Source: Lachnospira multipara LB2003 (lineage in GTDB: Bacteria > Bacillota > Clostridia > Lachnospirales > Lachnospiraceae). Taken from it: a stretch of 64,000 nucleotides of DNA. Positions within the stretch are counted from its first letter, which is position 1, and the number at the start of each line of letters is the position of its first letter. The position numbers were made by a program, and so were the translations under genes. The notes under the pieces were generated by a model. It saw only the letters and a program-made list of their open reading frames with translations. It did no database searches and was not told where the DNA came from. This document shows positions 1 through 64,000 of this stretch, in pieces. The stretch lies in assembly GCF_000702205.1 (NCBI RefSeq), contig NZ_JNKW01000001.1, forward strand, positions 496,001-560,000, given 5' to 3'.

Positions 1-243
1 ATCATCTAGTGGTAAAACTGTGATTTTCTTTACATCTACTATCTTAGTCAACTGCTTTTCAATCTGCTCAAGCACATCATCATCACCAGTTGCAACAATA
101 GTCATTCTTGATATATCAGGATTTAGTGTTTCACCAACAGTTAAGCTGTCAATATTATAGCCTCTGCGACTAAAAAGACCTGCAACGCGACTTAAAACAC
201 CTGCTGAGTTACCAACTAGAATAGAAATTACTGCTTTCCTCAT
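1..243 (-). CDS. ilvN: Acetolactate synthase small (regulatory) subunit, 5' part only
   Basis: The first 81 codons of a gene that runs off the left edge of the window. The protein starts [20 protein letters not shown] and continues with [16 protein letters not shown], the typical N-terminal ACT domain of the regulatory subunit of acetohydroxyacid synthase, which binds valine and activates the catalytic subunit IlvB in branched-chain amino acid synthesis. The ATG at 243 is preceded by AGGAGAT at good spacing, so the start is secure. The C-terminal domain and stop lie outside the window. The cytosolic role and the pairing with an ilvB gene are family knowledge; no ilvB is visible here. Confidence 0.92.
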
Positions 244-306
244 AACGCACATCTCCTATTTTTTTAATTTATAAATAATTGTAACAATATCAGAAATTGT
301 TGTCAA

Positions 307-2145
307 TTATATATCTAAATCCGTAAACTGTGACTTAGTCGCACTACTAAGCCCAATAACAAGCATTCTTAAGGTGCATATATCAACACTACTCCATTTT
401 CTTCTTATCTCGCCAAATATATCAAATTCCATCATAGCAACACATTTATTAGCCTTATTTCTTACTCTAATCTGAATAAATGAACAAATATTATCATCTG
501 TAAATTTATAAGCTAATTCAGGATGTGTCATTTCAACTGAAACAATATTATTCACTATATACATTTCATGTTCATCAAAATGTCCGCTGTATTCAGGATT
601 ATTAATATAACTAGCATCTTCTAAATCCTTATTATAATAGCCTGTTGAGAAAACTCTTCTTAAGCCCTCTCCTGCAAATACTCTTATTCCATGTAAATTT
701 AACTTATCTCCTAGTTCTTTTAGAATCTCAGAAAATTCATCAAATCCTGCTGCATTATTAGCCCTTAAAATTAGATTAGTAACCAATTCATATTTATCTA
801 TTGGCTTTAAAAAATCATTGCCAATTGCTACTCTAACAGATTCTTTAGATAATAGATCTCCATGTTTTTCAACATCATAAATAATAAAACGATCCTTGCC
901 CTTATCCTTTGCAATATAAAGACAGGCATCTGCTATCTTAAATAATGTTTCAAACTCAGTTCCATCAACACCAAACCTTGATACGCCAATTGATGAAGAG
1001 AATAAATAATCATGCTTTACTTCCTTTAACTCTAATTTTAGATTAAGGCGCATACTCTTTAATTTAATTCTTAATTCCTCTTCATCCTTAATATTATCAA
1101 GAAGTACCATAAATTCATCGCCACCAATTCGACCAACCATGCCATTATCTGCTGCCATATGGCTTAGTCCCTTGGCAAATCTATTAATTACTTCATCTCC
1201 AAAATAGTGTCCATATGTATCATTAACCTGTTTAAAATTATCAATATCAAGTACTAATAAATATGTTCTGCCATTTTGCTTTATCTTATTTAATTTTAAG
1301 AAGTTTAGATGTTCCGTGATTTTATCTGTAATTGTCTTTTTATTATAAAGTCCTGTGGCAGAATCTCTGCCAATTTCTCCATTATCAGCCTGATTTGGAA
1401 CATAATTTCCATTATATTTTTCCTGTGTTATAACACCAAGAACAAGCTTTTTATCAACGCTATCAATTAAGCTTGCACCCTTTATTGATAATCTTTCCAT
1501 TCTTGCTCCCTGTGTTAGAATTGAAGCAGTTATTGTTATGCTAAAATTCTCCATTTGATTTTCAATACATTCACATAACATGTCGAAATTTTTCATACTC
1601 TTTTCATCGACCATGTCATTAGTTATTACCTCTTCCTTCCAATCATCAAATTTCTTCTTAACAATTGGCTGAGCTTTATGATTATTATAGAAAAAAATTG
1701 TGAATTCCTTAGTCTCAATATCATAATCAAAAAGCTTATTAGGAATTAGACCTAATAGTGATCTATATTTTTTAATCTTATCATAATTTTTTCTGAATTT
1801 TAGACATGCATTCTCCATGTCCTGAATTCGAAAATATTGAAGAGTTTCATCTCCTATAAGTCTATCGCCCATTTTTATTAAACGCATATAGCGATATTCC
1901 TTATTCTTATTCTGAACTCGGAGTATAATAGTCTCCTTTTTATTCTCCTTATTCACAAAGTTTAAAAACTCTTCTCTATCCTCTTTAAATACTATCTTGT
2001 CAAAACTAAAAAGAGAAAATTCACCTATTAACCTATAGAATCTCTCATCTCCATTAATTATATAGTTTAACTCATCTAGCACAAATTCAGCTTCAACATT
2101 ATTTTTATCATATCCCTCTTTAAAACTTTTATTTTCTAGCATCAT
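307..2145 (-). CDS. Diguanylate cyclase (GGDEF) with N-terminal PAS-like region and a C-terminal extra domain
   Basis: A 612-residue soluble protein. A PAS-like sensor region fills about residues 20-110, an uncharacterised region follows to about 255, and a GGDEF domain spans about 265-430 with an intact GGDEF at 341-345. A further globular region (about 445-605) resembles a GAF-type module only loosely. GGDEF enzymes make cyclic di-GMP from two GTP. The RxxD product-inhibition site expected just before GGDEF is absent (ADNG stands there), so feedback control by c-di-GMP at that site is unlikely. No membrane segments are visible. The start has a GGGAG site six bases upstream. It ends 61 bases downstream of ilvN's start on the same strand. 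Input signal unknown. Confidence 0.85.
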   Translation of the reverse strand: MMLENKSFKEGYDKNNVEAEFVLDELNYIINGDERFYRLIGEFSLFSFDKIVFKEDREEFLNFVNKENKKETIILRVQNKNKEYRYMRLIKMGDRLIGDETLQYFRIQDMENACLKFRKNYDKIKKYRSLLGLIPNKLFDYDIETKEFTIFFYNNHKAQPIVKKKFDDWKEEVITNDMVDEKSMKNFDMLCECIENQMENFSITITASILTQGARMERLSIKGASLIDSVDKKLVLGVITQEKYNGNYVPNQADNGEIGRDSATGLYNKKTITDKITEHLNFLKLNKIKQNGRTYLLVLDIDNFKQVNDTYGHYFGDEVINRFAKGLSHMAADNGMVGRIGGDEFMVLLDNIKDEEELRIKLKSMRLNLKLELKEVKHDYLFSSSIGVSRFGVDGTEFETLFKIADACLYIAKDKGKDRFIIYDVEKHGDLLSKESVRVAIGNDFLKPIDKYELVTNLILRANNAAGFDEFSEILKELGDKLNLHGIRVFAGEGLRRVFSTGYYNKDLEDASYINNPEYSGHFDEHEMYIVNNIVSVEMTHPELAYKFTDDNICSFIQIRVRNKANKCVAMMEFDIFGEIRRKWSSVDICTLRMLVIGLSSATKSQFTDLDI

Positions 2146-2217
2146 AAAAAACTCCCAACTAAACGAACTATCCTGTTGATATTAAACTTTCATCAATTTA
2201 AAAACTAGTTATTTAGT

Positions 2218-3108
2218 TTAATTATCATCAGTGCAATTTACCTCTTCCTCTTTGGAAACAAGAACCTTATCCACCATCTTATTGTTGACTGTGTAAATTG
2301 TAAATTTATAGTTACCACACTTAGCACTAAATCCCTCATCTTTCTTATCTGGAATCTTACCTAATTCGCAAATAAGAAATCCATTAAGTGTATCCACCTC
2401 TTCACAACTAAATTCAATTTCCAGCTTATCCTCTACATCCTCAAGAGTTATCTGACCATCCATAATAAATGTACCATCATCTCTTTGGATTATTTGTTCC
2501 TCTTCATCATCATATTCATCAAAGATATTACCAACTATTTCCTCTAAAATATCCTCCATAGTAATAATACCTGTTGTCTGCCCATATTCATCCACCACAA
2601 CGGCCATATGTGTCTTCTTTATCTTCATCTCTTTAAAAAGAGCACTTATATTTCGTGTTTCAGGTATGCAATATGCCTCAAACATTAAGTTATTACCTAA
2701 CTCCTTTAGTGTCTTATTTTTACAATCATCAGACACGTATGCTTTTAATAAATCTCTAATATGCAGAATACCAATTACATTATCTATATCTTCATCAAAA
2801 ACTGGATATCTCGAATAATTCTCTTCCATCACATAATCAAAAGCTTCACTAACTGTCTGTGTTGCATCAATGGCAACTATATTCTTTCGATGAACCATAA
2901 CATCTTGGGCTTGTTTCTCTCCAAACTCAAAAATGTTACCTATCATTTCAGCTTCGCTTTCCTTAATGACACCTTGTTCATGACTTTCATTAACCATATC
3001 CATTATTTCTTCAGATATATCTTCTTCTTGCTTGTCTTTACCTGTAATTTTTCTTAATAAACCCATCAAAAAACCATTTGTTACATCCGAGGGGTGTACT
3101 TCGTTCAT
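2218..3108 (-). CDS. CorC/TlyC-like CBS-pair protein
   Basis: A 296-residue soluble protein built of a short helical N-terminus, two CBS domains (about residues 70-125 and 135-190, with DVMVHRKNIVAI and HMAVVVDEYGQTTGIITMEDILEEIVGNI) and a C-terminal CorC_HlyC domain (about 208-283). This is the layout of CorC/TlyC 'hemolysin family' proteins, linked in the family to magnesium and cobalt efflux; CBS pairs bind adenine nucleotides. It lacks the DUF21 membrane domain that longer relatives carry, so it is probably a cytosolic accessory. It is encoded upstream of the diguanylate cyclase on the same strand, 72 bases away. True hemolytic activity is not implied. Confidence 0.85.
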   Translation of the reverse strand: MNEVHPSDVTNGFLMGLLRKITGKDKQEEDISEEIMDMVNESHEQGVIKESEAEMIGNIFEFGEKQAQDVMVHRKNIVAIDATQTVSEAFDYVMEENYSRYPVFDEDIDNVIGILHIRDLLKAYVSDDCKNKTLKELGNNLMFEAYCIPETRNISALFKEMKIKKTHMAVVVDEYGQTTGIITMEDILEEIVGNIFDEYDDEEEQIIQRDDGTFIMDGQITLEDVEDKLEIEFSCEEVDTLNGFLICELGKIPDKKDEGFSAKCGNYKFTIYTVNNKMVDKVLVSKEEEVNCTDDN

Positions 3109-3197
3109 ATTCTCATATTCCTTTCATTTAGCAAAAAATTATTAGCTACCTTGCAAATTGCCGTAAGCTTTAAAATAAAATATACCACATATTATAA

Positions 3198-4802
3198 CTA
3201 AATTTCAACAAGTCCAACAGTTTCAGCAATTACTTGGGCTACGCTTCTTGAAATATCTCCTGCAATAATTCCCATAGCTGTTAAATTAGCGGCTGCTAAA
3301 TCTCCTGCATTAGCATGAACATTAACTGCCACAACTGCACTTGTAAACTCACAAAGCCCTAAATTAAGTAGTCCTGCCACAACACCAGTTAATACATCTC
3401 CTGAACCTGCCGTTGCCATTCCATCATTGCCAGCCTGGTTAATAACTGCATAATCTCCATCTGCTATAACAGTCTTAGCATCCTTTAAAACTGTAATAAC
3501 TCCATATTTTTTAGAAAAATTAAGGGCTATATTTACCATATCTTTTTTTATATCCTCTAGCTTAATGCCAGTTAATCTTTCCATTTCCTTTAAATGTGGT
3601 GTGATAATTATTTTCTTATCACCATTATTAATGTCTCTTTTTAACAATTCCTGCAAAGAATTTTCAGCAATTATATTTAGGGCATCAGCATCAATAACTA
3701 GCTTAGTCTTTACATGTTCTAATACATATTTTGTAAGTTTAAGGGCTGTATTGTCCCTAGATAGGCCTGGTCCTATTACCAAGCTATCGCCAAAGTCAAT
3801 TGTTTGCTGGATTAAATCTTCACTTATATCGTCATCATATACATCAATTAAACACTCAGGAAAAACTGATAATACAGCTTCTTTATTATTCTTATGAGTC
3901 AATAGCTTAACCATACCAACCCCCATTCTAAGGGCTGTTAATGCACTAAGGATGGCAGCACCACCCATATTTTTAGAGCCGGCAATAATTGTAACCTTTC
4001 CATAGCTTCCCTTATTCCCGCCTCTTTTTCTTTTTTTTAGGACTTCATTTACTTCTTTAGAATAATCATTATTATCCTTTAGAATGTTTCCTGTTATTGC
4101 TTTTACATGTCCAATTTTTTCAAAGACTTTTAATTTACTATCTAAACTAGCCTTCCTGCCAATTTCAATTAGTGTTTCCTTGTCATTAAAGCACACTGGT
4201 GTTGAAATTACTTTTCCTGACACATAAGCTCCATCTCCACAAAAAAGTCCAATTTTTTCATATCCAAATGTAATAGTCTTATTAGCTTTAACACAAACAC
4301 CAAGAATTGCTCCTGTGCTTGCATTAATTCCTGATGGAACATCTAGAGAATAGACCATTGCCTGTGAGTTGTTAATAAATTCAATAATTTCTTTATATTT
4401 TCCTTCTACTTGTCTATTTAATCCCACTCCAAATATGGCATCAACTATTAAATCATAATCCTTACTTGGCTTATTAAATTCAGTTATTAGGGTAATTCCC
4501 ATGGACTCTAAAATTCTTTGTTGTTCTAGATTTTGCTCTGAATAATGGCTTCCAAGAATCAAAGCTTCTGTATTTCTATAACCTGCTAATATAAGCATTC
4601 TAAGAAGTGCAAGTCCATCGCCTCCATTATTTCCTGAACCGCATACAATTAAGATTTTGCTTTGCTTACCATAATCTTGTCTTATTTGTTCAAAGCTAAA
4701 TTTAGCTGCCTCCTCCATTAATAAAAGAGAGGGCACTCCTAAAGTATTTATTGTATATTCGTCTATGGCGCCTGCACATTTACTATCTATTAAATCAATC
4801 AT
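3198..4802 (-). CDS. nnr: Bifunctional NAD(P)H-hydrate epimerase / ADP-dependent dehydratase
   Basis: The 534-residue protein has two domains: a YjeF_N epimerase domain (about 1-215, with VCGSGNNGGDGL and DAIFGVG) and a ribokinase-like dehydratase domain (about 245-530, with GSYGKVTIIAGSKNMGGAA, GPGL, TPHLKEMERL and NQAGNDGMATAGSGDVLTG). It repairs hydrated NADH and NADPH: the epimerase interconverts R and S forms and the kinase-fold domain dehydrates the S form. The start codon overlaps the end of the upstream unknown gene by eight bases, so the two are probably translationally coupled. Length and motifs match the bacterial fusion form. Confidence 0.93.
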   Translation of the reverse strand: MIDLIDSKCAGAIDEYTINTLGVPSLLLMEEAAKFSFEQIRQDYGKQSKILIVCGSGNNGGDGLALLRMLILAGYRNTEALILGSHYSEQNLEQQRILESMGITLITEFNKPSKDYDLIVDAIFGVGLNRQVEGKYKEIIEFINNSQAMVYSLDVPSGINASTGAILGVCVKANKTITFGYEKIGLFCGDGAYVSGKVISTPVCFNDKETLIEIGRKASLDSKLKVFEKIGHVKAITGNILKDNNDYSKEVNEVLKKRKRGGNKGSYGKVTIIAGSKNMGGAAILSALTALRMGVGMVKLLTHKNNKEAVLSVFPECLIDVYDDDISEDLIQQTIDFGDSLVIGPGLSRDNTALKLTKYVLEHVKTKLVIDADALNIIAENSLQELLKRDINNGDKKIIITPHLKEMERLTGIKLEDIKKDMVNIALNFSKKYGVITVLKDAKTVIADGDYAVINQAGNDGMATAGSGDVLTGVVAGLLNLGLCEFTSAVVAVNVHANAGDLAAANLTAMGIIAGDISRSVAQVIAETVGLVEI

Positions 4803-5427
4803 TACTAGTTTCCTCTTTATTTATTTTAAAATCCTCATTTAGTTTATCTAATTCATTACTAAAATCTGGTCCAAAAATGTCATGCATATAAGTATACATT
4901 CTCTCATTGGCCTCTTCTTTATCCTGCCTAATTACTATATTTTTCTTTAGTTTAATTCTTGTTTGATCAATCCACTTACTAAGTACTTCTATATCCTCTG
5001 CATTCGTATTTAATCTTTCATACACTACTTTTAGTGTCTCTGAAATCAAGTGTTTATTGGCATCTGCTAACTCCTTTGGATAATCAAGGGCCTCATCTTC
5101 AAGACTAGCTATTTTATCCTTAGCTTCTTGAATTAGTCTTTGATTTTGCTCCATTTTTTTCTTCTTGGCATTACTATTATCATCATCTTCCATAGCATCT
5201 ACCACTTCTTGGATTAGCTGATTTTTTATTTTTTTTACTTCTTTTATATCATTATTTGCCTGTCCCTGCTTTTTTAAAAGCTCATTAACTCTTTTTTCCC
5301 AATAATTAATCTCGTCTGTCTTGTATTTAGTTGGAATAAGTTTATACCATCTTTCATCTAGGGTTAGAACAGGAACTCTAGCTATCCCCTCTAAGTCCTT
5401 TATCTTCTCATAAGAAAAATCTGCCAT
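4795..5427 (-). CDS. Uncharacterised charged coiled-coil protein
   Basis: Not recognised. The 210-residue protein is highly charged and predicted helical: heptad-like stretches about residues 40-125 (NELLKKQGQANNDIKEV, KKKKMEQNQRLIQEAKDKI) and 140-185 look like coiled coils. There is no signal peptide or membrane segment. The N-terminus has a conserved-looking segment, VPVLTLDERWYKLIPTKYKT. An in-frame GTG three codons earlier lies inside the Shine-Dalgarno sequence AGGTGGGG, so the ATG at 5427 is chosen as the start. It overlaps nnr by eight bases, suggesting co-expression with a metabolite repair enzyme, but no function can be assigned. Confidence 0.7.
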   Translation of the reverse strand: MADFSYEKIKDLEGIARVPVLTLDERWYKLIPTKYKTDEINYWEKRVNELLKKQGQANNDIKEVKKIKNQLIQEVVDAMEDDDNSNAKKKKMEQNQRLIQEAKDKIASLEDEALDYPKELADANKHLISETLKVVYERLNTNAEDIEVLSKWIDQTRIKLKKNIVIRQDKEEANERMYTYMHDIFGPDFSNELDKLNEDFKINKEETSND

Positions 5428-5496
5428 ATTCCCCACCTTTTAAATTTAATTTAATTACTACACTTGGAATTAACTATATTATATCTTTAATTTTGT

Positions 5497-5532
5497 AAAA
5501 AAAAAAGAACTTATACATTTCTGTATAAGTTC
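5497..5532 (-). terminator. Intrinsic terminator of rex
   Basis: A perfect 10-bp stem GAACTTATAC / GTATAAGTTC with a six-base loop, followed on the minus strand by ten T residues, ten bases past the rex stop codon. Confidence 0.9.
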
Positions 5533-5542
5533 CTATAAATAA

Positions 5543-6184
5543 TTATTCTTTATTATTAGCTATTGCGTATGATAATCTCATTAAGCTTTCTGATAAATGA
5601 ACATTCTCAACAATAACATCTGGTGGAAGATTTAAGTCAACTGGAGCAAAATTCCAAATAGCCTTAATTCCTGCTTCCACTACAACACTTGCAACTTCCT
5701 TAGCTGCTGCCTTTGGTAATGTTAAAGCTACAATTTCAATATGATTCTGGGCAATGAAATCCTTAATCTTGTCTGTACTATAGATGCCAACTCCAGCAAT
5801 TTCCTTACCTTCTAATTCCTTGTTATTATCAAAAAGGCCTTTAATAACAAATCCTCTCTTAGAAAAATCTGAATAATTACATATTGCTCTACCAATATTA
5901 CCTGCACCAACTACTATCATGTTATGAGGTTCATTAACGCCTAAAATCTTACCAATCTTGTCATATAAATACTTAACATTATATCCATATCCCTGCTGAC
6001 CAAAGCCGCCAAAATTATTAAGATCCTGACGAATCTGAGAAGCTGTTACCTTCATCTTCTCACTTAATTCTTTAGAAGAAATTCTTTGTACATCATTTTC
6101 AACAAGCTCTCCAAGATATCTATAATATCTTGGCAATCTTCTAATTACAACTGCCGATATCTTCTTTTCTTCTTTATCTTCCAT
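5543..6184 (-). CDS. rex: Redox-sensing transcriptional repressor Rex
   Basis: The 213-residue protein has an N-terminal winged helix (about 8-75, RLPRYYRYLGEL and SKELSEKMKVTASQIRQDLN) and a C-terminal Rossmann domain with GAGNIGRA that binds NADH/NAD+. Rex dimers sense the NADH:NAD+ ratio and repress fermentation and respiration genes when NADH is low. Length and both signature segments match Rex closely. It has its own consensus promoter upstream and an intrinsic terminator downstream, so it is a single-gene unit. A TTGTGA-type Rex operator was not found in its own promoter region. Confidence 0.96.
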   Translation of the reverse strand: MEDKEEKKISAVVIRRLPRYYRYLGELVENDVQRISSKELSEKMKVTASQIRQDLNNFGGFGQQGYGYNVKYLYDKIGKILGVNEPHNMIVVGAGNIGRAICNYSDFSKRGFVIKGLFDNNKELEGKEIAGVGIYSTDKIKDFIAQNHIEIVALTLPKAAAKEVASVVVEAGIKAIWNFAPVDLNLPPDVIVENVHLSESLMRLSYAIANNKE

Positions 6185-6251
6185 TTTATAACTCCATCCT
6201 TAACTATAAATATCTTTATGTATTTACTCGTTGACGTAAATTCGCCTTACA

Positions 6252-6280
6252 AGTATATACTAATGTTAAAAAAATGTCAA
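6252..6280 (-). promoter_or_regulatory. Promoter of rex
   Basis: On the minus strand TTGACA (6275-6280), a 17-base spacer and TATACT (6252-6257), the SigA consensus, about 70 bases upstream of the rex ATG. A dyad TAACAA-N8-TTGTTA lies just upstream at 6291-6310, with the opposite polarity to a Rex box; its role is unknown. Confidence 0.85.
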
Positions 6281-6325
6281 AATAGATTTATAACAATTTA
6301 TATTTTGTTAATACACATTTTTCCT

Positions 6326-8776
6326 TTATCCAAGAACTCTTCTAGCTATATCCACTGACTCCTTAGCATCTGCTGCATAAAAATCAGCATCTATTTCCTT
6401 GGCATATTCTGGAGTGAGCACTGCTCCACCTACCATTACCTTACAGTCCAAATTGTTTTTTCTTATTAACTCTATGGTTTCTTTCATGGAAACAAGAGTT
6501 GTTGTCATAAGGGCTGATAGGCCACATAAATGCACATCATTATCCCTAATTGCATTTACAACATCCTCATATGGCACATCTTTTCCTAGATCTATTACTT
6601 CAAAGCCATAGTTTTCAAGTAAGACTTTCACAATATTTTTGCCTATATCATGTACATCTCCCTTAACTGTTGCAATTACAATTTTTCCCTTACTTACCTT
6701 TTGGCTGCCATTTTGCTGCATATTTTCTTTAATTACTTCAAAAGCTGCTGATGCCACCGATGCACCCATTATTAGCTGTGGTAAGAATAATGTTCCTTTT
6801 TCAAATTCTGCACCAATATCATCTAGGGCTGGAATTAGAGCCTTATTTACTATATCCATGGAGTCAAATTTAGATAGAAGTTCCCTAGTTATATCTGCTC
6901 CTTCTTTTTTTAGTCCTTTTTTTACAGCATAGGAAAGGTCTGAAATCTCATAATTTCCTTTTTTATCATTTAAATTAATGCTTGTAGTTACTACATTATT
7001 TCCTGAATTTCCTGTGTTATCTACTGCCACTGTTTTTAACTTTGGCATATTAGCGTATTTAGCCACATAATTTACAGAATTTAAATCATGACAAGCCAAT
7101 ACCTTATATGCCATTACAGCTCCCATCATTTCAGGAATATTAGGGTTTATAATGCATAAATCCAAACCACTTTGTAATGCCATTGTTAAGAAAATATGAT
7201 TTACTAAGACCCTATTAGGTAATCCAAAGGATATATTAGATACACCAAGAATTGTCTTAAGTCCAAGCTCATTTTTAACCTTGCTTAAAGCCTTAAGGGT
7301 TTCCCTACAGCCTTCCTGTTCTGCTGAAACTGTAAGAGTTAAACAATCTATATAAATGTCCTTTTTATCAATACCTATGCTTACGCATCTATCCATGATT
7401 TTTTTGGCAATTTTAACTCTATCATCTCCCTTTTTAGGGATTCCATTCTCATCTAGTGCTAAGCCTATTATGGCGCCACCATATTTTTTTACAATCGGAA
7501 GAATATTTTTAAGGGACTCCTCCTCACCATTTACGGAATTTACCAATGGTCGTCCATTATAAACTCTAAGGGCTGCCTCTATTACCTTAGGGTCTGTAGA
7601 ATCAATCTGAAGAGGTACATCCACCACTGATTGCAGTGATTTTACTGTATCTACCATCATTTCCACTTCGTTTATTCCTGGCACACCTACGTTGACATCT
7701 AGAATATCTGCCCCTGCATTAGTTTGTTCTAATGCCTGTCCTAGGATATATTCCATATTTTTATTTTTTAATGCTTCCTGGAAAATCTTCTTTCCTGTAG
7801 GATTTATTCTCTCTCCCACAACTCTTGGTTCATCAATTACCACGGTTTTTGTTGGAGAGCAAACTGCCGCTTTAATTTCCACATATTCTCTTTGGATATT
7901 GCCATTTTCCTTAAGCATATTAGTTACTTCTTTAATAAACTCTGGAGTAGTACCACAACAACCACCATATATCTTTATTCCGTATTTTCTAAGATCCTTC
8001 ATATATCCTGCAAATCCTAATGCTGTTACGTTATAAAGATTGGTCTTTGGATCTGGTAGGCCTGCATTAGGCTTTAAACATAATGGTTTATTAGTCCACT
8101 TACTTAATTCACTAATTACAGGTTCTAATTCCTTTGGGCCAAGGGAACAATTAATTCCTATTGCATCAACATCAAGTCCTGAAACCGTTAGTCCAAAAGC
8201 TGATATACTACATCCTGTAAAAGTTCTTAAATTCTGTTCAAAGGTCATAGTTGCTAGTATTGGCAAATCTGAATTTTCCTTTGCTGCAAGAATTGCTGCC
8301 TTTATATCTAGTAAATCTGTCATTGTTTCAAATACTACTAAATCTGCGCCAGCGCTTGCTCCTGCTTTTACACATCTAGCATACATATCATATGCTGCCT
8401 CAAAAGATAAAACCCCTGTTGGTTCTAATAATATTCCTATAGGGCCTAAATCTAGAGCTACTAAGCCATTTTTATTCACCTTATCTCTGGCTTTTTTGGC
8501 AATTTCTATACCTGCAGTTATTAACTCTTCTACTGAATGGCCGCATTCTTCAAGCTTATACTCATTAGCTCCAAATGTATTGGCATAGACAATATCAGAT
8601 CCTGCCTCATAATATTTTTCATGTATTGACTGGATTAATTCCGGATTTGTTATATTTAACATCTCTGGAGTTTCTCCAACCTTCATTCCTGATGCTTGCA
8701 ACATAGTACCCATACCACCATCAAGAACCACATAGTCTTTTTTTAACAAGTCATAGAATTTCTCTTTTTTTGTCAT
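6326..8776 (-). CDS. metH: Cobalamin-dependent methionine synthase core (no reactivation domain)
   Basis: The 816-residue protein carries the homocysteine-binding barrel (about 10-290; zinc-ligand motifs GINCSLGP and YGGCCGTTPEF), a pterin-binding methyltetrahydrofolate domain (about 310-570), and the cobalamin-binding cap and Rossmann domains (about 600-815, with DVHDIGKN supplying the histidine that ligates cobalt). It transfers a methyl group from methyl-tetrahydrofolate to homocysteine. The C-terminal AdoMet-dependent reactivation domain of E. coli MetH (about 1200 residues) is missing; the gene immediately upstream encodes it separately. No S-box or cobalamin riboswitch was seen upstream of the pair. 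Confidence 0.94.
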   Translation of the reverse strand: MTKKEKFYDLLKKDYVVLDGGMGTMLQASGMKVGETPEMLNITNPELIQSIHEKYYEAGSDIVYANTFGANEYKLEECGHSVEELITAGIEIAKKARDKVNKNGLVALDLGPIGILLEPTGVLSFEAAYDMYARCVKAGASAGADLVVFETMTDLLDIKAAILAAKENSDLPILATMTFEQNLRTFTGCSISAFGLTVSGLDVDAIGINCSLGPKELEPVISELSKWTNKPLCLKPNAGLPDPKTNLYNVTALGFAGYMKDLRKYGIKIYGGCCGTTPEFIKEVTNMLKENGNIQREYVEIKAAVCSPTKTVVIDEPRVVGERINPTGKKIFQEALKNKNMEYILGQALEQTNAGADILDVNVGVPGINEVEMMVDTVKSLQSVVDVPLQIDSTDPKVIEAALRVYNGRPLVNSVNGEEESLKNILPIVKKYGGAIIGLALDENGIPKKGDDRVKIAKKIMDRCVSIGIDKKDIYIDCLTLTVSAEQEGCRETLKALSKVKNELGLKTILGVSNISFGLPNRVLVNHIFLTMALQSGLDLCIINPNIPEMMGAVMAYKVLACHDLNSVNYVAKYANMPKLKTVAVDNTGNSGNNVVTTSINLNDKKGNYEISDLSYAVKKGLKKEGADITRELLSKFDSMDIVNKALIPALDDIGAEFEKGTLFLPQLIMGASVASAAFEVIKENMQQNGSQKVSKGKIVIATVKGDVHDIGKNIVKVLLENYGFEVIDLGKDVPYEDVVNAIRDNDVHLCGLSALMTTTLVSMKETIELIRKNNLDCKVMVGGAVLTPEYAKEIDADFYAADAKESVDIARRVLG

Positions 8777-8821
8777 TTTCCTTCACTCCCTATTAGATAA
8801 ATCAAGCCTTAACTTGTGGCT

Positions 8822-9499
8822 TTACATACATCTATTTCCACTTTTTTGGATATTGCAATTCCCATTTAAGTTGCAATCCCTACAGTTTCTATTCATCCTT
8901 GGTATTTCTTTACTAGTTAATCCTATAATTGCTGTTACTGATTTTGTTGGTATCATCATATCTGTTGTTCCTACATTTATACCAATTTTTCTTGTAGCAT
9001 CCAATACTTTTATGAAATTTTTCTGATAAGACAAGGATAAATCTCCATATCCTATACCAAATCTAAAGGTCATATTTAAGCCCTTAAATTCCTTTCTTAG
9101 TATATCTTCTACTTTCTCACATACCTGTTCCACACATGCACTAGCAAAAGCGTCAAAAACTACGGATTTTGCTAGATTTGTATGGGATAGTACTCGTATT
9201 TCCCTATCTATTCCTTCTCCTATTGTTACTGCAATTCCAATAGCTTTTTCGCAGTTTTTTAAATGATTAGTTATTGAATTGCCCTTCATATATAGGTTTG
9301 TATCTTCTAATATAATTCCGTCTTCTTTTTCCTCAAAATCAAAGACTTTATATACGTATCTTGGAGTTGCTATTTGTCTTACTCGCTCTTCGCATTCATC
9401 AATTAATGATAGAATATTATCATCTAACTTAGTGTTTCTATAACCAAGGTAACGAAGCGCTTCTTTTTTATCAATTGGGTCTAATATTATTTTTTCCAT
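8822..9499 (-). CDS. Stand-alone methionine synthase activation domain protein
   Basis: The 225-residue protein matches the AdoMet-binding reactivation domain of MetH: segments such as FDAFASACVEQVCEKVE, RFGIGYGDLSLSYQ and MIPTKSVTAIIGLT are characteristic of that fold. It should reductively methylate oxidised cob(II)alamin on the MetH core encoded 46 bases downstream. The last 25 residues hold five cysteines (CRDCNLNGNC...C), which is common in clostridial stand-alone versions and may bind metal; that is inference. The two genes together replace the single-chain MetH of enterobacteria. Confidence 0.85.
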   Translation of the reverse strand: MEKIILDPIDKKEALRYLGYRNTKLDDNILSLIDECEERVRQIATPRYVYKVFDFEEKEDGIILEDTNLYMKGNSITNHLKNCEKAIGIAVTIGEGIDREIRVLSHTNLAKSVVFDAFASACVEQVCEKVEDILRKEFKGLNMTFRFGIGYGDLSLSYQKNFIKVLDATRKIGINVGTTDMMIPTKSVTAIIGLTSKEIPRMNRNCRDCNLNGNCNIQKSGNRCM

Positions 9500-9599
9500 A
9501 GTCTTACCTTTAACCTTAATTAATTGCGACAGATTTAGTTTACCACAATCTATATAAAAACTGTATCTCCTTTAGTGATAGTTAGTAAGTTTACACAAC

Positions 9600-9628
9600 T
9601 TGTTTTTTTACCGTGATTTATTTATAAT
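9600..9628 (+). promoter_or_regulatory. Promoter of the ABC-F gene
   Basis: TTGTTT (9600-9605), a 17-base spacer and a perfect TATAAT (9623-9628). Directly downstream a perfect dyad CAAGTA-ATAA-TACTTG (9632-9647) would sit at the transcription start or the 5' end of the RNA and could be an operator or a short hairpin. Confidence 0.75.
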
Positions 9629-9680
9629 CGTCAAGTAATAATACTTGCTTATCATAGAGTTTTATTAAATCGGAGGTTAT

Positions 9681-11642
9681 ATGATTCTTTCAGTTAATAA
9701 TATAAATAAATCCTTTGGTACTGATGTTATCATTAAGGATGCTACTTTTAATATTGAAGACCATGAAAAGGCTGCAATTGTCGGTATTAATGGAGCTGGT
9801 AAATCAACTCTTTTAAAGATGATTGTAGGAGAAGAGCCTGTTGATAGTGGTCTTGTTACCTTTACCCGTGGCAAAACTGTTGGTTATCTTGCCCAGCAAC
9901 AAAATCTTAGTTCTGGTAAGAACATTTATGATGAATTGCTTGAAGTTAAACAATTTGTAATTGATATGGAAAAAGAGCTAAGAGAACTTGAATCCTTAAT
10001 GGGCAGCACTAAGGGTGAGGAGCTTGATGCCCTCCTTAACAAATACAACAGTTTAAACCAAAAATTTGAAATGGCTAATGGTTATGCCTATAAGTCTGAA
10101 ATTGTGGGTGTTTTAAAGGGCTTAGGATTTAGCGAAGAAGATTTTAGTCTTAATGTAAACACATTGTCTGGTGGACAAAAAACCCGTGTGGCCCTAGGTA
10201 AAATCCTTCTTTCAAATCCTGATATTATCTTACTTGATGAGCCTACTAACCACTTAGATATGGAATCTATTGCATGGCTAGAAAACTATTTACTTAACTA
10301 CACAGGTGCTGTAGTTTTAGTTTCCCATGATAGATATTTCCTTGATAAAATCGTTTCTAAGGTTATTGAAATTGACCAGGGTGTAGTTACTGTCTTTAGC
10401 GGAAACTATACTGATTACGCAAGCAAAAAGGCCATTCTTCGTAATATGAAATTAAAAGAATACTTAAATCAGCAGCGTGAAATTAAGCATCAGGAAGCAG
10501 TTATAACTAAGCTTAAGCAGTTTAACCGCGAGAAATCTATTAAGAGAGCGGAATCTCGTGAAAAAATGCTTGATAAAATTGATGTTATTGAAAAGCCAAC
10601 TGAACTTGATGATAAGATGAAGATAAAGCTAGAACCTGAGGTTGTTAGTGGTAATGACGTTCTTTCTGTAGAAGGACTTACTAAATCCTTTGACGATGTT
10701 ACTCTTTTTAAAAACATAAACCTTGATATTAAGCGTGGGGAAAGAGTTGCCCTAATTGGTAATAATGGTACTGGAAAGACTACTATTCTACGTCTCCTTA
10801 ACGGCCTTATTCCGGCAGATAGCGGAACTATTACCCTTGGATCAAAAGTTGAAATTGGTTACTACGATCAGGAACACCATGTACTTGACCCAGATAAGAC
10901 ACTTTTTGAAGAAATTAGTGATGCTTATCCAGACCTTAACAATACCAAGATTCGTAATACATTAGCCGCTTTCCTTTTTACAGGAGATGATGTATTTAAG
11001 TATATTAGAGACTTATCTGGTGGTGAAAGAGGTAGAGTTTCCCTTGCAAAGCTTATGCTTTCTAACGCCAACTTCCTCATCCTTGATGAGCCTACTAACC
11101 ACCTAGATATTGTATCTAAGGAAATTCTAGAGAACGCCCTAAATAGCTACACAGGAACAGTTCTCTATGTAAGTCATGATAGATATTTTATTAATACAAC
11201 TGCCACAAGAATTGTTGAACTTACTAATAAAACCACAGTTAATTACATTGGTAATTATGACTATTACATTGAAAAAAAGGACATTTTAACAAAGGCTGCA
11301 GTGGATGAAGCCCTTAAAAATGACCCAACGCTTCTTAATAAAGCTACTGTTACAGTTAATACTACATCTTCTAATAACAATAATTCTAATTCAAAAGAAG
11401 AGTGGAAACAGTCAAGGGAAGAGCAAAACAGACTTAAAAAAGCCAAAAATGAGCTTAAAAAAGTCGAGGCTAAAATCGAAGAATTAGAGGAAAAAGTCAA
11501 AAAAATCGACGAAGAATATGCAAATCCTGAAATTGCAAGCAACACTGGAAAACTTATGGAGCTACATAAGGAGAAAACCAGTATTGAAGCGGATTTGAGC
11601 AATTTATATGATAGGTGGGAAATTCTTTCTGAGAGTATATAA
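9681..11642 (+). CDS. ABC-F family ATPase (ribosome-associated)
   Basis: The 653-residue protein has two ABC ATPase domains and no membrane segments. The first has Walker A GINGAGKST at about 35-43 and signature LSGGQKTRVALGK; the second has GNNGTGKTT and LSGGERGRVSLAK. A helical linker of about 85 residues (P-site interaction motif region, about 235-320) separates them, and a charged coiled coil closes the C-terminus (about 570-650). This is the ABC-F layout; members bind the ribosomal E site and act on stalled or antibiotic-blocked ribosomes. The length and C-terminal coiled coil suggest a YdiF/Uup-like housekeeping factor, but subclass and any drug resistance cannot be settled from sequence alone. 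A GGAGG site precedes the ATG. Confidence 0.9.
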   Translation: MILSVNNINKSFGTDVIIKDATFNIEDHEKAAIVGINGAGKSTLLKMIVGEEPVDSGLVTFTRGKTVGYLAQQQNLSSGKNIYDELLEVKQFVIDMEKELRELESLMGSTKGEELDALLNKYNSLNQKFEMANGYAYKSEIVGVLKGLGFSEEDFSLNVNTLSGGQKTRVALGKILLSNPDIILLDEPTNHLDMESIAWLENYLLNYTGAVVLVSHDRYFLDKIVSKVIEIDQGVVTVFSGNYTDYASKKAILRNMKLKEYLNQQREIKHQEAVITKLKQFNREKSIKRAESREKMLDKIDVIEKPTELDDKMKIKLEPEVVSGNDVLSVEGLTKSFDDVTLFKNINLDIKRGERVALIGNNGTGKTTILRLLNGLIPADSGTITLGSKVEIGYYDQEHHVLDPDKTLFEEISDAYPDLNNTKIRNTLAAFLFTGDDVFKYIRDLSGGERGRVSLAKLMLSNANFLILDEPTNHLDIVSKEILENALNSYTGTVLYVSHDRYFINTTATRIVELTNKTTVNYIGNYDYYIEKKDILTKAAVDEALKNDPTLLNKATVTVNTTSSNNNNSNSKEEWKQSREEQNRLKKAKNELKKVEAKIEELEEKVKKIDEEYANPEIASNTGKLMELHKEKTSIEADLSNLYDRWEILSESI

Positions 11643-11687
11643 ATTCAAAAAAATCGCATAAAATCGGCATTTTTTAAGTTAAAATTG

Positions 11688-11716
11688 TTGACAATCTAAA
11701 ATATTCGTAGTATAAA
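11688..11716 (+). promoter_or_regulatory. Promoter of hup
   Basis: TTGACA (11688-11693), a 17-base spacer and TATAAA (11711-11716), followed by the AGGAGG ribosome site of hup. A strong consensus promoter fits an abundant protein. Confidence 0.85.
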
Positions 11717-11765
11717 TGACTTATAATTATTAAAACTTAATAATCTTAAGGAGGAAATAGTTTTT

Positions 11766-12056
11766 ATGAACAAGACAGAATTAGTTGCTGCTATCGCAGA
11801 AAAGGCTGAACTTTCTAAGAAGGATTCAGAGAAGGCTCTTAAGGCTTTTGTTGAAACAGTATCTGAAGAATTAAAGAAGGGCGAAAAGATCCAGTTAGTT
11901 GGCTTTGGTACTTTCGAAGTTGTTGAAAGAGCTGCTAGAACAGGTAAGAATCCTCAGACAGGTAAGTCTATTAAGATTCCTGCTTCTAAGGCTCCTAAGT
12001 TCAAGGCTGGTAAGGGCTTAAAAGAAACAGTTAACGCTGGCAAGAAGAAGAAGTAA
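11766..12056 (+). CDS. hup: HU family nucleoid DNA-binding protein
   Basis: The 96-residue basic protein begins MNKTELVAAIAEKAELSKKD and carries GFGTFEVVERAARTGKNPQTGK, the beta-arm signature of HU. HU dimers bend and compact DNA without sequence specificity. The C-terminal tail is lysine-rich. Codon choice is strongly biased (many GCT, AAG, GTT codons), as expected of a highly expressed gene, and AAGGAGG precedes the ATG. It has its own promoter and an intrinsic terminator. Confidence 0.97.
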   Translation: MNKTELVAAIAEKAELSKKDSEKALKAFVETVSEELKKGEKIQLVGFGTFEVVERAARTGKNPQTGKSIKIPASKAPKFKAGKGLKETVNAGKKKK

Positions 12057-12093
12057 TTCAACCGATAGTTAAGATACTAATTGTTTTAAGACA

Positions 12094-12130
12094 AAAAAAT
12101 GGCGCATATCTTTGATATGCGTCTTTTTTT
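12094..12130 (+). terminator. Intrinsic terminator of hup
   Basis: A 10-bp stem with one G-T pair (12101-12110 with 12114-12123), a TTT loop and a run of seven T residues. A poly-A run on the left side gives it some capacity on the other strand. Confidence 0.9.
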
Positions 12131-12213
12131 GATTTTACAATCTCTATCTTTTAAAGAAATAAAAAGCTTTAGTTTCCATTTTATCTCTTATTATCCCTAG
12201 TTTATTATATTTT

Positions 12214-12243
12214 TTGAGTTTTAGTTTATAATCAGTTTATACT
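12214..12243 (+). promoter_or_regulatory. Candidate promoter of the hup-CYTH intergenic RNA
   Basis: TTGAGT (12214-12219), an 18-base spacer and TATACT (12238-12243). It stands just upstream of the first stable stem of the RNA candidate and gives a start near 12250. A TATAAT at 12227-12232 is an alternative -10 but has no good -35. Confidence 0.5.
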
Positions 12244-12249
12244 TTTTTC

Positions 12250-12620
12250 TAATTTGTTTCTATATTCGACAAATCTAGTTCACATTTATCCCTTATTATA
12301 TTCACATGTTCAACGAGAAAGCTATTTTCTCTCCCTTTTTAAAGTAGCTACAGTTGAACAGGCAAATCTTTTTCATAAATAACATGGCAAGCTAGACTTG
12401 TCGCTAACCTCTATTTAGTACAGAGGTCTAGAAACTAAGAGCATCCATTTAATAATGGTTGCGAGTAATCTCAAAAGTAGATCGTGAATTTGAGATTACG
12501 AAATGACTGGCATCCTCCCCCCCCAAACAGTGCCAGTCATGGATTACATTTCCCTAAATATGTAATCCCCTCCCTCATTAAATTTTTATATAAAAAAGGC
12601 CCCCTACGGGGGCTTTTTTT
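12250..12620 (+). ncRNA. Structured non-coding RNA candidate with C-rich loops
   Basis: About 370 bases with no credible reading frame, a promoter on the left and an intrinsic terminator on the right. It folds by eye into successive stems: TGTTCAAC/GTTGAACA (12307-12314 with 12353-12360) enclosing a GAGAAA/TTTCTC hairpin; CTAGAC..GTCTAG with inner CCTCT/AGAGG (12392-12431); CCATT/AATGG (12445-12458); an 11-bp perfect stem (12465-12475 with 12489-12499); a 10-bp perfect stem ATGACTGGCA/TGCCAGTCAT (12503-12512 with 12531-12540); and a 9-bp perfect stem (12541-12549 with 12560-12568). The 18-base loop of the 10-bp stem contains TCCTCCCCCCCC; the next loop has TTCCC and the following linker CCTCCCTC. 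Such unpaired CCUCC runs could pair with Shine-Dalgarno sequences. It does not look like tmRNA, RNase P, SRP or a T-box leader. Confidence 0.6.
12599..12620 (+). terminator. Intrinsic terminator of the intergenic RNA
   Basis: Stem GCCCCC/GGGGGC (12599-12604 with 12608-12613), loop TAC, then seven T residues: a textbook terminator with no upstream gene other than the RNA candidate, since hup is already terminated at 12130. Confidence 0.92.
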
Positions 12621-12726
12621 ATGTCCAAAACTTTTCTATATTCAGTCAAACCCTTGAAAATAAGACATACATATGCTAAATTTATTAGGCTAAAGTTCTT
12701 AAATTTAACATGAAAAGAGGGAATTT

Positions 12727-13221
12727 ATGGGAGTAGAAATTGAACGTAAATTTTTGGTATCACATATACCTGATAATCTAGATAATTATAAATGCAGACT
12801 TATTGAACAGGGTTATTTAAACACTAATCCTGTTGTTAGAGTTAGAAAAGACGACGAAGATTATTATCTAACATATAAGGGCAAGGGCAAGATGAATAGA
12901 GAAGAATACAATCTTCCTCTTAACGCCGAAGCTTATGCCCACCTTATTAAAAAAGCTGATGGCAATATAATAACAAAGAAAAGATACGAAATCCCGGACG
13001 GTAAGGGTTATACAATTGAATTAGATTTATTTTTAGGAGATTTTAGTGGTGTTGTTCTTGCTGAAGTTGAATTCCCTAATATAGAGGAATGCAATTCTTA
13101 TACATTACCAGACTGGTTTATTAAAGATGTAACCAATGAGAAAGCTTATCATAACAGTAGAATGAGCGTTATGACTAAAGAAGATATAGAGGCGCTTATA
13201 AAAGATAGCCATGTTAATTAA
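12727..13221 (+). CDS. CYTH domain protein (probable inorganic triphosphatase)
   Basis: The 164-residue protein starts MGVEIERKFLV, the ExExK signature of the CYTH/triphosphate tunnel metalloenzyme fold, followed by VVRVRKDDEDYYLTYKGKG and KKRYEIP, the basic and acidic strands of the tunnel. Bacterial members hydrolyse inorganic triphosphate or, rarely, make cAMP; triphosphatase is more likely here. The length matches single-domain members. It leads a three-gene run with the ClC channel (29 bases away) and recJ. The preceding RNA is terminated at 12620, so the run needs its own promoter in 12621-12720; only weak matches are seen there. Confidence 0.85.
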   Translation: MGVEIERKFLVSHIPDNLDNYKCRLIEQGYLNTNPVVRVRKDDEDYYLTYKGKGKMNREEYNLPLNAEAYAHLIKKADGNIITKKRYEIPDGKGYTIELDLFLGDFSGVVLAEVEFPNIEECNSYTLPDWFIKDVTNEKAYHNSRMSVMTKEDIEALIKDSHVN

Positions 13222-13250
13222 TACATATTTTTATAAAAAGGGAGATACTC

Positions 13251-14519
13251 ATGAATTTATCAAGTGATGAAATAATGGAAACCATACAACGTTTTAAAAA
13301 TGCTACATTGACACTCATTAAGTGGCTATTATGTGCCACTCTTAGCGGTTGCTTAATTGGATTTGTGGGGTCATGTTTCCATTTGCTATTAGGTTTAGTT
13401 ACAGATTTCAGATTTGAAAATCCTAATATACTTTTCCTACTTCCACTTGGTGGTTTAGTTATCATTTTTTTATATAGAATAATGGGTGAGGCGGATAATA
13501 AGGGTACTAACCTTGTTATTACCGCTATCCAGTCTAACGAGGAAGTTCCAATTAAGATGGCTCCTCTTATTATTATTTCAACAGCTATTACTCATCTTTT
13601 TGGTGGTTCTGCAGGTAGAGAAGGTGCTGCCCTTCAGGTTGGTGGTTCCCTTGGTAACTTCCTTGCTAAGGCCTTTAAATTTGATGATAAAGACACTAGA
13701 ATCATGATTATGTGCGGTATGAGTGCTTGCTTCTCCGCTCTTTTTGGTACACCTATTGCAGCTGCAATTTTTTCCATGGAAGTTATAAGCGTTGGTATTA
13801 TGTATTATGCAGCCCTTGTTCCTTGCGTTATTTCAGCACTTATTGCTCAAAAAATCGCATCTTATCTTGGAATTGCACCTACTGCATTTACTGTAGATAA
13901 ACTTTGCAAACTTGATATGCTAAATGGCACTAAATTTGTAATTATGGCAATATGTTTTGCACTAGCTAGTATTTTGCTTTGCCTTTGCTTACATAATGCC
14001 GCAAATCTATACAAAAAATTCTTAAAAAATCAATACCTTAGAGTTTTTGTAGCTGGTTTATTAGTTATCGCCCTAAGATATATTGTTGGCTCAACTGATT
14101 ATCTTGGTGCTGGTTCTAATATAATTTCGGCTAGTTTTGTTAATTCCTGCGCATGGTATGTATTTATTCTAAAGATTATATTCACTGCCATAACTCTTGG
14201 TGGTGGATTTAAGGGTGGTGAAATTGTTCCTACACTTTTTGTTGGAGCTACTCTTGGAAGCTTCCTAGCTTCTGTTTTTGGCCTTCCTGTGGGATTATGT
14301 GCAGCATGTGGTATGGTTGCTGTTTTTTGTGGTGTTACTAATTGTCCAATCACTTCAATTTTACTTTCAATTGAGATGTTTGGAGCATCATCAATTAAAT
14401 ACTGTGTTCTCTGTATAGCCCTTAGCTATTTACTTTCTGGCTACTACAGTCTTTATAGCACACAGAAAATCATGTATTCAAAATACAGAACTGAATTTAT
14501 TAATAAAGCAACTCACTAA
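13251..14519 (+). CDS. ClC family anion channel/antiporter
   Basis: A 422-residue polytopic membrane protein with about ten hydrophobic segments and the ClC pore motifs GGSAGREGAALQ (position of the gating glutamate) and GGGFKGGEIVPTLFVG. ClC proteins move chloride or fluoride across the membrane, often in exchange for protons. The usual GREGP is GREGA here; departures at that proline occur in the fluoride-exporting ClC-F branch, so F- export is possible but unproven, and no fluoride riboswitch precedes the gene. There is no C-terminal CBS pair. AAGGGAG precedes the ATG. It is transcribed with the CYTH gene and recJ. Confidence 0.88.
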   Translation: MNLSSDEIMETIQRFKNATLTLIKWLLCATLSGCLIGFVGSCFHLLLGLVTDFRFENPNILFLLPLGGLVIIFLYRIMGEADNKGTNLVITAIQSNEEVPIKMAPLIIISTAITHLFGGSAGREGAALQVGGSLGNFLAKAFKFDDKDTRIMIMCGMSACFSALFGTPIAAAIFSMEVISVGIMYYAALVPCVISALIAQKIASYLGIAPTAFTVDKLCKLDMLNGTKFVIMAICFALASILLCLCLHNAANLYKKFLKNQYLRVFVAGLLVIALRYIVGSTDYLGAGSNIISASFVNSCAWYVFILKIIFTAITLGGGFKGGEIVPTLFVGATLGSFLASVFGLPVGLCAACGMVAVFCGVTNCPITSILLSIEMFGASSIKYCVLCIALSYLLSGYYSLYSTQKIMYSKYRTEFINKATH

Positions 14520-14531
14520 AAAGGACGAATT

Positions 14532-16265
14532 ATGAGTAAATGGATGGTTTATGGCAAGAAAGCTGATTTTAAGGGCATTGCCAAAGAATATAATATAGAT
14601 ATGGTCACAGCTAGAATTATTAGAAATCGTGACATTATAACAAAAAATGATTTTGATATGTACCTTAATGGAGACCTAAACAGTCTTCATAATCCTGAAT
14701 TACTAAAGGATGTTAAGCTAGCCAGCAATATTCTTATTGATAAAATAAAATCCGGTAAAAAAATCCGCATTATTGGTGACTACGATATTGATGGAATATG
14801 CTCCATTACTATTCTTTATAAGGGTTTAACTAGATGTGGTGCCAATGTAGATTACGTTGTTCCCCATAGAATTCATGACGGTTACGGTATAAATGAACGA
14901 TTAATTGATGAAGCTTATGAAGATGGTATTGATACTATTCTTACTTGCGATAACGGTATAGCAGCTATAAATCAGATAAAACATGCTAAGGATAAGGCTA
15001 TGACTGTTATTGTTACAGATCATCACGACATCCCTTTTGAAATGATAAATGATGAAAAAAACTACAGTCTTCCAAATGCCGATGCAATTGTAAATCCAAA
15101 GCAATTAGATTGTAATTATCCATTTGATGGTATATGCGGCGCTGTAGTGGCATATAAGCTCATACAGGTACTTTATAAGCTTATGGGAGTTTCTTCTAGT
15201 GATTCTAAACTTACAGCCGATACAAAGGATTTAGAGGATTTCCTAGAGTTTGCAGCAATCGCTACCGTAGGCGATGTTATGAATCTTATTAACGAAAATC
15301 GTGTAATTGTAAAATATGGGCTTAAACATATAGCACAAACTAGTAATATTGGACTACGCTGCCTTATTAATGCATGTGAACTTGATATTAATAATATTAA
15401 TTCCTACCACATAGGTTTTGTTGTTGGTCCTTGTCTTAATGCTTCTGGCCGACTAGAAAGTGCCAACATAGCTATAAAAATGCTTTTAAGTAGTAATTAC
15501 GACGAAGCTAATAAGCTTGCAATAAAGCTTAAAGAACTTAATGATGAACGTAAGGAACTTACTGAAAACGAAGCTAAAAAAGCCTTTGAATTAATTGACT
15601 CAACATCCCTTAAAGATGACAAGGTCTTAGTTGTTTATCTGCCTGATTGTCATGAATCCATTGCTGGGATTATTGCAGGTAGAATACGAGAAAAATACTA
15701 CAAACCTACTATTTGCCTAACTAATGGAGAGGACTGTATTAAAGGTTCTGGTCGTTCAATTGAAGGCTATAATATGTTTGAAGAAATATCTAAGGTAAAG
15801 GGCTTACTTACTAAATTTGGTGGTCATCCTATGGCTGCTGGCCTATCCCTAAGTCCTGATAATATTGATGCTTTTAGAACTGCTCTTAATTCTTATCAGT
15901 CCTTAAGTTCAGAAGATTTAACGCCTAAGACTTGGATTGATGTTCCAATGCCACTTGATTATGTATCTTTTGACTTAATCAATGAATTTTCAGTTCTAGA
16001 ACCCTTTGGTAAGGGCAATGAAAAACCTATTTTTGCTGATAGAAATTTAAAAGTTGTATCCGCAAGAATTATTGGAAAAAATAGGAATGTCTTAAAATTA
16101 CAATTACAGACTATAAATGGACATATTGTAGATGCCATTAAATTTAAGGCAGAAGAAAATGATATTCCAGAACTTAACTCTAATATTAATATTATCTATT
16201 ATCCTGATATTAACGAATATATGGGCAATAGAAAAATCCAATTTATTATTAACGAAATTGGTTAA
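14532..16265 (+). CDS. recJ: Single-stranded-DNA-specific exonuclease RecJ
   Basis: The 577-residue protein has the DHH phosphoesterase motifs IGDYDIDGICS and TCDNGIA, VTDHHD (the DHH motif), the DHHA1 region with GRSIEGYNMFEEI and KFGGHPMAAGLSL, and a C-terminal OB-fold region. RecJ degrades single-stranded DNA 5' to 3' with Mn2+ in recombination and mismatch repair. The length equals the typical core enzyme. It starts 12 bases after the ClC stop and ends at a strong bidirectional terminator. Confidence 0.95.
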   Translation: MSKWMVYGKKADFKGIAKEYNIDMVTARIIRNRDIITKNDFDMYLNGDLNSLHNPELLKDVKLASNILIDKIKSGKKIRIIGDYDIDGICSITILYKGLTRCGANVDYVVPHRIHDGYGINERLIDEAYEDGIDTILTCDNGIAAINQIKHAKDKAMTVIVTDHHDIPFEMINDEKNYSLPNADAIVNPKQLDCNYPFDGICGAVVAYKLIQVLYKLMGVSSSDSKLTADTKDLEDFLEFAAIATVGDVMNLINENRVIVKYGLKHIAQTSNIGLRCLINACELDINNINSYHIGFVVGPCLNASGRLESANIAIKMLLSSNYDEANKLAIKLKELNDERKELTENEAKKAFELIDSTSLKDDKVLVVYLPDCHESIAGIIAGRIREKYYKPTICLTNGEDCIKGSGRSIEGYNMFEEISKVKGLLTKFGGHPMAAGLSLSPDNIDAFRTALNSYQSLSSEDLTPKTWIDVPMPLDYVSFDLINEFSVLEPFGKGNEKPIFADRNLKVVSARIIGKNRNVLKLQLQTINGHIVDAIKFKAEENDIPELNSNINIIYYPDINEYMGNRKIQFIINEIG

Positions 16266-16301
16266 ATAAACTAATTTAAGCTATAAGCTTTAGCTTTATA
16301 T

Positions 16302-16340
16302 AAAAAAATACCACTTATCCTTATGATAAGTGGTATTTTT
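16302..16340. terminator. Bidirectional intrinsic terminator between recJ and secDF
   Basis: A 13-bp perfect stem (16307-16319 with 16325-16337) with poly-A on the left and poly-T on the right, between converging genes; it can end transcription from both sides. Confidence 0.92.
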
Positions 16341-16390
16341 TAGCTTTCGCTTATTTTAATCTTAATTATTATTAATCCATATTCTAGATA

Positions 16391-18643
16391 TTAAACCTGA
16401 GCACCGTCTTCATAAACAGCTTTCTTAGGTGCTGTCTTTTTAACTTCGTTAACTATTCCACGTTTTTTACCGCCCATTAAATACCATAAAGCACTTGTAA
16501 TAAGTACTGATGAATATGTACCTGCTATGATACCTGCAATAAGTGGAAGTGAGAACTGCTTAACTGAAGCAACACCAAAAATTGCAAGGCAAACTAACAT
16601 AATAAGTGTTGTTACTGTTGTATTTACTGTTCTTGTAAATGTATATGTAATTGATGAATTTACAAGTTCTGTAATATCTGTCTTAGAATTAGCTGTCTTT
16701 AACTGCTCTCTAATTCTATCAAATATAATAATTGTACCGTTAATTGAATAACCAATAATTGTTAACATACAAGCAATAAATGTTGTACCAACTGTTATTC
16801 TTGAGAATGCATAGAATGCTAATACAACTAATACATCATGAACTAAAGCAAGTACTGCTGCTGCTGCGAATTTGAAATCCTTGAATCTAATAAAGATATA
16901 AACAAGCATAAATACAGTAGCGAGAAGTACTGAAAGTAATGCATTCTTTCTCATTGTAGAACTTACTGATCCAGTAATAGATGTTGATTCTACTGTCGAA
17001 CCATCCTTAATAGGATATTTAGCCACTACAGCATCTTCCATTGCTTCTCTTTGTTCCTGTGTAAGTGCAGGTGTCTTAAATGCTACAGCTGATGAATCCT
17101 GTGTCTTTTGCTGCTGAACTTCCATAACTCCAGCTGATTCCTTAATTAAAGGAATAATATCTGATTCAATCTGCTCTGTGCTATATTCCTGTGCAAATTC
17201 AAATGTAGTTGTTGTACCACCTACGAATTCAAGTGAATAATTAAATGCACCATCACCCATACCTGAACGAACGCCCATGCATACAAAACCTGCAACAATT
17301 ACTACTGCTGCAATAATAAATGCCTTAATTCTAAATCCTAAGAAGTTAATTGTCTTCTTATGAACTGTCTTACCATATAAAACTGGACTCTTACAACCAA
17401 AGTTGTAAAGTAATTTCATAATAATTCTTGTAATTACAAGTGATGTAAATACAGAAACAATATTAGAAATAATAAGTGTTGTAGCAAAGCCCTTTACAGA
17501 ACCTGTACCAAAGATATAAAGAACAACACCAGCAATAAGAGTTGTTACATTACCATCGATGATAGCTGAAGCTGCTTTACTATAACCTGAAAGTATAGAA
17601 TTTTCTACACTCTTTCCTGCCGCAATTTCTTCTCTAATACGAGTATAAATAATTACATTACCATCAACAGCCATACCAATACCAAGGATAATACCTGCAA
17701 TACCTGGCAATGTAAGTGTTAAGTCATAAACACTTAGTAAGAATAAAACTAATGTTGTATAGATTGAAAGTGTTAATGCTGCCACAACACCTGGTAATCT
17801 ATAGATTACGATCATGAATACGCAAAGTAATACAAGACCTACAATAGCTGCAAATAAACTTGTCTTAATTGCACTTGCTCCTAACTGAGGACTAACAATT
17901 GAAGATGATACTTCTGAAAGTGTTACAGGAACTGAACCAACTCTAATATAAGTTGCTAATGTTTCTGCTGATTCATAACTTTCAATACCATTAATTACAG
18001 CTGTTCCTCCTGAGATTGCTGAGCTTACACTTGGTGCTGAAACAATCTTACCATCAAATAAGATATAGATTATATTACCAATGTTATTAGATGTTGCTGT
18101 GTAGAACTTTTCTGCACCTTCATCAGTAAATGTTAACTGAACACCATAAGGTGTCTTAGCAGTTGTGTCTGATGAATCTGTGTATGCCTGAGCCTGTTCT
18201 ACATCATTACCTGTAAGTAATGTCTCATATTCACTACCCTGTGACCAAAGTGAGTAATTTGTTGAATCCAAGAATTCAAGAGAACCTGGTGTACCAAGTG
18301 CTTCTAGGATTTCATTAGCATCATCCTGTGAATTCTCACCAGTTGGAATTTCAACTGTGATTCTGTTATCGCCTTCACGATAAACATTTGATTCTGTAGA
18401 GTAGCCTTCAGCTCTCTGCTGTAACTTATAAATAGTATCTTCTACATCCTGAGATGAAAACTGTTCATCCTGAATTTCATATGTGATACTAACACCACCA
18501 GCAAGATCCAATCCTAAGCTGATGTCTTCTACGCTACCGTAGCCTTTGCCATTCATACCAAATATAGCTGTTAAGATTAGTCCAACAAGCAATACTAGTA
18601 CGATGACGCTGTAACATATCTTCTTACCTATTCCGTACTTCAT
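16391..18643 (-). CDS. secDF: Fused protein translocase subunit SecDF
   Basis: The 750-residue membrane protein is SecD and SecF in one chain. The SecD half (about 1-425) has the first transmembrane helix, the large extracytoplasmic P1 region with GLDLAGGVSITYEI, and five more helices (GIAGIILGIGMAVDGNVIIYTRIREE). The SecF half (about 440-735) repeats this layout with VGGTTTTFEF and TIIGYSINGTIIIFDRIREQ. SecDF uses the proton motive force to help pull secreted proteins through SecYEG. In Clostridia this gene commonly follows the SCIFF genes, as here. A hairpin at 18687-18716 separates it from scfB. Confidence 0.96.
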   Translation of the reverse strand: MKYGIGKKICYSVIVLVLLVGLILTAIFGMNGKGYGSVEDISLGLDLAGGVSITYEIQDEQFSSQDVEDTIYKLQQRAEGYSTESNVYREGDNRITVEIPTGENSQDDANEILEALGTPGSLEFLDSTNYSLWSQGSEYETLLTGNDVEQAQAYTDSSDTTAKTPYGVQLTFTDEGAEKFYTATSNNIGNIIYILFDGKIVSAPSVSSAISGGTAVINGIESYESAETLATYIRVGSVPVTLSEVSSSIVSPQLGASAIKTSLFAAIVGLVLLCVFMIVIYRLPGVVAALTLSIYTTLVLFLLSVYDLTLTLPGIAGIILGIGMAVDGNVIIYTRIREEIAAGKSVENSILSGYSKAASAIIDGNVTTLIAGVVLYIFGTGSVKGFATTLIISNIVSVFTSLVITRIIMKLLYNFGCKSPVLYGKTVHKKTINFLGFRIKAFIIAAVVIVAGFVCMGVRSGMGDGAFNYSLEFVGGTTTTFEFAQEYSTEQIESDIIPLIKESAGVMEVQQQKTQDSSAVAFKTPALTQEQREAMEDAVVAKYPIKDGSTVESTSITGSVSSTMRKNALLSVLLATVFMLVYIFIRFKDFKFAAAAVLALVHDVLVVLAFYAFSRITVGTTFIACMLTIIGYSINGTIIIFDRIREQLKTANSKTDITELVNSSITYTFTRTVNTTVTTLIMLVCLAIFGVASVKQFSLPLIAGIIAGTYSSVLITSALWYLMGGKKRGIVNEVKKTAPKKAVYEDGAQV

Positions 18644-18681
18644 GTTACATTCTCTCCCTTCAACATAAAAAATTTCTTATT

Positions 18682-18716
18682 ACAAAAAATGTTTCCAAAA
18701 TTGCGGCGAAACATTT
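18682..18716 (-). terminator. Probable terminator between the SCIFF maturase gene and secDF
   Basis: Stem AAATGTTTC/GAAACATTT (18687-18695 with 18708-18716) followed on the minus strand by TTTTTG. The T run is short, so some readthrough into secDF is likely. Confidence 0.55.
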
Positions 18717-18745
18717 ATAAGAAATAAAGTGAAATACGCTAAAGA

Positions 18746-20107
18746 TTATTCTTCTTCAGCCATTGCTGCACGAACCATAATCGCACATTCAATTCTCTTT
18801 CTCTGTAATTCACATCCAATATCATATGCATCATTGATATTGCCATGGAAATTATAAGAGTTAGCTGCACATCCACCACTACAATAGAATTTAGCAAAGC
18901 ATGACTTACATTTTTCTTTAGCATATACGTTACATGCCTTAAAGCTATCTCTAATGTCTGGACGTGTAATTCCTTCATCCACATTACCCATAAGGAAATC
19001 TTCATTACCAACAAACTGGTGGCATGGATATAAATCACCCCATGGTGTAACAGCTAAATATTCACAACCTGAACCACAGCCCTGTAATCTCTTAGCTACA
19101 CATGGTCCGCCTGATAAATCAATCATAAAGTGGAAGAAGTTAAATCCCTTACCAGCTTTCTTTCTCTTAACTAATTCCTTAGCTAAGATATCGTACTGTT
19201 CCTTAAGGATCTCAAGATCCTCTTCTCTAATTGCATAATCATCTGTAGGCTGAGCAACTACTGGCTCAACTGAAATCTGTTCAAAACCTTCATCTGCTAA
19301 ATGTAATACATCATTAGAGAAATCAAGGTTATGATGTGTAAATGTACCACGAACATAATAGTTCATCTGGTTACGGCTCTCTGCAACCTTTTTAAATTTA
19401 GGCATGATAATGTCATATGAGCTCTTACCACTTGAACGAACTGGTCTCATTCGATCATTAACTTCCTTACGTCCATCAATACTTAATACGATGTTACCCA
19501 TTTCCTTATTAGCAAATTCAAGGATTTCATCATTAAGTAAGATACCATTAGTTGTTAATGTAAATCTAAACTTCTTGTTGTTAGGCTCTTCAAGAGATCT
19601 ACCGTAAGCTACAAGTTGCTTAACTACTTCAAAGTTCATAGTTGGCTCGCCACCAAAGAAGTCAACTTCAAGATTACGTCTATTGCCTGAATTAGCAACT
19701 AAGAAATCAAGTGCCTTCTTACCAACTTCATAGCTCATTAAAGCTCTTCTACCATGGTATTCGCCTTCTTCAGCGAAGCAATATTTACAACCTAAGTTAC
19801 AGTCATGTGCAATATGTAAACATAAAGCCTTAACTACTGTAGGTCTATCTTTAAATGAGTCAATATATGGCTCATATATATCCTCTGTAAATAGCTGTCC
19901 AGCTTCCTTAAGTTCAGTAATTTCAGCATAGCATTCCTCTACATCTTCCTTAGAATACTTGCCTTCAAACTGACAGACAACCTCATCAACTGTATGGCCT
20001 TCATATGCAGATATGATATCATAAACCATATCATCTACTACATGTACAGAACCACTGTTTACGTCTAAAACAATATTATATCCGTTATTTTTAAACTGAT
20101 GTATCAT
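18746..20107 (-). CDS. scfB: Radical SAM/SPASM maturase of the SCIFF peptide
   Basis: The 453-residue protein has an N-terminal peptide-recognition region (about 1-85), a radical SAM core with the CxxxCxxC cluster motif CNLGCKYC (near residue 100), and a C-terminal SPASM region rich in cysteine (CNVYAKEKCKSCFAKFYCSGGC) for auxiliary iron-sulfur clusters. The family forms thioether bonds between cysteines and threonine in the SCIFF peptide, making a ranthipeptide. The precursor gene lies directly upstream on the same strand, and the match to the scfA-scfB-secDF order of Clostridia is complete. No dedicated exporter or protease gene is adjacent. Confidence 0.96.
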   Translation of the reverse strand: MIHQFKNNGYNIVLDVNSGSVHVVDDMVYDIISAYEGHTVDEVVCQFEGKYSKEDVEECYAEITELKEAGQLFTEDIYEPYIDSFKDRPTVVKALCLHIAHDCNLGCKYCFAEEGEYHGRRALMSYEVGKKALDFLVANSGNRRNLEVDFFGGEPTMNFEVVKQLVAYGRSLEEPNNKKFRFTLTTNGILLNDEILEFANKEMGNIVLSIDGRKEVNDRMRPVRSSGKSSYDIIMPKFKKVAESRNQMNYYVRGTFTHHNLDFSNDVLHLADEGFEQISVEPVVAQPTDDYAIREEDLEILKEQYDILAKELVKRKKAGKGFNFFHFMIDLSGGPCVAKRLQGCGSGCEYLAVTPWGDLYPCHQFVGNEDFLMGNVDEGITRPDIRDSFKACNVYAKEKCKSCFAKFYCSGGCAANSYNFHGNINDAYDIGCELQRKRIECAIMVRAAMAEEE

Positions 20108-20259
20108 TATAATTACCTCTTAATATCTATACTATTTATAAAAATAGTAACGCACTTATTACTTATTGTGCTTTGTCTTTTCTTCATTTTTTAACTTCGT
20201 ACACGCATCTAAATCAAGTCACTAATATTTTAATTATTTTATCTTTTGTGGAAAGCCGC

Positions 20260-20297
20260 AAAAATAAGAGAGTGTCGAAATGCTTTAACACTCTCTT
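20260..20297 (-). terminator. Terminator or attenuator between scfA and scfB
   Basis: A 10-bp perfect stem AAGAGAGTGT/ACACTCTCTT (20266-20275 with 20288-20297), then ATTTTT on the minus strand, immediately after scfA. It would give more peptide transcript than maturase transcript. Confidence 0.8.
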
Positions 20298-20308
20298 TAA
20301 AAATAAAA

Positions 20309-20455
20309 TTAATTATTCTTGTTCTCGCAGCTCTGATTACCAACTGTACAAGATGTCTTGCAAGCTGACTGACATGATGTCTGGCATTCGCCACATCCAC
20401 CGTTCTTCATTGTGTCCTTTAATACACGGTTAGTGAGTGTCTTAATATGTTTCAT
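20309..20455 (-). CDS. scfA: SCIFF ranthipeptide precursor (six cysteines in forty-five)
   Basis: A 48-residue peptide starting MKHIKTLTNRVLKDTMKNGG, followed by a cysteine-rich core with cysteines at 21, 24, 28, 32, 36 and 43. This is the nearly invariant SCIFF precursor of Clostridia. Cys32 and Thr37, the pair reported to be cross-linked in the Clostridium thermocellum homologue, are both present. AAAGGAGG precedes the ATG. Biological function is unresolved in the literature; roles in quorum-type signalling have been proposed. It is first in the transcript and is followed by a hairpin terminator before the maturase gene. Confidence 0.96.
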   Translation of the reverse strand: MKHIKTLTNRVLKDTMKNGGCGECQTSCQSACKTSCTVGNQSCENKNN

Positions 20456-20488
20456 GACAAAACCTCCTTTATATAAACTGACTAATAG

Positions 20489-20517
20489 ATTATACCATTA
20501 ACAGCTTAAATTTACAA
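20489..20517 (-). promoter_or_regulatory. Promoter of the SCIFF operon
   Basis: On the minus strand TTGTAA (20512-20517), 17-base spacer, perfect TATAAT (20489-20494), about 35 bases upstream of the scfA start. Confidence 0.8.
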
Positions 20518-20561
20518 TAATTTTGGCTTTAAACAAAATTATTAATAAAAGGGATTTTTAG

Positions 20562-21080
20562 CTAGAGACATTCATTATATTTTTTAATAGATTCTACAAG
20601 GCTTTCAACGGTCTCCTCCATTGTAAGCCCCTTTTCTTCTACTGTTAAATCTGCGTATTTTGCATAAAGAATGGCCCTGTTATTAAACATATCATCTAGT
20701 GTTTCACCCTTATGTAGCACAACACCGCGCTCTTTAGCATTGGATAATCTATTAAACAGCTCTTCCTTTTCAAGTTTAAGATAAACAATCACAGAATCTT
20801 TAGCTAGATGCTTCATAGCTTCATCACTATATACAGCACTTCCACCTGTGGCTATAACTGTATTCTTAGCCTCTATTGACATAATAGCATTGCCTTCACA
20901 GCTAACAAAACCATCAATACCTCTCTTATCTATAATTTCACTTAGTTTCATGCCTTCTCTGCTTTGAATAACTAAATCCGCATCCACAAAATCCATTCCT
21001 AAAATCTTAGCTACAATTACGCCAACAGTACTTTTCCCAGAAGTTGGCATACCAATTAATGTAATATTAGTCTTTTTCAC
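20562..21080 (-). CDS. aroK: Shikimate kinase
   Basis: The 172-residue protein has the P-loop GMPTSGKST at about residues 9-17, the DADLVIQ segment that follows the nucleotide fold, FVSCEGNAI and the shikimate-binding ATGGSAVY motif. It phosphorylates shikimate with ATP in the pathway to chorismate. The start is taken as GTG at 21080, preceded by AAGGAG; an in-frame TTG ten codons earlier lacks a ribosome site. It follows the C39-like peptidase gene with a 44-base gap. No other aromatic pathway gene is nearby. Confidence 0.9.
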   Translation of the reverse strand: MKKTNITLIGMPTSGKSTVGVIVAKILGMDFVDADLVIQSREGMKLSEIIDKRGIDGFVSCEGNAIMSIEAKNTVIATGGSAVYSDEAMKHLAKDSVIVYLKLEKEELFNRLSNAKERGVVLHKGETLDDMFNNRAILYAKYADLTVEEKGLTMEETVESLVESIKKYNECL

Positions 21081-21124
21081 ATCATTCTCCTTCTTTATTA
21101 ACTTCCTCAAAATTTGTCTTATTA

Positions 21125-21883
21125 CTAATTAATTATTACTGCTTGATTGCCTCTTTTGTTAAATGCCTGTCTAGATGCTTCATATGAGTATCTTTGAATT
21201 CCACTCTTTAATGGATCTGCAAAATAGCATATTCCTTCTAAACGATCATAACCAATTAACACCAATGTATGATCTCCGCTTCTCATATTCTCCAAAGCCC
21301 AAAATATTACTGGATGTCCTTCTTCTACTAGTTTAAGTATCTCTTCAAAACTTGTTCCTGTAATATCATCTGCGCGATATCCATATCCTAAATCCTTTAT
21401 AGCCTTGTTCATAGATTCTGCAATAGGTCCTGCAGCTACCCACTGAAGCTGGCTTCCATCTGGCTCATCATAGGGTGTTCCTCCACAAAACCCTAAATAA
21501 GGATCATTTGAATATGTTAAATATGAATCTACAAAATCCGTCTTACTAATATTAATTCCATAATAATTTAAAACTATAGTTGCAGATACTGCTTCACAGC
21601 CAGTTGGTAACTCTGGATTTTGTACTATGTTATTTACATTAAGATAAACTCTATTATTGGCATCTGATGTAATATCTTCTTTAGTTTCACTATCACTTAT
21701 CTCTGATGTAATATCCTCATAGGATTCGCCTTCATCCTGTCTTATTTCATCATCTGATTGTTTAACTAGCTCTGACTTATTATGCTGGCTTCGGCTTCTT
21801 TTATGTCCTATTTTTACAATTAGAATTATAAATAAAACAAATATAACCATACTAGGAATTATTATGAAAGCTTTCTTCTTCAT
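21125..21883 (-). CDS. Membrane-anchored C39-like cysteine peptidase
   Basis: The 252-residue protein has an N-terminal transmembrane anchor (about 4-25), an acidic linker (about 40-80) and a peptidase_C39-like papain fold (about 85-250). Catalytic candidates are the cysteine in PTGCEAVSA, the histidine in SGDHTLVLIGYD and the aspartate in CYFADPL. The domain would lie outside the cell. Such proteins are abundant in gut Clostridia and substrates are mostly unknown; leader-peptide cleavage or cell-wall peptide processing are possible. It lies in the vicinity of the SCIFF operon but has no demonstrated link to it. Confidence 0.85.
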   Translation of the reverse strand: MKKKAFIIIPSMVIFVLFIILIVKIGHKRSRSQHNKSELVKQSDDEIRQDEGESYEDITSEISDSETKEDITSDANNRVYLNVNNIVQNPELPTGCEAVSATIVLNYYGINISKTDFVDSYLTYSNDPYLGFCGGTPYDEPDGSQLQWVAAGPIAESMNKAIKDLGYGYRADDITGTSFEEILKLVEEGHPVIFWALENMRSGDHTLVLIGYDRLEGICYFADPLKSGIQRYSYEASRQAFNKRGNQAVIIN

Positions 21884-22023
21884 ATAGTTTCCTCCTTTAG
21901 GCTTTCGTTTATTATATATGTCATTCGAGCAATTTGGAAGAAGAAGTTATTACATTTCATAAGCAAAGATTTGTTAAAGGATAGTCTTAAATATATTAGC
22001 TACAACAAGTCTGGCCTAAAAAG

Positions 22024-22308
22024 CTAAATATTGGTAACAAACCAGGACTCATAGGATGGCTTTCTATATAAATTAACAATTCTTATCTGGTCATTAATTA
22101 AGACTTTACATCTAAAGGCAAGGTCTCTATTAGATATATACACCCCATCAGCAAAGGTCCTTGCACCTTGATGGGACAAATCCATATATGCCATTATTCT
22201 ATACTGCTTCTTCTCCCCATCTTCTCCTTCTAGCCTCAATCTAAGCGGTATAATTGTTCCATCCGTATTATTTTGTAATATTACATCTACAGGCTTTCTA
22301 TCATACAT
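22024..22308 (-). CDS. Small uncharacterised protein under a LexA-like box
   Basis: Not recognised. The 94-residue protein (MYDRKPVDVILQNNTDGTII...) is mixed alpha/beta in character with no membrane segment. Alternating hydrophobic stretches (AYMDLSHQGARTFADGVYI, LAFRCKVLINDQIRIVNLY) suggest a small beta-rich fold. It has a strong promoter with a perfect dyad of the GAAC-N4-GTTC type at the start site, which would place it under SOS control if LexA binds. It stands alone: the downstream gene on the same strand begins 141 bases away. No cysteines or catalytic motifs stand out except one cysteine in FRCKVL. Confidence 0.65.
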   Translation of the reverse strand: MYDRKPVDVILQNNTDGTIIPLRLRLEGEDGEKKQYRIMAYMDLSHQGARTFADGVYISNRDLAFRCKVLINDQIRIVNLYRKPSYESWFVTNI

Positions 22309-22345
22309 AGCTAATCACCGTCCACATTAATTCCACATATGTACT

Positions 22346-22359
22346 AGAACTGTTGTTCT
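22346..22359 (-). promoter_or_regulatory. LexA-like operator
   Basis: AGAAC-N4-GTTCT, a perfect dyad that fits the GAACNNNNGTTC core of Firmicute LexA boxes. It begins nine bases downstream of the -10 box of the 94-residue gene's promoter, a repressing position. Identification is by pattern only. Confidence 0.5.
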
Positions 22360-22367
22360 GTATGAAG

Positions 22368-22396
22368 ATTATACCACACAAATGTTCTGCTTGCAA
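22368..22396 (-). promoter_or_regulatory. Promoter of the 94-residue gene
   Basis: On the minus strand TTGCAA (22391-22396), 17-base spacer, perfect TATAAT (22368-22373). Confidence 0.8.
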
Positions 22397-22726
22397 TATT
22401 ATATATGTAATTGCTAGAAACTTATATTGAAATTATGGGGCGGGATAAAACTTATAGTTAGAATTGCCTTGTTTAAGGCACTGGGGTTAGATTCATATAT
22501 GCAAGCCTCTTGTTTTGAGAATTCTTATCCAAAAAAAGAAATTTTTGCTCATAAAGGCAAGTTTTTTCAAATTTTGACTTGTGGTTTTAATCTTTTTGGA
22601 AAATTATTCATCCAAACAGATTAATTCTCGAAAAAACAAAGCCCAAATCAGCCAATTTTGTTACCCATATAAGAAGATTTTTTTGAAAAAAGGCAATAGA
22701 CAAATTTTCGCATTTTTTCTAAGCAA
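22397..22726. other. Intergenic stretch without a supported gene
   Basis: About 330 bases between the promoter above and the tRNA terminator. A short hairpin TGCCTT-GTTT-AAGGCA (22465-22480) and several A/T runs are present. The longest reading frames are short, have no ribosome site and resemble no protein, so they are not called. Confidence 0.6.
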
Positions 22727-22770
22727 GAAAAATAATCCGCATCACGGATTTTTCCCGGATACGGATTATT
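22727..22770 (-). terminator. Terminator of tRNA-Leu(CAG)
   Basis: A 13-bp stem with one G-T pair (22731-22743 with 22758-22770), inner CGG/CCG pairing, then TTTC and further T on the minus strand. Confidence 0.85.
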
Positions 22771-22822
22771 AAAGTAGGCATTCCAAATCCACTTTGCAAG
22801 CGCCATAACTCCCTTTTATTAA

Positions 22823-22903
22823 TGCGGAAGACGAGACTTGAACTCGCACGTGTTACCACACAAGAATCTGAATCTTGCTTGTCTGCCATTCCAACACTTC
22901 CGC
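22823..22903 (-). tRNA. tRNA-Leu(CAG)
   Basis: An 81-base class II cloverleaf: acceptor GCGGAAG/CTTCCGC, D arm TTG/CAA with GG in the loop, anticodon stem CAAGA/TCTTG with loop TTCAGAT (anticodon CAG), a variable arm TGTG-GTAA-CACG, and a T arm with TTCAAGT. Discriminator A; the CCA end is not encoded. It reads CUG codons. Confidence 0.95.
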
Positions 22904-22915
22904 TCACATCTAAAT

Positions 22916-22944
22916 ATTTTAATTCACTAAAAATGCACTGTCAA
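22916..22944 (-). promoter_or_regulatory. Promoter of tRNA-Leu(CAG)
   Basis: On the minus strand TTGACA (22939-22944), 17-base spacer, TAAAAT (22916-22921), twelve bases from the tRNA 5' end. Confidence 0.85.
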
Positions 22945-23040
22945 CTTAGAATTATAAAGCTTTTAGTAATTAGGGAGTTATATCAATACTAAATATGTCG
23001 TCTTTTTTAGTATTTTAGCGAATTTTTTTCAAAAAAGATG

Positions 23041-23069
23041 TTGACAAAAAATAAGGCCAGTGATATTAT
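23041..23069 (+). promoter_or_regulatory. Promoter of tRNA-Leu(AAG)
   Basis: TTGACA (23041-23046), 17-base spacer, TATTAT (23064-23069). It is back to back with the other tRNA promoter; a 9-bp dyad AATACTAAA/TTTAGTATT (22985-23014) lies between the two. Confidence 0.88.
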
Positions 23070-23108
23070 ATACGAGTCGCTGACATACAGCAGACAACAA
23101 AAACTTAA

Positions 23109-23193
23109 GCAGACGTGGCGGAATTGGCATACGCGCTAGACTAAGGATCTAGTCCATATTGCTTGGGTGCGGGTTCAAGTCCCGCCGTCTGCA
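23109..23193 (+). tRNA. tRNA-Leu(AAG)
   Basis: An 85-base class II cloverleaf: acceptor GCAGACG/CGTCTGC, D stem GCG/CGC, anticodon stem CTAGA/TCTAG with loop CTAAGGA (U33, anticodon AAG, G37), long variable arm, T arm GCGGG/CCCGC with TTCAAGT. Discriminator A; CCA not encoded. A34 would have to be deaminated to inosine to read CUC as well as CUU; most bacteria use GAG here instead. Confidence 0.95.
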
Positions 23194-23201
23194 CTAGCTA
23201 A

Positions 23202-23229
23202 GACATCAGGTTTACCTGATGTCTTTTTT
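23202..23229 (+). terminator. Terminator of tRNA-Leu(AAG)
   Basis: Stem GACATCAGG/CCTGATGTC with a TTTA loop and six T residues. Confidence 0.95.
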
Positions 23230-23304
23230 GTTTTCCTGTTCTTTCTCTTTACATTTCCCTTTATTTTTTATAATGTTAAATACAAATGAATTAGGAGGAT
23301 TATT

Positions 23305-24276
23305 ATGGACTCATTTATATTTAGCTTAAACTCTACTATTCCCATTTTTCTTGTTATGATTGTGGGTTATGTTATTAGAAAAATAGGTATTGTTGATGAA
23401 CACTTTGCAACTGTGGCTAATCGCTATGTTTTCAAAGTTTCTTTACCTGTTCTTTTGTTTAGAGACTTATCCGTTGCCAACTTTAAATCAGATTTTGATT
23501 TGAAGTTTGTACTATTTTGCTGTATTGTAACAATTCTAATGTTTAGCATTACATGGATTCTAACTGAGATTTTTATGAAAGATGATTCAATGAAGGGTGC
23601 ATTTATACAGGCTTCTTGCCGTAGTTCTGCAGCCATCCTTGGAATCGCTTTTATTGAAAATATCTATAAAGACGCTGGAATGGCACCTCTTATGATTGTT
23701 GCCGCTGTTCCATTATTTAATATTTTTGCCGTAACTATTCTTACCTTTAAGGCTCATCCTGAACTTCATGGTAAAAATATCAGCTCATCTACTTCTAAAA
23801 AAGAAAACATTAAAAAAGCAGCCATTAACATTCTTAAAAACCCTATTATTATCGGTATTGTGATTGGTTTTGTTGCTTCTCTACTTAACATTAAGTTACC
23901 AACAATTCTAAATAAAACTGTGGAATCAATCGCCGCAACTGCTACTCCTATTGCATTAATATGTATTGGTGCAAGTTTTGAAGGTTCTAAGGCAATAAAA
24001 AAGATAAAGCCTACCCTTGTAGCTACGTTTATCAAACTAATCCTACTTGCTGCAATTTTTATTCCTGTGGCTATTTATATGGGATTTAGAAATCAAGAAC
24101 TTATCGCTATTCTAATTATGCTTGCCTCTCCTACAACAGTTACCTGCTTTGTAATGGCAAAGGCTATGGATAATGATGAGGTTTTATCCTCAAGCATCGT
24201 TGTGCTTACCACTCTTTTATCAAGTATAACCCTTACTGCATGGATATTTCTCTTGCGATCTTGTTCTTTAATATAG
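23305..24276 (+). CDS. AEC (auxin efflux carrier-like) transporter
   Basis: The 323-residue protein has about ten transmembrane segments in two halves, with the early motif RKIGIVDEHF and NRYVFKVSLPVLLFRDL typical of the bacterial AEC/YfdV family, and TPIALICIGASFEG and ASPTTVTCFVMAKAM in the second half. Relatives export or import organic acids such as malate; the substrate here is unknown. TTAGGAGG precedes the ATG, and TATAAT at 23269-23274 may be its -10 box. The last six codons and the stop fall inside the first unit of a tandem 35-bp repeat, so the extreme C-terminus is repeat-derived. Confidence 0.9.
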   Translation: MDSFIFSLNSTIPIFLVMIVGYVIRKIGIVDEHFATVANRYVFKVSLPVLLFRDLSVANFKSDFDLKFVLFCCIVTILMFSITWILTEIFMKDDSMKGAFIQASCRSSAAILGIAFIENIYKDAGMAPLMIVAAVPLFNIFAVTILTFKAHPELHGKNISSSTSKKENIKKAAINILKNPIIIGIVIGFVASLLNIKLPTILNKTVESIAATATPIALICIGASFEGSKAIKKIKPTLVATFIKLILLAAIFIPVAIYMGFRNQELIAILIMLASPTTVTCFVMAKAMDNDEVLSSSIVVLTTLLSSITLTAWIFLLRSCSLI

Positions 24277-24360
24277 TTTTCTATAATTTGCGATCTTGTT
24301 CTTTAATATAGTTTTCTATAATTTGCGATTTTGTTCTTTTATATAGTTTTTCTATAATTT
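24255..24360 (+). repeat. Three tandem copies of a 35-bp repeat overlapping the AEC stop codon
   Basis: Units at 24255-24289, 24290-24324 (identical) and 24325-24360 (two substitutions and one inserted T). Each starts GCGATCTTGTTC and contains the small dyad TATAG-TTTT-CTATA and a TATAAT. The AEC reading frame stops within unit 1 (TAG at 24274-24276). Confidence 0.97.
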
Positions 24361-24372
24361 GTGATGTTTTGG

Positions 24373-24401
24373 TTGACATTCAGATATTAGACTATTAGTA
24401 T
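24373..24401 (+). promoter_or_regulatory. Promoter of a small RNA candidate
   Basis: TTGACA (24373-24378), 17-base spacer, TAGTAT (24396-24401), with TATAAA overlapping three bases later. No gene on the plus strand follows before a terminator. Confidence 0.65.
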
Positions 24402-24407
24402 AAAGAA

Positions 24408-24490
24408 AGGGCAATAAAGCCCATAAACACTTAAGTTTTAATAATTATTTGAGGGGATGGAAGTACATATTGTACTTCCATTTTCATTTA
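24408..24490 (+). ncRNA. Small RNA candidate of about 80 bases
   Basis: A complete small transcription unit by inspection: promoter at 24373-24401, a 5' hairpin GGGC-AATAAA-GCCC (24409-24422), an A/U-rich single-stranded middle and a terminator hairpin. It contains no ribosome site at a proper distance from a start codon; the ATG in GAGGGGATGG is too close to the purine run. Its 3' end meets the stop codon of the SpeE-like gene on the opposite strand. Confidence 0.45.
24459..24490 (+). terminator. Terminator of the small RNA candidate
   Basis: Stem GGAAGTAC/GTACTTCC (24459-24466 with 24472-24479), then ATTTTCATTT. On the other strand the tail is not T-rich, so it is mainly a plus-strand terminator. 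Confidence 0.65.
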
Positions 24491-25237
24491 TAGCAGTTCT
24501 AGTGCTGGAATTTCACTGTCTGTGCCAATTAGAATACAATTTTGTTTTTCAAGTGGGCTAGATTCTGGTCTAGTTGTATAGAAGGCTACATTTTTAAAAT
24601 TGGCATCAAAAACTTGTCTTGCAATTTTTCCATCGTTAGCATAAAAGCCAGAAAGAGCTGTAATAATATTTACAATATAGATACCACCTGTGTTTAAGTG
24701 CCTTTTTATATGCGCAACACCCCTATAGGACATAAGCCCGCTATCTAGAACGTTTCCTATATATGCATCATTAATTATGCAGTCATATTTCTTATCCTGC
24801 TTTGATAAAAACTTCATTCCATCATCAACATAAATATTTAATGCACCATCTTTATCCCCTTCCATAAATTCATCGATATAAAAATATTTATGCGCAATTT
24901 CTACCATCTCAGGATTTATCTCAACTACATCCATCTTACAACCTTGATGATTCTTTATATAATACTTCGGATATGACATTCCAGCGCCGCCAATAAGCAG
25001 CGTTTCTTTAATATCCGGCTTAATATTAAAAATATTCTCAAATTGTCTTGTATACTTAAAAAGGAGCTCATGATGATGTCCTTCTTCCCTTAAGCAGGCT
25101 GATTCCCTAGCAAAGTTAACCATAAGGATTCTAATTTCTTTACCATCTTCAACCACATCCCTAACCATGATTTTTCCATAACCTCTAGATTTACTTTTAT
25201 ATAGATTTCTCTCATCGTCATTTATTTGTTTTGCCAT
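24488..25237 (-). CDS. Spermidine synthase-like methyltransferase-fold protein
   Basis: The 249-residue protein has the Rossmann fold of the spermidine synthase family: LLIGGAGMSYPKYY, VVEINPEMVEIAHKYF, NIYVDDGMKFLSKQ and DCIINDAYIG. The GGGDGG loop of real SpeE is changed to GGAGMS and the catalytic D-A-T-D-P is D-A-Y-I-G, unlike the canonical speE in this same window. It is therefore unlikely to be an ordinary aminopropyltransferase, and may bind S-adenosylmethionine or a different aminopropyl or methyl donor. GGGGC precedes the ATG. It stands as a single gene; the neighbouring HPr-like gene has its own terminator upstream. Confidence 0.75.
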   Translation of the reverse strand: MAKQINDDERNLYKSKSRGYGKIMVRDVVEDGKEIRILMVNFARESACLREEGHHHELLFKYTRQFENIFNIKPDIKETLLIGGAGMSYPKYYIKNHQGCKMDVVEINPEMVEIAHKYFYIDEFMEGDKDGALNIYVDDGMKFLSKQDKKYDCIINDAYIGNVLDSGLMSYRGVAHIKRHLNTGGIYIVNIITALSGFYANDGKIARQVFDANFKNVAFYTTRPESSPLEKQNCILIGTDSEIPALELL

Positions 25238-25301
25238 AATTGCCCCTTATTTCTCTTTTCCTAAAATTATATAATTATGATATCATGATTCCTAAAGAAA
25301 A

Positions 25302-25326
25302 ACAAAAACCAGAGCAAATGCTCTGG
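25302..25326 (-). terminator. Terminator of the HPr-like gene
   Basis: Stem CCAGAGC/GCTCTGG (25309-25315 with 25320-25326) with TTTTTGTTTTT on the minus strand, twelve bases past the stop codon. Confidence 0.9.
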
Positions 25327-25337
25327 TTTTATAATAT

Positions 25338-25574
25338 CTAATATTCCATAAATTCATTGATGTCTCTTAATACATCTTCCATTTCGTTATTTCCATCATT
25401 AATTGTTAGCTGTAATGGTTTGCTTATATCTAAGCTAAATAAACCTACTAGCGACTTTCCATCAACACAACTAAATCCTGACTCAACATCAAATCCGCAA
25501 CCATACTTACTAATTACACTTACGAATCTTTGTACCTTCTCCACTGAATCTAAAAGAATTGAAACAGTTAACAT
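25338..25574 (-). CDS. HPr-like protein lacking the phosphorylatable histidine
   Basis: The 78-residue protein has the length and pattern of the phosphotransferase protein HPr: the C-terminal half reads GKSLVGLFSLDIS, equivalent to the regulatory Ser46 region of HPr, then an alternating strand and a final helix. The active-site GLHARPA is replaced by LDSVEKVQ, so phosphoenolpyruvate-dependent histidine phosphorylation is impossible. This recalls Bacillus Crh, which keeps the serine but lost the histidine. It may act only as a regulator, for example with CcpA; this is inference. The ATG at 25574 is chosen because GGGGAGG lies just upstream; an earlier GTG is inside that ribosome site. Confidence 0.72.
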   Translation of the reverse strand: MLTVSILLDSVEKVQRFVSVISKYGCGFDVESGFSCVDGKSLVGLFSLDISKPLQLTINDGNNEMEDVLRDINEFMEY

Positions 25575-25652
25575 ATTCAATTTCCTCCCCACTTATAATC
25601 CTCTCTACTCGCTTTTTATCTCACCCTAATTAATAAAAAGCTGTTTTTTTGA

Positions 25653-25665
25653 CTTGTTTAACAAG
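25653..25665. promoter_or_regulatory. Operator-like dyad at the HPr-like gene start site
   Basis: CTTGTT-T-AACAAG, a perfect 13-base dyad just downstream of the promoter's -10 box, in a position suited to a repressor. The regulator is unknown. Confidence 0.4.
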
Positions 25666-25673
25666 CCTTAACA

Positions 25674-25702
25674 AATATACTACAGCCAAAAACATTTTGC
25701 AA
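25674..25702 (-). promoter_or_regulatory. Promoter of the HPr-like gene
   Basis: On the minus strand TTGCAA (25697-25702), 17-base spacer, TATATT (25674-25679), about 100 bases upstream of the start codon. Confidence 0.7.
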
Positions 25703-25745
25703 CTTTTTGGGGGGGATTTTATTGTTTCAAAGTTTAAATATTTTT

Positions 25746-25814
25746 GTTTCTTTTTATGATAATTCACTATAAAAAGAAACAAACTGTTGTGCAGTTTGCA
25801 CAATAGTTTGTTTC
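25746..25814. other. Two overlapping, mutually exclusive hairpins
   Basis: Hairpin 1 is a perfect 12-bp stem GTTTCTTTTTAT/ATAAAAAGAAAC (25746-25757 with 25769-25780). Hairpin 2 is an 18-bp stem with one mismatch (25776-25793 with 25797-25814). They share GAAAC at 25776-25780, so only one can form at a time. On the minus strand hairpin 2 is followed by TTTCTTTTT and so looks like a terminator, with hairpin 1 sequestering its T tract. The rest of 25575-25972 holds the HPr-like promoter and a 14-base palindrome AGGACTATAGTCCT at 25885-25898, but no gene. Confidence 0.6.
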
Positions 25815-25942
25815 AGTAATTATAAAATGTCCATTTTATTCAATTTTTACTAGTTAATTTATTAAGTATTTTTGCCTTTTTCCTAGGACTATAGTCCTAT
25901 TTAAGCATATCTTAAGTCCTTAGGGGTAGAGAAAATTATTCT

Positions 25943-25971
25943 AAAAAAACCCCCGAATTCACAAAATCAGG
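25943..25971 (-). terminator. Weak terminator of the membrane diguanylate cyclase gene
   Basis: An imperfect stem CCTGATTT/AATTCGGG followed by GGTTTTTTT on the minus strand, overlapping the stop codon region. Confidence 0.4.
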
Positions 25972-25972
25972 C

Positions 25973-27109
25973 TTACATAGTAATCACCTGTGCTATCCCA
26001 TTTTTAATGCGTCCATATAGATTGCCATTATATACTATGCAGTTTCTACCATTATTCTTAGCTGCATATAATGCCTTATCTGCCTCTTCATATAGTTTTT
26101 CAAAGCTTTTTCCATAGCCTGGTACAAAGGTAGCTGCGCCAATGCTTATAGTAACATTATTTGAGACTAGCTTATATGCATGTGGAATTGCCTTTGCCTC
26201 AAGGTTTCTCCTAATTTTTAGAGCTAACTGAACTATATTTTGCTCGTCTGTATTTTGCACAAATATAATAAATTCTTCTCCACCTGTTCTTGTGACAATA
26301 TCTGTTTTTCTTTGAGCTGAGTTTTTTAGCACCTCAGCAACCATTTTTAAACACTCATCACCCTTTGGATGTCCAAAAGCATCATTATATTTCTTAAAAA
26401 AATCAATATCTATAGCAAGTATTCCCACAGATACCTTATTACGTTCGCAATATGGCCATATAGCACTGGCTTTTTGTTCTAATGCTCTTCTGTTATAAAG
26501 TCCTGTTAAAGGATCATGCTCTGACACATCTGTTTTTTTCTTAAGAGTTGATGACATCCTCTCCTTAGTAAAGGATACATTATGCTGATATCTTGATAAG
26601 AACACAGTGCCAATCTGTATTACACATACATCCACCACAGTTCTTACATTCATCTTAAAAATAACTACCATTGAAATCATAATAACAGAAATTATAGTTA
26701 CCATTATTAAGCGTTCTCGCTCTAAAATTACTGGTACAAAAACAAAATACGCACATGCTGCCATATAAATTATTTCACTGTTAAATGCCTTCATATCAAA
26801 TCCAGATGCAAGCATTAGCATAATAATCGTTATGGTGTAATATGACATATACAAGACAAAATAACTCTCAAACTCATTATTTTTTACTTGAATATAAAGA
26901 ACAACACAATAAGTCACCTGAATAATTTCAAAAATCAGCAAGCCAAACATAAATATTATCTTTAAAAGATCGTTATCCCAAGCTATAATGCCGTAAATAA
27001 GCATTATTATAGGCACGCATAAAGATAATAAAAACGATGACTTAATAGCACGATATATATTGATTTGCTCAATATTTCTTTTGGACTGTTTCTTCATTTT
27101 CCTCGTCAT
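25973..27109 (-). CDS. Membrane-bound diguanylate cyclase
   Basis: The 378-residue protein has a basic start (MTRKMKKQSKRN), about six transmembrane segments in residues 20-185, and a C-terminal GGDEF domain (about 195-360) beginning HDPLTGLYNRRAL. The active-site motif is GGEEF at 276-280. The inhibition site RxxD is present as RKTD exactly five residues before it, so c-di-GMP feedback inhibition is expected, in contrast to the soluble cyclase at 307-2145. The membrane part probably senses an envelope or small-molecule signal. It has its own promoter. Confidence 0.9.
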   Translation of the reverse strand: MTRKMKKQSKRNIEQINIYRAIKSSFLLSLCVPIIMLIYGIIAWDNDLLKIIFMFGLLIFEIIQVTYCVVLYIQVKNNEFESYFVLYMSYYTITIIMLMLASGFDMKAFNSEIIYMAACAYFVFVPVILERERLIMVTIISVIMISMVVIFKMNVRTVVDVCVIQIGTVFLSRYQHNVSFTKERMSSTLKKKTDVSEHDPLTGLYNRRALEQKASAIWPYCERNKVSVGILAIDIDFFKKYNDAFGHPKGDECLKMVAEVLKNSAQRKTDIVTRTGGEEFIIFVQNTDEQNIVQLALKIRRNLEAKAIPHAYKLVSNNVTISIGAATFVPGYGKSFEKLYEEADKALYAAKNNGRNCIVYNGNLYGRIKNGIAQVITM

Positions 27110-27173
27110 TTTTTATCCCCCTATATTAAATTGTCACGGTCTTATTACTATATATAGGTTACATATATTATTA

Positions 27174-27202
27174 ATAATACAACATTATGAAATCTAATAC
27201 AA
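27174..27202 (-). promoter_or_regulatory. Promoter of the membrane diguanylate cyclase gene
   Basis: On the minus strand TTGTAT (27197-27202), 17-base spacer, TATTAT (27174-27179). Confidence 0.7.
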
Positions 27203-27226
27203 GGAAACTTTATATTCTTTATCTTT

Positions 27227-27314
27227 TACAAGGGCTTGTACCCCCGACTGAGTATAGTTTGTCATAACCCCCACCTACGCTAACGCTTAGAGGTGGGGGA
27301 TTTCTCCGACTGAG
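27227..27314 (+). mobile_element. Solitary IS200/IS605-like end (remnant or non-autonomous element)
   Basis: Contains a small hairpin TACAAG-GG-CTTGTA (27227-27240) and a large hairpin CCCCCACCT...AGGTGGGGG (27268-27276 with 27291-27299) extended by CTAA/TTAG with a three-base bulge. CCGACTGAGT occurs twice (27244-27253 and 27307-27316). Subterminal hairpins with a CCCCCACCT stem followed by GGATTTCTCCGACTGAGTT resemble right ends of IS605-group elements of Clostridia, from recollection of such ends. No tnpA or tnpB frame is present. The sequence abuts the stop codon of the lipid kinase gene. Confidence 0.6.
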
Positions 27315-28229
27315 TTAAACTAGGAAGTCTACTGCCCCTTCACTTACCACATAAGTTACATCCTTATGAGCTCCGCCATATTCTCCATCAAAGGTCCAAT
27401 CCACGTCTTCACTTGATCTAAATCTAATTTTACTAGTCTTTAAATTATAAACCATATTACAATTATCGTAATCCTGTGTAACATATGCCGAAAGAATTTC
27501 TTGAGCTTCAAAAATAGTCTTAACTTCCTTTATAAGAAGCACTTCAAAAATTCCATCCTGCAAATCCACTGTATTTCCAATAATTCCCTTCATTCCACCA
27601 ACTGAGTATGTGTTACTTACCATACCATATAGGAAATTACCTTCTATCTCAAATTCATTACCATTTTCATCAATTCCAGCGACTTGCATATATTGTGGTT
27701 TTAGGTTTAATAATTCCTTAGCACCTGATATAACATAAGCTTGATGACCAAGAAGATTTTTTAATTCCTGAGGTGTGTTATAACTTACCTGTGTAAAAGC
27801 ACCGAAAGCTGCAACATAATTAAAGGATCTAACAACTTCATCATCTTTACAAACAAGTCCTATATCCACAGGATATACATTGCCTTCTGCTATTGACTTA
27901 GCTGCCTTAACCATGTTCTTGCTTATATTTAAACTAGCTGCAAAATCATTAGTACTGCCACTTGGAATATATCCAACTTTTGGCTTTTTCTCTAATTTTA
28001 AAATAGCACCTACTACTTCGTTTAATGTGCCATCTCCGCCGCTACATACCACAACGTCATATTTTTTACCCACCTTTAATACCTTCTCGTATCCATCGCC
28101 TGCACATTTAGTTGGGTAAACAACAACTTCATAATCTGCCTCTGATAAAACCTGTACGATCTTCATTAAATGATTTTTTATTAATCCCTTACCTGAATTA
28201 GGATTAAAAACGAATAATAATTTTTTCAT
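27315..28229 (-). CDS. Diacylglycerol/lipid kinase family protein
   Basis: The 304-residue protein has the DAGK catalytic signature: FNPNSGKG near the start, VVVCSGGDGTLNEVVGAI (GGDGT nucleotide-binding motif) and GYIPSGSTNDFAASL. It belongs to the YegS/BmrU/DgkB group, soluble kinases that phosphorylate diacylglycerol or related lipids and recycle them into phospholipid synthesis. The ATG at 28229 follows GGAGG; an in-frame TTG seven codons upstream is before that site and is rejected. It starts 13 bases after the SGNH esterase stop. The gene's stop codon lies at the edge of an IS605-like end, so the last residues may be insertion-derived. Confidence 0.9.
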   Translation of the reverse strand: MKKLLFVFNPNSGKGLIKNHLMKIVQVLSEADYEVVVYPTKCAGDGYEKVLKVGKKYDVVVCSGGDGTLNEVVGAILKLEKKPKVGYIPSGSTNDFAASLNISKNMVKAAKSIAEGNVYPVDIGLVCKDDEVVRSFNYVAAFGAFTQVSYNTPQELKNLLGHQAYVISGAKELLNLKPQYMQVAGIDENGNEFEIEGNFLYGMVSNTYSVGGMKGIIGNTVDLQDGIFEVLLIKEVKTIFEAQEILSAYVTQDYDNCNMVYNLKTSKIRFRSSEDVDWTFDGEYGGAHKDVTYVVSEGAVDFLV

Positions 28230-28242
28230 ATTGCCTCCATTA

Positions 28243-29682
28243 TTATGCAATTGTCAATTTAATGTCTGTAAATGTTACATCAGCGTTTCTACTTGCAAAA
28301 AAGCCTAGATATACATGTTCTGGATCAACTGTTGTTAGCTTAAAATCAAATCCACCTGTTATGCAATCTCCATCATCAAAGCATGCACCATATCCATCTT
28401 CTGTTGAAAATAGTGTTGCATTAACTACCATCTTCTTATCAATTGCTCTTCTTACCTTACTTCCATAAACCAATTCGCCACTTCTTCTTGCAAAACAATT
28501 AATTGCATCGCCTTTTCTTGTTAATAAAAGTGGAGCTGCTGCCACATAATCTCCTAGCACATCAGCTGTATTTTTATCAATATAAACATCATCTCTTACC
28601 ATTAAACCAAAGGATACCTGATCGTTACTAAAATAGTCATTAACAATTATCTTGGCTGTTAGCTTAAATCTAGTGTTAGCATCAATTTGTTTAAAGGCAA
28701 ATAAGATTCCATCTGTAACATTACTAATCTTACCCATGTTATTAGCTACCGCAAGTCTAATAGATTCCTTAGAATCAATTATTTCCTTACTTGCCTTAAA
28801 ATCGACATTATTAGCATCAGTTAGTATATCACCAAAGGCAGTTACTTTGTAATCACCAATGTTTTCAAAAATCTTACTATCTTCAAGATTAGGATTAAAT
28901 AAAACCGGCTTATAATCCTTATTAGCTTGAAGGTATTTTTCCTTAGCTGGATATGGCATGTAATCAGTAAGATCTATTACCATTTCAGATAAGCCCTTAA
29001 TTCCTAATTCCTTAATTGTCTTCATAACAAAAAATGCATTAACATAAGCTCCCCACTCATTAGTGTGAGTATTATCAACACTCTTAATATTATTACATGA
29101 CCAGGCATGAAGATTAGCAGTCTCTTCAACGCCTAATTTTTCATAAAAATCCTTAGTTATACTTGTCATATCAACTAAAGAAATGTGCATATCCCTTGCA
29201 AGCCCTCTTACAGCCTCTGGATAATTGCCACCCTTAAATTCACCATTATCCTTAGTTATATGTAATTCCACATCATCCCAACTACTCTTAGTTTTTCTTC
29301 TAACAATAGGTGTAGCAAGAATAGGTGTAACACCAGCAGTTCTTGCAGGTTCAATATAATTTACATAAAGGGAATTAGCAAAACTTCCCTTAACTTTATA
29401 ATCTCCATTAGCACTTGTAAATCTAGCGATTTCTGCCTTCTCATCATTATGTCCAAAGCCTATTAATAAAAAATCGCCAGATTCCATATTATTCATTAGA
29501 TAGTCATAATTCTCTTCCTTAGTAAAGGATAGAGAACTTCTGCCTGAAAGGGCAATATTTACCACTTCCACCTTATCATTTAAATATTCCTGTAGTTTTG
29601 TTCCATATCCATATCTTGGATAATAGTATTTGTCGTCAAAACAACTAAGTGTTGAGTCACCAACCACCCATAATTTACTCAT
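28243..29682 (-). CDS. SGNH-fold esterase (rhamnogalacturonan acetylesterase-like) with C-terminal beta domain
   Basis: The 479-residue protein has an N-terminal SGNH hydrolase domain (about 1-240) with blocks GDST (catalytic serine), ALSGRSS, GFGHND and DNTHTNEWGA (catalytic Asp/His). These blocks match carbohydrate esterase family 12, which removes acetyl groups from rhamnogalacturonan pectin. The C-terminal 210 residues look like a beta-sandwich, perhaps carbohydrate-binding. There is no signal peptide, so it would act on imported oligosaccharides. It sits between the GTPase-NYN gene and the lipid kinase; the context does not explain it. Confidence 0.85.
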   Translation of the reverse strand: MSKLWVVGDSTLSCFDDKYYYPRYGYGTKLQEYLNDKVEVVNIALSGRSSLSFTKEENYDYLMNNMESGDFLLIGFGHNDEKAEIARFTSANGDYKVKGSFANSLYVNYIEPARTAGVTPILATPIVRRKTKSSWDDVELHITKDNGEFKGGNYPEAVRGLARDMHISLVDMTSITKDFYEKLGVEETANLHAWSCNNIKSVDNTHTNEWGAYVNAFFVMKTIKELGIKGLSEMVIDLTDYMPYPAKEKYLQANKDYKPVLFNPNLEDSKIFENIGDYKVTAFGDILTDANNVDFKASKEIIDSKESIRLAVANNMGKISNVTDGILFAFKQIDANTRFKLTAKIIVNDYFSNDQVSFGLMVRDDVYIDKNTADVLGDYVAAAPLLLTRKGDAINCFARRSGELVYGSKVRRAIDKKMVVNATLFSTEDGYGACFDDGDCITGGFDFKLTTVDPEHVYLGFFASRNADVTFTDIKLTIA

Positions 29683-29785
29683 AAATCATTTCTCCTTTTA
29701 CGGACTTCTCCCAAATTTAAACCCAAATACAATAGTTTTTGCATTACTTAAAATAGATTAATACAATCTAAATTTGATATCAATA

Positions 29786-32407
29786 TTAGAAATGCTTATT
29801 TAAGAAATTATTTCGAAGTTGCTCTTCTCTTTTATTAACATCTTCAAGTAATTCCCTTGCAGACATAAGTAAACATCCCTGACCTCTAATAATTACCTGC
29901 TCTAGGCCATCTGATGTAGCAACTGTCACATTTCTTTTTCTTCCATTTTCATGAGCAAATTTTTCAATGTAATGATCTGCTGTCTCAGCTTCCTTAGTAT
30001 AGACCACATGGATATTATTTAAATCAACAAATTCCTCGCCATGTCCCTTAACCTTATATGCGTCAAAAACCACAATTATTTCTGATGAAATAAGGGACTG
30101 ATAATGCTGCATTATATCAAGAAGTCTTCCCCTTGCACCGTCAAAATTAGTTTTTTGTAATTCATCAAGTTCTGGCCAGGCATGAATAATATTATATCCA
30201 TCAACTAATAAATAATTTTTTGAATTTTTATCGTTCTTATTAGCATAAAGAGCACTGTCCTTACCTACATATTTTTCTGAATACAAGCTTTCTTTATTAG
30301 CTGTTACTCTACGTGCAGATCCATAACTTGGGTCATTTTTCTTCTTTCTTTGCTTTATAGAATCTGACTTGCTATTAGAATAATAGGTCTCAGATAGGAT
30401 TCTATCTACTTCTTCTGTTCCTATCCATTCATCAGATACTGTTCTTGATGCTGCTTTGGCATTAATAGGTCTTAAAGTGACATCCTTTTTATCCTGTCCA
30501 TTTTCTTCAATAATTTCACAATGGGCATGTTCTCTTACCTCATACCAAGGCACTGTATAACCTGAACCATGGGCGCAAAATACTGAATCCACAGGATTTC
30601 TAGTATCTCTTTCAGGATCATAAGCCCTCTTAGCTATCACTTCTTCACTATTATGACATTCCTTATATCCTGACATTTGAAGACTTATCCTTCCTGTACC
30701 CTTAGTGTAGGTGTTAAGCTCTGCCTGATAATTTCCAATGGCTACAACCGGTGCCTCGCCTCTAATAATTGTTTCTTCACCATCATCCTCTAAGTTAGAT
30801 GTTCCACCAATTCTTTCAATGTCTGTCATTGCCCTTCCAACATATGCTCTATCAATTCTAATTTCATAGGCATAAAAAGGCTCTAAAATCACAGACTCTG
30901 CCATCATAAGACCCTGTCTTATTGCCCTATAGGTTGCCTGTCTAAAATCTCCACCTTCTGTATGCTTAGGGTGGGCTCTACCATTAACAACTGTAATAAC
31001 CATATCTGTAATATCAGCTCTTATTAATACACCCTTATGATTTCTTTCCTGCAAATGGGTCAAAATAAGTCTTTGCCAGTTCTTATCAAGTACATCCTCA
31101 CTACAATCAGTCTTAAATACAAGACCTGACCCTCTTTCTCCTTCTTCTAGCTTTAAATGTACCTCAGCGTAGTGTCTTAGGGGTTCAAAATGTCCAATTC
31201 CATAACTGCTACCCTTAATTGTCTCTTTATAAACCACGCTTCCTGTGCCAAATTCCACATCCACCCCAAATCTTTTCTTTATAAGACCTGTTAGGATTTC
31301 TAATTGCACAGCTCCCATAAGACTAACAATTATCTCTCTAAATTCCTCATTCCATCTAATATTAAGAGCTGGCTCCTCCTCTTCTAGTTGTCGTAGTAGA
31401 GGTAGCATAACAAGTGGATCCTTATCCTTTGGCAAAATCATTTTGTATTCTAGTACCGGTGCAATCATTGCATTATTTTGTGTATTTTCAAGACCTAATC
31501 CTGTTCCTGCAGCAACACTATCTAATCCAATAACTACACATACATCACCTGCATAAACCTCAGGTGTAGCTGTAAATTTATCACCATTATAGACTCTAAT
31601 TTGATTTACTTTTTCTTCTGCAATTATGTCCTTATTTTTCAATTTTCCTGATGTTAGTTTAAGATGTATTAATCGTTCATTATTCTGTCTTGTTATCTTA
31701 ATAACCCTTGCACCAAATCCATCTTCTACTCTATTACTATAAACATCCCTACTATATTCATTAATAATATCTAGTAGTTTTTCTACTCCCTCTAATTTTA
31801 AAGCCGAACCAAATACAACAGGAAAAATATGTCTTTTGTAAATTTCAGACACTATTGTCTCTTTTGATAGGCTTTCATTTTCTAGATATTCATCAAGAGT
31901 ATCATCAGAGGCAAAGGAAATTTCTTCCATATCCATTTCATTAAAATCATAACAATTAGTTGATAATCTATTCTGTAATATCTTTAGAACTCTTTCCTTA
32001 CTTGCGCCCTGCTGGTCCATTTTATTCACAAAAATAAATGTTGGAATTTTTAATTTAGATAATAAATTCCATACTGTTTCTGTATGCCCCATAACACCAT
32101 CTGCTTGATCTATTACTATTATAGCAATATCTAGGGCCCACAAATTTCTTTCCATTTCGGCACTAAAATCTACGTGTCCTGGGGTGTCTATTAAATTAAC
32201 TTCTACGTCTTTATAAGTAAACCTGGCCTCTTTAGAATAAATGGTGATACCTCTAGACTTTTCTACTTCATCTGTATCAAGAAAGGCATCACCATTATCT
32301 ACTCTTCCAAGCTTACGAATAACTCCTGTCTTATAAAGTATTGCCTCTGATAATGTGGTTTTACCAGCATCAACATGGGCAAGCATTCCAATCGTAAGCT
32401 TCTTCAT
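29786..32407 (-). CDS. Tet(M)-like ribosomal GTPase fused to a Rae1/YacP-type NYN ribonuclease domain
   Basis: An 873-residue two-part protein. Residues 1 to about 645 form a complete translational GTPase of the ribosomal-protection type: P-loop AHVDAGKTT (10-18), RGITI (52-56), DTPGH (74-78), NKMD (about 128-131), then domains II-V. The domain IV tip reads GRAHPKHTEGGDF, unlike the SPVS tip of Tet(M) that evicts tetracycline. A charged, low-complexity linker follows (about 670-730). Residues 732-865 are a YacP/Rae1 NYN domain with all four expected acidic residues: Asp736 (LLVDGYN), Asp782 (VVFDAYK), Asp811 (ETADH) and Asp833 (ATSDGLEQ). Rae1 is known to cut mRNA in the ribosomal A site; the fusion would deliver such a nuclease by a GTPase that binds the same site. 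It starts nine bases after aguB. Confidence 0.9.
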   Translation of the reverse strand: MKKLTIGMLAHVDAGKTTLSEAILYKTGVIRKLGRVDNGDAFLDTDEVEKSRGITIYSKEARFTYKDVEVNLIDTPGHVDFSAEMERNLWALDIAIIVIDQADGVMGHTETVWNLLSKLKIPTFIFVNKMDQQGASKERVLKILQNRLSTNCYDFNEMDMEEISFASDDTLDEYLENESLSKETIVSEIYKRHIFPVVFGSALKLEGVEKLLDIINEYSRDVYSNRVEDGFGARVIKITRQNNERLIHLKLTSGKLKNKDIIAEEKVNQIRVYNGDKFTATPEVYAGDVCVVIGLDSVAAGTGLGLENTQNNAMIAPVLEYKMILPKDKDPLVMLPLLRQLEEEEPALNIRWNEEFREIIVSLMGAVQLEILTGLIKKRFGVDVEFGTGSVVYKETIKGSSYGIGHFEPLRHYAEVHLKLEEGERGSGLVFKTDCSEDVLDKNWQRLILTHLQERNHKGVLIRADITDMVITVVNGRAHPKHTEGGDFRQATYRAIRQGLMMAESVILEPFYAYEIRIDRAYVGRAMTDIERIGGTSNLEDDGEETIIRGEAPVVAIGNYQAELNTYTKGTGRISLQMSGYKECHNSEEVIAKRAYDPERDTRNPVDSVFCAHGSGYTVPWYEVREHAHCEIIEENGQDKKDVTLRPINAKAASRTVSDEWIGTEEVDRILSETYYSNSKSDSIKQRKKKNDPSYGSARRVTANKESLYSEKYVGKDSALYANKNDKNSKNYLLVDGYNIIHAWPELDELQKTNFDGARGRLLDIMQHYQSLISSEIIVVFDAYKVKGHGEEFVDLNNIHVVYTKEAETADHYIEKFAHENGRKRNVTVATSDGLEQVIIRGQGCLLMSARELLEDVNKREEQLRNNFLNKHF

Positions 32408-32416
32408 TATTTATTC

Positions 32417-33301
32417 CTACTTTTCTGTAATTATTTTATACATATCAGGGCGTCTATCTCTAAACAATCCCCATGACATTCTGTCCTCTTCTAAACTGTC
32501 TAAATCAAAGCTGTGGCAAATTACTCCCTCCACATCTCTTCCAAGTTCTTCTACGATTGCACCTGTATTATCTGTAATAAATGATGAACCATAAAAGTTA
32601 AGACTTGAGCTTTGTCCGCCATTAGCCTCGCTTTCATAAACCTCTTCTAAACCAATTCTATTAGCTGCTATTACTGGCATTAAATTAGCTGCTGAATGGC
32701 CCTGCATTACTCTTCTCCAATGTGGCATACTATCAACCTCTAAGATTGGTTCGCTTCCAATTGCTGTTGGATAGAATAAAAGCTCAGCCCCAAGAAGTGC
32801 CATAGATCTAGCAGTTTCTGGGAACCACTGATCCCAACAAATTCCTACACCTATCTTGGCATACTTTGTATCAAATGCCATAAATCCTGTATCTCCAGGT
32901 GTAAAATAGAATTTTTCCTGATAATAATGATCATCTGGTATATGTGTCTTTCTATATGTTCCAAGATTAGTTCCGTCTGCATCAATTACTACTACGCTGT
33001 TAAATAATCTAGTAACATCCTTTTCATATACACTTACAATGACAACAACTGATAATTCCTTTGCCAATTCTATAAAGTGCTTAACTGCCTTATTATCATC
33101 TATACTTGTTGCAAAGTTATAATAGTCATATCTTCTCTCCTGACAAAAATACTGTCTTTCAAAAAGCTCTGGTAAAAGAATTATATTAGCTCCAGCCTTA
33201 GCTGCTTCTCTTACATACTTATCTGCTGTGGCAATATTCTCATCTACATTTCTTGTGCAGGCAAATTGTACTGCTGCCACCTTTACTTCTCTTTTATTCA
33301 T
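32417..33301 (-). CDS. aguB: N-carbamoylputrescine amidase
   Basis: The 294-residue nitrilase-family protein has the Glu-Lys-Cys triad in LLPELFERQYF, YRKTHIPDD and GVGICWDQWFPE, and segments typical of N-carbamoylputrescine amidases (FYFTPGDTGF, YPTAIGSEP, AANRIG). It converts N-carbamoylputrescine to putrescine, CO2 and ammonia, the last step from agmatine. AguA, its partner, is two genes upstream in the same operon. Cytosolic. Confidence 0.95.
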   Translation of the reverse strand: MNKREVKVAAVQFACTRNVDENIATADKYVREAAKAGANIILLPELFERQYFCQERRYDYYNFATSIDDNKAVKHFIELAKELSVVVIVSVYEKDVTRLFNSVVVIDADGTNLGTYRKTHIPDDHYYQEKFYFTPGDTGFMAFDTKYAKIGVGICWDQWFPETARSMALLGAELLFYPTAIGSEPILEVDSMPHWRRVMQGHSAANLMPVIAANRIGLEEVYESEANGGQSSSLNFYGSSFITDNTGAIVEELGRDVEGVICHSFDLDSLEEDRMSWGLFRDRRPDMYKIITEK

Positions 33302-33334
33302 AAAACTCCTTATGGTAAAAATTAACCATTTTTT

Positions 33335-33976
33335 CTAATTTACTTTAAGGTTCTTCTTTTTTAGTAAATAAATTAAGATTGCTATAAGCCATGAACCACC
33401 AACTATTAATATAAACCATATTACTGACATTAAAATTGACTGTTCATGCACCTTTAAGAAAGCATATGGTCCATCTATAATATATAATGCATTTAAAGTA
33501 ATTGTTATTATAGCGTAAATTACTGTTGGTATTGCATTAAAGCAAGCATTGGCAAATCTTAAATTTACAACATCCTCAAAAGCTGCAAAGGAAACAAATC
33601 CTATTATTGGGCATAGTGTATGATAAAAAAGAGATGAACCTTTAAATAAATACCAACATGTCCAATCAAATCCTGCTATTGGAATTAATACAAAAATTAC
33701 TACAAGAAATGTTAAACACATACAGCAAACTGCCATAAATCGTAATTTTGAAACAAATTCTACTGTCTTTAGCTTTCCTGCCTTTAAGGAGCTAATACCT
33801 GTTATTACAAATAGAATACTAGATAATAATCCTAGGAAATTACTATCCTGTGTGTAATATTTAAACATTACAAACTGATTTTCCTTAAAACTAAAAACTG
33901 CTCCTATTATTCCTAAAACTATAAGAATAATGTTTAAACAAAATGCCACCTTAAATTTTCTAAATTTTTTGTCCAT
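33335..33976 (-). CDS. Six-helix membrane protein of the Pr6Pr/FAR-17a-like type
   Basis: The 213-residue protein has about six hydrophobic segments (near residues 10-28, 45-62, 78-100, 118-135, 148-168, 180-205) and the motif MFKYYTQDSNFLGLLSS, resembling the FTxQSN block of Pr6Pr/AIG1-like membrane proteins. Function unknown. It lies between aguA and aguB with short gaps, so it is probably part of the polyamine operon; a role in polyamine or related small-molecule handling is possible but only inferred from position. Confidence 0.65.
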   Translation of the reverse strand: MDKKFRKFKVAFCLNIILIVLGIIGAVFSFKENQFVMFKYYTQDSNFLGLLSSILFVITGISSLKAGKLKTVEFVSKLRFMAVCCMCLTFLVVIFVLIPIAGFDWTCWYLFKGSSLFYHTLCPIIGFVSFAAFEDVVNLRFANACFNAIPTVIYAIITITLNALYIIDGPYAFLKVHEQSILMSVIWFILIVGGSWLIAILIYLLKKKNLKVN

Positions 33977-34014
33977 ATTTTTTTACGTATAACGCGCTTC
34001 CTTTCTGTCTTATT

Positions 34015-35157
34015 TTATTCCGGTATCTGCATTGTTATACAGTGAATATTACCACCGCCAACAATTATGTCTCTTGCGTATATTCCTATAACTTCTCTTT
34101 CTAGCATTAATTCCTGCAATAAAGCAATGGCCTTAGCATCATTATCATCCCCAAACTGAGGAACTAAGGCAATACCATTGGCTATATAGAAATTAGCATA
34201 ACTTGCTGCAAGTCTTTCTCCTAATTCCCTTTCATCTTCCCCTTCTTCAAATTCATAACCTTCTAAATCCTCTTCCTTGATTGTTACAGGATTTTTAGGA
34301 ATTAAAAGTTTATGCACTTTAATTGGAAGACCATCACAGTCTGTTTCTTTTTCCAATACATCTAAATCAGCCTTAGACATGGCATATTGCGGATCAGTTT
34401 CATCATCAGTCCAAGCTAATACCACATTGGCTTCTGAAGTAAATGCACATACATTGTCCACATGTTCATTAGTCTCATCATTATATATTCCATAAGGAAT
34501 CCAGATTATCTTCTTAATTCCTAATGCATCCTTTAACACGTCTTCAATGTCTTTTTTATTCAATTCAGGATTTCTTCCAGGGCTAAGCAAACAGCTTTCA
34601 GTTGCTATTAAAGTTCCCTTTCCATCTGTATGAATTGAGCCTCCCTCAAGTACAAAAGGTGCATAATCAAAATAATCATATCCTAGGCTATCACATAAAT
34701 TAATAGCTAATTTATCATCCTCTTCCCAGTGGGCATAAAGGCCATCATATTCGCCACCCCATGCATTAAAGGAAAAATTAACGCCTCTTACTTCGCCATT
34801 TAGCTTTCCCTTATCATCTAATTTCTTAACAAAAATTGGAGATGTATCCCTTGCCCATGCATCATTAGTATCAGCAATCACCAATTCTATATTAGAATTT
34901 ATTAACTTATAGTCGGCCTCATTCTCAGCTAAATAAAGCTGCTCTCTTGCTTCCTTCTCATAGTCCTTACTAACTACCATATAAAGGATTTCATGTCTTG
35001 CTATATGTCTTGCAATTTCGGTAAACACTTTCTTTGCCATAACACCACCATTTGGCCAAGAGCCTGGTCTAACAGGCCAAATCATAATTGTGCCCTTATG
35101 CTTACTAAATTCCGCAGGCATTCTATATAATACTGTTTCCTTTTTATCCTTTTTCAT
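34015..35157 (-). CDS. aguA: Agmatine deiminase
   Basis: The 380-residue protein has the pentein-fold signatures of agmatine deiminase: TIMIWPVRPGSWPNGG, NDAWARDTSPIFV, FNAWGGEYDG, LEGGSIHTDG, EHVDNVCAF and the catalytic cysteine in IIVGGGNIHCIT. It hydrolyses agmatine to N-carbamoylputrescine and ammonia. The ATG at 35157 is chosen because GAGGTTAG precedes it; 15 codons of upstream open frame lack a ribosome site. Fits between SpeA (makes agmatine) and AguB. Confidence 0.95.
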   Translation of the reverse strand: MKKDKKETVLYRMPAEFSKHKGTIMIWPVRPGSWPNGGVMAKKVFTEIARHIARHEILYMVVSKDYEKEAREQLYLAENEADYKLINSNIELVIADTNDAWARDTSPIFVKKLDDKGKLNGEVRGVNFSFNAWGGEYDGLYAHWEEDDKLAINLCDSLGYDYFDYAPFVLEGGSIHTDGKGTLIATESCLLSPGRNPELNKKDIEDVLKDALGIKKIIWIPYGIYNDETNEHVDNVCAFTSEANVVLAWTDDETDPQYAMSKADLDVLEKETDCDGLPIKVHKLLIPKNPVTIKEEDLEGYEFEEGEDERELGERLAASYANFYIANGIALVPQFGDDNDAKAIALLQELMLEREVIGIYARDIIVGGGNIHCITMQIPE

Positions 35158-35241
35158 TCTAACCTCAACTTTTTTGCTTTTTATTATTCTTACAAAAAGC
35201 ATATACTTTATTTTATCATAAAGTGTTTAGTTATGATATTT

Positions 35242-36471
35242 TTATCCTAATCTATTTTTAAAATCCTCATAACCAAATTCTTTTATTATTCTGCACTTTC
35301 CATCCTTAATTGCTGCTATTGATGGAAGTGGGATTCCATTAAAGGTGTTATTCTTAACCATTGAATAAATTGCCATATCTTCAAATATAAGTTTATCCCC
35401 TATATTTAATTCTTCCTTAAAACAATAATCACCTATTATATCTCCTGCAAGGCATGTATAGCTTGATAGTCTATAGACATGACTATAGCCTTCCATCATC
35501 TTTTTTCCCATGGCCTTACTTGGTGAAATACCATTTTTAAACATCTTCTTAATTGTCCATATATCAAGGTCTGTATCCTCTACCTTTAGGGCATCTTTAA
35601 GTGGTGGTACATAAGGCATCTCAATTACATCTGGCATATGGCAAGCTGCTGATGCATCAAGTATTAGAGTCTCAATTCCATTATCCACCTTATCAAGCAC
35701 TGTTGTTACAAGGTAGCCAGCATTAAGGGCAATTGCCTCCCCCGGTTCAAGGTAGACTTCACAGTTATATCTAGCCTTCACCTGATTTATACATCTAATT
35801 AATGTATCAATATCATAATCATCCCTTGTTATATGATGGCCTCCGCCAAAATTTATCCACTTTCTTCCCCTTAATACAAAATCAAACTTCTCTAAAACCA
35901 CTTCAAGTGTTGATTCTAAGTCATCTGAATTTTGTTCACAAAGTGTATGGAAATGTATTCCATCAACCCCTTTTAATAAATCAGGATTTTTATCTAATTC
36001 TTCCTCTAATTTTCTTAATGTTACACCAAATCTTGAGCCTGGTGCACAAGGGTCATAAATTGCATGGTCTCCTTGAGTTGAGTATTCTGGATTAATTCTT
36101 AGGCCTACACTTACCCCTGCACTTTCCCACACTGGTCTATGATGCTCTAATTGAGAGATGGAATTAAAAACTATATGATCACATATCTTAATTAATTCCT
36201 TCATATCCTCATCTTTAAAGGCTGGCGCAAATACGTGGTTTTCCTTTCCCATCTCTTCTTTACCTAAGCGTGCTTCATAAAGACCACTAGCGGTTGTTCC
36301 ACTAATATATTTTGCAACTAATGGATACTGGGCAAAGTTTGAAAAAGCCTTTTGTGCAAGTAATATCTTACATCCTGCCTTTTTCTCCACATCTGATAAT
36401 ACTTTTAAATTATCCTCTAACTTATTCTCATCTATTACATAAACTGGAGTCTGTAATTCTCTTATATTCAT
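35242..36471 (-). CDS. nspC: Carboxynorspermidine/carboxyspermidine decarboxylase
   Basis: The 409-residue protein is a fold III PLP enzyme of the alanine racemase type. The PLP lysine is Lys41 in LLAQKAFSNF, and GIHFHTLCEQ, NFGGGHHITRDDYD and LEPGEAIALNAGY are characteristic of NspC. It decarboxylates carboxyspermidine (and carboxynorspermidine) to spermidine (norspermidine). The adjacent upstream gene encodes the dehydrogenase that makes the substrate. A hairpin at 36488-36523 stands between the two and may lower expression. Confidence 0.95.
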   Translation of the reverse strand: MNIRELQTPVYVIDENKLEDNLKVLSDVEKKAGCKILLAQKAFSNFAQYPLVAKYISGTTASGLYEARLGKEEMGKENHVFAPAFKDEDMKELIKICDHIVFNSISQLEHHRPVWESAGVSVGLRINPEYSTQGDHAIYDPCAPGSRFGVTLRKLEEELDKNPDLLKGVDGIHFHTLCEQNSDDLESTLEVVLEKFDFVLRGRKWINFGGGHHITRDDYDIDTLIRCINQVKARYNCEVYLEPGEAIALNAGYLVTTVLDKVDNGIETLILDASAACHMPDVIEMPYVPPLKDALKVEDTDLDIWTIKKMFKNGISPSKAMGKKMMEGYSHVYRLSSYTCLAGDIIGDYCFKEELNIGDKLIFEDMAIYSMVKNNTFNGIPLPSIAAIKDGKCRIIKEFGYEDFKNRLG

Positions 36472-36487
36472 CCTTATCTCCCTTTAA

Positions 36488-36523
36488 AAAAACTAGTAAC
36501 GCAGGTGACGCTACTAGTTTTTT
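36488..36523. terminator. Hairpin with T runs between the dehydrogenase gene and nspC
   Basis: An inverted repeat AACTAGTA/TACTAGTT with CG continuing after one mismatch, flanked by A runs and T runs. It could terminate in either direction, or attenuate within the operon. Confidence 0.65.
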
Positions 36524-36538
36524 AATTAATATATATAT

Positions 36539-37798
36539 TTATTCCACAGTTGCTGGATTCTCATCAACTACCCATGGTAAGCCCCACTTATTAAGTGCTT
36601 CCATGTATGGATCTGGATCAAATTCTTCTACGTTAAATACACCTGTTCCATTCCACTTTCCTGTTACAACCATCATTGCACCAATCATAGCTGGCACACC
36701 TGTTGTATAAGAAATAGCCTGTGAGCCAACTTCTTTGTAGCATTCCTGATGGTCACATACATTGTAGATGTATATTGTTCTTTCCTTACCATCCTTCATA
36801 CCCTTAAAGATACAACCAATGTTTGTCTTACCTACTGTTCTTGGTCCAAGTGTTGCAGGGTCTGGTAATAATTCCTTTAAGAACTGAATTGGAACTATAT
36901 CTACTCCATTGAATTTAACTGGATCTGTTCTTAACATACCAACATTTTCTAAACACTTCATATGTGTAAGATAGCTCTGACCAAATGTCATAAAGAATCT
37001 AATTCTCTTAATCTCAGGATAGTTCTTAGCAAGAGATTCAATTTCTTCATGGTGAAGTAAGTACATATCCTTCATACCAACTTCTGGGAAATCATATTCT
37101 CTCTTAATTGACATTGCTGGAATTTCTACCCAATGTCCATCTTCCCAATATGAACCTGGTGCTGATACTTCTCTTAGGTTAATCTCTGGGTTAAAGTTTG
37201 TAGCAAATGGATAACCATGATCTCCACCGTTACAATCTAAGATATCTACGCTTTCAATTGTATCAAAGTAGTGCTTTTTAGCATAAGCTGTAAACACTGA
37301 TGTAACACCTGGGTCAAAACCTGTTCCAAGTAAGCCTAAGATATTAGCATCCTTAAATTTATCCTTATAAGCCCACTGCCATGAGTAGTCGAAGTAAGCT
37401 GAGAAACCGGCTTCCTTACATCTCTTCTCATAAATTGCCTTCCACTCTGGATCTTCTGTATCCTCTGGTTCGTAGTTAGCTGTATCAATATAATTAACCT
37501 TTGTCTTAAGACATGCATCCATAATTGTTAAATCCTGGTATGGAAGTGCAAGATTAAGTACAGCATCTGGCTTATAGCTTTCAATTAAAGCTACTAATTC
37601 ATCAACATTATCAGCATCTACCTTTGCTGTTGTAATCTTAGTTGTTGTCTGTGATTCAAGTTTTTCCTTTAAAGCATCACACTTACTTACTGTTCTTGAA
37701 GCTATGCAAAGTTCTGTAAACACTTCGCTGTTCTGACAACATTTTGTAATAGCAACCTGCGCTACGCCACCGCAGCCAATAATTAATAAACGACTCAT
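36539..37798 (-). CDS. Carboxynorspermidine/carboxyspermidine dehydrogenase (saccharopine dehydrogenase family)
   Basis: The 419-residue protein opens with a Rossmann motif MSRLLIIGCGGVAQVAITK and continues with CIASRTVSKCDALKEKL, DTANYEPED and the GTGFDPGVTSVFTAYA segment of the saccharopine dehydrogenase family. In this family CASDH condenses aspartate semialdehyde with putrescine (or diaminopropane) and reduces the adduct with NADPH to carboxyspermidine. Its placement directly upstream of nspC and within a putrescine operon supports that assignment over lysine metabolism. Confidence 0.93.
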   Translation of the reverse strand: MSRLLIIGCGGVAQVAITKCCQNSEVFTELCIASRTVSKCDALKEKLESQTTTKITTAKVDADNVDELVALIESYKPDAVLNLALPYQDLTIMDACLKTKVNYIDTANYEPEDTEDPEWKAIYEKRCKEAGFSAYFDYSWQWAYKDKFKDANILGLLGTGFDPGVTSVFTAYAKKHYFDTIESVDILDCNGGDHGYPFATNFNPEINLREVSAPGSYWEDGHWVEIPAMSIKREYDFPEVGMKDMYLLHHEEIESLAKNYPEIKRIRFFMTFGQSYLTHMKCLENVGMLRTDPVKFNGVDIVPIQFLKELLPDPATLGPRTVGKTNIGCIFKGMKDGKERTIYIYNVCDHQECYKEVGSQAISYTTGVPAMIGAMMVVTGKWNGTGVFNVEEFDPDPYMEALNKWGLPWVVDENPATVE

Positions 37799-37829
37799 AA
37801 TAAAAAGTCCTCCTTATAATTTATCCAAA

Positions 37830-38687
37830 TTAATCGCGTTCTTCTTCTTCAAGCATATCCTCTACATATCTTGGTAACATAAATGCGCCCTTATGTAGGT
37901 TGGTTGTGTAGTAACGTGTTTTGATTCCAAGTTCTTTCCATTTTGCTGGCTTAAAGTCATTAATTGGATGATATTTTTTAGATGCAAATCCAAATAACCA
38001 ATAACCAGATGGACATGTTGGAATATGTGCCTGATAAACTCTACTTATTGGGAAGGCTTTATAGGCTTTTCTATGCATTTTTACGCATTCTTCCTTATCT
38101 TCATCATAAAATGGGCTACCATGCTGATATACCATTATACCGTCTTCCTTAAGGGCTTTATAGCAGTTACCATAAAACTCCTTAGTAAAGAGTCCTTCTG
38201 TATATCCAAAAGGATCTGTTGCATCATTTATAATTAAGTCATATTCATCTGACTTGCTTCTTAAAAATCTGAGCGCATCTTGAATATAGACATTAACTCT
38301 ACTATCATCTAGTCCACATGCCAATTCTGGAAAATGTTCTCTACATACTTCCACAAACATTTCATCTGGCTCTACTACATCTATTTGTTCTATCTGACTA
38401 TATTGTGTTAATTCCTTTGCAACACCGCCATCGCCACCACCAATGATTAATACCTTTTTTACATTAGGGTGCACTGACATTGGCACATGTGTTACCATTT
38501 CATCATAAATAAATTCATCTTTTTCTGAGAATAATATTTCACCATCTAGAGCTAAAAATTTGCCAAATTCATCAGAAACTAATACATCTATTCTTTGACA
38601 GTCTGATACTCCGGAAAATAGCTGTTTTTCAATTCTCATTGATAACTTCACATTTGATGTATGAAGTTCTGAAAACCACATTTCCAT
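37830..38687 (-). CDS. speE: Spermidine synthase (aminopropyltransferase)
   Basis: The 285-residue protein starts with the beta-strand domain (MEMWFSELHTSNVKLSMRIEK...) and has QRIDVLVSDEFGKFLALDGE, the donor site VLIIGGGDGGVAKEL and the catalytic DATDPFG segment. The family moves an aminopropyl group from decarboxylated S-adenosylmethionine to putrescine. No speD, which makes the donor, occurs in this window, and a second spermidine route is encoded next door, so its acceptor and use are open questions. It starts 13 bases after speA. Confidence 0.92.
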   Translation of the reverse strand: MEMWFSELHTSNVKLSMRIEKQLFSGVSDCQRIDVLVSDEFGKFLALDGEILFSEKDEFIYDEMVTHVPMSVHPNVKKVLIIGGGDGGVAKELTQYSQIEQIDVVEPDEMFVEVCREHFPELACGLDDSRVNVYIQDALRFLRSKSDEYDLIINDATDPFGYTEGLFTKEFYGNCYKALKEDGIMVYQHGSPFYDEDKEECVKMHRKAYKAFPISRVYQAHIPTCPSGYWLFGFASKKYHPINDFKPAKWKELGIKTRYYTTNLHKGAFMLPRYVEDMLEEEERD

Positions 38688-38699
38688 TTTGTTACCTCT

Positions 38700-40142
38700 C
38701 TAAACTAAAACCATTAAATTGTTAACTTCTGGGTCTTCTGTTCCCTGCATTGAACATCCCTTCTCTTTAACATATTCAATATACTCAATAATTTCCTCTG
38801 TTATCTCTTCACCTGGTGCAAGGATTGGAATTCCTGGTGGATAACACATTACGTTCTCCCCTGAAATTCTTCCCTTTGTTTCTCTAAGTGGAAGAGATAC
38901 TTTTTTAGCATAAAACGCTTCCTGTGGAGACTTTGCTACTACTGGATTTATAAATTCTCCTGTTAGCATTCCTGTCTTGTCCTTCTTATAAATTCTTGCT
39001 ATATCAGCTAGTGCTCCAACTAATCTTTCTATATCCTGTAGTCTATCACCTATTGAAATATAAGCTAAGATATTACTTGCATCTCCAAATTCTATCTGAA
39101 TATCATACTCATCTCTAAGTAAATCATACACTTCTATACCTGCAAGTCCAATACCTAATGTATGAATTGATAACTTAGTTACATCATAATCATAAACGCT
39201 TGTGCCATTTACCAATTCCTTGCCGTAGGCATAATATCCACCAATACTGTTAATTTCACGTCTAGCATATTCTGCCATCTGCATTACCTTAGCAAATGAT
39301 TCTTCTCCTCTAAGTGCTAGATTTCTTCTTGAAATATCTAAACTTGATAATAAAAGGTAAGATGCTGATGTTGACTGTGTTAAATTAATAATCTGTCTTA
39401 CATATTCTGCATTTACTCCTTTATTAGTAAGCAAAATCGAGCTTTGTGTTAAGCTTCCTCCTGATTTATGCATTGATATTGCTGCCATATCTGCACCTGC
39501 TGCCATTCCAGAAATTGGTAGTTCTGGCTGAAAATAAAGATGTGTTCCATGTGCTTCATCTGCTAATACCTTCATGCCTGCATCATGAGCTAACTTTACA
39601 ATTGATTTAATATCCGAACATATTCCATAATATGTTGGATTATTTACAAGTACTGCTACTGCATCAGGATTTTCCTTAATTGCAGCTTCTACGCTTGAAA
39701 CTTCCATTCCTAATGAAATTCCTAATTCCTTATTAACTTCTGGGTTAACATATACTGGAATTGCGCCACATAGTACTAATGCGTTAATTGCACTCTTATG
39801 TACGTTTCTTGGTAAGATAATCTTATCGCCTCTTTTACAGACTGAAAGTATCATTGCCTGTACAGCTGATGTTGTTCCACCTACCATTAAAAATGCATGT
39901 TCTGCACCAAATGCACTTGCTGTTAGTTCTTCTGCATCTTTAATTACTGATACTGGGTGACTTAAATTATCTAGTGGTTTCATAGAATTTACATCTATTC
40001 CTACACAACGTTCTCCAAGTAATTCCACGAGTTCCTTATTTCCTCTACCTCTTTTGTGGCCTGGAACATCAAATGGTACTACTCTTTGACGTCTTAATCT
40101 TTCTAATGCTTCATATATAGGAGCTCTTGTCTGATCTAGCAT
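38700..40142 (-). CDS. speA: Biosynthetic arginine decarboxylase (Orn/Lys/Arg decarboxylase, aspartate aminotransferase fold)
   Basis: The 480-residue protein has VPFDVPGHKRGRG, GVDVNSM-type segment GIDVNSMKPLDNL, LVNNPTYYGICSD, LADEAHGTHLYF and the PLP lysine in AISMHKSGGSLTQSS, as in the YaaO/SpeA/Cad group of Gram-positive bacteria. Together with AguA and AguB downstream, arginine is the most likely substrate (product agmatine); lysine or ornithine cannot be excluded by sequence alone. The ATG at 40142 is preceded by GGAGG at ten bases; 22 upstream codons open in frame lack such a site. First enzyme gene of the operon, after a long structured leader. Confidence 0.92.
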   Translation of the reverse strand: MLDQTRAPIYEALERLRRQRVVPFDVPGHKRGRGNKELVELLGERCVGIDVNSMKPLDNLSHPVSVIKDAEELTASAFGAEHAFLMVGGTTSAVQAMILSVCKRGDKIILPRNVHKSAINALVLCGAIPVYVNPEVNKELGISLGMEVSSVEAAIKENPDAVAVLVNNPTYYGICSDIKSIVKLAHDAGMKVLADEAHGTHLYFQPELPISGMAAGADMAAISMHKSGGSLTQSSILLTNKGVNAEYVRQIINLTQSTSASYLLLSSLDISRRNLALRGEESFAKVMQMAEYARREINSIGGYYAYGKELVNGTSVYDYDVTKLSIHTLGIGLAGIEVYDLLRDEYDIQIEFGDASNILAYISIGDRLQDIERLVGALADIARIYKKDKTGMLTGEFINPVVAKSPQEAFYAKKVSLPLRETKGRISGENVMCYPPGIPILAPGEEITEEIIEYIEYVKEKGCSMQGTEDPEVNNLMVLV

Positions 40143-40201
40143 TGTACTTGCCTCCAAATTTATTTTAATCGAAGTTTTTAAGTTGATTAGAGGGGGTGAG
40201 A

Positions 40202-40362
40202 GCGGCAATTTGCTTCGCTCTTGCCGCTTTTTGTTGCGGTTTAATGCGCAGCATTGGCTTCGCCTCGCTGCTTCCTTTGCTGCAGTTTGTGCAGCATTGG
40301 CTCCGCCTCGCTGCTTATCCTTTGTTGCAGTTTAATACGCAGCATTGGCTCCGCCTCGCTGC
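40202..40362. repeat. Array of four GC-rich hairpin units before speA
   Basis: Three 24-base units starting GCAGCATTGGCT and ending CGCCTCGCTGC at 40248-40271, 40291-40314 and 40339-40362 (one C/T difference), spaced 43 and 48 bases, plus a related unit GCGGCAA...TTGCCGC at 40202-40227. Each folds as GCAGC/GCTGC with inner GGC/GCC. The linkers are also similar (TTTGTTGCAGTTTAATAC-like). Much richer in GC than its surroundings. Confidence 0.9.
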
Positions 40363-40418
40363 TTCCTTTATTGCATCCTCTAATTTCTTTATTAGCTTCC
40401 TTCTGCAAATGTTCTAGT

Positions 40419-40589
40419 TTTTTTAGTGACTAACGCATCAATCCGTGCTTCGCACTCTCTTGATGCTTTAGAAATTCGCAATCCGACGCCTTGCGTCTAC
40501 TTGCTCATTTCTGTTTGACTGTGCAATAGTTAGGCTTTCGCATGCTAGCATGCAAAGCCTACTGCTGCACAGTCTTAGTCACTAAAAAA
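40419..40589. repeat. Nested palindromic element bounded by 15-bp inverted repeats
   Basis: Outer arms TTTTTTAGTGACTAA / TTAGTCACTAAAAAA (40419-40433 with 40575-40589) enclose GCATCAA/TTGATGC with inner GTGC/GCAC (40435-40466), GACGC/GCGTC (40485-40497), and GACTGTGCA/TGCACAGTC (40517-40525 with 40566-40574) around AGGCTTT/AAAGCCT and GCATGCTAGCATGC (40532-40560). No coding frame and no transposase; target duplications are not seen. Confidence 0.85.
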
Positions 40590-40618
40590 GCAGGGATTGT
40601 GCTAGCACAATCACCTGC
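40584..40618 (-). terminator. Terminator of the speA-leader RNA
   Basis: A 13-bp stem with one bulged base (40590-40602 with 40605-40618; core GATTGTGC-TA-GCACAATC), then TTTTTT on the minus strand. The T tract is also the arm of the adjoining nested palindrome. Confidence 0.9.
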
Positions 40619-40872
40619 GTAATCAGTCTATTATTAATATAGAGAATTACTATAGCATTACATGCAAATACGCGTTACTCTTTATTGACCGTTTTACAAG
40701 ATGACGTGCTATTTAGCACCGATTATAAAGTAATCAACTTAAAAAACAGAGCTATTAACTCAATCAATAACGTGGGTTTACCACACCGGCAACCGACCCG
40801 CCTGTCCGTTAGGCTTACCTTTATAAATCATAAAGTGGTCATATTTGCATGAAAAGTTATACTTCTCATACG
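40584..40872 (-). ncRNA. Structured RNA candidate in the speA leader
   Basis: On the minus strand a consensus promoter gives a start near 40872. The RNA has a 10-bp closing stem CATGCAAATA/TATTTGCATG (40842-40851 with 40661-40670) enclosing about 170 bases. Inside are CTTTAT/ATAAAG (40819-40835), GCCT/AGGC (40800-40814), GTGCTA/TAGCAC (40706-40719), and a GC-rich block at 40772-40799 in which GTGG-GTTTA-CCAC competes with GGGT...ACCC around CGG/CCG. An intrinsic terminator follows at 40584-40618. It is either a stand-alone RNA of about 290 bases or a riboswitch-like attenuator for speA, whose start codon is 440 bases further on. It is not a riboswitch class I recognise. Confidence 0.6.
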
Positions 40873-40878
40873 CGCAAT

Positions 40879-40907
40879 ATTGTAACAAATTTTAAAATCA
40901 GTGTCAA
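40879..40907 (-). promoter_or_regulatory. Promoter of the speA leader RNA
   Basis: On the minus strand TTGACA (40902-40907), 17-base spacer, TACAAT (40879-40884), directly downstream of the stop codon of the transporter gene. Confidence 0.85.
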
Positions 40908-40920
40908 TTAAAAGACCTAA

Positions 40921-42309
40921 TTAAAATATACCTAAAGACATAAGTAATAAAACAAATAAACACACTGGTGCTATATACTTTATCATCACTGTAAATAGTC
41001 TCTTTCTACCCATTTTATCGCCACTTTTTTCTACTTCATCTATAATTACCTTTGGCTTAATTACCCATCCAACTAAGATACAAGTAGCTATTGCTCCTAT
41101 TGGCATTAAGATACTATTACTTACATAATCCATTACGTCTAAAATCTGGCCTACTGCGCCATTTGGTAACTTTAATTCGAAATATAAATCGTTATATCCA
41201 AAGCAAACTAAACAAGCTAATGCTAATGATACAATAAATTCAATAATAACTGCTTTTCCTCTTGAGAATCGCTTATCACTGTCTATCATTCCTGATACTA
41301 TTGCCTCTAATACTGACATTGCGCTTGTTATAGCTGCAAATAATACCATTGCAAAGAATATAATTCCTACTATTGTTCCTGCCTTACCCATGCTTGCAAA
41401 AATCTTAGGTAATGCTACAAACATTAAAGATGGACCTGATGCCATTCCATCTGTTCCTGAGAATACGTAAACTGCTGGTATAATCATTACACCTGCAAGA
41501 AATGCTACTAATGTATCAAAAATTTCAATCTGATTAATTGATCTTGGTAAGTTAGCATCATCCTTTACATATGAGCCGTAGGCTATTAAGATACCCATTG
41601 CTACTGATAATGAATAGAACAACTGTCCCATTGCATCCATTACTACGTTAAAAAACTTCTTAACTGTTAATCCATCAAGATTAGGGATTACGTAATATTT
41701 AAGGCCCTGTAAACCTGTTCTTGTAACTCCCGCATCATCTGTCTTAGTTATTGTTAGTGAAAAAATTGCAATTCCCACTACTAATACTAATAATACCGGC
41801 ATAATCACCTTAGAAAATGATTCAATACCCTTATTTACGCCTAAGTAAATTACTACTGTTACTGCAAATAAGAATATAAACATCATGATTAATGGTTCGC
41901 CCTTACTTGTTATAAAATCTGTAAAATACCCTTCTTTGGCTGCATCGATTCCATGTCCTGTTAAAAAAGCAATTAAATACTTTAATACCCATCCACCTAT
42001 TACACAGTAATATGGCAAAATTATAAATGGTACTATACTTGAAATCCATCCAAGCCATGTCCAATTTTTGTTAAGTTTTCCATAGGCTGTTAGTGGACTT
42101 TGCTTTGTCTTTCTACCAATTGCAATTTCTGCTGTAACCAATGTAAAACCAAAAGTTAAAGCCAATATGATATAAATTACAAGAAATAGTCCTCCACCAT
42201 CTCTTGCTGCTAAATAAGGGAAACGCCAAATATTACCTAATCCTACTGCGCTTCCGGCTGCCGCCAATACAAATCCAAGGGATCCACCAAAAGTTTTTCT
42301 CTTTTCCAT
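40921..42309 (-). CDS. Sodium-dependent neurotransmitter-symporter family (NSS) transporter
   Basis: The 462-residue membrane protein begins with GGSLGFVLAAAGSAVGLGNIWRFPYLAARDGGG, the first helix and sodium/substrate site of the LeuT/NSS fold, and has about 11-12 helices. It imports amino acids or related amines with sodium. The length suits the 11-helix bacterial type. Substrate unknown; its neighbours are an alpha/beta hydrolase gene (25 bases upstream, likely cotranscribed) and the polyamine leader, separated by the promoter above. Confidence 0.93.
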   Translation of the reverse strand: MEKRKTFGGSLGFVLAAAGSAVGLGNIWRFPYLAARDGGGLFLVIYIILALTFGFTLVTAEIAIGRKTKQSPLTAYGKLNKNWTWLGWISSIVPFIILPYYCVIGGWVLKYLIAFLTGHGIDAAKEGYFTDFITSKGEPLIMMFIFLFAVTVVIYLGVNKGIESFSKVIMPVLLVLVVGIAIFSLTITKTDDAGVTRTGLQGLKYYVIPNLDGLTVKKFFNVVMDAMGQLFYSLSVAMGILIAYGSYVKDDANLPRSINQIEIFDTLVAFLAGVMIIPAVYVFSGTDGMASGPSLMFVALPKIFASMGKAGTIVGIIFFAMVLFAAITSAMSVLEAIVSGMIDSDKRFSRGKAVIIEFIVSLALACLVCFGYNDLYFELKLPNGAVGQILDVMDYVSNSILMPIGAIATCILVGWVIKPKVIIDEVEKSGDKMGRKRLFTVMIKYIAPVCLFVLLLMSLGIF

Positions 42310-42333
42310 TAATTAAAAATTCCTTCCTGTAAA

Positions 42334-43071
42334 TTAATCAAATACAAATTCAGTTATGGCATCTACTGTTGAATTGATTTGATCTTCGTTTGTAATGGTA
42401 GGCTCTCCATCTCCCTTTTGAAGGCCATAGCTTCCAAAGTAAGAATGAATTCCTCCTTCAATGACTACTTCTTTCGCGTCTTCTGGTAAATTCTTTTTAT
42501 TGTCATTATAAGAATCCATTTTCATCACGCCATCGTTTGAGCCATAGATACATAATACATCAAGATTGGAATTTTTCAAATCTTTATTTGAATATGCGGC
42601 CAATAAAATTAATCCTTTATAATCGTTTCCATTTTTAGCCAAATACATTGAAGCACAAGCTCCCCCTAGAGAATGACCTGATAAATACCAGTTTTCTACC
42701 TCTGGAAAATCTTCTTTTATTCCATTTGCTGCATTAGTATCAAGTATTGCTAAATTAGCTGGCATTTTAACTAATACACATAACACACCTCTGCTTGCTA
42801 ATTCATGTAGGAGTGGTGCATATGCACTATATTCTACCTTTCCACCAGGATAAAAAATTATACCTGTATTAGTTTCATTAGTTGGTTTAAATACATAAGT
42901 TTCATCATCTAACTTTTCTACATTAACCTCTTCATCTGATACTAGTGACGAATTAGCTAAATCACTAGCTCTATAATAGTCTTTTGTATAAGCAAAAAAA
43001 GCTATAGCAAGTACTGCTACTACAGCTACTATTCCTATTAGTACTCTCTTTAAAATCTTCTTTTTCTTCAT
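42334..43071 (-). CDS. Membrane-anchored alpha/beta hydrolase
   Basis: The 245-residue protein has an N-terminal signal anchor (about 9-28) and an extracytoplasmic alpha/beta hydrolase domain: IIFYPGGKVEYSAYAPLL (oxyanion region), nucleophile elbow SGHSLGG, aspartate in YGSNDGVM and histidine in EGGIHSYFG. The type is the alpha/beta_hydrolase_5 group, common in Gram-positive bacteria and mostly without known substrate. It is followed on the same strand by the NSS transporter gene. Confidence 0.88.
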   Translation of the reverse strand: MKKKKILKRVLIGIVAVVAVLAIAFFAYTKDYYRASDLANSSLVSDEEVNVEKLDDETYVFKPTNETNTGIIFYPGGKVEYSAYAPLLHELASRGVLCVLVKMPANLAILDTNAANGIKEDFPEVENWYLSGHSLGGACASMYLAKNGNDYKGLILLAAYSNKDLKNSNLDVLCIYGSNDGVMKMDSYNDNKKNLPEDAKEVVIEGGIHSYFGSYGLQKGDGEPTITNEDQINSTVDAITEFVFD

Positions 43072-43097
43072 CTGTTACCTCACCTTTATCTGGAAAA

Positions 43098-43140
43098 TAA
43101 AAAAACTAGGAAACCCCTATATTGTAGTTAGTTTCCTAGT
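43098..43140 (-). terminator. Terminator of niaR
   Basis: A 10-bp perfect stem ACTAGGAAAC/GTTTCCTAGT (43105-43114 with 43131-43140) and TTTTTTT on the minus strand. Confidence 0.88.
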
Positions 43141-43185
43141 GATTTTATCACAAACTCATCCTTAATTCAGGCTGTTTATTAAACT

Positions 43186-43740
43186 TTAATTATCTTCCTT
43201 ATTCCAAAAATCCACTGGTTCATAGTCTTGTAGCTTGGCTATAAATCCTAATTTTTGAAGTTCATCCCATATATATTCTAAAGTTTTTTCATCAGAAGCT
43301 GCTATGGTATGGTAGTGATATCCTGAAGTAATGGTCATAAGCAAGGTACTTTTTCCGCTATGAATTTCCTCCATATATTCCTTTATATCTCGTCTTGAAC
43401 GTATATTCATCTCAGCCTTTAAAACTCCATAAACCCTATGATATACAAATACGTCCTTAACCCATCCACCTGCATCAACTATGGCATTAAGCTCATTTTG
43501 TGCATCTTCTTCTGTATGATATACCTTAAAAACTCGTGTATATTCATTCTCTTTTGAACTTATAACATATCCTCTATTAGTTGAGTATATATCTATATCC
43601 TTGGCTCTAATCAATGCTATATCCTGAACAATTACCTGTCTACTTACATCAAATTTCTTTGCTAGGCTTTCACCAGAAACTGCTTTATCAGATTTCTTTA
43701 AAACATCAATTATAGCTTTTCTTCTATCTTCACCATTCAT
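43186..43740 (-). CDS. niaR: Niacin-responsive repressor NiaR (YrxA type)
   Basis: The 184-residue protein has an N-terminal HTH_11 domain (RRKAIIDVLKKSDKAVSGESLAKKFDVSRQVIVQDI) and a C-terminal 3H domain with histidines in VYHRVYGVL and SGYHYHTIAA that bind metal and niacin. NiaR represses NAD synthesis and niacin uptake genes when niacin is available. It is encoded just after nadA-nadB-nadC, and a fitting operator covers the nadA -35 box, which supports the assignment. Confidence 0.92.
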   Translation of the reverse strand: MNGEDRRKAIIDVLKKSDKAVSGESLAKKFDVSRQVIVQDIALIRAKDIDIYSTNRGYVISSKENEYTRVFKVYHTEEDAQNELNAIVDAGGWVKDVFVYHRVYGVLKAEMNIRSRRDIKEYMEEIHSGKSTLLMTITSGYHYHTIAASDEKTLEYIWDELQKLGFIAKLQDYEPVDFWNKEDN

Positions 43741-43853
43741 ATGGCATCCCTTTCCTTTATCGTAAATATTTATCTTATTAACTATTTAGCATTTTTTTCT
43801 TAACATATTATATATTATATTCCGTAATAGTCTAGATATTTACTTAGCAAAAA

Positions 43854-44711
43854 TTATTCAATAGGATGCAAATTCTTTAAAGATAAATCCATTATTGGTG
43901 CTGAATGCGTCAATGCTCCACTTGAAACAAAATCAACTCCTAAATCTGTAATCTTAGCAATATTTTCCTTATTTACATTTCCAGAAACCTCTACCTGAGC
44001 CTTATGATTAATAATTTCCATTGCCTTTTGCATATCTTCATGGCTCATGTTATCTAGCATAATAATGTCAGCCCCTGCATCAATTGCTTCTCTTACCATA
44101 TCAAGGTTTTCTACCTCAACTTCAATTTTTCTTACAAATGGTGCATATTCCTTAGCTGCCTTAATAGCATTAGCAACACCACCTGCTGCCCCAATATGAT
44201 TATCCTTTAATAAAACTCCATCTGTTAAGTTATATCTGTGGTTGTTACCTCCACCGACTCTTACTGAATATTTTTCAAAAATTCTATTGTTAGGACTTGT
44301 CTTTCTTGTGTCAAGAAGCTTAGTATTAGTTCCCTTTAAAAGACTAGCAACGCTATTAGTATATGTGGCAATTCCACTCATTCTCTGCAAGTAATTAAGA
44401 GCTGTTCTCTCTCCACAAAGTAATACTCTAATATCCCCTATTACCTTAGCTAATTTGTCTCCCTTCTTTACCTTATCACCATCAGTCACATTAAAGATAA
44501 CCTCTGTCTTAGGATCAAGAAGTGTAAATGTTCTCTCAAAAATTTGTAAACCGCAAATTATACCATCTTCCTTAGCAATTAAATCAACTTCACCCTTCTT
44601 AGGATTTGGCATAACGCTGTTAGTTGTTACATCTTCACTTGTTATATCTTCTTTTAATGCTCCAAGTATTAATGGATCCACATTAAGTCTTAGTGTTACT
44701 TCATCAAACAT
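43854..44711 (-). CDS. nadC: Quinolinate phosphoribosyltransferase (carboxylating)
   Basis: The 285-residue protein has EDITSEDVTTNSV, ALNYLQRMSGIAT, LLDTRKTSPNNR, RVGGGNNHRYNLTDGVLLKDNH and EVEVENLDMVREAIDAGADIIMLDNM, all QPRTase signatures. It makes nicotinate mononucleotide from quinolinate and PRPP. The gene starts 16 bases after nadB, in the order nadA-nadB-nadC common in Clostridia. Confidence 0.96.
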   Translation of the reverse strand: MFDEVTLRLNVDPLILGALKEDITSEDVTTNSVMPNPKKGEVDLIAKEDGIICGLQIFERTFTLLDPKTEVIFNVTDGDKVKKGDKLAKVIGDIRVLLCGERTALNYLQRMSGIATYTNSVASLLKGTNTKLLDTRKTSPNNRIFEKYSVRVGGGNNHRYNLTDGVLLKDNHIGAAGGVANAIKAAKEYAPFVRKIEVEVENLDMVREAIDAGADIIMLDNMSHEDMQKAMEIINHKAQVEVSGNVNKENIAKITDLGVDFVSSGALTHSAPIMDLSLKNLHPIE

Positions 44712-44727
44712 AAATTATTCTCCTTTT

Positions 44728-46059
44728 TTAGGCTCTAATCGCCTTATAAATTTTATTTTCTTCTTCTATCTTGTTCTGGATTAAATCCTTGTATTCCCTA
44801 TTTAACTCATCCTCATTAGCGTATCGTTTAATATCCACATTGCCTATAATATTGTCAGCATTTTCCTTTATTAGGGATGCTTTATTATTAAGCTTTGTCT
44901 CTACTATATCCTTAGCTGCTCTCTTAGCAAAAACCAAACTTTCAAGTAATGAATTACTTGCTAATCTGTTTCTACCATGTACTCCATTACAAGCTGTTTC
45001 TCCCACTGCATATAGACTTTCTATATTAGTCTTAGATTCGTAGTTTACCTTAATTCCTCCCATAAAATAATGCTGTGCTGGAACTACTGGTATTGGCTCA
45101 CTAAAGCAATCATATCCCTCTTCCTTACAATGTTCTATAATGTTAGGGAAATGCTCTATTAACTCTTTTTTAGGAATTGTTCTTAAATCTTCTAAGACAT
45201 ATTCTGTCTTATCCTTAGCCATTTGCTTTTTAATTTCCTCTGTTAATAAATCTCTTGGTAATAATTCATTAACAAATCTCTTACCATTCTTATCGTAAAG
45301 AAGTGCTCCCTCTCCTCTTACTGACTCTGAAATTAGGAAACTTCTTCCCTTTTTCTTCTTAGAATAAAGAGTTGTTGGATGGATTTGCACATAATTTACA
45401 TTCTTTAAGTCAATTCCATGCTTTAGGGCTATTGCTATTGAATCTCCTGTTAAATGTGGGAAATTAGTTGAATGTTCGTAAATTCCTCCAATTCCACCTG
45501 TTGCAAGAATTACTGTATCTGCTTTAATGCACTGAATTTGTCCTGAACTATCTTTAACTACAGCACCTACACAAACCTTATCCTTCTCAATAATATCAAG
45601 CATTCTTGTATTCTCATAAAATGTTACATTCTTAAGCTCCTTTACCTTCTTTAATAAAGTGCTTGTAATTTCCTTACCTGTAACATCTTTATGGTAAATA
45701 ATTCTATTAGTTGAATGAGCGCCTTCCTTTGTATATGCTAAATTTCCATTCTCATCCTTATTAAAATCTGCACCGTAAGATAATAAATCCTTTACCACAT
45801 CTGGTGATGACTTAATCATTATCTCAACTGATTTTTTATCATTCTCATAATGTCCAGCCTTAAGTGTATCTTCAAAAAAAGATGCATAGTCTGATTTTTC
45901 CTTTAGCATACACATTCCGCCTTGAGCTAAAAAGGAATCTGAACTTTCTAAATCTGATTTTGTAATTATTGTTATCTTTTTATTAGCTGGTAAATTAAGG
46001 GCTGCATAAAGTCCTGAACATCCACATCCTACTATTAAAATATCTGTATCGTTCTCCAT
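44728..46059 (-). CDS. nadB: L-aspartate oxidase
   Basis: The 443-residue flavoprotein has the FAD-binding start DILIVGCGCSGLYAALNL, the SFLAQGGMC segment, VILATGGIGGIYEHSTN, QIHPTTLY, and GRNRLASNSLLESLVFAKRAA. It oxidises aspartate to iminoaspartate for quinolinate synthesis. The family is usually about 500-540 residues; this one has a shortened C-terminal helical domain, as in several Clostridia. ATG at 46059 follows AAAGGGG; 13 in-frame codons upstream have no ribosome site. Confidence 0.94.
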   Translation of the reverse strand: MENDTDILIVGCGCSGLYAALNLPANKKITIITKSDLESSDSFLAQGGMCMLKEKSDYASFFEDTLKAGHYENDKKSVEIMIKSSPDVVKDLLSYGADFNKDENGNLAYTKEGAHSTNRIIYHKDVTGKEITSTLLKKVKELKNVTFYENTRMLDIIEKDKVCVGAVVKDSSGQIQCIKADTVILATGGIGGIYEHSTNFPHLTGDSIAIALKHGIDLKNVNYVQIHPTTLYSKKKKGRSFLISESVRGEGALLYDKNGKRFVNELLPRDLLTEEIKKQMAKDKTEYVLEDLRTIPKKELIEHFPNIIEHCKEEGYDCFSEPIPVVPAQHYFMGGIKVNYESKTNIESLYAVGETACNGVHGRNRLASNSLLESLVFAKRAAKDIVETKLNNKASLIKENADNIIGNVDIKRYANEDELNREYKDLIQNKIEEENKIYKAIRA

Positions 46060-46084
46060 AAATACCCCTTTCTTTAGCTTTCGC

Positions 46085-46993
46085 TTATTTAGCTGCAAGC
46101 TCTAACATTTTTTCTAATGGTTTTAATGCTTTTAATCTTGTATCTTCATCTACAAAGACTTCATTAACATCTTCCTCTAAACAATCAAGAATCTTTGATA
46201 AAGTTACCTTCTTCATGTTTACACATACCTGATCTGGCTTTAAAGTAAATAGTTTCTTATCCGGTGCTTTCTTATGAATTTCTGCAAAAACACCATCTAC
46301 TGTTCCAATTAAGTATTCCTTAAAATCTGTGTTAACTACATAATCTATTATTCCTGATGTTGCTCCAATATAATCTGCTAAATCAAGAACATCTTGTGTA
46401 CATTCTGGATGTGCTGCAAGTACAGCTTCTGGATGTGCTTTCTTAGCCTGTAATACATGGTCTTTAGTAATTGCCACATGTCTTGGACAAAATCCCTTAT
46501 TTAAAATCACATTCTTTTCTGGAACCTGATTTGCAACAAATCTTCCAAGATTGCAATCTGGAATAAAGAAAATGTTCTTATTAGGCAAATTCTTAACTAT
46601 CTTTACAGCATTAGAACTTGTTACACATACATCAGCATATGTCTTTAGTTGTGCTGTTGAATTTATATAACAGACAACTGCCACATCCTCATATTCTTCC
46701 TTAACCTTTAAAATCTCTTCCTTAGTTGCCATATGAGCCATTGGGCAATCAGCGCTTGCATCTGGCATAAATACTCTCTTACTTGGATTAAGAATCTTAG
46801 CGCTTTCACCCATAAACTCAACGCCTGCAAAAATAATTCTATCCTCTGAAATCTTAGTTGCTACCTTGCTTAAGTAGAATGAATCTCCTACGTAGTCTGC
46901 AATTTCTTGTACTTCATCATCAACATAGTAATGTGCAAGAATAACTGCGTTCTTTTCCTTTTTTAGCTTAATAATATCATCTACTATTGACAT
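46085..46993 (-). CDS. nadA: Quinolinate synthase
   Basis: The 302-residue protein matches NadA: AVILAHYYVDDEVQEIADYVGDS, FAGVEFMGESAKILNP, MPDASADCPMAHMA, VCVTSSNAV and HPECTQDVLDLAD; the conserved cysteines hold the [4Fe-4S] cluster. It condenses iminoaspartate with dihydroxyacetone phosphate. First gene of the nad operon, with a promoter and NiaR-type operator about 130 bases upstream and a structured leader. Confidence 0.96.
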   Translation of the reverse strand: MSIVDDIIKLKKEKNAVILAHYYVDDEVQEIADYVGDSFYLSKVATKISEDRIIFAGVEFMGESAKILNPSKRVFMPDASADCPMAHMATKEEILKVKEEYEDVAVVCYINSTAQLKTYADVCVTSSNAVKIVKNLPNKNIFFIPDCNLGRFVANQVPEKNVILNKGFCPRHVAITKDHVLQAKKAHPEAVLAAHPECTQDVLDLADYIGATSGIIDYVVNTDFKEYLIGTVDGVFAEIHKKAPDKKLFTLKPDQVCVNMKKVTLSKILDCLEEDVNEVFVDEDTRLKALKPLEKMLELAAK

Positions 46994-47100
46994 AACCTTC
47001 TCCTATTTTTTATTAACCTATAAGATACAGTTATTAAGTAGGTTTCTTAATAACTATACCTTTAAGGCCCCGTCTATTTGCTAACATCTTTTTGGATGTT
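46994..47100 (-). promoter_or_regulatory. Structured 5' leader of nadA
   Basis: On the minus strand the roughly 105-base leader can form AACATC/GATGTT and, close to the ribosome site, a perfect 10-bp hairpin AGTTATTAAG/CTTAATAACT (47029-47038 with 47046-47055). Neither is followed by a T run, so a terminator is not implied. It does not match the known nadA or NAD-binding riboswitch motifs as I know them. Confidence 0.4.
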
Positions 47101-47106
47101 GGTAAG

Positions 47107-47135
47107 AGTATACTACTAATCTTTACAACTGACAA
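47107..47135 (-). promoter_or_regulatory. Promoter of the nadABC operon
   Basis: On the minus strand TTGTCA (47130-47135), 17-base spacer, TATACT (47107-47112). Confidence 0.85.
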
Positions 47136-47143
47136 GACAGTTG
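47126..47143. promoter_or_regulatory. Probable NiaR operator
   Basis: A perfect dyad CAACTG-ACAAGA-CAGTTG that overlaps the -35 box of the nadA promoter, in an operon whose last gene is followed by niaR. Binding here would block RNA polymerase. Assignment is by position and symmetry. Confidence 0.65.
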
Positions 47144-47148
47144 ATTAG

Positions 47149-47192
47149 AAAAATAAAGCGTATCTGTAAAGTTTTTCTTTACAAATACGCTT
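47149..47192 (-). terminator. Terminator of the rnhA gene
   Basis: A 16-bp stem with one mismatch (47156-47171 with 47177-47192; AAGCGTAT..ATACGCTT) followed on the minus strand by TATTTTTC. Confidence 0.88.
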
Positions 47193-47236
47193 ATTATTAG
47201 TTAATTCATAATTTAATTTTGTAAATTCAGTCTTAA

Positions 47237-47866
47237 TTAGATAATTCCAACAGCCTTTTTAGCCAGTCTATCAGCCTCTTCGTTACCATCCACTCCTGAA
47301 TGACCTTTTACCTTTACAAAATTTATCTTAATTTTATCCTTAACTGACTGTATAAAATCGTAATATTCCATTGTTCCCTTTTTATTTCTCTTCCATTCTC
47401 CAAGAGCCCATGCCCTTATTCCCATGTAATCAAAATAAATAGAAATCTCTGATAGGCCCAATTCTATGGCTTTTTCTATGGCAGCTCTGCTTCCAAGTAT
47501 CTCTCCTGAAACATTTCTCATAGATACCATTTCCTTGTCATTGCCACTTCCCATTAGCTCATATTTATTTCCAGCTGCTATTAAAAAGCCTCCAAAGCCA
47601 TATACTCCTGTAGCAATATTAAAAGAACCATCAACAAAGGCATAATTATCATCTAAACTAACTTTTTTGCCAGAAGTTAACGTATCTTTACTATCTTCCT
47701 TTATAGACAAGCTATTAGTTTCTAAATAATCCTTTGCTTCCTGTAATGTGGTAAAACTCTTATATTCTGCTCCTTTAAAGCCTGTAACATTACTTTTGCA
47801 TTCATCCCAGCTCTCAAAAATTCCTGTTTTTCTTCCCTGTCTTACTGCATAATATTTTTTTGCCAT
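47237..47866 (-). CDS. rnhA: Ribonuclease HI with N-terminal hybrid-binding domain
   Basis: The 209-residue protein has an N-terminal viroplasmin/RNase H1 hybrid-binding domain (about 1-50: KYYAVRQGRKTGIFESWDECKSNVTGFKGAEYKSF) and an RNase H fold (about 70-207) with acidic residues in AFVDGSFN, SGEILGSRAAIEKA, YFDYMGI and NEEADRLA, and the GHSGVDGN histidine loop. It removes RNA from RNA:DNA hybrids. Cytosolic. The start is 21 bases after the DUF308 gene's stop. Confidence 0.92.
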   Translation of the reverse strand: MAKKYYAVRQGRKTGIFESWDECKSNVTGFKGAEYKSFTTLQEAKDYLETNSLSIKEDSKDTLTSGKKVSLDDNYAFVDGSFNIATGVYGFGGFLIAAGNKYELMGSGNDKEMVSMRNVSGEILGSRAAIEKAIELGLSEISIYFDYMGIRAWALGEWKRNKKGTMEYYDFIQSVKDKIKINFVKVKGHSGVDGNEEADRLAKKAVGII

Positions 47867-47887
47867 ATTAAATCCTTAAGGTTTTGG

Positions 47888-48499
47888 CTACTTTCTAGAA
47901 TTCACAACAGATTTTGCCTTATCAACCATATCCTTTACTTCATTTTCTACCTGCTTTGCAATGGATGCTATTCTAAGTACAGATACCAAATTTACAACGC
48001 CACCATAAATTAATACAACGCCCATAAATACCATTAAACTAGCAGATGTTGCAAAAGGATTAACAAGGGCAATTACTCCTAGGGTAATCATAAGTAAGCC
48101 TGATAAAATCTCAATCCACCATTCCTTTGATCCTAATCTTCTAAGTTCGATTGCATATTGTAACATTAGAATTCCATTTATCAAAACAACTATAGAAAGC
48201 ATTATACCAAAAATCCCTGCTATATCCACAGGATCTAGCAAAAAAAACAAACCAAAAAACATTAATGTTAAGCCTTGTACCAAACCAAAGGAAGAAAAAA
48301 TAGTATTTCTATTGGACTTAAAATAAGCAATAAATCTTAATGCACCCCAAATTATAAGTAGTGCCCCAAATATTCTACATACCACAATTTGTGCACCAAC
48401 TGGCTCTATTATCAAATAAACACCAACAACAATTAATGCAATAGAAACTAATATTAATTCATTTACTACTGTTTTAATCTTATTTAATATACTATCCAT
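47888..48499 (-). CDS. DUF308 (HdeD-like) membrane protein
   Basis: The 203-residue protein has about six short hydrophobic helices in three repeated pairs (SIALIVVGVYLIIEP, IFGALLIIWGALRFI, LTLMFFGLFFLLDPV and so on), the DUF308/HdeD pattern, and a charged C-terminal helix (KQVENEVKDMVDKAKSVVNSRK). HdeD is linked to acid resistance in E. coli; the role here is unknown. ATG at 48499 follows GGAGATAG; the longer frame lacks a ribosome site. Confidence 0.8.
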   Translation of the reverse strand: MDSILNKIKTVVNELILVSIALIVVGVYLIIEPVGAQIVVCRIFGALLIIWGALRFIAYFKSNRNTIFSSFGLVQGLTLMFFGLFFLLDPVDIAGIFGIMLSIVVLINGILMLQYAIELRRLGSKEWWIEILSGLLMITLGVIALVNPFATSASLMVFMGVVLIYGGVVNLVSVLRIASIAKQVENEVKDMVDKAKSVVNSRK

Positions 48500-48527
48500 C
48501 TCTATCTCCTTTTTAAAAACTATACAA

Positions 48528-48558
48528 AACATGCCTGAGAATAAATCTCAGGCATGTT
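48528..48558 (-). terminator. Terminator of the DUF5692 gene
   Basis: A 12-bp perfect stem AACATGCCTGAG/CTCAGGCATGTT, followed by TTTTG on the minus strand (TTTATTTTT on the other side). Confidence 0.75.
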
Positions 48559-48579
48559 TATTTTTAGTAAAACAAGCTT

Positions 48580-49656
48580 TTAATCCACATTAGCCCTCTC
48601 TAATGCTTCTTCAAAATCCTTAGTTCCAACAAATACGTTGTCCTTGTATGGATTAATTGATAACTTTCTAGCTCTCTTTATAATAACAGCTAAACAAATT
48701 ACATTAAATGCAATTGCAAGGATTGCCACAACGCCCTGTGGAATTGGATTTGCTGTAACACCTGCATTTACCAATTCTTCAACTGTATTAATCTTAGTCA
48801 TATCAAATGCTGTGACTCCTGCAGCTGTTGCCCCCTTATATAAAGAAGGTAATACTGAGAATGGTTCAGTAATTTGGAATAGTGGGAAAATCTGGGCAAA
48901 CATACACCAAATTGCAAGTGTATTAGCTCTATTCTGAATCCAAGCACCCTTATTCCATAATGCATTAGCAAATGTTGGAGCAAGTAATAATGCAACGCCA
49001 CAATACCAAGTATGAGTTGGTAAATTAAGGTATGTATATTCAAAGTTCCACAAATCGTAAGCAATAATAAACCAAATTGTCATATCTGGCCAAATCATAT
49101 CCTTACCATCCTTTGAAGAATATACCTTCCACCATGCTGTCATACATAGGATGTTTAATATACCAGCAATACCATTTACGATATTCCACCATCCGCCGTA
49201 TAACCATACATCTTCTGTTGACTTCCACCAATGCTCCCCAGATGAGTAGAAGTGCCATGCTGATTCAAAATCTGAACCAACTGCGATTAAGATATTAATA
49301 GCTACAATTACGAAAGGCCATGCCCTAAACCATTTTGCCTTTCCAATCCCCCATTTATACTTAATCATCATAAATCCGACACAACCAATATCTGCTGCAT
49401 AAAGCTTAGCATAATGGAACCAACCATTCATATACTTGTGTGTCTGACTGTCAAGCGCCCAAGCAGCTCCACTGCTTGCAGCAACATTCATTACGATAAA
49501 GTATACTGTAAGAGCTATTGGGATAATAACAAAGATTAAAATGCCACCTGCTTTTGTACGACGTCCGATTTCGTTTAACAAAATCAAGCCAACAAAAACA
49601 AGTACCCAACCTAATAGCTGATAAAGTGACTTATCGCCATACAATTGAAATAACAT
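48580..49656 (-). CDS. Tryptophan-rich polytopic membrane protein (DUF5692-like)
   Basis: The 358-residue protein has about nine hydrophobic segments and unusually many tryptophan, tyrosine and histidine residues in loops (SDFESAWHFYSSGEHWWKSTEDVWLYGGWWNIVNGIAG, MIWPDMTIWFIIAYDLWNFEYTYLNL). From memory it resembles DUF5692, a family of gut Clostridia without known function. No transporter signature is evident. It has its own strong promoter and terminator, so it is a one-gene unit. A membrane redox, lipid or aromatic-compound role is possible but cannot be supported further. Confidence 0.75.
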   Translation of the reverse strand: MLFQLYGDKSLYQLLGWVLVFVGLILLNEIGRRTKAGGILIFVIIPIALTVYFIVMNVAASSGAAWALDSQTHKYMNGWFHYAKLYAADIGCVGFMMIKYKWGIGKAKWFRAWPFVIVAINILIAVGSDFESAWHFYSSGEHWWKSTEDVWLYGGWWNIVNGIAGILNILCMTAWWKVYSSKDGKDMIWPDMTIWFIIAYDLWNFEYTYLNLPTHTWYCGVALLLAPTFANALWNKGAWIQNRANTLAIWCMFAQIFPLFQITEPFSVLPSLYKGATAAGVTAFDMTKINTVEELVNAGVTANPIPQGVVAILAIAFNVICLAVIIKRARKLSINPYKDNVFVGTKDFEEALERANVD

Positions 49657-49690
49657 ATTTATTCCCTCCGTACATTAAATTTTCATAAAT

Positions 49691-49719
49691 ATTATACCTT
49701 AAATATAGCCCTTGTTCAA
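49691..49719 (-). promoter_or_regulatory. Promoter of the DUF5692-like gene
   Basis: On the minus strand TTGAAC (49714-49719), 17-base spacer, TATAAT (49691-49696). Confidence 0.82.
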
Positions 49720-49764
49720 TTGTTTCACAAATATTTTTATATAAATGGTAATTGAAATTTAAAT

Positions 49765-49903
49765 CTTGCCGGTATTGTGCAATCGAGTAGGCTAACTCCT
49801 ACTCGATTTCGCACACGAACATTCCGCACTTAGTGCTCCATGTTCTTACGACCGGCAAATGAATTTGTATGCAAGCATCCATTCGCTTGCCGGTCTTGTG
49901 CAA
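49765..49903. repeat. Palindrome cluster flanked by an 18-bp direct repeat
   Basis: CTTGCCGGTATTGTGCAA at 49765-49782 recurs at 49886-49903 with one change. Between them are ATCGAGTAGG/CCTACTCGAT (49782-49807), GAACAT/ATGTTC around GCACTTAGTGC (49817-49845), and GACCGGCAA (49850-49858), which can pair with TTGCCGG of either flanking copy. No coding frame. Similar in style to the palindromes upstream of speA but without shared sequence beyond short words. Confidence 0.85.
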
Positions 49904-49904
49904 C

Positions 49905-49946
49905 AAAAAAGAGACCTTAACTTAAATTAACTTAAATTAAGGTCTC
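49905..49946 (-). terminator. Terminator of prfA
   Basis: Stem GAGACCTTAA/TTAAGGTCTC (49911-49920 with 49937-49946) and TTTTTT on the minus strand. Confidence 0.93.
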
Positions 49947-49968
49947 AAATATATTAATGATTCTTAAG

Positions 49969-51045
49969 TTATTCACCCATCTTAGCAAGTTTAGCTGCCT
50001 GATCTGCTGCGATACAAGCATCAATGATTTCCTGGATGTCACCATCCATTATCTTATCAAGTTTATAAAGTGTAAGACCAATTCTATGATCTGTAACTCT
50101 ACCCTGTGGGAAGTTGTATGTTCTAATCTTCTCAGCTCTATCACCAGTACCAATCTGGCTACGTCTAGCATCTGCTTCAGCATCATGAGCCTTCTGTGTC
50201 TCTAAGTCATATAACTTAGCACGAAGTAAGGCAAATGCCTTCTCCTTGTTCTGAATCTGAGATTTTTCAGTCTGAGAATAAATTACAATACCTGTAGGAT
50301 AGTGTGTTAAACGTACAGCTGAATCAGTTGTATTGACACACTGACCACCATTACCTGAAGCACGCATAACATCAATTCTAATATCCTTCTCGTTAATCTG
50401 GACATCTACTTCTTCAGCTTCTGGCATACATGCTACTGATGCTGTTGAAGTCTGAATTCTACCATTAGATTCTGTTACTGGAACTCTCTGTACTCTATGA
50501 ACACCTGATTCATACTTCATAATTGAATATGCACCCTGTCCCTTAACCATAAATTCAATTTCCTTAAGGCCACCGATACCTGTTTCATCACCTGATAAAA
50601 CTTCTACCTTCCAGCCCTTAGATTCAACATAATGAGTATACATACGGAATAATTCTGCTGCAAAAAGTGCTGCTTCTTCACCACCTGCACCAGCTCTAAT
50701 TTCCATAATAATATCCTTATCATCATTAGGATCCTTAGGAAGTAATAAAATCTTAAGTTCTTTCTCAAGTTCTGCAATTCTATTCTTAGACTCAGCTAAT
50801 TCTTCCTTAGCTAAATCCTTTAATTCTTCATCTGACTCTTCGTCAAGAATAGCTAAACTATCTTCAATATTCTGCTTATTAGTCTTATATTCTGTATATG
50901 CAGAAATGATTGGAGTAAGATTAGCCTGCTCCTTCATTAATTTTCTAAATTTATCCTGATCATTAACAACATCAGGATTAGCAAGTTCTGCATTTATATC
51001 TTCATATCTATTAACTGTATCTTCTAATCTATCAAACATATCCAT
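49969..51045 (-). CDS. prfA: Peptide chain release factor 1
   Basis: The 358-residue protein has the N-terminal helical domain, the codon-recognition P-x-T motif in [17 protein letters not shown] (PVT, the RF1 type that reads UAA and UAG) and the catalytic GGQ in [19 protein letters not shown]. It releases the finished chain from peptidyl-tRNA. The next gene downstream of its own promoter region is prmC, which methylates the GGQ glutamine; the pair are adjacent as in most Firmicutes. Confidence 0.97.
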
Positions 51046-51133
51046 AAGATTAACCTAACCTTTCAAAACCTAAATTTAACTCACAGAGATTAATTCTATC
51101 ATTACAAAGAAAAGTATGCAACTTTTATATATG

Positions 51134-51994
51134 CTAATGTATATACTTTCCTATCACAACTCTATCAAATCCTGATAAATCTTTATAAACTTTAATATCA
51201 CTAAAACCATTATCTTTCATTATCTTACTTACATCTGCTGCCTGGTCATGGCCTATCTCATAAGCTAAATAACCGCCTTCTTTTAAAAATGGTCTGCAGT
51301 CTCTTGTTATTTTTCTATAAAATAAAAGTCCATCTTCCTTTCCATCAAGCGCTATAAAGGGATCATGTAATTTAACTTCCTTATCTAATTCCTCAATAAC
51401 ACTAGTTCTTATGTATGGCGGATTACTTACAATAACATCAAAAAATTTTACGAAATCATCATTTAATTCTTCAAACAAATCACTATTAATAAACTCTATT
51501 GCATCAATACCAAGGCGAGCGGCATTATTTTTAGCAACTTCTAGAGCTTCCTTAGAAATATCAACAGCTACAGTATCTCCTGCTTTTTTAGAACATTTAC
51601 TTTCTAAAAAAAGTGTCTCTATAATGCATCCTGAACCTGTACACATATCTAGAATGCGATCATTTTCTTCTATAAGGTCTAAGAGTTTATAGCACAAATT
51701 CTCTGTGTCATATCGCGGTATTAATACATGCTCATTTACAAGGAATTCCCTTCCATAAAAATACGCTATACCTGTAATATGCTGTAATGGTTCATGATTT
51801 GCTCTTCTTTTTATGCATTCATCATATTGTGTAGCCGCAAAATCTTCTATTATCTTATTGCTATTTAAAAGCAAATCAGTATTACTAATATTTAGTACAT
51901 GCATTAATAATTCTTTAGCGTCATATGAAGCATTATCAATGCCCTGTTTTTCTAAAATACTAGTAGCTTCTAATAATTTCTCTTTAATAGTCAT
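51134..51994 (-). CDS. prmC: Release factor glutamine methyltransferase
   Basis: The 286-residue protein has an N-terminal helical domain, the SAM-binding ILDMCTGSGCIIETL and the catalytic VSNPPYIR motif with the HDP segment after it. It methylates the GGQ glutamine of RF1 and RF2. It is encoded 88 bases upstream of prfA on the same strand, and five bases after the DUF1385 gene. Confidence 0.95.
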   Translation of the reverse strand: MTIKEKLLEATSILEKQGIDNASYDAKELLMHVLNISNTDLLLNSNKIIEDFAATQYDECIKRRANHEPLQHITGIAYFYGREFLVNEHVLIPRYDTENLCYKLLDLIEENDRILDMCTGSGCIIETLFLESKCSKKAGDTVAVDISKEALEVAKNNAARLGIDAIEFINSDLFEELNDDFVKFFDVIVSNPPYIRTSVIEELDKEVKLHDPFIALDGKEDGLLFYRKITRDCRPFLKEGGYLAYEIGHDQAADVSKIMKDNGFSDIKVYKDLSGFDRVVIGKYIH

Positions 51995-51999
51995 ATTTA

Positions 52000-53487
52000 C
52001 TACTTTCTATTTCTTGACTTAAATGCAGGAATTTCTTCATTCTCATCATCATCAGATTCTTCATCAATATACTCAAAATCTAAGTCTGCATCCTCTGCAT
52101 TCTCTTCTAAATCTTCAATAACAAAACCATCTACTTCACTAGATTCTTCTACTTCTTCCTTAGCGTCTTTTGCAGAAGAGTCTAATTCATCATCAAATTC
52201 AGAAACAGTCTCAGTTTCTAACATCGGCTCTTCAAAAACAATTCCCTCATCTTCTACTTTACTTTCTTCAAGGCTCTCAATTACAAAATCAGCTGTTTCA
52301 TCCACAGTAGTTGATTCTTCATTCTCAAGCTCTTCAATTGTCTCATAAACCGATTCAAGGCTATTATCTTTCTCGGCTGTTTCGAATTCCTTAGCTGCTT
52401 GAATATATTTTTCTTCAGCAGTTAATTCCTTCTCTTCCTTATCTTCTGCTTCTACAGAAATTGAACGAGTCTTCTTTGTTGTCTTGCCCATATGAACCGC
52501 TGCAATTGCTAATTCTCTTTCAGAACTCTCAATATCAGCAACAATATCCGTAGAATCCTTATAATAGTCCTCAACTAAGAATTTTTCCCAATCAAAGACC
52601 TTCTCAACAGCCTTAATTGCAACTTCTATCATGTCCATATCAGGTTCCCTAGTAGTTAACTTTTGTAACCACATACCTGGCTTACTTAAAAGTCTTGTAA
52701 ACTTATTATCTACTTTACCAGCAAATCTAATAACTTCGTATGAAACTCCAGCTATTACTGGCATTAATAGAATACGAATAATTAGCTGTGCCACTGTATT
52801 ATCTATTCTTATAAAGATAAAAAATACAATACTAACAAACATTACTATAAACAAGAAGCTTGTTCCACATCTTTTATGATATCTTGAACTATTCTTAACA
52901 TTCTCTGGTGTAAGTCTAGCACCATTCTCAATACAATTAATACACTTATGCTCAGCACCATGATACATAAATGTTCTCTTTATATCTCCCATCTGAGATA
53001 TTAAAGCAAGATATAATACAAAAATTATAAGTCTTATAATGCCCTCAAAGAAATTAAGCAATCCCTTAGATGACACTACAACAGCTAATGCTCTTGATAC
53101 TAAATAGGGAACAACCATAAATAAAGCAACTGCTAAAAATATAGATAAAATAACAGTCACTGCCATTAAGATTGATTCGAATTTATCCTTAAAAATATTC
53201 TTTCCGATTTCGTCAATCTTAGTTTTTTCTCTTTCTGATGGATCTTCATAAAAAGTAGAAGAATAATTAAGTACACTTAATCCTGTAACTAATGAATCAA
53301 AAAAGTTGAAAACGCCTCTAATTATAGGATAATTCAACCACTTATATTTCTTAGTTGCTAAAGTGTTCTCTTTAACTATAACTTCTATTTCATTGTCAGG
53401 CTTTCTAATAGCCACTGAATACTTATCCTGATTACGCATCATGATACCTTCAATTACTGCCTGACCTCCAATACCCGATAATTTCAT
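52000..53487 (-). CDS. DUF1385 membrane protein with long acidic C-terminal tail
   Basis: The 495-residue protein begins KLSGIGGQAVIEGIMMRNQDKYSVAIRKPD, the DUF1385 signature, and includes YHGAEHKCINCIENG and NSSRYHKRCGTSFLF (conserved His/Cys), with about four to five transmembrane helices up to residue 270. From about residue 310 an acidic, low-complexity tail rich in Glu, Asp, Ser runs to the end. DUF1385 genes sit next to prmC-prfA in many Firmicutes; their biochemical role is unknown. ATG at 53487 follows GGAGGACT. Confidence 0.88.
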   Translation of the reverse strand: MKLSGIGGQAVIEGIMMRNQDKYSVAIRKPDNEIEVIVKENTLATKKYKWLNYPIIRGVFNFFDSLVTGLSVLNYSSTFYEDPSEREKTKIDEIGKNIFKDKFESILMAVTVILSIFLAVALFMVVPYLVSRALAVVVSSKGLLNFFEGIIRLIIFVLYLALISQMGDIKRTFMYHGAEHKCINCIENGARLTPENVKNSSRYHKRCGTSFLFIVMFVSIVFFIFIRIDNTVAQLIIRILLMPVIAGVSYEVIRFAGKVDNKFTRLLSKPGMWLQKLTTREPDMDMIEVAIKAVEKVFDWEKFLVEDYYKDSTDIVADIESSERELAIAAVHMGKTTKKTRSISVEAEDKEEKELTAEEKYIQAAKEFETAEKDNSLESVYETIEELENEESTTVDETADFVIESLEESKVEDEGIVFEEPMLETETVSEFDDELDSSAKDAKEEVEESSEVDGFVIEDLEENAEDADLDFEYIDEESDDDENEEIPAFKSRNRK

Positions 53488-53593
53488 CTTTAAGTCCTCC
53501 AAATTATGTATAAATAACATTACAAGTAATTTTCATAACAAACACTCCTATAATAACATAATTTAACATAATACAAAAGATAAAAATTAGGCA

Positions 53594-53626
53594 TAAAAAA
53601 AGATTGAGGCTTTCACCTCAATCTTT
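53594..53626 (-). terminator. Terminator of rpmE
   Basis: Stem AAAGATTGAGG/CCTCAATCTTT (53599-53609 with 53616-53626), then TTTTTTT on the minus strand. Confidence 0.93.
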
Positions 53627-53638
53627 AATATTTCATTA

Positions 53639-53842
53639 TTAGTTGTTAACACCATACTTCTTGTTGAACTTATCGATACGTCCACGAGCTGATGTTGCCT
53701 TCTGCTGTCCTGTATAGAAAGGATGACACTTAGAACAAATTTCTACATGGATCTCTTCCTTTGTTGAACCTGTTACGAATTCATTACCACAGTTACAAAC
53801 AACCTTAGCCTGGTAATATTCTGGATGGATACCTTCTCTCAT
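53639..53842 (-). CDS. rpmE: 50S ribosomal protein L31 (zinc-binding form)
   Basis: The 67-residue protein starts [27 protein letters not shown] and carries CNC plus [12 protein letters not shown], the zinc-ligand set of C+ L31. It sits in the central protuberance and contacts the 30S subunit. AAAGAGGTG precedes the ATG. It has a 130-base leader with repeated GATAAC motifs. Confidence 0.97.
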
Positions 53843-53884
53843 GATTTCACCTCTTTACAATTAAGATTAATTTATCTACTAATT

Positions 53885-53969
53885 AGTTATCGACTGCTAG
53901 CATGTTGCCATGCGATAACTTGCATCGAATGATAACTGTATACAACGATAACTTCGTATCTATCGATAA
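53885..53969 (-). promoter_or_regulatory. Repeat-containing leader of rpmE
   Basis: The plus strand shows CGATAACT at 53913-53920 and 53946-53953, TGATAACT at 53930-53937 and CGATAA at 53964-53969, spaced 16-18 bases, and one inverted copy AGTTATCG at 53885-53892. In the rpmE mRNA the three AGUUAUCR copies can each pair with the single CGAUAACU near the ribosome site; the nearest pair closes over an inner GCATG-GCAA-CATGC hairpin. It looks like an autoregulatory r-protein leader or a multi-site operator. Confidence 0.55.
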
Positions 53970-53980
53970 ACAGCTTTTAT

Positions 53981-54009
53981 ATTCTATCATAGGTATATTT
54001 GTAATGCAA
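53981..54009 (-). promoter_or_regulatory. Promoter of rpmE
   Basis: On the minus strand TTGCAT (54004-54009), 17-base spacer, TAGAAT (53981-53986). Confidence 0.75.
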
Positions 54010-54111
54010 GTATTTTTTGTATCTATTATATACCATCGATAATCCTTATATACCTTGATTTACAGACATCTCTTAATTTTGTTTCTTAAAAAAAACAAAA
54101 CGAATAAAATA

Positions 54112-55773
54112 TTAAATATATCTGTCCTTTAAGATTCTATTGACGAATTCACTATTATTTTTTGTTTTATAGAATAAGTCAATAACCCTTTCTGCAGATT
54201 CCTCTGCTCTTTGACCATTAAGTCCCTTACGCATAATATTTACTGCTTCTAATTCATCAGCATCAAGAAGTAAATCTTCTCTTCTTGTACTAGACTTAAT
54301 AACATCAATTGCTGGGAACACTCTTCTTTCAGATAACTTTCTATCAAGTACAAGTTCCATATTACCTGTTCCCTTAAATTCTTCAAATACAACATCGTCC
54401 ATCTTAGAACCTGTATCTACAAGAGCTGTTGCAAGAATTGTTAAACTTCCGCCTTCTCTCATATTTCTAGCTGCACCAAAGAATTTCTTAGGCATATGAA
54501 GTGCTGCTGGATCTAAACCACCTGATAATGTACGACCTGAAGCTTGAACTGTTAAGTTATATGCTCTTGCAAGTCTTGTAATACTATCAAGCAAAATAAT
54601 AACATCCTGCTGCTGCTCAACTAATCTTTTTGCTCTTTCAATTACCATTTCAGATACTCTTCTATGATTATCTGGTTGTTCATCAAATGTTGAGTAAATA
54701 ACTTCTACATTATCACCCTTAATTGATTCCTTCATATCTGTTACTTCTTCTGGTCTTTCATCAATAAGAAGAATAATTAAATGCATTTCTGGATTATTAT
54801 TAACAACTGCCTTAGCAACCTGCTTTAAAAGAGTTGTTTTACCTGATTTAGGCTGAGATACAATCATACCTCTTTGTCCCTTACCAATAGGACTTATTAA
54901 ATCCACCATTCTCATTGCCACTGTATTAGAACCTGGCTCAAGATGTATTCTTTCATTTGGAAAAATTGGTGTTAACTTTTCAAAAGCTGGTCTTTCAATG
55001 GCATAACTTGGATCTAAACCGTTAATAGAAACAAGATACTGCAATGCTCTAAACTTATCTGTTGAATTTTTTTGCTTAGCTGGACCTGTAAGAATATCAC
55101 CTGTTTTTAAGTTAAATTTTCTTATCTGTGTTGGAGATACATATACGTCATTATCACCTGGTAAGAAATTTTCACATCTAATGAAACCGTAACCTTCATT
55201 TATAACTTCTAAGATACCATCAGCCATAACTTCATCTTCTTCAAGTTTAACATCATAATTTGGTAATGGCTTTGGTGTTATAATAGCCTTTGCTGGCTTT
55301 GTATAATTTCTTGGGTTTTTTTCTTCAAATCTAGAATCGTATCTATTATCATTTCGATTATCTGTATTTTTGTCAAAGCGATTAGTTCTATCAAAACGAT
55401 TGTTTCTATAATTATCTCTATTGTTTTCTCTGTTATTATAGTAAGTTTTGTTGCTTTCTCTTTTATTATCTTTAGCTACATATCTTGTAATATGTTTCTC
55501 GTATCTTTCATACTTTTGATCCTGTGTTTCATTTTTAAGACTGTCAGTTGATTGATCATAATTTTCTTTATTCTCTTGCATTTCTTTGCCATCTTCTAGC
55601 TCAGTCTTTGACTTGCTACTAGCATCATCAGATATTTTACTTTCAATGCCATCAGCTTCAGTTAAAACATCAATCAATGCGCTTTTCTTTAAAGTAGATA
55701 CGTTTTTAAGCCCTAATTCTTTTGCTATCTGCTTTAATGCAACTAATGATAATTTTTCTAGCTTTTCTCTCAT
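54112..55773 (-). CDS. rho: Transcription termination factor Rho with an Asn/Arg-rich insertion
   Basis: The 553-residue protein has the Rho_N helical domain (1-42), a long disordered linker (43-165), the RNA-binding OB domain (about 183-255, [21 protein letters not shown]) and the hexameric ATPase (P-loop [42 protein letters not shown]). E. coli Rho has 419 residues; the excess is the linker, whose residues 102-156 are almost only Asn, Arg, Asp, Tyr, Phe and Lys. ATG at 55773 follows GAGAGG. It terminates untranslated transcripts. Confidence 0.96.
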
Positions 55774-56126
55774 CGATAACCTCTCTTTCAAATTCAAAAA
55801 TAAATTAAATTAAAATATAAATAAAACGGCATAAGCCATTAAGCCCTAAAATATCACTGTCTTAAATTAATTCTAGTTTGGGAAAAAAACCGAAATTGAT
55901 TTGATTTTTATTCAATTCAAAGAAGCGAATTGAATCGTTTCATAAGTATCTTCTTTAACATTATAAAACATATTACAAAAAAATAAAAGCCCTATATTTT
56001 TCTTTTCTTTTTTTCAACTTACAAATATGTTATTATTAGACTCGTGCGAAAGCCCATTTTATAAGCTTTTAGCACTAATTTTCTTTAGGAAAAATCATAA
56101 GTAATTAAGAAAGGTTGGTATTAATT
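55774..56126. other. Divergent promoter region of rho and malic enzyme
   Basis: A TATAAT on the minus strand at 55960-55965 may be the rho -10 box but no good -35 is visible. The rho leader then holds a 9-bp perfect hairpin ATTCAATTC/GAATTGAAT (55910-55918 with 55927-55935) and a small GGC-TTAT-GCC hairpin. For the malic enzyme only weak promoter matches around 56014-56042 are seen. No small gene is supported. Confidence 0.45.
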
Positions 56127-57278
56127 ATGACAAATGCACAGAAAGCTCTACAACTTCACGAAGAATGGAATGGTAAATTTGAGACAACACCTAAGATGAA
56201 GATTGCTACAAGAGAGGACTTAAGTTTAGCCTATACTCCTGGTGTGGCTGAACCTTGCAAAATAATCGCAAAAGATAAGGAAGCTGCTTATAAATACACA
56301 ATTAAATCAAACACTATTGCAGTAGTTTCCGATGGTAGTGCCGTTCTTGGCCTTGGTAATATTGGTGCTCATGCTGCTATGCCTGTTATGGAAGGTAAAG
56401 CTGTATTATTCAAGGAATTTGGTGGAGTAAATGCAGTGCCTATTTGTCTTGATACTCAAGATACAGAAGAAATTATAAAGACTGTTGTAAATATTGCTCC
56501 TGCTTTTGGCGGAATCAACCTTGAAGATATTGCAGCACCTAGATGTTTCGAAGTTGAAACTCGTCTTAAGGAATTACTTGATATTCCTGTATTCCACGAC
56601 GATCAGCACGGAACTGCTATTGTTGTATTAGCAGGCGTTATTAACGCATTAAAAGTAACTAAGAAGAATAAAGAAGATGTTAAGGTTGTAGTAAATGGCG
56701 CAGGTTCAGCTGGTATTGCTATTACAAAGCTTTTACTTACATACGGCTTTAAAAACGTTACTATGTGCGATAAATCAGGTATCTTAAATAAGGATTCAAA
56801 AGACCTTAACTGGATGCAAAAATCCATGATGGAAGTAACAAACCTTGACAATAAATCTGGTAGTTTAGCAGATGCCCTTAAAGGCGCTGACATTTTTGTT
56901 GGCGTATCAGCTCCAAATATTGTTACAGCCGAAATGGTTAAGACAATGAATAAGGATTCAATCATTTTTGCAATGGCTAATCCAACTCCAGAAATTATGC
57001 CAGATGTTGCAAAGGAAGCTGGCGCAAGAGTTGTGGGAACTGGACGTTCAGATTTCCCTAACCAGGTAAATAACGTAATTGCATTCCCTGGTATCTTTAA
57101 GGGTGCTCTTGAAGGTAGAGCAACTCAGATTACTGAAGAAATGAAATTAGCTGCTGCCACAGCAATTGCAAGCCTTGTATCAGATGATGAACTATCAGAT
57201 GTTAACATTTTACCAGAAGCATTTGATGAAAGAGTTGCTGACGTTGTAGCTAAGGCTGTAAAGGATCATATTAAATAA
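56127..57278 (+). CDS. NAD(P)-dependent malic enzyme
   Basis: The 383-residue protein is the short bacterial malic enzyme: LAYTPGVAEPC (catalytic tyrosine), SDGSAVLGLGNIG, MEGKAVLFKEFGGVNAVPICLDT, DDQHGTAIV (metal ligands) and VVNGAGSAGIAI (dinucleotide fold). It decarboxylates malate to pyruvate; cofactor preference cannot be read safely. There is no phosphotransacetylase extension as in MaeB. The ATG at 56127 is preferred over a TTG four codons upstream that sits directly on the AAAGG site. The following gene starts inside its stop codon (TAATG). Confidence 0.94.
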   Translation: MTNAQKALQLHEEWNGKFETTPKMKIATREDLSLAYTPGVAEPCKIIAKDKEAAYKYTIKSNTIAVVSDGSAVLGLGNIGAHAAMPVMEGKAVLFKEFGGVNAVPICLDTQDTEEIIKTVVNIAPAFGGINLEDIAAPRCFEVETRLKELLDIPVFHDDQHGTAIVVLAGVINALKVTKKNKEDVKVVVNGAGSAGIAITKLLLTYGFKNVTMCDKSGILNKDSKDLNWMQKSMMEVTNLDNKSGSLADALKGADIFVGVSAPNIVTAEMVKTMNKDSIIFAMANPTPEIMPDVAKEAGARVVGTGRSDFPNQVNNVIAFPGIFKGALEGRATQITEEMKLAAATAIASLVSDDELSDVNILPEAFDERVADVVAKAVKDHIK

Positions 57279-58261
57279 TGCTTCCTTACTACTATTCAGT
57301 TAACGAATATTTAAAGGACACTTATGGTTGCAAAATGTATAGACTCTCCCTTGATGGTGGAATGACCTGTCCTAATAGAGATGGGCTTATTGATACAAGA
57401 GGATGTATATTTTGCTCCCGCGGTGGTTCTGGTGATTTTGCCACTAAACTCTCTATCGCTACACCGATAGAGAGTGAGGGTAAATCTAGTTCCAACATGA
57501 CTTTAAGGCAACAACAAATAATAGCTAATCTAGACGCAAATATATCAAAGGCTAAGGAAAGGGTTTCTAATAAATTTAAAGGTGATTCCTACATCGCCTA
57601 CTTTCAATCCTTTACTAATACCTATGCAAGTCCTTCATATTTGCGTTCTTTATTTTTCCCTGTAATTAACAGAGATGATATTAAGATTTTAGACATTGCT
57701 ACACGTCCAGATTGCCTTGAAGAACCAATTCTTGAAGTTCTTGATGCTTGCAACAAAATAAAGCCTGTATGGGTTGAATTAGGGCTTCAGACAATACATG
57801 AAAAATCAGCTAAATATATAAGGCGAGGATATCCTCTTAAAACCTTTGTAGATGCCGTAGATAAGCTTAACAAACTAAACATTCCAATTATTGTACATGT
57901 TATAATTGGCCTTCCAGGTGAAAGCAATAATGACATATACGAAACTATTAAGTTTATATCTAAACTCCCTATTAGTGGGGTTAAACTACAGCTCTTACAT
58001 GTACTAAAAGACACAGATTTATACCAGGATTATTTAGAAAAAAAATTCCATATTTACTCAATGGAAGAATATTTTGATGTGCTAGGAAACATACTTAAGC
58101 TTCTCCCAGCTAACATGGTAATTCACAGATTAACAGGAGATGGACCAAAAAGCCTACTTGTTGAACCTACTTGGACTGCCAATAAAAAATATGTCTTAAA
58201 TTCCATGAATAAATATTTTAAGGATAACAATATATATCAAGGTTGTAATTTTAAGAAATAA
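57278..58261 (+). CDS. TIGR01212-type radical SAM protein (YtqA-like)
   Basis: The 327-residue protein has the spaced cluster motif CPNRDGLIDTRGCIFCS (Cys-x9-Cys-x2-Cys, as in the YhcC/YtqA/TIGR01212 group of the radical SAM superfamily with an Elp3-like core), FTNTYAS, ATRPDCLEE, ELGLQT and VIIGLPGES. The modified substrate is not established for the family; RNA or cofactor modification is suspected. Its ATG overlaps the malic enzyme stop by one base, so translation is coupled, though no metabolic link is apparent. Confidence 0.88.
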   Translation: MLPYYYSVNEYLKDTYGCKMYRLSLDGGMTCPNRDGLIDTRGCIFCSRGGSGDFATKLSIATPIESEGKSSSNMTLRQQQIIANLDANISKAKERVSNKFKGDSYIAYFQSFTNTYASPSYLRSLFFPVINRDDIKILDIATRPDCLEEPILEVLDACNKIKPVWVELGLQTIHEKSAKYIRRGYPLKTFVDAVDKLNKLNIPIIVHVIIGLPGESNNDIYETIKFISKLPISGVKLQLLHVLKDTDLYQDYLEKKFHIYSMEEYFDVLGNILKLLPANMVIHRLTGDGPKSLLVEPTWTANKKYVLNSMNKYFKDNNIYQGCNFKK

Positions 58262-58289
58262 TAGAAAATTTTACTTAAAAGTCATCCAA

Positions 58290-58312
58290 ATTGACAAAAT
58301 TGTATTGTCAAT
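58290..58312. promoter_or_regulatory. Operator-like dyad over the DUF4364 promoter
   Basis: ATTGACA-N9-TGTCAAT, a perfect 7+7 dyad that overlaps the -35 box. A winged-helix protein is encoded directly downstream, so autoregulation is plausible. Confidence 0.5.
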
Positions 58313-58333
58313 TAGCCAAAGTTAGTATATTAT
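58305..58333 (+). promoter_or_regulatory. Promoter of the DUF4364 gene
   Basis: TTGTCA (58305-58310), 17-base spacer, TATTAT (58328-58333), about 45 bases upstream of the ATG. Confidence 0.8.
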
Positions 58334-58381
58334 TTATCAGTATGGCATTTTGTGCACTAATAAGAGACGGGGAAAAATTTT

Positions 58382-58897
58382 ATGGAAGGCAATGCGACAA
58401 CACTTTATAAGTTAATGATTCTTTACATGCTAAGCAAGGTTAATTTTCCATTGACTAACAGTCAAATGTCAACCTTTATGCTAGAGAAGAAATATACTGA
58501 TTATTTTACTTTTCAGGAAACTATTAATTCTTTAGTTGCAGATTCCTTTATTAAGAAAACTAATTATCAAAATAATACGCAATATCAACTTACTAAAGAC
58601 GGCGTTGATACTATAGCTTTTTTCTATACAAAGATATCTAGTAGCATTAGAGAGGAAATTGACGAATACCTTATAGCTAACAAGTACAATCTAAAGAATG
58701 AATCAGGTACAACTTCTGATTATTACAGAACTACAGATGGAACCTACATGACAGATTGTAAGGTTAAAGAAGGTAACATTAACATCATTGAATTATCTCT
58801 TAATGTTCCACTAGAAGAACAGGCTGAAAATATTTGTGCTAAATGGCGCGAGAATAGCCAAGAGATATACGAATTTATTATCAGTAAACTCATGTAA
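58382..58897 (+). CDS. DUF4364 winged-helix protein
   Basis: The 171-residue protein reads TTLYKLMILYMLSKVNFPLTNSQMSTFMLEKKYTDYFTFQETINSLVADSFI, a winged-helix type segment, followed by a mixed alpha/beta region. It matches DUF4364, small putative regulators found in Clostridia. Targets unknown. It has its own promoter with an overlapping dyad and ends at a bidirectional terminator. A reversed role as a non-DNA-binding adaptor is not excluded. Confidence 0.8.
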   Translation: MEGNATTLYKLMILYMLSKVNFPLTNSQMSTFMLEKKYTDYFTFQETINSLVADSFIKKTNYQNNTQYQLTKDGVDTIAFFYTKISSSIREEIDEYLIANKYNLKNESGTTSDYYRTTDGTYMTDCKVKEGNINIIELSLNVPLEEQAENICAKWRENSQEIYEFIISKLM

Positions 58898-58901
58898 AAA
58901 A

Positions 58902-58948
58902 GACATAATGAAAATTAATTTTACATTTAATTTTCATTATGTCTTTTT
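58902..58948. terminator. Bidirectional terminator between the DUF4364 gene and ysxC
   Basis: A 17-bp perfect stem (58902-58918 with 58927-58943; GACATAATG..CATTATGTC) flanked by A and T runs, between converging genes. Confidence 0.92.
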
Positions 58949-58959
58949 TATTATACTAT

Positions 58960-59610
58960 TTAGGCTTTATCAGAGCCTTCTTCGAAGCCTTCATCGATGC
59001 CTTCTTCGGAGCCTTCATCAGGGCTTCCAAGAACATATCCATCAACAAGTTCCCAAAGCTGTTCTAGACCCTGCTTTGTTTCTGATGAAAAAGGTATTAA
59101 AATATCATCTTTTTGTAAGCCTAAACCATTTCTTATTGCCTTTATATTTTTTTGAACCTGACTTCTTTTTATCTTATCAAGTTTTGTTGCTACTATTACT
59201 GGTCTAAAGCCATTATTTACAATCCAGTCATACATCATTTTATCATTAGCTGAAGGGTCATGTCTTATATCCACAAGTAAAAATACCTGTTTTAATTGCT
59301 TTGATGTACGCAAATATTTTTCAATCATCTTACCCCATTTAGCCTTAACTGATTCAGATACCTTAGCATATCCATATCCAGGTAAATCCACTAAATACAT
59401 AATGTCATTAATATTATAAAAATTAATTGTCTGTGTCTTACCAGGCTGTGAAGATATTCTCGCATAAGACTTTCTTCTCATTAATGCATTAATAAGCGAT
59501 GACTTACCAACATTTGATTTACCTGCAAAAGCTACCTCTGGTAGTGTTGTTTCCGGTATCTTACTTGTCACACCTATTACAATTTCCAAATTAACATTTT
59601 TAATTACCAT
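58960..59610 (-). CDS. ysxC: Ribosome-assembly GTPase YsxC/EngB with repeat tail
   Basis: The 216-residue protein has the GTPase motifs GKSNVGKSSLINAL (G1), KTQTINFYN (G2), DLPGYG (G3) and ATKLDK (G4). EngB is needed for late 50S assembly. The last 22 residues are a repetitive acidic tail of EG(S/I/F)(E/D)E units encoded by near-identical 15-bp DNA repeats (about 58970-59030). It follows lon by 21 bases in the conserved clpX-lon-ysxC order. Confidence 0.95.
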   Translation of the reverse strand: MVIKNVNLEIVIGVTSKIPETTLPEVAFAGKSNVGKSSLINALMRRKSYARISSQPGKTQTINFYNINDIMYLVDLPGYGYAKVSESVKAKWGKMIEKYLRTSKQLKQVFLLVDIRHDPSANDKMMYDWIVNNGFRPVIVATKLDKIKRSQVQKNIKAIRNGLGLQKDDILIPFSSETKQGLEQLWELVDGYVLGSPDEGSEEGIDEGFEEGSDKA

Positions 59611-59631
59611 ACTAACCTCATCTCTTTATCC

Positions 59632-61986
59632 TTAGCTATTTATAACAAGGCTATTATCTAGCACTTCTGTCATATTCTTGACATATACAATGTCTAATTT
59701 GCTAGTGATTTCTTCGTCAAATTCTTCCACATCACTTTTATTATCAGCCGGAACTAAAACCTTAGTAATTCCAGCAGCCTTAGCAGCAAGAAGTTTTTCC
59801 TTTAGTCCACCAATGGCTAAAACCTTACCTCTTAAAGTAATTTCACCTGTCATGGCAAGATTTGATAACACCTTAATATTAGTTACAGCTGATAATATAC
59901 CCGTTGCAAGGGTTATACCTGCTGAAGGACCATCTTTAGGAATTGCTCCCTCTGGAATGTGAATATGTATATTATGCTTTTCAAAAAAGTCGCTGTCAAC
60001 TTTATATTTTCCCTTTTCTGTAATTGATCTTACATAGGAAAGGGCTATCATAGCAGACTCTTTCATTACATCACCCATACAACCTGTTAGCTTTAATTCA
60101 CCTTTACCTGGCATTGTATTAACTTCAATTTCTAGTGTATCACCACCAACACTAGTCCAAGCAAGTCCTCTAACAATTCCAACATCTGGAGCTTTATTTT
60201 TTTGATCCTGTCTATACTTTTCCTTACCTAGGAATTCGCTTAAATTCTTATCTGTAACCTTTACTGTATCCTTTATATCCTTGTTTCTTGTACCATCCTC
60301 GTTAAAGGCCCCTGACTCATATAAGTTTTTGACTGCTTTTCTACAAAGCTTACTAATCTGTCTTTCCAGATTTCTTACACCAGCCTCCTTAGTATAGCCA
60401 CTAATAAGCTTATAAATAGCCTTATCACTTATTTTTAAATCCTTTTGCATTAAACCATTTTTCTTAATCTGTTTCTTAATTAAGTGTTCCTTAGCAATAT
60501 GGAATTTTTCATTCTCAGTGTAGCTATTTAGCTCGATGATTTCCATTCTGTCTAGTAAAGGTCTAGAAATAGTCGACAAATCATTTGCTGTTGCAATAAA
60601 TAACACGTTAGAAAGGTCAACTGGCATTTCTATATAATGATCTAAAAAATGCGTATTTTGCTCACTATCTAGCACTTCTAAAAGTGCTGCTGATGTATCG
60701 CCCTTATAATCTGAACTTATTTTGTCAATTTCATCAAGCAACATTAATGGATTATTGCTTCCTGCACTTACCAATCCATCTATAATTCTACCTGGCATTG
60801 CTCCTATATATGTCTTTCTATGGCCTCTAATTTCAGCCTCGTCCTTAACACCACCAAGACAAATTCTTACATAATTCTTATTAAGAGCTTTTGCCACACT
60901 TCTTGCTATAGATGTCTTACCTGTTCCTGGAGGTCCCACAAGACATATAATTGGCGCATTACCCTTATCTGTAATATTTCTAACAGCTAGTGTTTCTAAC
61001 ACTCTTTCCTTGATCTCTTTAAGTCCATAATGATCCTCATCTAAGATTTTCTTAGCGTTAAAAATATCCTTATTGTCTTCTGTTTCATTATTCCATGGAA
61101 GTTCTAAACAATTCTCAATATATGTTCTTTGCACATTAGCCTCTGATGAACTTCCCTGGATCTCCTTTAATCTTCTTAATTCCTTTAAAAGTTTATCCTT
61201 AACATAGTCCTCTGCATTTAATTCCATGATTTTTTGTTTAAAATCGTCAATTTCTGAAATTAAATCACCATATAACTCTTCATTTATTACACCAGCCTGT
61301 TCCTTAAGTATGTATTCTCGCTGGTTTTTATCCACTTTTTCCTTAACCTTTATAGCTAATTCTTCTCTAATTGCAAAAGCATTGCACTCCTCTATCATCA
61401 CTTTTCCAATATATTCATACATTTCTTCCACATCTGTTATTTCTAAGACATGTTGTCTCATTTCATAATCCATTGGAAAATCTATACTTATTGACTCTAA
61501 CAGCTTATCTATATCATTTATTCCTAACCAATTAGTTAATATATCCCTACTCATCTTAACATTAGCTATACCGTATCTTTTGACTAATTCATGTATCCCC
61601 ATTACCATTGCCCTATTAGTCACTTCATCTGGCTTAATTAAATGAGACATAAATGGCGAAACTGATGCCATTAAATAATCATCTCTATCCTCTAACTCTA
61701 ATAAATTGGCCTTTAAATTACCCTCTACCTGAATTCTTAAAATCTTATTAGGTAACTTTACAACCTGCTTAATCTTAGCAATACAACCAACTTCAAATAA
61801 ATCATCGATTTCTGGAGCTAGATTTTCTGAATCTCTTTGTGATACAAGAAAAATCATTTGATTTTGCTGCATAGCTCTATTAGTCGCCATTATTGATTTT
61901 TTTCTGCTAATATCTATCTGTATTACCATTCCTGGTAGTACTGTGATATTTCTTAATGGTATAACTGGTAAGCTTAAATCCTTCAT
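59632..61986 (-). CDS. lon: ATP-dependent Lon protease
   Basis: The 784-residue protein has the N-terminal substrate domain (LPVIPLRNITVLPGMV), helical middle, AAA+ module (GPPGTGKTSIARS, LLDEIDKIS, arginine in NPLMLLDEID context) and the C-terminal protease with the Ser-Lys dyad in PKDGPSAGITLATG and GGLKEKLLAAKAAG. It degrades misfolded and regulatory proteins. Length and domain order match bacterial LonA. It lies downstream of clpX, separated by a terminator hairpin. Confidence 0.97.
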   Translation of the reverse strand: MKDLSLPVIPLRNITVLPGMVIQIDISRKKSIMATNRAMQQNQMIFLVSQRDSENLAPEIDDLFEVGCIAKIKQVVKLPNKILRIQVEGNLKANLLELEDRDDYLMASVSPFMSHLIKPDEVTNRAMVMGIHELVKRYGIANVKMSRDILTNWLGINDIDKLLESISIDFPMDYEMRQHVLEITDVEEMYEYIGKVMIEECNAFAIREELAIKVKEKVDKNQREYILKEQAGVINEELYGDLISEIDDFKQKIMELNAEDYVKDKLLKELRRLKEIQGSSSEANVQRTYIENCLELPWNNETEDNKDIFNAKKILDEDHYGLKEIKERVLETLAVRNITDKGNAPIICLVGPPGTGKTSIARSVAKALNKNYVRICLGGVKDEAEIRGHRKTYIGAMPGRIIDGLVSAGSNNPLMLLDEIDKISSDYKGDTSAALLEVLDSEQNTHFLDHYIEMPVDLSNVLFIATANDLSTISRPLLDRMEIIELNSYTENEKFHIAKEHLIKKQIKKNGLMQKDLKISDKAIYKLISGYTKEAGVRNLERQISKLCRKAVKNLYESGAFNEDGTRNKDIKDTVKVTDKNLSEFLGKEKYRQDQKNKAPDVGIVRGLAWTSVGGDTLEIEVNTMPGKGELKLTGCMGDVMKESAMIALSYVRSITEKGKYKVDSDFFEKHNIHIHIPEGAIPKDGPSAGITLATGILSAVTNIKVLSNLAMTGEITLRGKVLAIGGLKEKLLAAKAAGITKVLVPADNKSDVEEFDEEITSKLDIVYVKNMTEVLDNSLVINS

Positions 61987-62017
61987 ATCATTCTTCCTTT
62001 TAGCTCTAATTCATAAT

Positions 62018-62056
62018 TAAAAATAGTGATTGACAGAAATATCCGCCAATCACTAT
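62018..62056 (-). terminator. Terminator of clpX
   Basis: Stem ATAGTGATTG/CAATCACTAT (62023-62032 with 62047-62056), then TTTTTAATT on the minus strand. Confidence 0.82.
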
Positions 62057-62064
62057 GTATAAAA

Positions 62065-63336
62065 CTATTGTGCTTTTTTAGATACCTTGTCAGTTCTATA
62101 TTCAAGAAGCGGTTTTGAGATTCCCTCAACAGCTTCCTTAGTTATGATACATTTTGAAATTGTATCATCTGATGGTATTTCATACATTGTCTCATTCATT
62201 ACAGACTCTAAGATTGAACGAAGACCTCTTGCACCTGTCTTTCTTTCAAAACTCTTATGTGCAATTTCTCTAATAGCGTCATCTCTAAATTCAAGTTCAA
62301 CCTCATCAAGACTAAATAATGCCTGATACTGCTTAACAATAGCGTTCTTTGGTTCCTTTAAAATTCTTACTAAGGCATCTTCATCTAAGGAATCAAGTGC
62401 TACTACAACTGGCACTCTACCTACAAATTCAGGAATAAGACCAAATTTAATGAAGTCCTGAGGAAGTGCCTTATGGAACATCTCACCAACTGTTTCTTTT
62501 GACTTTTCATGAAGTTCAGAATTAAATCCAATTGAACTTTGATCCATTCGCGATTCAATAATTTTCTCTAATCCATCAAAAGCACCACCACAAATAAATA
62601 AAATATTAGTTGTGTTAATAGGAATAAGCTCCTGCTGTGGATGCTTACGACCACCCTGAGGTGGAACTGATGCATCAGTACCTTCTAAAATCTTTAAAAG
62701 TGCCTGCTGAACGCCTTCACCAGATACATCTCTTGTAATAGAGACATTCTCTGATTTCTTTGTAATCTTATCAATTTCATCGATATAAACAATACCATAC
62801 TGAGCTTTTTCCACGTCATAATCTGCTGCCTGGATAAGCTTAAGTAAGATATTCTCCACATCTTCACCTACGTAACCAGCTTCTGTAAGTGTTGTAGCAT
62901 CTGCAATTGCAAATGGCACATTAAGAAGTCTAGCTAAGTTTTGTGCAAGGAAAGTCTTACCTGAACCTGTTGGTCCTAACATAAGAATGTTACTCTTTTG
63001 TAGTTCAACATCCAAGTCTCTTCCCGATAAAATTCTCTTATAATGATTATAAACAGCTACTGATAAAACTTTCTTAGCTTCATCTTGACCAATTACATAA
63101 TCATCGAGGAATTCTTTAATTTCCTTTGGCTTAAGTAAGTTAATATTTAAGTCATCAGCTGCATCTAATTCAGCAGTATCAAATTCCTCATCGAGAATAT
63201 CACTGCAGATACCCACGCACTCATCACAAATATAAGCGCCATTAGGTCCAGCTATAAGCTTTTTTACTTGATCCTGAGATTTATTACAGAATGAGCATCT
63301 AAGCTTATTGCCTTCATCTGTTGTTCTTCCTGCCAT
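62065..63336 (-). CDS. clpX: ClpX unfoldase
   Basis: The 423-residue protein has the N-terminal zinc-binding domain (CSFCNKSQ...CDECV), the AAA+ P-loop [14 protein letters not shown], Walker [11 protein letters not shown] and the sensor and pore region GYVGEDVE typical of ClpX, with the IGFN-type loop for ClpP docking seen as SSIGFNSE. It unfolds tagged substrates and feeds them to ClpP, whose gene precedes it by 25 bases. Confidence 0.97.
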
Positions 63337-63360
63337 GTTAACTCTCTCCTATAATTATAT

Positions 63361-63945
63361 TTAGTTTCTCTTTTCAACTACACTATCAATAAGTCCATAA
63401 GCAAGAGCTTCCTGAGCTGTCATGTAGTTGTCACGTTCTGTATCTCTAGCTATTTCTTCTACTGATTTACCAGTATTAGCAGCTAAGATTTCATTTAATT
63501 TATTACGAGTCTTTAAAATATTCTCTGCAACGATTCTAATTTCAGTTTCCTGACCTCTAGCGCCACCTGATGGCTGATGAATCATAATTTCTGAATTAGG
63601 AAGTGCAAGTCTCTTTCCCTTAGTACCGCCTGATAAAAGGAATGCACCCATACTAGCTGCAAGACCAAGACAAATTGTTGAAACATCACACTTAATATAT
63701 TGCATTGTATCGTAAATAGCAAAACCTGCTGATACAGATCCACCAGGACTGTTAATATAGAAATGAATATCCTTACTTGGATCTTCAGCTTCTAAAAAAA
63801 GCATCTGAGCAACAACAAGATTTGCTGAAACATCAGTTACTTCTTCACCTAAAAATACAATTCTATCTTTTAATAATCTAGAGTAGATATCATAAGATCT
63901 CTCGCCTCTACTATTTTGTTCAATGACATATGGTACGAAACTCAT
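63361..63945 (-). CDS. clpP: ATP-dependent Clp protease proteolytic subunit
   Basis: The 194-residue protein has the serine in [17 protein letters not shown], the histidine in [13 protein letters not shown] and the aspartate in [12 protein letters not shown], so the triad is intact. ClpP tetradecamers degrade proteins delivered by ClpX. ATG at 63945 follows AGGAGG; a longer frame without a ribosome site is rejected. A small imperfect dyad lies in the leader (63961-63979). The trigger factor gene often found upstream would be beyond the window. Confidence 0.96.
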
Positions 63946-64000
63946 TATTTCCTCCTTCAAATGCACCTCAATAGAGTGCACTTTCTTATTTTCATATTAA

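Follow-up and report, generated by a model that had tools for sequence, protein, structure and literature searches.

In the 64,000-nucleotide stretch of Lachnospira multipara LB2003 DNA analyzed here (hereafter the window), a gene on the minus strand (29786..32407, ATG start) encodes an 873-residue protein in which an EF-G-like translational GTPase is joined to a Rae1/YacP NYN domain. This protein is rather likely to be the form that Rae1 takes in its lineage, with a dedicated EF-G-like GTPase carrying an endonuclease that cuts mRNA in a ribosome-dependent manner, and not primarily a tetracycline resistance protein. The fusion had been predicted from the nucleotide sequence, with no strand given, and is borne out by the open reading frame and by Pfam domains of both modules.

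The domain search proposed as a check of this architecture placed GTP_EFTU (residues 4-218, 1.1e-53), EFG_III (329-387), EFG_IV (390-503) and EFG_C (507-587) over the Pfam cut-offs in the GTPase module, which comprises the G domain and domains II-V (residues 1-600; 30608..32407, minus), and NYN_YacP at residues 733-868 (6.5e-49; 166.6 bits vs a cut-off of 24.6), with EF-G_D2 remaining below its Pfam cut-off (22.5 vs 27 bits). The motifs AHVDAGKTT (the P-loop, residues 10-18; 32354..32380, minus), RGITI, DTPGH and NKMD were found and, having an EF-Tu-type G domain, EF-G domains III-V and the catalytic His, the protein falls within the translational GTPase superfamily. An alignment of 98 fusions located the tip of domain IV, AHPKHTEGGDFR, at residues 478-489 (30941..30976, minus). 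The GTPase carries a C-terminal extension with the pattern FCxxGxG...W (residues 588-645; 30473..30646, minus), followed by a linker predicted to be disordered (residues 646-727; 30227..30472, minus; pLDDT <50) except for a predicted helix at 664-678. This linker had been described as charged; its charge is mild, with K/R at 17% in residues 589-731 vs 13% in the whole protein and D/E at 17% vs 16%. The NYN/Rae1 nuclease module (residues 731-873; 29789..30217, minus) matched the solved YacP structures 5mq8/5mq9, which we take to be the Bacillus subtilis protein, with a phmmer value of 1.4e-28, aligning with residues 4-136 of the 181-residue chain. The G motifs and the acidic residues D736, D782, D811 and D833 lie where they had been predicted, and these four align with acidic residues of 5mq8, so that the NYN core and its acidic residues are common to the fusion and Rae1.

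The conservation of these residues was examined in 98 aligned fusions, consisting of the window protein, 20 chosen Lachnospiraceae members and 77 of 80 named loci (three were dropped as their text pattern was unmatched), the 80 being the best of 589 confirmed candidates and therefore leaning towards close relatives. Ten further fusions (the three dropped loci, six divergent or unnamed ones and one from Agathobacter) were inspected in addition. Conservation of the NYN active site, named beforehand as a point on which the prediction could fall, held throughout: none of D736, N739, D782, T809, D811 and D833 varies among the 98 aligned proteins, and all are kept in the ten further ones. In the GTPase, K16, T17, D37, T55, D74, H78, N128, K129 and D131 are likewise identical in the 98 proteins, A14 of the P-loop being replaced by Ser in nine, and one of the ten further fusions has T55S. 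The tip residues H479 and H482-F488 are identical in the 98 aligned fusions and altered in three of the ten further ones (L171, L172, and L191), so that an invariant tip across the whole fused family was rejected. C611 and G614 of the extension are present in 98/98 and W621 in 97/98, while two of the ten further fusions lack C611; the FCxxGxG...W pattern also occurs in the five unfused relatives that were aligned and is absent from all five aligned Tet proteins. A tail after the NYN core is present in most fusions, is shorter than 25 residues in 28 of the 98 and is absent in the window protein and in those of loci L059 and L078. In B. subtilis Rae1 the substitution R166P, reported as an apparent loss of function, should fall in this C-terminal tail (PMC6613710). 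The missing tail and the three altered tips weigh against reading the fusion as a Rae1.

Public records show how the fusion can be labelled: a 933-residue fusion of Agathobacter rectalis is annotated "TetM/TetW/TetO/TetS family tetracycline resistance", and one of Monoglobus "translation factor GTPase family protein". According to the resistance alternative, the protein would be a tetracycline ribosomal protection protein to whose resistance the added RNase contributes, as proposed by Atkinson (2015; PMC4342817), and its best solved-structure sequence matches are indeed TetO/TetM (1e-70), with EF-G nearly equal at 1.9e-69. We regard it as distinctly unlikely. The fusion scored 393 bits on the ribosomal protection model NF012153 and 278 bits on NF033148 (TetM/W), below the respective NCBIfam cut-offs of 775 and 1100, whereas true Tet proteins from three fusion-bearing genomes passed both models (819-853 and 1247-1312 bits; 4/4 scanned). 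The label on the A. rectalis record stands although the window protein stays below the curated Tet models, as the original prediction had suspected of the tetracycline resistance name. The five unfused relatives scanned scored 371-430 bits on the ribosomal protection model, also below 775. The fusion is not a canonical EF-G either, reaching 296.5 bits on TIGR00484 against a cut-off of 659.4, and the window genome has a separate EF-G that passes this model.

The tip of domain IV agrees with this separation. The predicted AHPKHTEGGDF is present, unlike the Tet-type SPVSTPADF; the segment HxKHTEGGDFR stands against YYSPVSTPADFR, as read in the five aligned Tet proteins from related genomes, and YHEVDSSEMAF in EF-G. 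In a tree of 61 GTPases (a quick method with SH-aLRT support only and long branches), 33 fused proteins lie on one side of a branch with starred support of 100, adjoined by 16 of the 17 unfused relatives (starred support of 95), L188 standing apart. Starred branches of this tree split the 50 fused and unfused GTPases from the five Tet proteins, a separation repeated in an enlarged tree. Besides, a further GTPase clade (L273-L275, L164, and L189; starred support of 98 in the enlarged tree), with tips such as HTHPLDF, belongs neither to Tet nor to the HTEGGDF clade. By models, tip and tree, the GTPase of the fusion is, at the sequence level, a clade of its own and not a Tet protein: Tet(M), Tet(O) and Tet(W) have the STPADF tip and no NYN domain, whereas the fusion combines the HTEGGDF tip, the FCxxGxG extension and the NYN domain. 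It fits with this assignment that one or two Tet-type genes coexist with the fusion in four of the 14 fused genomes searched. The distribution of the gene also speaks against resistance as its main role, as NYN_YacP lies in frames of at least 800 residues in at least 131 of 200 Lachnospiraceae genomes. Among 72,556 plasmid records, only two match at least 80% of the fusion length.

Phenotypic data on resistance are available from the literature for members or possible relatives of the clade. Ligilactobacillus salivarius megaplasmids encode a 644-residue clade member in which Pfam found no NYN domain (33 Ligilactobacillus records), and its tip is altered. Since this protein nests inside the fused clade (starred support of 98 in the enlarged tree), it has probably lost its NYN part. 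In two of these megaplasmid loci (L269 and L278) the gene adjoins rpsN, and it is labelled as tetracycline resistance in most of the records listed. Strain P1CEA3 carries a full-length clade member with this label on pMP1CEA3 and yet was reported as sensitive, with a tetracycline MIC of 1 μg/ml (PMC10778751), which may speak against ribosomal protection; this is a literature value for one strain, and low expression could explain it, as was reported for Bacillus toyonensis Rock1-3 (PMC5209696). On the side of resistance, a TetM-like GTPase encoded on the B. toyonensis chromosome, possibly of another clade, is reported to confer it, the MIC being 16 μg/ml vs 1 μg/ml on deletion (PMC5209696), and L. 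salivarius L33, for which tet(M) and tet(L) are reported, shows intermediate susceptibility to tetracycline (PMC12502609). Tetracycline resistance genes were reported by one paper in all the L. salivarius strains that it compared.

The reading of the fusion as the Rae1 of its lineage also draws on its distribution. The original prediction had called for a check for another rae1, and no other YacP match exists in the window genome. Among 29 stand-alone yacP loci (9 picked from the Lachnospiraceae list and 20 from the Clostridia list, some of them cut by contig ends), rlmB lies just upstream in 23, a sigma gene just downstream in 20, and both in 17. In the window genome this slot reads ispF-cysE-cysS-RNase III-domain gene-rlmB, followed after 23 nt by a SigH-like sigma gene (its best matches are SigH models, below their cut-offs), and it contains no yacP. 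By gene content and order, the fusion stands in for stand-alone Rae1, the usual yacP slot being empty. Compared with B. subtilis Rae1, thus, the window protein is linked to a GTPase, is encoded outside the rlmB-sigH slot and, within its own clade, is devoid of the C-terminal tail.

NYN_YacP was found in 180 of the 200 Lachnospiraceae genomes, and the 150 places listed comprise 131 in frames of at least 800 residues, 13 in frames below 300 and six in between. In five Lachnospiraceae genomes a second YacP match could be put down to a contig edge, a split frame or a duplicate, less certainly so in G039. In a sample of 245 Clostridia genomes YacP occurred in 161 and the GTPase profile at 1e-140 in 104 (G345 by a GTPase of another clade); both were present in 97, the GTPase only in seven, YacP only in 64 and neither in 77, a co-occurrence with a p value of 2e-16 in which kinship is ignored. 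Where the GTPase lies in a frame of at least 734 residues (87 Clostridia genomes), a YacP match was found in 87 of 87. A second match is listed for four of them, corresponding to two fused copies in G331 and to fragments below the cut-off in G334, G399, and G439; a candidate coexistence of fused and stand-alone YacP in three genomes of one genus was rejected, the second matches being 46-codon fragments below the cut-off. Setting aside G421, whose YacP match occupies a 190-residue frame of a different contig, none of the 87 was seen to combine a fused YacP with a separate complete one. The fusion is, then, widespread in Clostridia, usually in single copy, and common in one large family. In a Bacillota-wide sample the GTPase was detected at 1e-140 in 22 of 299 genomes, two of which (G463 and G664) matched only through another clade.

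The two halves go together, not strictly. The GTPase was detected at 1e-100 in none of 19 tested Lachnospiraceae genomes without YacP (there are 20 such genomes; G146 was left out). Nine Lachnospiraceae have a clearly separate YacP, and six of them keep an unfused GTPase elsewhere (G059, G024, G099, G161, G054, and G029); the tree included five of these six GTPases, all of which fall with the unfused clade, the sixth (G099) being a shorter frame. The remaining three (G007, G020, and G068) have no GTPase of the clade of the fusion, and in four more genomes (G016, G042, G095, and G128) the short YacP frames are contig-edge or broken cases. Altogether, YacP occurs without a clade GTPase in five Lachnospiraceae, namely G007 (96% complete), the less complete G016, G020, and G128, and G068, which has a GTPase of another clade only. 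Conversely, seven of the 17 Clostridia genomes with short GTPase frames have no YacP match at all, one of these frames being a contig-edge fragment. Given these GTPases in genomes without YacP and the NYN-less L. salivarius protein inside the fused clade, some function of the GTPase is independent of the nuclease.

This last observation favors an alternative in which the work of the GTPase (translocation, ribosome splitting or clearance of A-site blockers) is separate, the NYN domain being carried along only to hold Rae1 close to ribosomes, or else processing rRNA or tRNA. The long linker, predicted to be flexible, would suit such an arrangement, and NYN domains were once proposed to act in rRNA/tRNA maturation (cited in PMC4342817). 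We consider this explanation unlikely, considering that a single fusion event fits the tree and the fusion has been kept across many Clostridia, that fused and separate complete YacP were not seen together in the Clostridia genomes (G421 set aside), and that the halves are absent together in 19/19 Lachnospiraceae genomes.

Regarding the origin of the fusion, the NYN tree (77 rows; L192 was left out as its pattern was not found) requires two changes between fused and stand-alone domains, or one if three long rows are removed (with a support of only 6), and one fused NYN clade was not rejected by the AU test (p 0.605). A single origin thus fits both trees, with the fused GTPases delimited by the fully supported branch mentioned above and the NYN data compatible with it. 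Comparison of fusion and EF-G distances showed a weak correlation (rho 0.35, reached in 93 of 2000 permutations), giving weak support for vertical inheritance, and both the GTPase and the NYN tree intermingle fusions from distant taxa; on account of these two observations, horizontal transfer of the fusion has probably occurred.

The neighborhood of the gene in the window had suggested a connection with polyamines. As predicted, aguB (32417..33301, minus) ends 9 nt before the start of the fusion, and the two genes are probably co-transcribed in the window, which does not explain the gene. The fusion is the end of a polyamine cluster in which aguB, aguA, nspC and speE exceeded the NCBIfam cut-offs and carboxynorspermidine synthase did not (419 vs 800); on its downstream side there are a GDSL-like gene, whose match stays below the cut-off, and one of the diacylglycerol-kinase type. 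The proposal of a regulator that responds to polyamines and targets polyamine mRNAs or the charge state draws on this arrangement and on loci L059 (same genus) and L078 (a close relative, with one ORF in between), where polyamine genes also adjoin the fusion. It appears highly improbable, for aguB is near the fusion in only 2 of 100 other loci, some of them on short contigs, and is no general neighbor elsewhere; the predicted co-control is therefore not borne out beyond close relatives, and was rejected as a general feature. No conserved neighbor was found across the 100 fusion loci, the largest cluster being ABC-type ATPases (named by reading) in 16 of them, and sites resembling promoters or terminators were no more frequent than in shuffled sequences.

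Several other genes were observed around these loci. A 213-residue membrane-protein-like ORF (by reading) without Pfam or NCBIfam match at the thresholds applied lies between aguA and aguB in the window (33335-33976, minus), and no similar ORF was found at E 1e-20 in the 100 other fusion loci, both related polyamine clusters included. A second spermidine-synthase-like ORF (by reading) is located outside the cluster (24488-25237, minus). In L078 the second gene after the fusion encodes a beta-CASP/RMMBL metallo-hydrolase of RNase type (10031-11656, scanned), and L059 has in this position an ORF with a similar start (2819-4489, by reading), a gene that is absent at that place in the window. In six of the 100 loci (among L048-L067 and L078-L157; e.g., L119:6067-6591) a GreA-like ORF, named by reading, follows the fusion on the same strand.

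Returning to the fusion as a GTPase-carried Rae1, a sequence of events can be put forward. Based on fold and family, the GTPase in its GTP form would bind, at the factor site, a ribosome that has paused or stalled, with the HxKHTEGGDF tip reaching into the A site, and GTP hydrolysis, for which His78 and the residues of the G motifs are conserved, would move or release it. The flexibly tethered NYN domain could then enter the A site thus freed, or that of a neighboring ribosome, and cut the mRNA, as suggested by homology with Bacillus Rae1 and by the conserved active-site residues; the truncated message may be passed on to tmRNA, which was found in the window genome (131 bits). Rae1 has been proposed to act at the ribosomal A site, and since domain IV of the EF-G type and Rae1 are both thought to use this site, their action would be sequential or would take place on two ribosomes. 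Ribosome docking, GTP-driven action and GTPase-directed mRNA cutting are inferred from these analogies. In a broader version, which we put forward tentatively as a possibility short of probable, an unrecognized class of GTPases with the HxKHTEGGDF tip would sample paused ribosomes, clear or open the A site on hydrolysis and hand it to the tethered Rae1, making GTPase-gated cutting of stalled mRNAs a core process in Clostridia, one that databases enter under tetracycline resistance.

The architecture itself is already known, a Tet protein with a YacP-like NYN domain having been noted in ten Clostridiales species in 2015 (Atkinson, 2015; PMC4342817), and those proteins very probably belong to the same family as the one described here. 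In the excerpts of that work the fused proteins are treated as Tet and a resistance role is guessed; these excerpts make no mention of a separate clade, a replacement of rae1 or phenotype data. No other description of the fusion in print was found among the matches listed, in a search that lay apart from the main Rae1 papers; the main text of PMC8547433, one of these matches, does not mention a YacP-like NYN domain. As far as seen, what appears to be new is the separate GTPase clade, its wide spread, compatible with one origin, the replacement of rae1 with an empty slot, and the sensitive strain with a labelled relative.

If this reading is true, surveys of antibiotic resistance are liable to count in error a gene that is common in a large Clostridia family, and the protein would be a natural example of a ribosomal GTPase coupled to mRNA cleavage within one chain. 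It would help to answer how Rae1 reaches paused ribosomes, an activity that is so far a proposal in the sources consulted, and bacterial ribosome quality control would gain a route directed by a GTPase.
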